A stretch of DNA of 5,508 nucleotides from a bacterium (lineage in GTDB: Bacteria > UBP15 > UBA6099 > DSWB01). Location: positions 1 to 5,508 of the forward strand of contig JAGUYV010000385.1 of assembly GCA_020061125.1 (NCBI GenBank), given 5' to 3'. A program made the translations under genes and the position numbers. The notes under the pieces were generated by a model. It saw nothing but the letters and a program-made list of their open reading frames with translations, searched no databases and was not told the origin of the DNA. This document shows, in pieces, positions 1 through 5,508 of this stretch (position 1 is its first letter; each line of letters opens with the position of its first letter).

Positions 1-352
1 CGGCCACGCGGTCCGCCTGCTCGAAATGGATGTGGCGGCGCACCCGCTCGCGCGGGGTCATGGTATCTCCCGGCAGAACCTTGGGCCGGGTGTCCGCAAT
101 CTCGCGCAGCATGCGCTCCAGGTCGCCGGGCAGGAGCTTGAAATCTTCGAGCAGATCCCCGAGCGTGTCCCGCATGCCCGGCGCCGTGCGCTGTGACGGG
201 TCTTCGCCCGGCTTTTGCGCGTCCCGCAGCAGAGCCGCGGCGTACGCAATCAGCACATGGCGCCGCTCCCCGGAATCACGGCCGAAAAACAATTGCCGGG
301 CCGCTTGGCCCAGCCCGGTAAAATCCCCGCCTGCCTTGACATGTGCATACAT
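1..352 (-). CDS. Uroporphyrinogen decarboxylase (URO-D)-like protein, N-terminal part (partial)
   Basis: Only 117 codons are visible before the window ends. Residues 98-117 (beginning MTPRERVRRHIHFEQADRV) match the typical opening of URO-D-superfamily proteins, 'MTPRERV..AL..e.pDRVP'. That superfamily includes true HemE and the corrinoid/coenzyme M methyltransferases (MtaA, CmuA type). The preceding 97 residues form an unusual extension, mostly helical and charged (GMRDTLGDLLEDFKLLPGD at 59-77). The start at ATG 352 is supported by GGAG seven bases upstream. A second in-frame ATG at 61, exactly where the family normally begins, has its own GGAG five bases upstream, so the short form may be made as well or instead. 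The catalytic region lies outside the window, so decarboxylase and methyltransferase members cannot be told apart. Beside cobalamin-type radical SAM genes, a methyl-corrinoid role is attractive but inferred. It starts 51 bases after the membrane protein gene. Confidence 0.75.
   Translation of the reverse strand, partial: MYAHVKAGGDFTGLGQAARQLFFGRDSGERRHVLIAYAAALLRDAQKPGEDPSQRTAPGMRDTLGDLLEDFKLLPGDLERMLREIADTRPKVLPGDTMTPRERVRRHIHFEQADRVA
67..70 (-). promoter_or_regulatory. Possible internal ribosome-binding site for a short URO-D-like form
   Basis: The minus strand reads GGAGATACC followed by ATG at 61. GGAG lies five bases before an ATG that coincides with the usual N-terminus of URO-D-like proteins. 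It could mark the true start, with the long upstream frame being only an open stretch, or a second internal start. The match is short and may be chance. Confidence 0.35.
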
Positions 353-356
353 TGAG

Positions 357-363
357 TTTCTCC
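357..363 (-). promoter_or_regulatory. Ribosome-binding site for the URO-D-like gene (long form)
   Basis: The minus strand reads GGAGAAA here, with GGAG at 363-360 and seven bases (AAACTCA) before the ATG at 352. It is a well-placed Shine-Dalgarno sequence in the only real intergenic gap of the window, and it supports ATG 352 as a start. Confidence 0.7.
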
Positions 364-375
364 GGAAGTCTGTCC

Positions 376-405
376 GACGGCGCGCCTGTGCGCTGCGCAG
401 CCGTC
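376..405 (-). other. Intergenic hairpin overlapping the stop codon of the polytopic membrane protein gene
   Basis: GACGGC (376-381) pairs with GCCGTC (400-405). After a one-base bulge (399) the stem continues with GCGC (382-385) against GCGC (395-398), giving about ten pairs and a nine-base loop. The right arm includes two bases of the TGA stop at 406-404. No T-tract follows on the minus strand, so it is not a classical rho-independent terminator. It may pause ribosomes or polymerase, protect an RNA end, or be a chance product of high GC. Confidence 0.35.
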
Positions 406-1159
406 AGTTCAGGGTTTTTCTGCCCCGCAGGGTTCTGGCGCTGTTCAGCACCTTGGCCGTGCGCTCCGCGCGTATGGCGCGCAGGCGCGGCACGAACACG
501 AAAAGCACGACGATCATGGTCACCACGGGGGCGACCACGAGTTCCCGCATGATGAGATTATTGGCCAGAATCCCGAACGGCACGGCGAAGGCCAGAAACA
601 CGGCGGTTATCTTGAGCGCCTTGCGCTTGACCTCGCGCCACGGGGAGACCGCGTACACCATGAAAAACGCCATGAAAATCAGATTTGTGGTGGCCCAGCC
701 GCCGATGATTTTCACTGGCATTTTCAGGAGCGCATTCTCATGCCAGAGACCCGGCACGCTGTAGTTCCATTGCCACCAGCCCATGTTGCCGCCGCTGCAC
801 TCGACCATAAAACTTATGCACGCGATGATCATGCTCGACAGGCCCACGGTGGAGATCACTTTCGCCGGGTTGCGTCCGCGCGGGCAAAGAATGCACTCGG
901 CCAGAAACCAGCTCAAGTAGATGGAGATCACCCACCCGAAAGGCACCATCATGGGAGTGCCGAACAGCTCCAGGCCCGATGAGAAATATTCGGGCTGGCG
1001 CGAATGCGCATTGATGAATTCCTTGGTGTAGCAATACAGGAAGGACCAGAAGAAGAATTTGCGGGTCAGCGCCGGCCCGTTCACCCGCAGGGAGTGGACC
1101 ACGATGAAGCCCATGACGAACAGGGCCGGGATGATGAGAATGAGCTTGCTTTTATCCAT
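404..1159 (-). CDS. Polytopic membrane protein, distantly CruF/DUF422-like
   Basis: This 251-residue protein has about six or seven hydrophobic segments: 5-24, 35-48 (weak), 70-91, 100-119, 148-170, 180-200 and 207-224, with a basic tail (RLRAIRAERTAK). Two blocks recall the carotenoid-biosynthesis family that includes the hydratase CruF: GTPMMVPFGWVISIYLSW (67-84), resembling that family's 'GVP-l-vPlaW' helix, and MGWWQWN (126-132) followed by a P-V-K-I-I-GGW helix (148-155), resembling its 'W-x-W ... VP-x-N-f-x-GW' region. This comes from memory of the family, not an alignment, so a hydratase or lipid-modifying role is tentative. Acidic residues within or beside helices (E64, E88, E120) and a C89xxC92 pair are possible functional residues. 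The start ATG 1159 overlaps the previous gene by 8 bases; a longer frame to 1231 would overlap it by 80 bases and lacks hydrophobic support. The cluster context suggests a membrane-embedded partner or later step of the radical SAM pathway. Confidence 0.85.
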   Translation of the reverse strand: MDKSKLILIIPALFVMGFIVVHSLRVNGPALTRKFFFWSFLYCYTKEFINAHSRQPEYFSSGLELFGTPMMVPFGWVISIYLSWFLAECILCPRGRNPAKVISTVGLSSMIIACISFMVECSGGNMGWWQWNYSVPGLWHENALLKMPVKIIGGWATTNLIFMAFFMVYAVSPWREVKRKALKITAVFLAFAVPFGILANNLIMRELVVAPVVTMIVVLFVFVPRLRAIRAERTAKVLNSARTLRGRKTLN

Positions 1160-1412
1160 TGTCCCGGATGCGCGCTTTTTTTCTGTCCGCGGCCAGGGCC
1201 GCGGCCGTGCGCGCGTGCGCCGCGAACACAAATGCGGCGATGGGAATCACCGTGAGCATGAGAACGGGATTGCGCAGAACGAACAGATTGGTGAGCGTGC
1301 AGGTGACGATGATGATCCAGATGCCCGCAAACGCGAGAGGCGCATGCTTGAGCGGCTCGCGCGATGCCGTGGACTCCTGCGCTTCCGGATTGGCGGCCGT
1401 GTCCTGTTTCAT
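1152..1412 (-). CDS. Small two-helix membrane protein, function unknown
   Basis: This is an 86-residue protein that I do not recognise as a known family. A polar N-terminus (1-22, rich in A, E, Q, S) precedes two hydrophobic segments: about 26-45 (LAFAGIWIIIVTCTLTNLFV) and 50-67 (LMLTVIPIAAFVFAAH at 51-66), with a short R-N-P turn between. A basic tail (DRKKARIR) follows, predicting a helical hairpin with both ends on the cytosolic side by the positive-inside rule. The start ATG at 1412 overlaps the stop of the radical SAM gene in ATGA, and the TAA stop overlaps the start of the next membrane protein (ATGGATAA). That tight placement is the main evidence that it is real. It is likely a subunit or anchor of the neighbouring polytopic protein or of the radical SAM enzymes; this is inference. 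No signal peptidase site or metal-binding motif is visible. Confidence 0.8.
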   Translation of the reverse strand: MKQDTAANPEAQESTASREPLKHAPLAFAGIWIIIVTCTLTNLFVLRNPVLMLTVIPIAAFVFAAHARTAAALAADRKKARIRDNG

Positions 1413-2842
1413 GATTTGCCGAACAGCATCTTTCCAAAAATCCCCGCGGCCGTGGCGTAGCGCTTGATTTCGCGGCCGGGCGCGCGGAACAGCCATTTGA
1501 GCCGCTGCGCGATGTACCGGGGCCGGAAGTAGTATGTGAAATAGGCCCGCTTCATGAACCCGGCGAGTTGCCCGGCGGTAAACGCTCCGGCCACGACCGG
1601 GCGCGGGGATTTCACGAGATAATCCTCCCACCGCACGGGCAGCAGCAGCCCCTGATTCTTCAATTTATTGTACAACACGCTCCCGGGAATGGGCTTGAAG
1701 ATGTTGAAAAGGATCAGGTCCGGGGACAGCTCCACGGCGAAGCGGATGGTTTTCTCGATGTCCTCGCGGGTCTCGCCGGGCAGGCCGAGCATCATGCTGA
1801 TCTGGCACTCGACGCCGATCTTTTTGGCCAGGGCCACGGCGCGGCGGCTCTGCTCGAAGGTGATTCCCTTTTTGATGAGTTCGAGGGTTTTTTGGCTGCC
1901 GGTTTCCACGCCGAACTTGACCTGGTAGCACCCCGCGGCCTTGAGCGCGCGCAGAAGCTCCTCGTCAATGGTGTCCACGCGGCTGAAGCAGTTGAAGGTG
2001 AAGCCGCCGGCGTCCGAGAGCAGGGCGCACAGGCGCATGGCCTGTTCGCGATGGAACATGAGGTTGTCGTCGTAAAAGCGGAAATCGCGGGTGCCGAATC
2101 GTTCTCGGCAGTGGAGCATTTCTGCGAAGATGTTGTCCGCGCTGCGCACGCGTTCGCCCTTGAACAGGTGCTTGCTGCAGAAGGTGCAGTTGTGGTGGCA
2201 GCCGCGCGAGGCGAGCAGCGCGGTGGTTGGCCGCTGCATGTAGTTTACGGGGTTCGGCTCGTAACGGTCCTGCTTGAGCTTTTCGCGCGCGGGAAACGGC
2301 AGGGAATCAATGTCCGCGATCTGCGCGCGGCGCGGGTTGCGCACGATGCCGCCGCCGGGCGCGCGCCAGCTCACGCCGTGAATGTGCGACAGGTCGTCAC
2401 CACCGCCGCCGCGCACATGCTCCACAAGCTCGCGCATGGTGATTTCGCCTTCCCCGGCCACAAGCGCGTCGAAAGCGGGAAATTCTTCGAGGGCCTGGCG
2501 CGGAAACGCCGAGGCGTGGTACCCGCCCAGGACCGTGAGCGCCGCGGGATTCCATTCCTTGACCTGCCGCGCCAGTTCGTGCGCGAATTCGATGAACGGA
2601 GAAAACGCGGTGAAGCCCACTATGCGCGGGCCGCGCTCCTCCAGGTATTTGCGGAACGGAAACGGAGACGGCTCCACTTCGAGATCGAGGATGTCCGTGC
2701 GCACGCCCTCGCGCTCAAGGTATGCGGCGAGGTAGCAGATGTTGAGCGGAATTTCCGCGCACGGGATGTAGAACCGTTCCGTTGGAGAGAACGACGGCGG
2801 GGAAACGAGGAGAACGGCCGGAGGCCCCTGGCGCGGCATCAT
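1409..2842 (-). CDS. Cobalamin-binding-domain radical SAM protein (paralogue 2)
   Basis: This 477-residue protein is collinear with its upstream neighbour over nearly the full length. The B12-binding-like domain (about 8-145) shows EIPLNICYLA, VLGGYHASAFP (104-114) and GEGEITMREL (130-139). The barrel carries C215, C219 and C222 in RGCHHNCTFCS, FRFYDDNL (254-261), KFGVETG (309-315) and LGLPGET (352-358); FKPIPGS (382-388) and YYFRPRYIAQRLKW (437-450) follow. The DxHxxG cobalamin ligand is replaced (D53-x-E55-x-x-P58), so any cobalamin would bind without a histidine lower ligand. It should perform SAM/cobalamin radical chemistry in the cytosol or at the membrane surface; the substrate is unknown but may resemble that of paralogue 1. 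The start lies in ATGATG overlapping the upstream TGA; ATG 2842 is reported, though ATG 2839 is 4 bases from the AGGGGGG ribosome-binding site and could be used. The gene ends in an ATGA with the next small gene. Confidence 0.95.
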   Translation of the reverse strand: MMPRQGPPAVLLVSPPSFSPTERFYIPCAEIPLNICYLAAYLEREGVRTDILDLEVEPSPFPFRKYLEERGPRIVGFTAFSPFIEFAHELARQVKEWNPAALTVLGGYHASAFPRQALEEFPAFDALVAGEGEITMRELVEHVRGGGGDDLSHIHGVSWRAPGGGIVRNPRRAQIADIDSLPFPAREKLKQDRYEPNPVNYMQRPTTALLASRGCHHNCTFCSKHLFKGERVRSADNIFAEMLHCRERFGTRDFRFYDDNLMFHREQAMRLCALLSDAGGFTFNCFSRVDTIDEELLRALKAAGCYQVKFGVETGSQKTLELIKKGITFEQSRRAVALAKKIGVECQISMMLGLPGETREDIEKTIRFAVELSPDLILFNIFKPIPGSVLYNKLKNQGLLLPVRWEDYLVKSPRPVVAGAFTAGQLAGFMKRAYFTYYFRPRYIAQRLKWLFRAPGREIKRYATAAGIFGKMLFGKS

Positions 2843-4266
2843 GCCCCCCTGCCCTTCGCGAGATTGAGCCAGATGTATTTGAGGCCCGTGAACAGGCGGA
2901 TGCACTCGCGGCGCGGGTACCGCGCGAACCACTTCATGCGCTGCAGCACATAGCGCGGCCTGAAAAAGAACGACAGATACGCGGTGCGCAGCATTTTTTC
3001 GAGAAGCTCGCGATCGTGATCGCCGCTCACCACGGACTGCGTCTGTTTGATGGAATAGTCGTCCCAGTTTTTGTGAAGCAGGCGGCCCTCGCGGTCGAGT
3101 TTGCCGAACAGCGAACTGCCCGGCAGGGGCTTGAACAAATTGAACCCGGCCAGGTCCGGGGAAAGCTCCTTAACAAACCTGATGGTCTGGCGCATTTCCT
3201 GTTCAGTTTCTCCGGGCAGGCCCAGGATCATGCTGATCTGGCACTCGATGCCCGCGCGTTTGGTCATGGCCACGGCCGCGCGGCTCTGGTCCAAGGTGAT
3301 GCCCTTTTTAATTGTCTGCAATCCTCGCTCGGTTCCGGTTTCCACGCCCAGCTTGAGTTGGTGGCACCCGGCGCGTTTCATGGCGCGCAGCAGATCCGGA
3401 TCCAGGCTGTCTACGCGGCTGAAGCAGTTCCAGTTGATGCGGAGTTTTCTTTTGAGCGTCTCTTCGCAGAAGGCCAGGCAGGTGTCCCGGTAAGCGGTGA
3501 GGTTGTCGTCGTAGAAGCGGAAACCGCGCATGCCGTAATCCGTAACGCACTGCTGCACTTCATCGGCGATGTTGCCCGCGCTGCGCACGCGCGCGCGGCC
3601 GCCGAACACGCTCTGGCTGCAGAACGCGCACCGGTGGTCGCAGCCGCGGCTCGCCAGGATGCCCGTTGTGGGCAGCTCCACATAATTGATGGGGTTGACC
3701 TTGTAACGGTTCTGGTCCAGGAGATGGCGCGCGGGGAACGGGAAAGCGTCAATGTCTTCCTCACGCGGCCGGGATTCGTTTCGCACGACGCCCGCCGCGC
3801 CCCGCCAGCACAGGCCCTGTATGTCGGAGAAATCGTCCGCGCCCTGTTCCACGGCGCACGCCAGCTCGCACAGGGTGCGCTCCCCTTCTCCGAAGATCAG
3901 GAAATCGAAGTCTGGAAATTCCTCGAGGGTTTGCAACGGCAGGGCCGAGGCGTGATAGCCGCCCACCACAGTGCGCGTGCCCGGCGATGCGGCCTTGATG
4001 CGGCGCGCGTAATCGTGCGCGAGATTCACGAACGGGGTGTACGCCGCGAACCCCGCGAGCGCGGGCTTGTGCGCGGCGGCGTATTCTTCCAGAGAAAAAT
4101 CCGCGTCCGCGACATTCATATCCACGATGGCGGCGCGCACGCCGTCCCGCTCCAGAGCCGAGGCCAGATAGCACACATTCAGAGGGATCTCGAAATCCGG
4201 GATGTAAAAGCTCTCCCGGTCGGAGATCACGCGCGTGGCCATGAGAAGAACCTGGGTGCGGGTCAT
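2839..4266 (-). CDS. Cobalamin-binding-domain radical SAM protein (paralogue 1)
   Basis: This is a 475-residue enzyme with the two-domain build of class B (cobalamin-type) radical SAM proteins. Residues 4-140 are a B12-binding Rossmann domain (EIPLNVCYLA at 26-35, VVGGYHASALP at 100-110, FGEGERTLCEL at 125-135). The radical SAM barrel runs from about 200 to 390 with the 4Fe-4S ligands C209, C213 and C216 in RGCDHRCAFCS, then FRFYDDNL (249-256), KLGVETG (305-311) and LGLPGET (348-354). A basic, aromatic C-terminal region (400-475) includes FFRPRYVLQRMKW. The family uses a 5'-deoxyadenosyl radical with cobalamin for methylation of unactivated carbon or phosphorus, or for cyclisation. The canonical DxHxxG histidine is absent (D49-x-N51). 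The start at ATG 4266 is chosen because it forms an ATGA overlap with the methyltransferase stop; an open frame continues upstream to 4314 without better support. A near twin lies directly downstream. Confidence 0.95.
   Translation of the reverse strand: MTRTQVLLMATRVISDRESFYIPDFEIPLNVCYLASALERDGVRAAIVDMNVADADFSLEEYAAAHKPALAGFAAYTPFVNLAHDYARRIKAASPGTRTVVGGYHASALPLQTLEEFPDFDFLIFGEGERTLCELACAVEQGADDFSDIQGLCWRGAAGVVRNESRPREEDIDAFPFPARHLLDQNRYKVNPINYVELPTTGILASRGCDHRCAFCSQSVFGGRARVRSAGNIADEVQQCVTDYGMRGFRFYDDNLTAYRDTCLAFCEETLKRKLRINWNCFSRVDSLDPDLLRAMKRAGCHQLKLGVETGTERGLQTIKKGITLDQSRAAVAMTKRAGIECQISMILGLPGETEQEMRQTIRFVKELSPDLAGFNLFKPLPGSSLFGKLDREGRLLHKNWDDYSIKQTQSVVSGDHDRELLEKMLRTAYLSFFFRPRYVLQRMKWFARYPRRECIRLFTGLKYIWLNLAKGRGA
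2844..2850 (-). promoter_or_regulatory. Ribosome-binding site for radical SAM paralogue 2
   Basis: AGGGGGG on the minus strand, inside the last codons of paralogue 1, precedes the ATGATG start. It is one base from ATG 2842 but four bases from ATG 2839, so it favours the second methionine. A second purine run, AAGGG at 2856-2852, is nine bases from ATG 2842 and could serve the first. Confidence 0.5.
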
Positions 4267-4979
4267 GTGACGATTTTCGCGGCCTCGATGATGTGGAACC
4301 GCGCCGGGTGCCACGACGCGGGGACCTTGAACCAGGGCAGCAGCAGCGTTGGCATGATTTTTTCATTCATGCCCACGCGCTGATCGAATTCGAGTCCAAG
4401 CTCCACGCCGCGGAGCAGTTCCCTGAAGTTGCTGACGGAATAGAAATGCATCATGGGACGGCCTGTGCGGTTCAGCAACAAGGCCGCGGGGGTGTACAGG
4501 GAGCGCAGCAGGATTTCGAGAGCGTCCGGCAGAAACAAATCCACCACGAGCAGCCGCCCGTGGCGGCGCAGCACGCGGCGCGCGTCGCGGAGCATGAGGC
4601 CCACGGCGCGGTCCGTGTCCGCGGGCGTGTCCATGGCCATGTGGTGAATCAGAAACGGGACCACCACGAAATCGAAAGAGGCGTCCTCGAACGGAAGATG
4701 CTGGGCGTCGGCGCACACCGCGCTCACGCGCTCGCGCCGCGGCAGGCGCTGGAGCATGTTCAGAGACAGATCCAGGCACACCACGCGCTCGGCGTGCGTG
4801 TCCGCGAAATTCAGCACCGGCCCGCTGCCCAGGCAAAGCACGCTGCCGCTCACGCGGCGGGTCAGCGCCGGGTTCACATTCCGGTAGATCTGTTTCTGGC
4901 TCTCGACGATGGTCCTGACATATTCGTCGCTCAACGCGTCGAAATAATCCATGGACACCGCCTGATTGCGGCTACTCAT
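4263..4979 (-). CDS. Class I SAM-dependent methyltransferase (Methyltransf_11/UbiE-like)
   Basis: This 238-residue protein has the Rossmann methyltransferase layout. Motif I is VLCLGSGPVLNFAD (47-60), in which the usual GxGxG is reduced to GSG followed by P-V-L. The acidic residue ending strand 2 is D70 (VVCLDLS), the adenine-contacting acid is D91 (CADAQHLPF), motif IV is FDFVVVPFLIHHM (102-114), and the post-motif strand is GRLLVVDLF (141-149). The family methylates small molecules, quinones or lipids at O, N or C; the acceptor here is unknown. The gene starts inside the end of the upstream radical SAM gene (TATGAGTAG) and ends in an ATGA shared with the next gene, so it is embedded in the operon. 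The start is not certain: ATG 4979 has no close Shine-Dalgarno (GGGAGGA lies about 16 bases off), while M10 at 4952 follows AGGCGG. A role in methylating the product of the radical SAM enzymes is inferred from context. Confidence 0.92.
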   Translation of the reverse strand: MSSRNQAVSMDYFDALSDEYVRTIVESQKQIYRNVNPALTRRVSGSVLCLGSGPVLNFADTHAERVVCLDLSLNMLQRLPRRERVSAVCADAQHLPFEDASFDFVVVPFLIHHMAMDTPADTDRAVGLMLRDARRVLRRHGRLLVVDLFLPDALEILLRSLYTPAALLLNRTGRPMMHFYSVSNFRELLRGVELGLEFDQRVGMNEKIMPTLLLPWFKVPASWHPARFHIIEAAKIVT

Positions 4980-5508
4980 ACCAGCGCGATACCGTCCTCC
5001 CGTACCTTATTGTAAAGGGGATGCTCCATTTGTTGATAGCCAGAAACATGAACCCGTTTGTGGCCAGATAGACAAAGTCGAGGACGAACGAGGGCGCGCG
5101 CCGGACCAGGAATTTCCACAGCGGTTTGAGCCGCGGATACCGGACCGCGGCGTAAGCCACTTTCTGGATGCGCACGAGTTCGTCTATGCCCGATTGCCTG
5201 ATAACGCTTTTTTTGAGATAGGTGCCCGTGCTTTTGATGTCCGCCTCGGTGCACAGATTCATCTGCGCGGCGGTGTCCGCGATTTTGAGGCCCGGGCTGG
5301 GAGTGAGCACGGTGAAGCGCGGCAGGTCCGCACGCACGGCCGCGTTCAAATCCACGGTGGCCCAGCCGTCAGCCACAGTTTCGCCGGGGATGCCGAGCAT
5401 GTTGAAAGTGAGCAGCTTGATGCCGCGCGCTCGGGCCGCGCGCAGGGTTTCAGCGAGTTGCCGGTTGTCTCCGCCGCGGCGTTCGAGAACGCCCGCGCGC
5501 AGGTCTTC
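4972..5508 (-). CDS. Radical SAM protein, C-terminal part only (partial, N-terminus beyond window)
   Basis: The frame is open from the window edge and ends at a TAG at 4974-4972, giving 178 visible residues. The first part reads like the second half of a radical SAM barrel of the cobalamin-binding type: a helix (ETLRAARARGIK), then LLTFNMLGIPGET at about residues 32-44, the family's 'G-I-P-G-E-T' loop, then a strand and TPSPGLKIADTA, matching the usual 'P-x-P-G-t-x-l' segment. The tail holds a hydrophobic stretch (VLDFVYLATNGFMFLAI, about 146-162), which suggests membrane contact. The CxxxCxxC cluster and any cobalamin domain would lie upstream and are not seen. It is less similar to the two downstream radical SAM proteins than they are to each other. 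The product would be an oxidoreductase or methyltransferase using SAM and a 4Fe-4S cluster; substrate unknown. It is the first visible gene of the operon and overlaps the next by 8 bases. Confidence 0.85.
   Translation of the reverse strand, partial: EDLRAGVLERRGGDNRQLAETLRAARARGIKLLTFNMLGIPGETVADGWATVDLNAAVRADLPRFTVLTPSPGLKIADTAAQMNLCTEADIKSTGTYLKKSVIRQSGIDELVRIQKVAYAAVRYPRLKPLWKFLVRRAPSFVLDFVYLATNGFMFLAINKWSIPFTIRYGRTVSRWYE

Follow-up and report, generated by a model that had tools for sequence, protein, structure and literature searches.

Overlapping genes for paired B12-binding radical SAM proteins and a distant relative of the carotenoid hydratase family: a candidate cluster for modification of a hydrophobic molecule

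Six consecutive genes in the genome of an uncultivated and probably anaerobic bacterium overlap one another on the same strand and encode proteins of coherent families, which is no chance pattern. Their products include two complete B12-binding radical SAM proteins that are each other's sisters, a methyltransferase, a small protein with two predicted membrane helices, and a polytopic membrane protein distantly related to the carotenoid 1,2-hydratase CruF. We tentatively propose that this operon makes or remodels a hydrophobic molecule, probably of the isoprenoid type, at the cytoplasmic membrane, and we consider it plausible that the cluster is an uncharacterized variant of the B12-radical SAM gene clusters.

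The window, i.e., the entire stretch of DNA analyzed here, is the whole contig G000:C92 (5,508 bp) from a 4.1-Mb genome assembly that consists of 513 contigs and is 79% complete. The sampled kin of this organism are six genomes, all from the same order; the remaining sampled genomes share with it only the domain. All sequence with a coding-type distribution of GC over codon positions (0.77 to 0.84 in the third position) lies on the minus strand, which encodes the following proteins, listed in transcript order:

4972..5508, minus strand: radical SAM protein (PF04055), C-terminal 178 aa, truncated by the contig end (P0006)
4263..4979, minus strand: class I SAM-dependent methyltransferase (PF08241), 238 aa (P0005)
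2839..4266, minus strand: B12-binding radical SAM protein 1 (PF02310 and PF04055), 475 aa (P0004)
1409..2842, minus strand: B12-binding radical SAM protein 2 (PF02310 and PF04055), 477 aa (P0003)
1152..1412, minus strand: small protein with two predicted membrane helices, no family, 86 aa (P0002)
404..1159, minus strand: polytopic membrane protein, distant member of PF04240, 251 aa (P0001)
2..352, minus strand: URO-D/MtaA-like protein, N-terminal 117 aa, truncated by the contig end, recognized by homology to a protein from G005 (P0007)

From P0006 to P0001, the successive overlaps are 8, 4, 4, 4, and 8 nt; P0007 starts 51 nt past the end of P0001 and is possibly cotranscribed with it. Because the contig ends within the cluster on both sides, leaving P0006 and P0007 as partial genes, the pathway cannot be read from the contig itself. 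An earlier, sequence-only reading of this DNA had described three radical SAM genes, a methyltransferase, a two-helix protein, and a polytopic protein stitched together by overlaps. This description holds, except that only two of the three radical SAM proteins are complete by Pfam comparison, the third being a C-terminal fragment. The span assigned to the cluster, 404 to 4266, left out the methyltransferase and the partial radical SAM gene, even though both were counted in the text, and the inventory, correct for the genes that it listed, passed over the same-strand gene P0007. The gene order was said to match no nameable pathway, and this is still so after database searches. In the window, there are no matches to RNA families, tRNAs, or promoter-like sequences that bear on the cluster, and the terminator-like matches fall within coding sequence. 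Two other contigs that also end in partial radical SAM genes, C282 and C492, do not overlap the window, and no contig has ends in common with it.

Both P0004 and P0003 can be assigned to the B12-binding radical SAM superfamily on the basis of above-cut-off matches to PF02310 (75.8 and 79.4 bits, respectively) and PF04055 (89.5 and 95.3 bits) and of the CxxxCxxC motifs (RGCHHNCTFCS and RGCDHRCAFCS) at residues 215 of P0003 and 209 of P0004. They are 51% identical to each other and form a sister pair with 100/98 support in a tree of 45 proteins, where they belong to a 100/100 clade with one gene each from G040, G320, G041, and G186. Three of these four genomes (G041, G186, and G320) come from the same small phylum, represented by seven sampled genomes. 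BchE and every other radical SAM protein of G000 and its order relatives included in the tree fall outside this clade, and the order relatives have no counterpart of P0003/P0004 above 40% identity. In none of the four clade genomes is there a P0001-, P0002-, or P0005-like gene beside the clade member; these members (loci L069 to L072, from G320, G041, G040, and G186) are stand-alone B12-radical SAM genes, and three of them share an NLPG.E-type N terminus. A contig scan with the P0004/P0003 alignment found four weak loci, those read being in unrelated neighborhoods, and an AlphaFold2 model of P0004 with P0003 was poor (pLDDT 45.1). The fragment P0006 covers positions 121 to 164 of the PF04055 profile (E value, 1.7e-4), and among the relatives found, the closest is another protein of the same genome that binds B12 and belongs to the radical SAM superfamily (L061:7981-9489; 6e-18). 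As a group, G000 to G006 are unusually rich in radical SAM proteins, with 64 PF04055 matches in G000 and 25 to 43 P0004-like proteins in each order relative.

The nearest NCBIfam models for P0004 are BchE (TIGR02026; 191.8 bits) and HpnJ (TIGR03471; 187 bits), whereas P0003 scores 197.9 bits with HpnJ and 157.1 bits with BchE. The equivalog cut-offs of these models are 481.35 bits (BchE) and 577.6 bits (HpnJ), and both proteins are below both of them. The pair shares its domain order with HpnJ and matches that model over most of the protein length, but at about a third of the cut-off, and no squalene/hopene machinery was detected in the 79%-complete G000. The architecture of BchE, the anaerobic Mg-protoporphyrin cyclase, is also the same, and its basic, aromatic C-terminal segment is loosely similar; however, BchE occupies a long separate branch of the tree, and the window contains no bacteriochlorophyll genes. 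HpnJ is a nonmethylating B12-radical SAM enzyme that acts on a membrane lipid (PMC13142503). Since models for enzymes acting on a ribosomally synthesized peptide (RiPP; ApyD, 177 to 183 bits), an aminoglycoside (AprD4), and a phosphonate (Sden_1168) score close behind, the NCBIfam score alone names no substrate.

The same comparisons lend support to a different explanation, in which a soluble precursor of an exported or membrane-anchored nonlipid product (a peptide, nucleoside, or glycan) is tailored by the enzymes and then exported or anchored by the two membrane proteins. The closest solved relative of the pair by sequence is the aminoglycoside enzyme AprD4, P0002/P0001-like matches also appear beside putative glycosyltransferase- or ATP-grasp-like genes (L046, L050, and L051), and a pair of membrane proteins would fit an exported product as well as a lipid. 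Nevertheless, P0001 matches no transporter family and is related to an enzyme family, PF04240, rather than to a permease; no precursor peptide, nonribosomal peptide synthetase (NRPS), glycosyltransferase, or sugar gene was recognized in the window. We regard a nonlipid product as possible but somewhat unlikely.

The proposal of a hydrophobic substrate draws in part on P0001. This protein scores 36.3 bits against PF04240 (Caroten_synth), above the curated Pfam gathering cut-off of 25 bits, with residues 25 to 218 aligned to positions 19 to 206 of the 209-position profile, and has conserved Glu and Trp columns in common with a clear PF04240 member. CruF, the studied member of PF04240, is a carotenoid 1,2-hydratase (PMC10784355). 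However, P0001 is closer to an unnamed family of polytopic proteins (E value, 1e-13) than to the clear PF04240 member (2e-5); the best E value in a control with 1,000 shuffled sequences was 0.85. It has no NCBIfam match, and no carotenoid genes accompany it. Its closer relatives, 22 to 28% identical, are outside PF04240 and come from one small foreign phylum. When 386 genomes were searched with P0001, relatives turned up in just three besides G000 (G186, G041, and G051), the one from G051 being a clear PF04240 protein, and a profile search revealed more P0001-like proteins in the phylum of G041 and G186, in six of its seven genomes. By these comparisons, P0001 lies between CruF and the unnamed membrane family, and we do not claim that it is CruF proper. 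It has no match in plasmids or among solved structures, and an AlphaFold2 model of P0001 alone was poor (pLDDT 51.6). Its neighbor P0002 has no Pfam or NCBIfam match and only weak relatives, in loci from G387 and G386. The organism is unlikely to make carotenoids or hopanoids by an ordinary route: phytoene/squalene synthase (PF00494) has no match in G000, of which 21% is missing, whereas the same search was positive in seven control genomes.

The sequence-only reading had also argued for a lipid or isoprenoid substrate, primarily from the basic/aromatic or hydrophobic C-terminal tails of the radical SAM proteins. The quoted tails are there, as is the hydrophobic stretch close to the C terminus of P0006, but they do not serve that argument. 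In a sample of 53 distinct B12-radical SAM proteins taken from many fetched loci, 39 show a [FY]..RP-type motif among their last 75 residues, and the tails of all 53 carry a net positive charge. A comparable basic C-terminal segment, FYARKSFFEYPWIRDKFKRRY, which loosely resembles the tails of the pair, is present in the Thiodictyon BchE, an enzyme that acts on a tetrapyrrole. The tail is thus a property of the superfamily and provides no evidence for a lipid. No lipid gene is recognized on the 5.5-kb contig, and PF00494 is unmatched in the genome. In favor of such a substrate are the PF04240 match of P0001 and the fact that a hopanoid-associated protein, HpnJ, is among the named families nearest to the radical SAM pair, together with the porphyrin-acting BchE; the earlier conclusion is plausible on these other grounds, if unproven.

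P0001-like genes of the foreign phylum (in G041, G186, and G386 to G389) are found in neighborhoods that share some features with the window, namely, the polytopic protein itself, sometimes a small helical partner, and in two of the seven loci read with wide flanks, a B12-radical SAM gene within ~3 kb. In contrast to the window, the radical SAM proteins there belong to other clades, there is no P0005-like methyltransferase, and there are extra PFL, SDR, UbiA, or lyase genes. In G041, a P0001-like gene (L013:11789-12925) is separated by one base from a B12-radical SAM gene (L013:12927-14423), with another B12-radical SAM gene nearby. The surrounding locus (L013:2489-14423 on G041:C109) also encodes a glycyl-radical (PFL-like) protein, an epimerase, an SDR, acetoacetate decarboxylase-like, acyl-CoA dehydrogenase-like, and radical SAM proteins, and two polytopic proteins. 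In G389 (L059:153-7358 on G389:C103), a gene for a two-helix protein overlaps the P0001-like gene, which is followed by genes for a UbiA prenyltransferase, a radical SAM protein, and a B12-radical SAM protein (HpnJ, 235 bits). The UbiA protein scores 115 bits with PF01040, and the models nearest to it are those for a prenyltransferase and for chlorophyll synthase. A pyridoxal phosphate (PLP)-dependent beta-eliminating lyase of the tyrosine phenol-lyase/tryptophanase type is encoded upstream. This locus looks like an uncharacterized pathway for a prenylated product, and its UbiA gene is suggestive of an isoprenoid link, although it is a single case and the P0001-like protein matches P0001 directly with an E value of only 0.026, the connection being mainly through intermediates. 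In G186, the gene for the polytopic protein and that for a small membrane protein overlap, and no radical SAM gene is near. A 4.3-Mb genome holds roughly 70 radical SAM candidates, which would give co-occurrence by chance in ~10% of loci, so that two of seven is not significant (binomial probability, ~0.15).

These data also bear on whether the cluster encodes one pathway at all, as opposed to a strain-specific juxtaposition of radical SAM genes with an unrelated membrane pair. Consistent with a juxtaposition, radical SAM genes are abundant in G000 and its order relatives, the closest radical SAM kin are encoded apart from P0001-like genes, and the gene order is unique to this contig: a comparison of gene order across genomes, which the earlier reading had suggested, turned up no second copy when P0001 and P0004 each served as the query against 386 genomes. 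The uniqueness of the order and the separation of all four closest radical SAM homologs from P0001-like genes likewise count against a lipid substrate. However, five successive overlaps of 4 to 8 nt among six genes are hard to square with a chance juxtaposition, as is the fact that the radical SAM clade and the P0001 family both have their nearest kin in the same small foreign phylum. G041 and G186 even hold both gene types, as each has a clade radical SAM gene and a P0001-like gene. All told, a mere juxtaposition is quite unlikely. It is this shared phylum, along with the above-cut-off PF04240 match of P0001, that leads us to favor a lipid or isoprenoid substrate.

The methyltransferase P0005 matches PF08241 with 57.5 bits, and its best NCBIfam model, demethylmenaquinone methyltransferase (NF001241), scores 43.8 bits against a cut-off of 327. 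Judging from these scores, it can be described as UbiE-like but outside every named family. We also considered a quinone pathway of the UbiA/UbiE type and rejected it: P0005 is far under the quinone cut-offs, and the only UbiA match in G000 is elsewhere in the genome, in an unrelated setting, and reads like a relative of the phosphoribosyl-transferring UbiA proteins.

The available 117 residues of the downstream P0007 are 37% identical to the N terminus of a 494-aa protein from G005. That homolog matches PF01208 (URO-D) with 78.9 bits and MtaA/CmuA with 38.4 bits versus a cut-off of 235.4, aligns only with the C-terminal half of the URO-D family, and fits best with the methyltransferases, not the decarboxylase. 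Proteins of this type (window:2-352 and L085:3478-4962) carry a long extension at the N terminus that matches no Pfam family and were found in only one of the five order relatives searched. As a neighbor, P0007 may be neutral or may hint at tetrapyrrole chemistry or corrinoid methyl transfer encoded nearby. Modification of a tetrapyrrole or corrinoid by BchE-like cyclases, a BchM/UbiE-like methyltransferase, and a URO-D/MtaA-family protein would agree with the rank of BchE as the top model for P0004 and with the weak MtaA/CmuA matches of the P0007 homolog, but it is improbable, given that the BchE and HpnJ scores are all far below cut-off, that the URO-D relative is methyltransferase-like and matches half of the family, and that a PF04240 membrane protein would be unexpected there.

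For a hydrophobic, probably isoprenoid-type substrate, the following scheme can be envisaged. The window would be the middle portion of the operon, with P0004 and P0003 acting successively on one substrate. A deoxyadenosyl radical would attack an unactivated carbon, and the cobalamin would serve either as a methyl donor or as an aid to C-C bond formation or rearrangement, as has been proposed for BchE, HpnJ, and ladderane synthesis. The UbiE-like P0005 might methylate a second site, while the P0002/P0001 pair would keep the substrate within the bilayer and P0001, being CruF-like, might hydrate, isomerize, or cyclize an olefin. The analysis shows which genes are present, how they overlap, to which families they are related, and that the two radical SAM proteins are sisters; the substrate class, the order of the steps, and every reaction in this scheme are what we infer. 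The known chemistry of nonmethylating B12-radical SAM enzymes includes the formation or rearrangement of rings, on substrates that are lipids, hopanoids, porphyrins, peptides, or nucleotides (PMC13142503). The anammox ladderane cluster contains radical SAM genes and SAM methyltransferases whose proposed product is an unusual membrane lipid (PMC2649909). The window similarly combines radical SAM genes with a SAM methyltransferase, but its matches to TIGR04072 (86.4 and 117.8 bits) are far from the cut-off of 360, and there are no FASII fatty acid synthesis genes on the 5.5-kb contig, which is itself cut at both ends. A narrower form of the proposal, in which a CruF-related enzyme and the sister radical SAM pair add a ring, cross-link, or methyl branch to an isoprenoid or other membrane lipid, through an unrecognized anaerobic pathway in a bacterium that makes neither carotenoids nor hopanoids, is in our estimate rather unlikely to be right in full.

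Only a small number of B12-radical SAM enzymes go beyond simple methylation. These are poorly understood, and the substrates of several are membrane lipids or other hydrophobic compounds. This analysis delimits a small radical SAM clade and an unnamed family of membrane proteins, both of which can be searched for in better assemblies. If the proposal is correct, a duplicated BchE/HpnJ-like enzyme encoded together with a protein of the carotenoid hydratase family would be a concrete lead to a new lipid structure or to a new function of the latter family unrelated to carotenoids.
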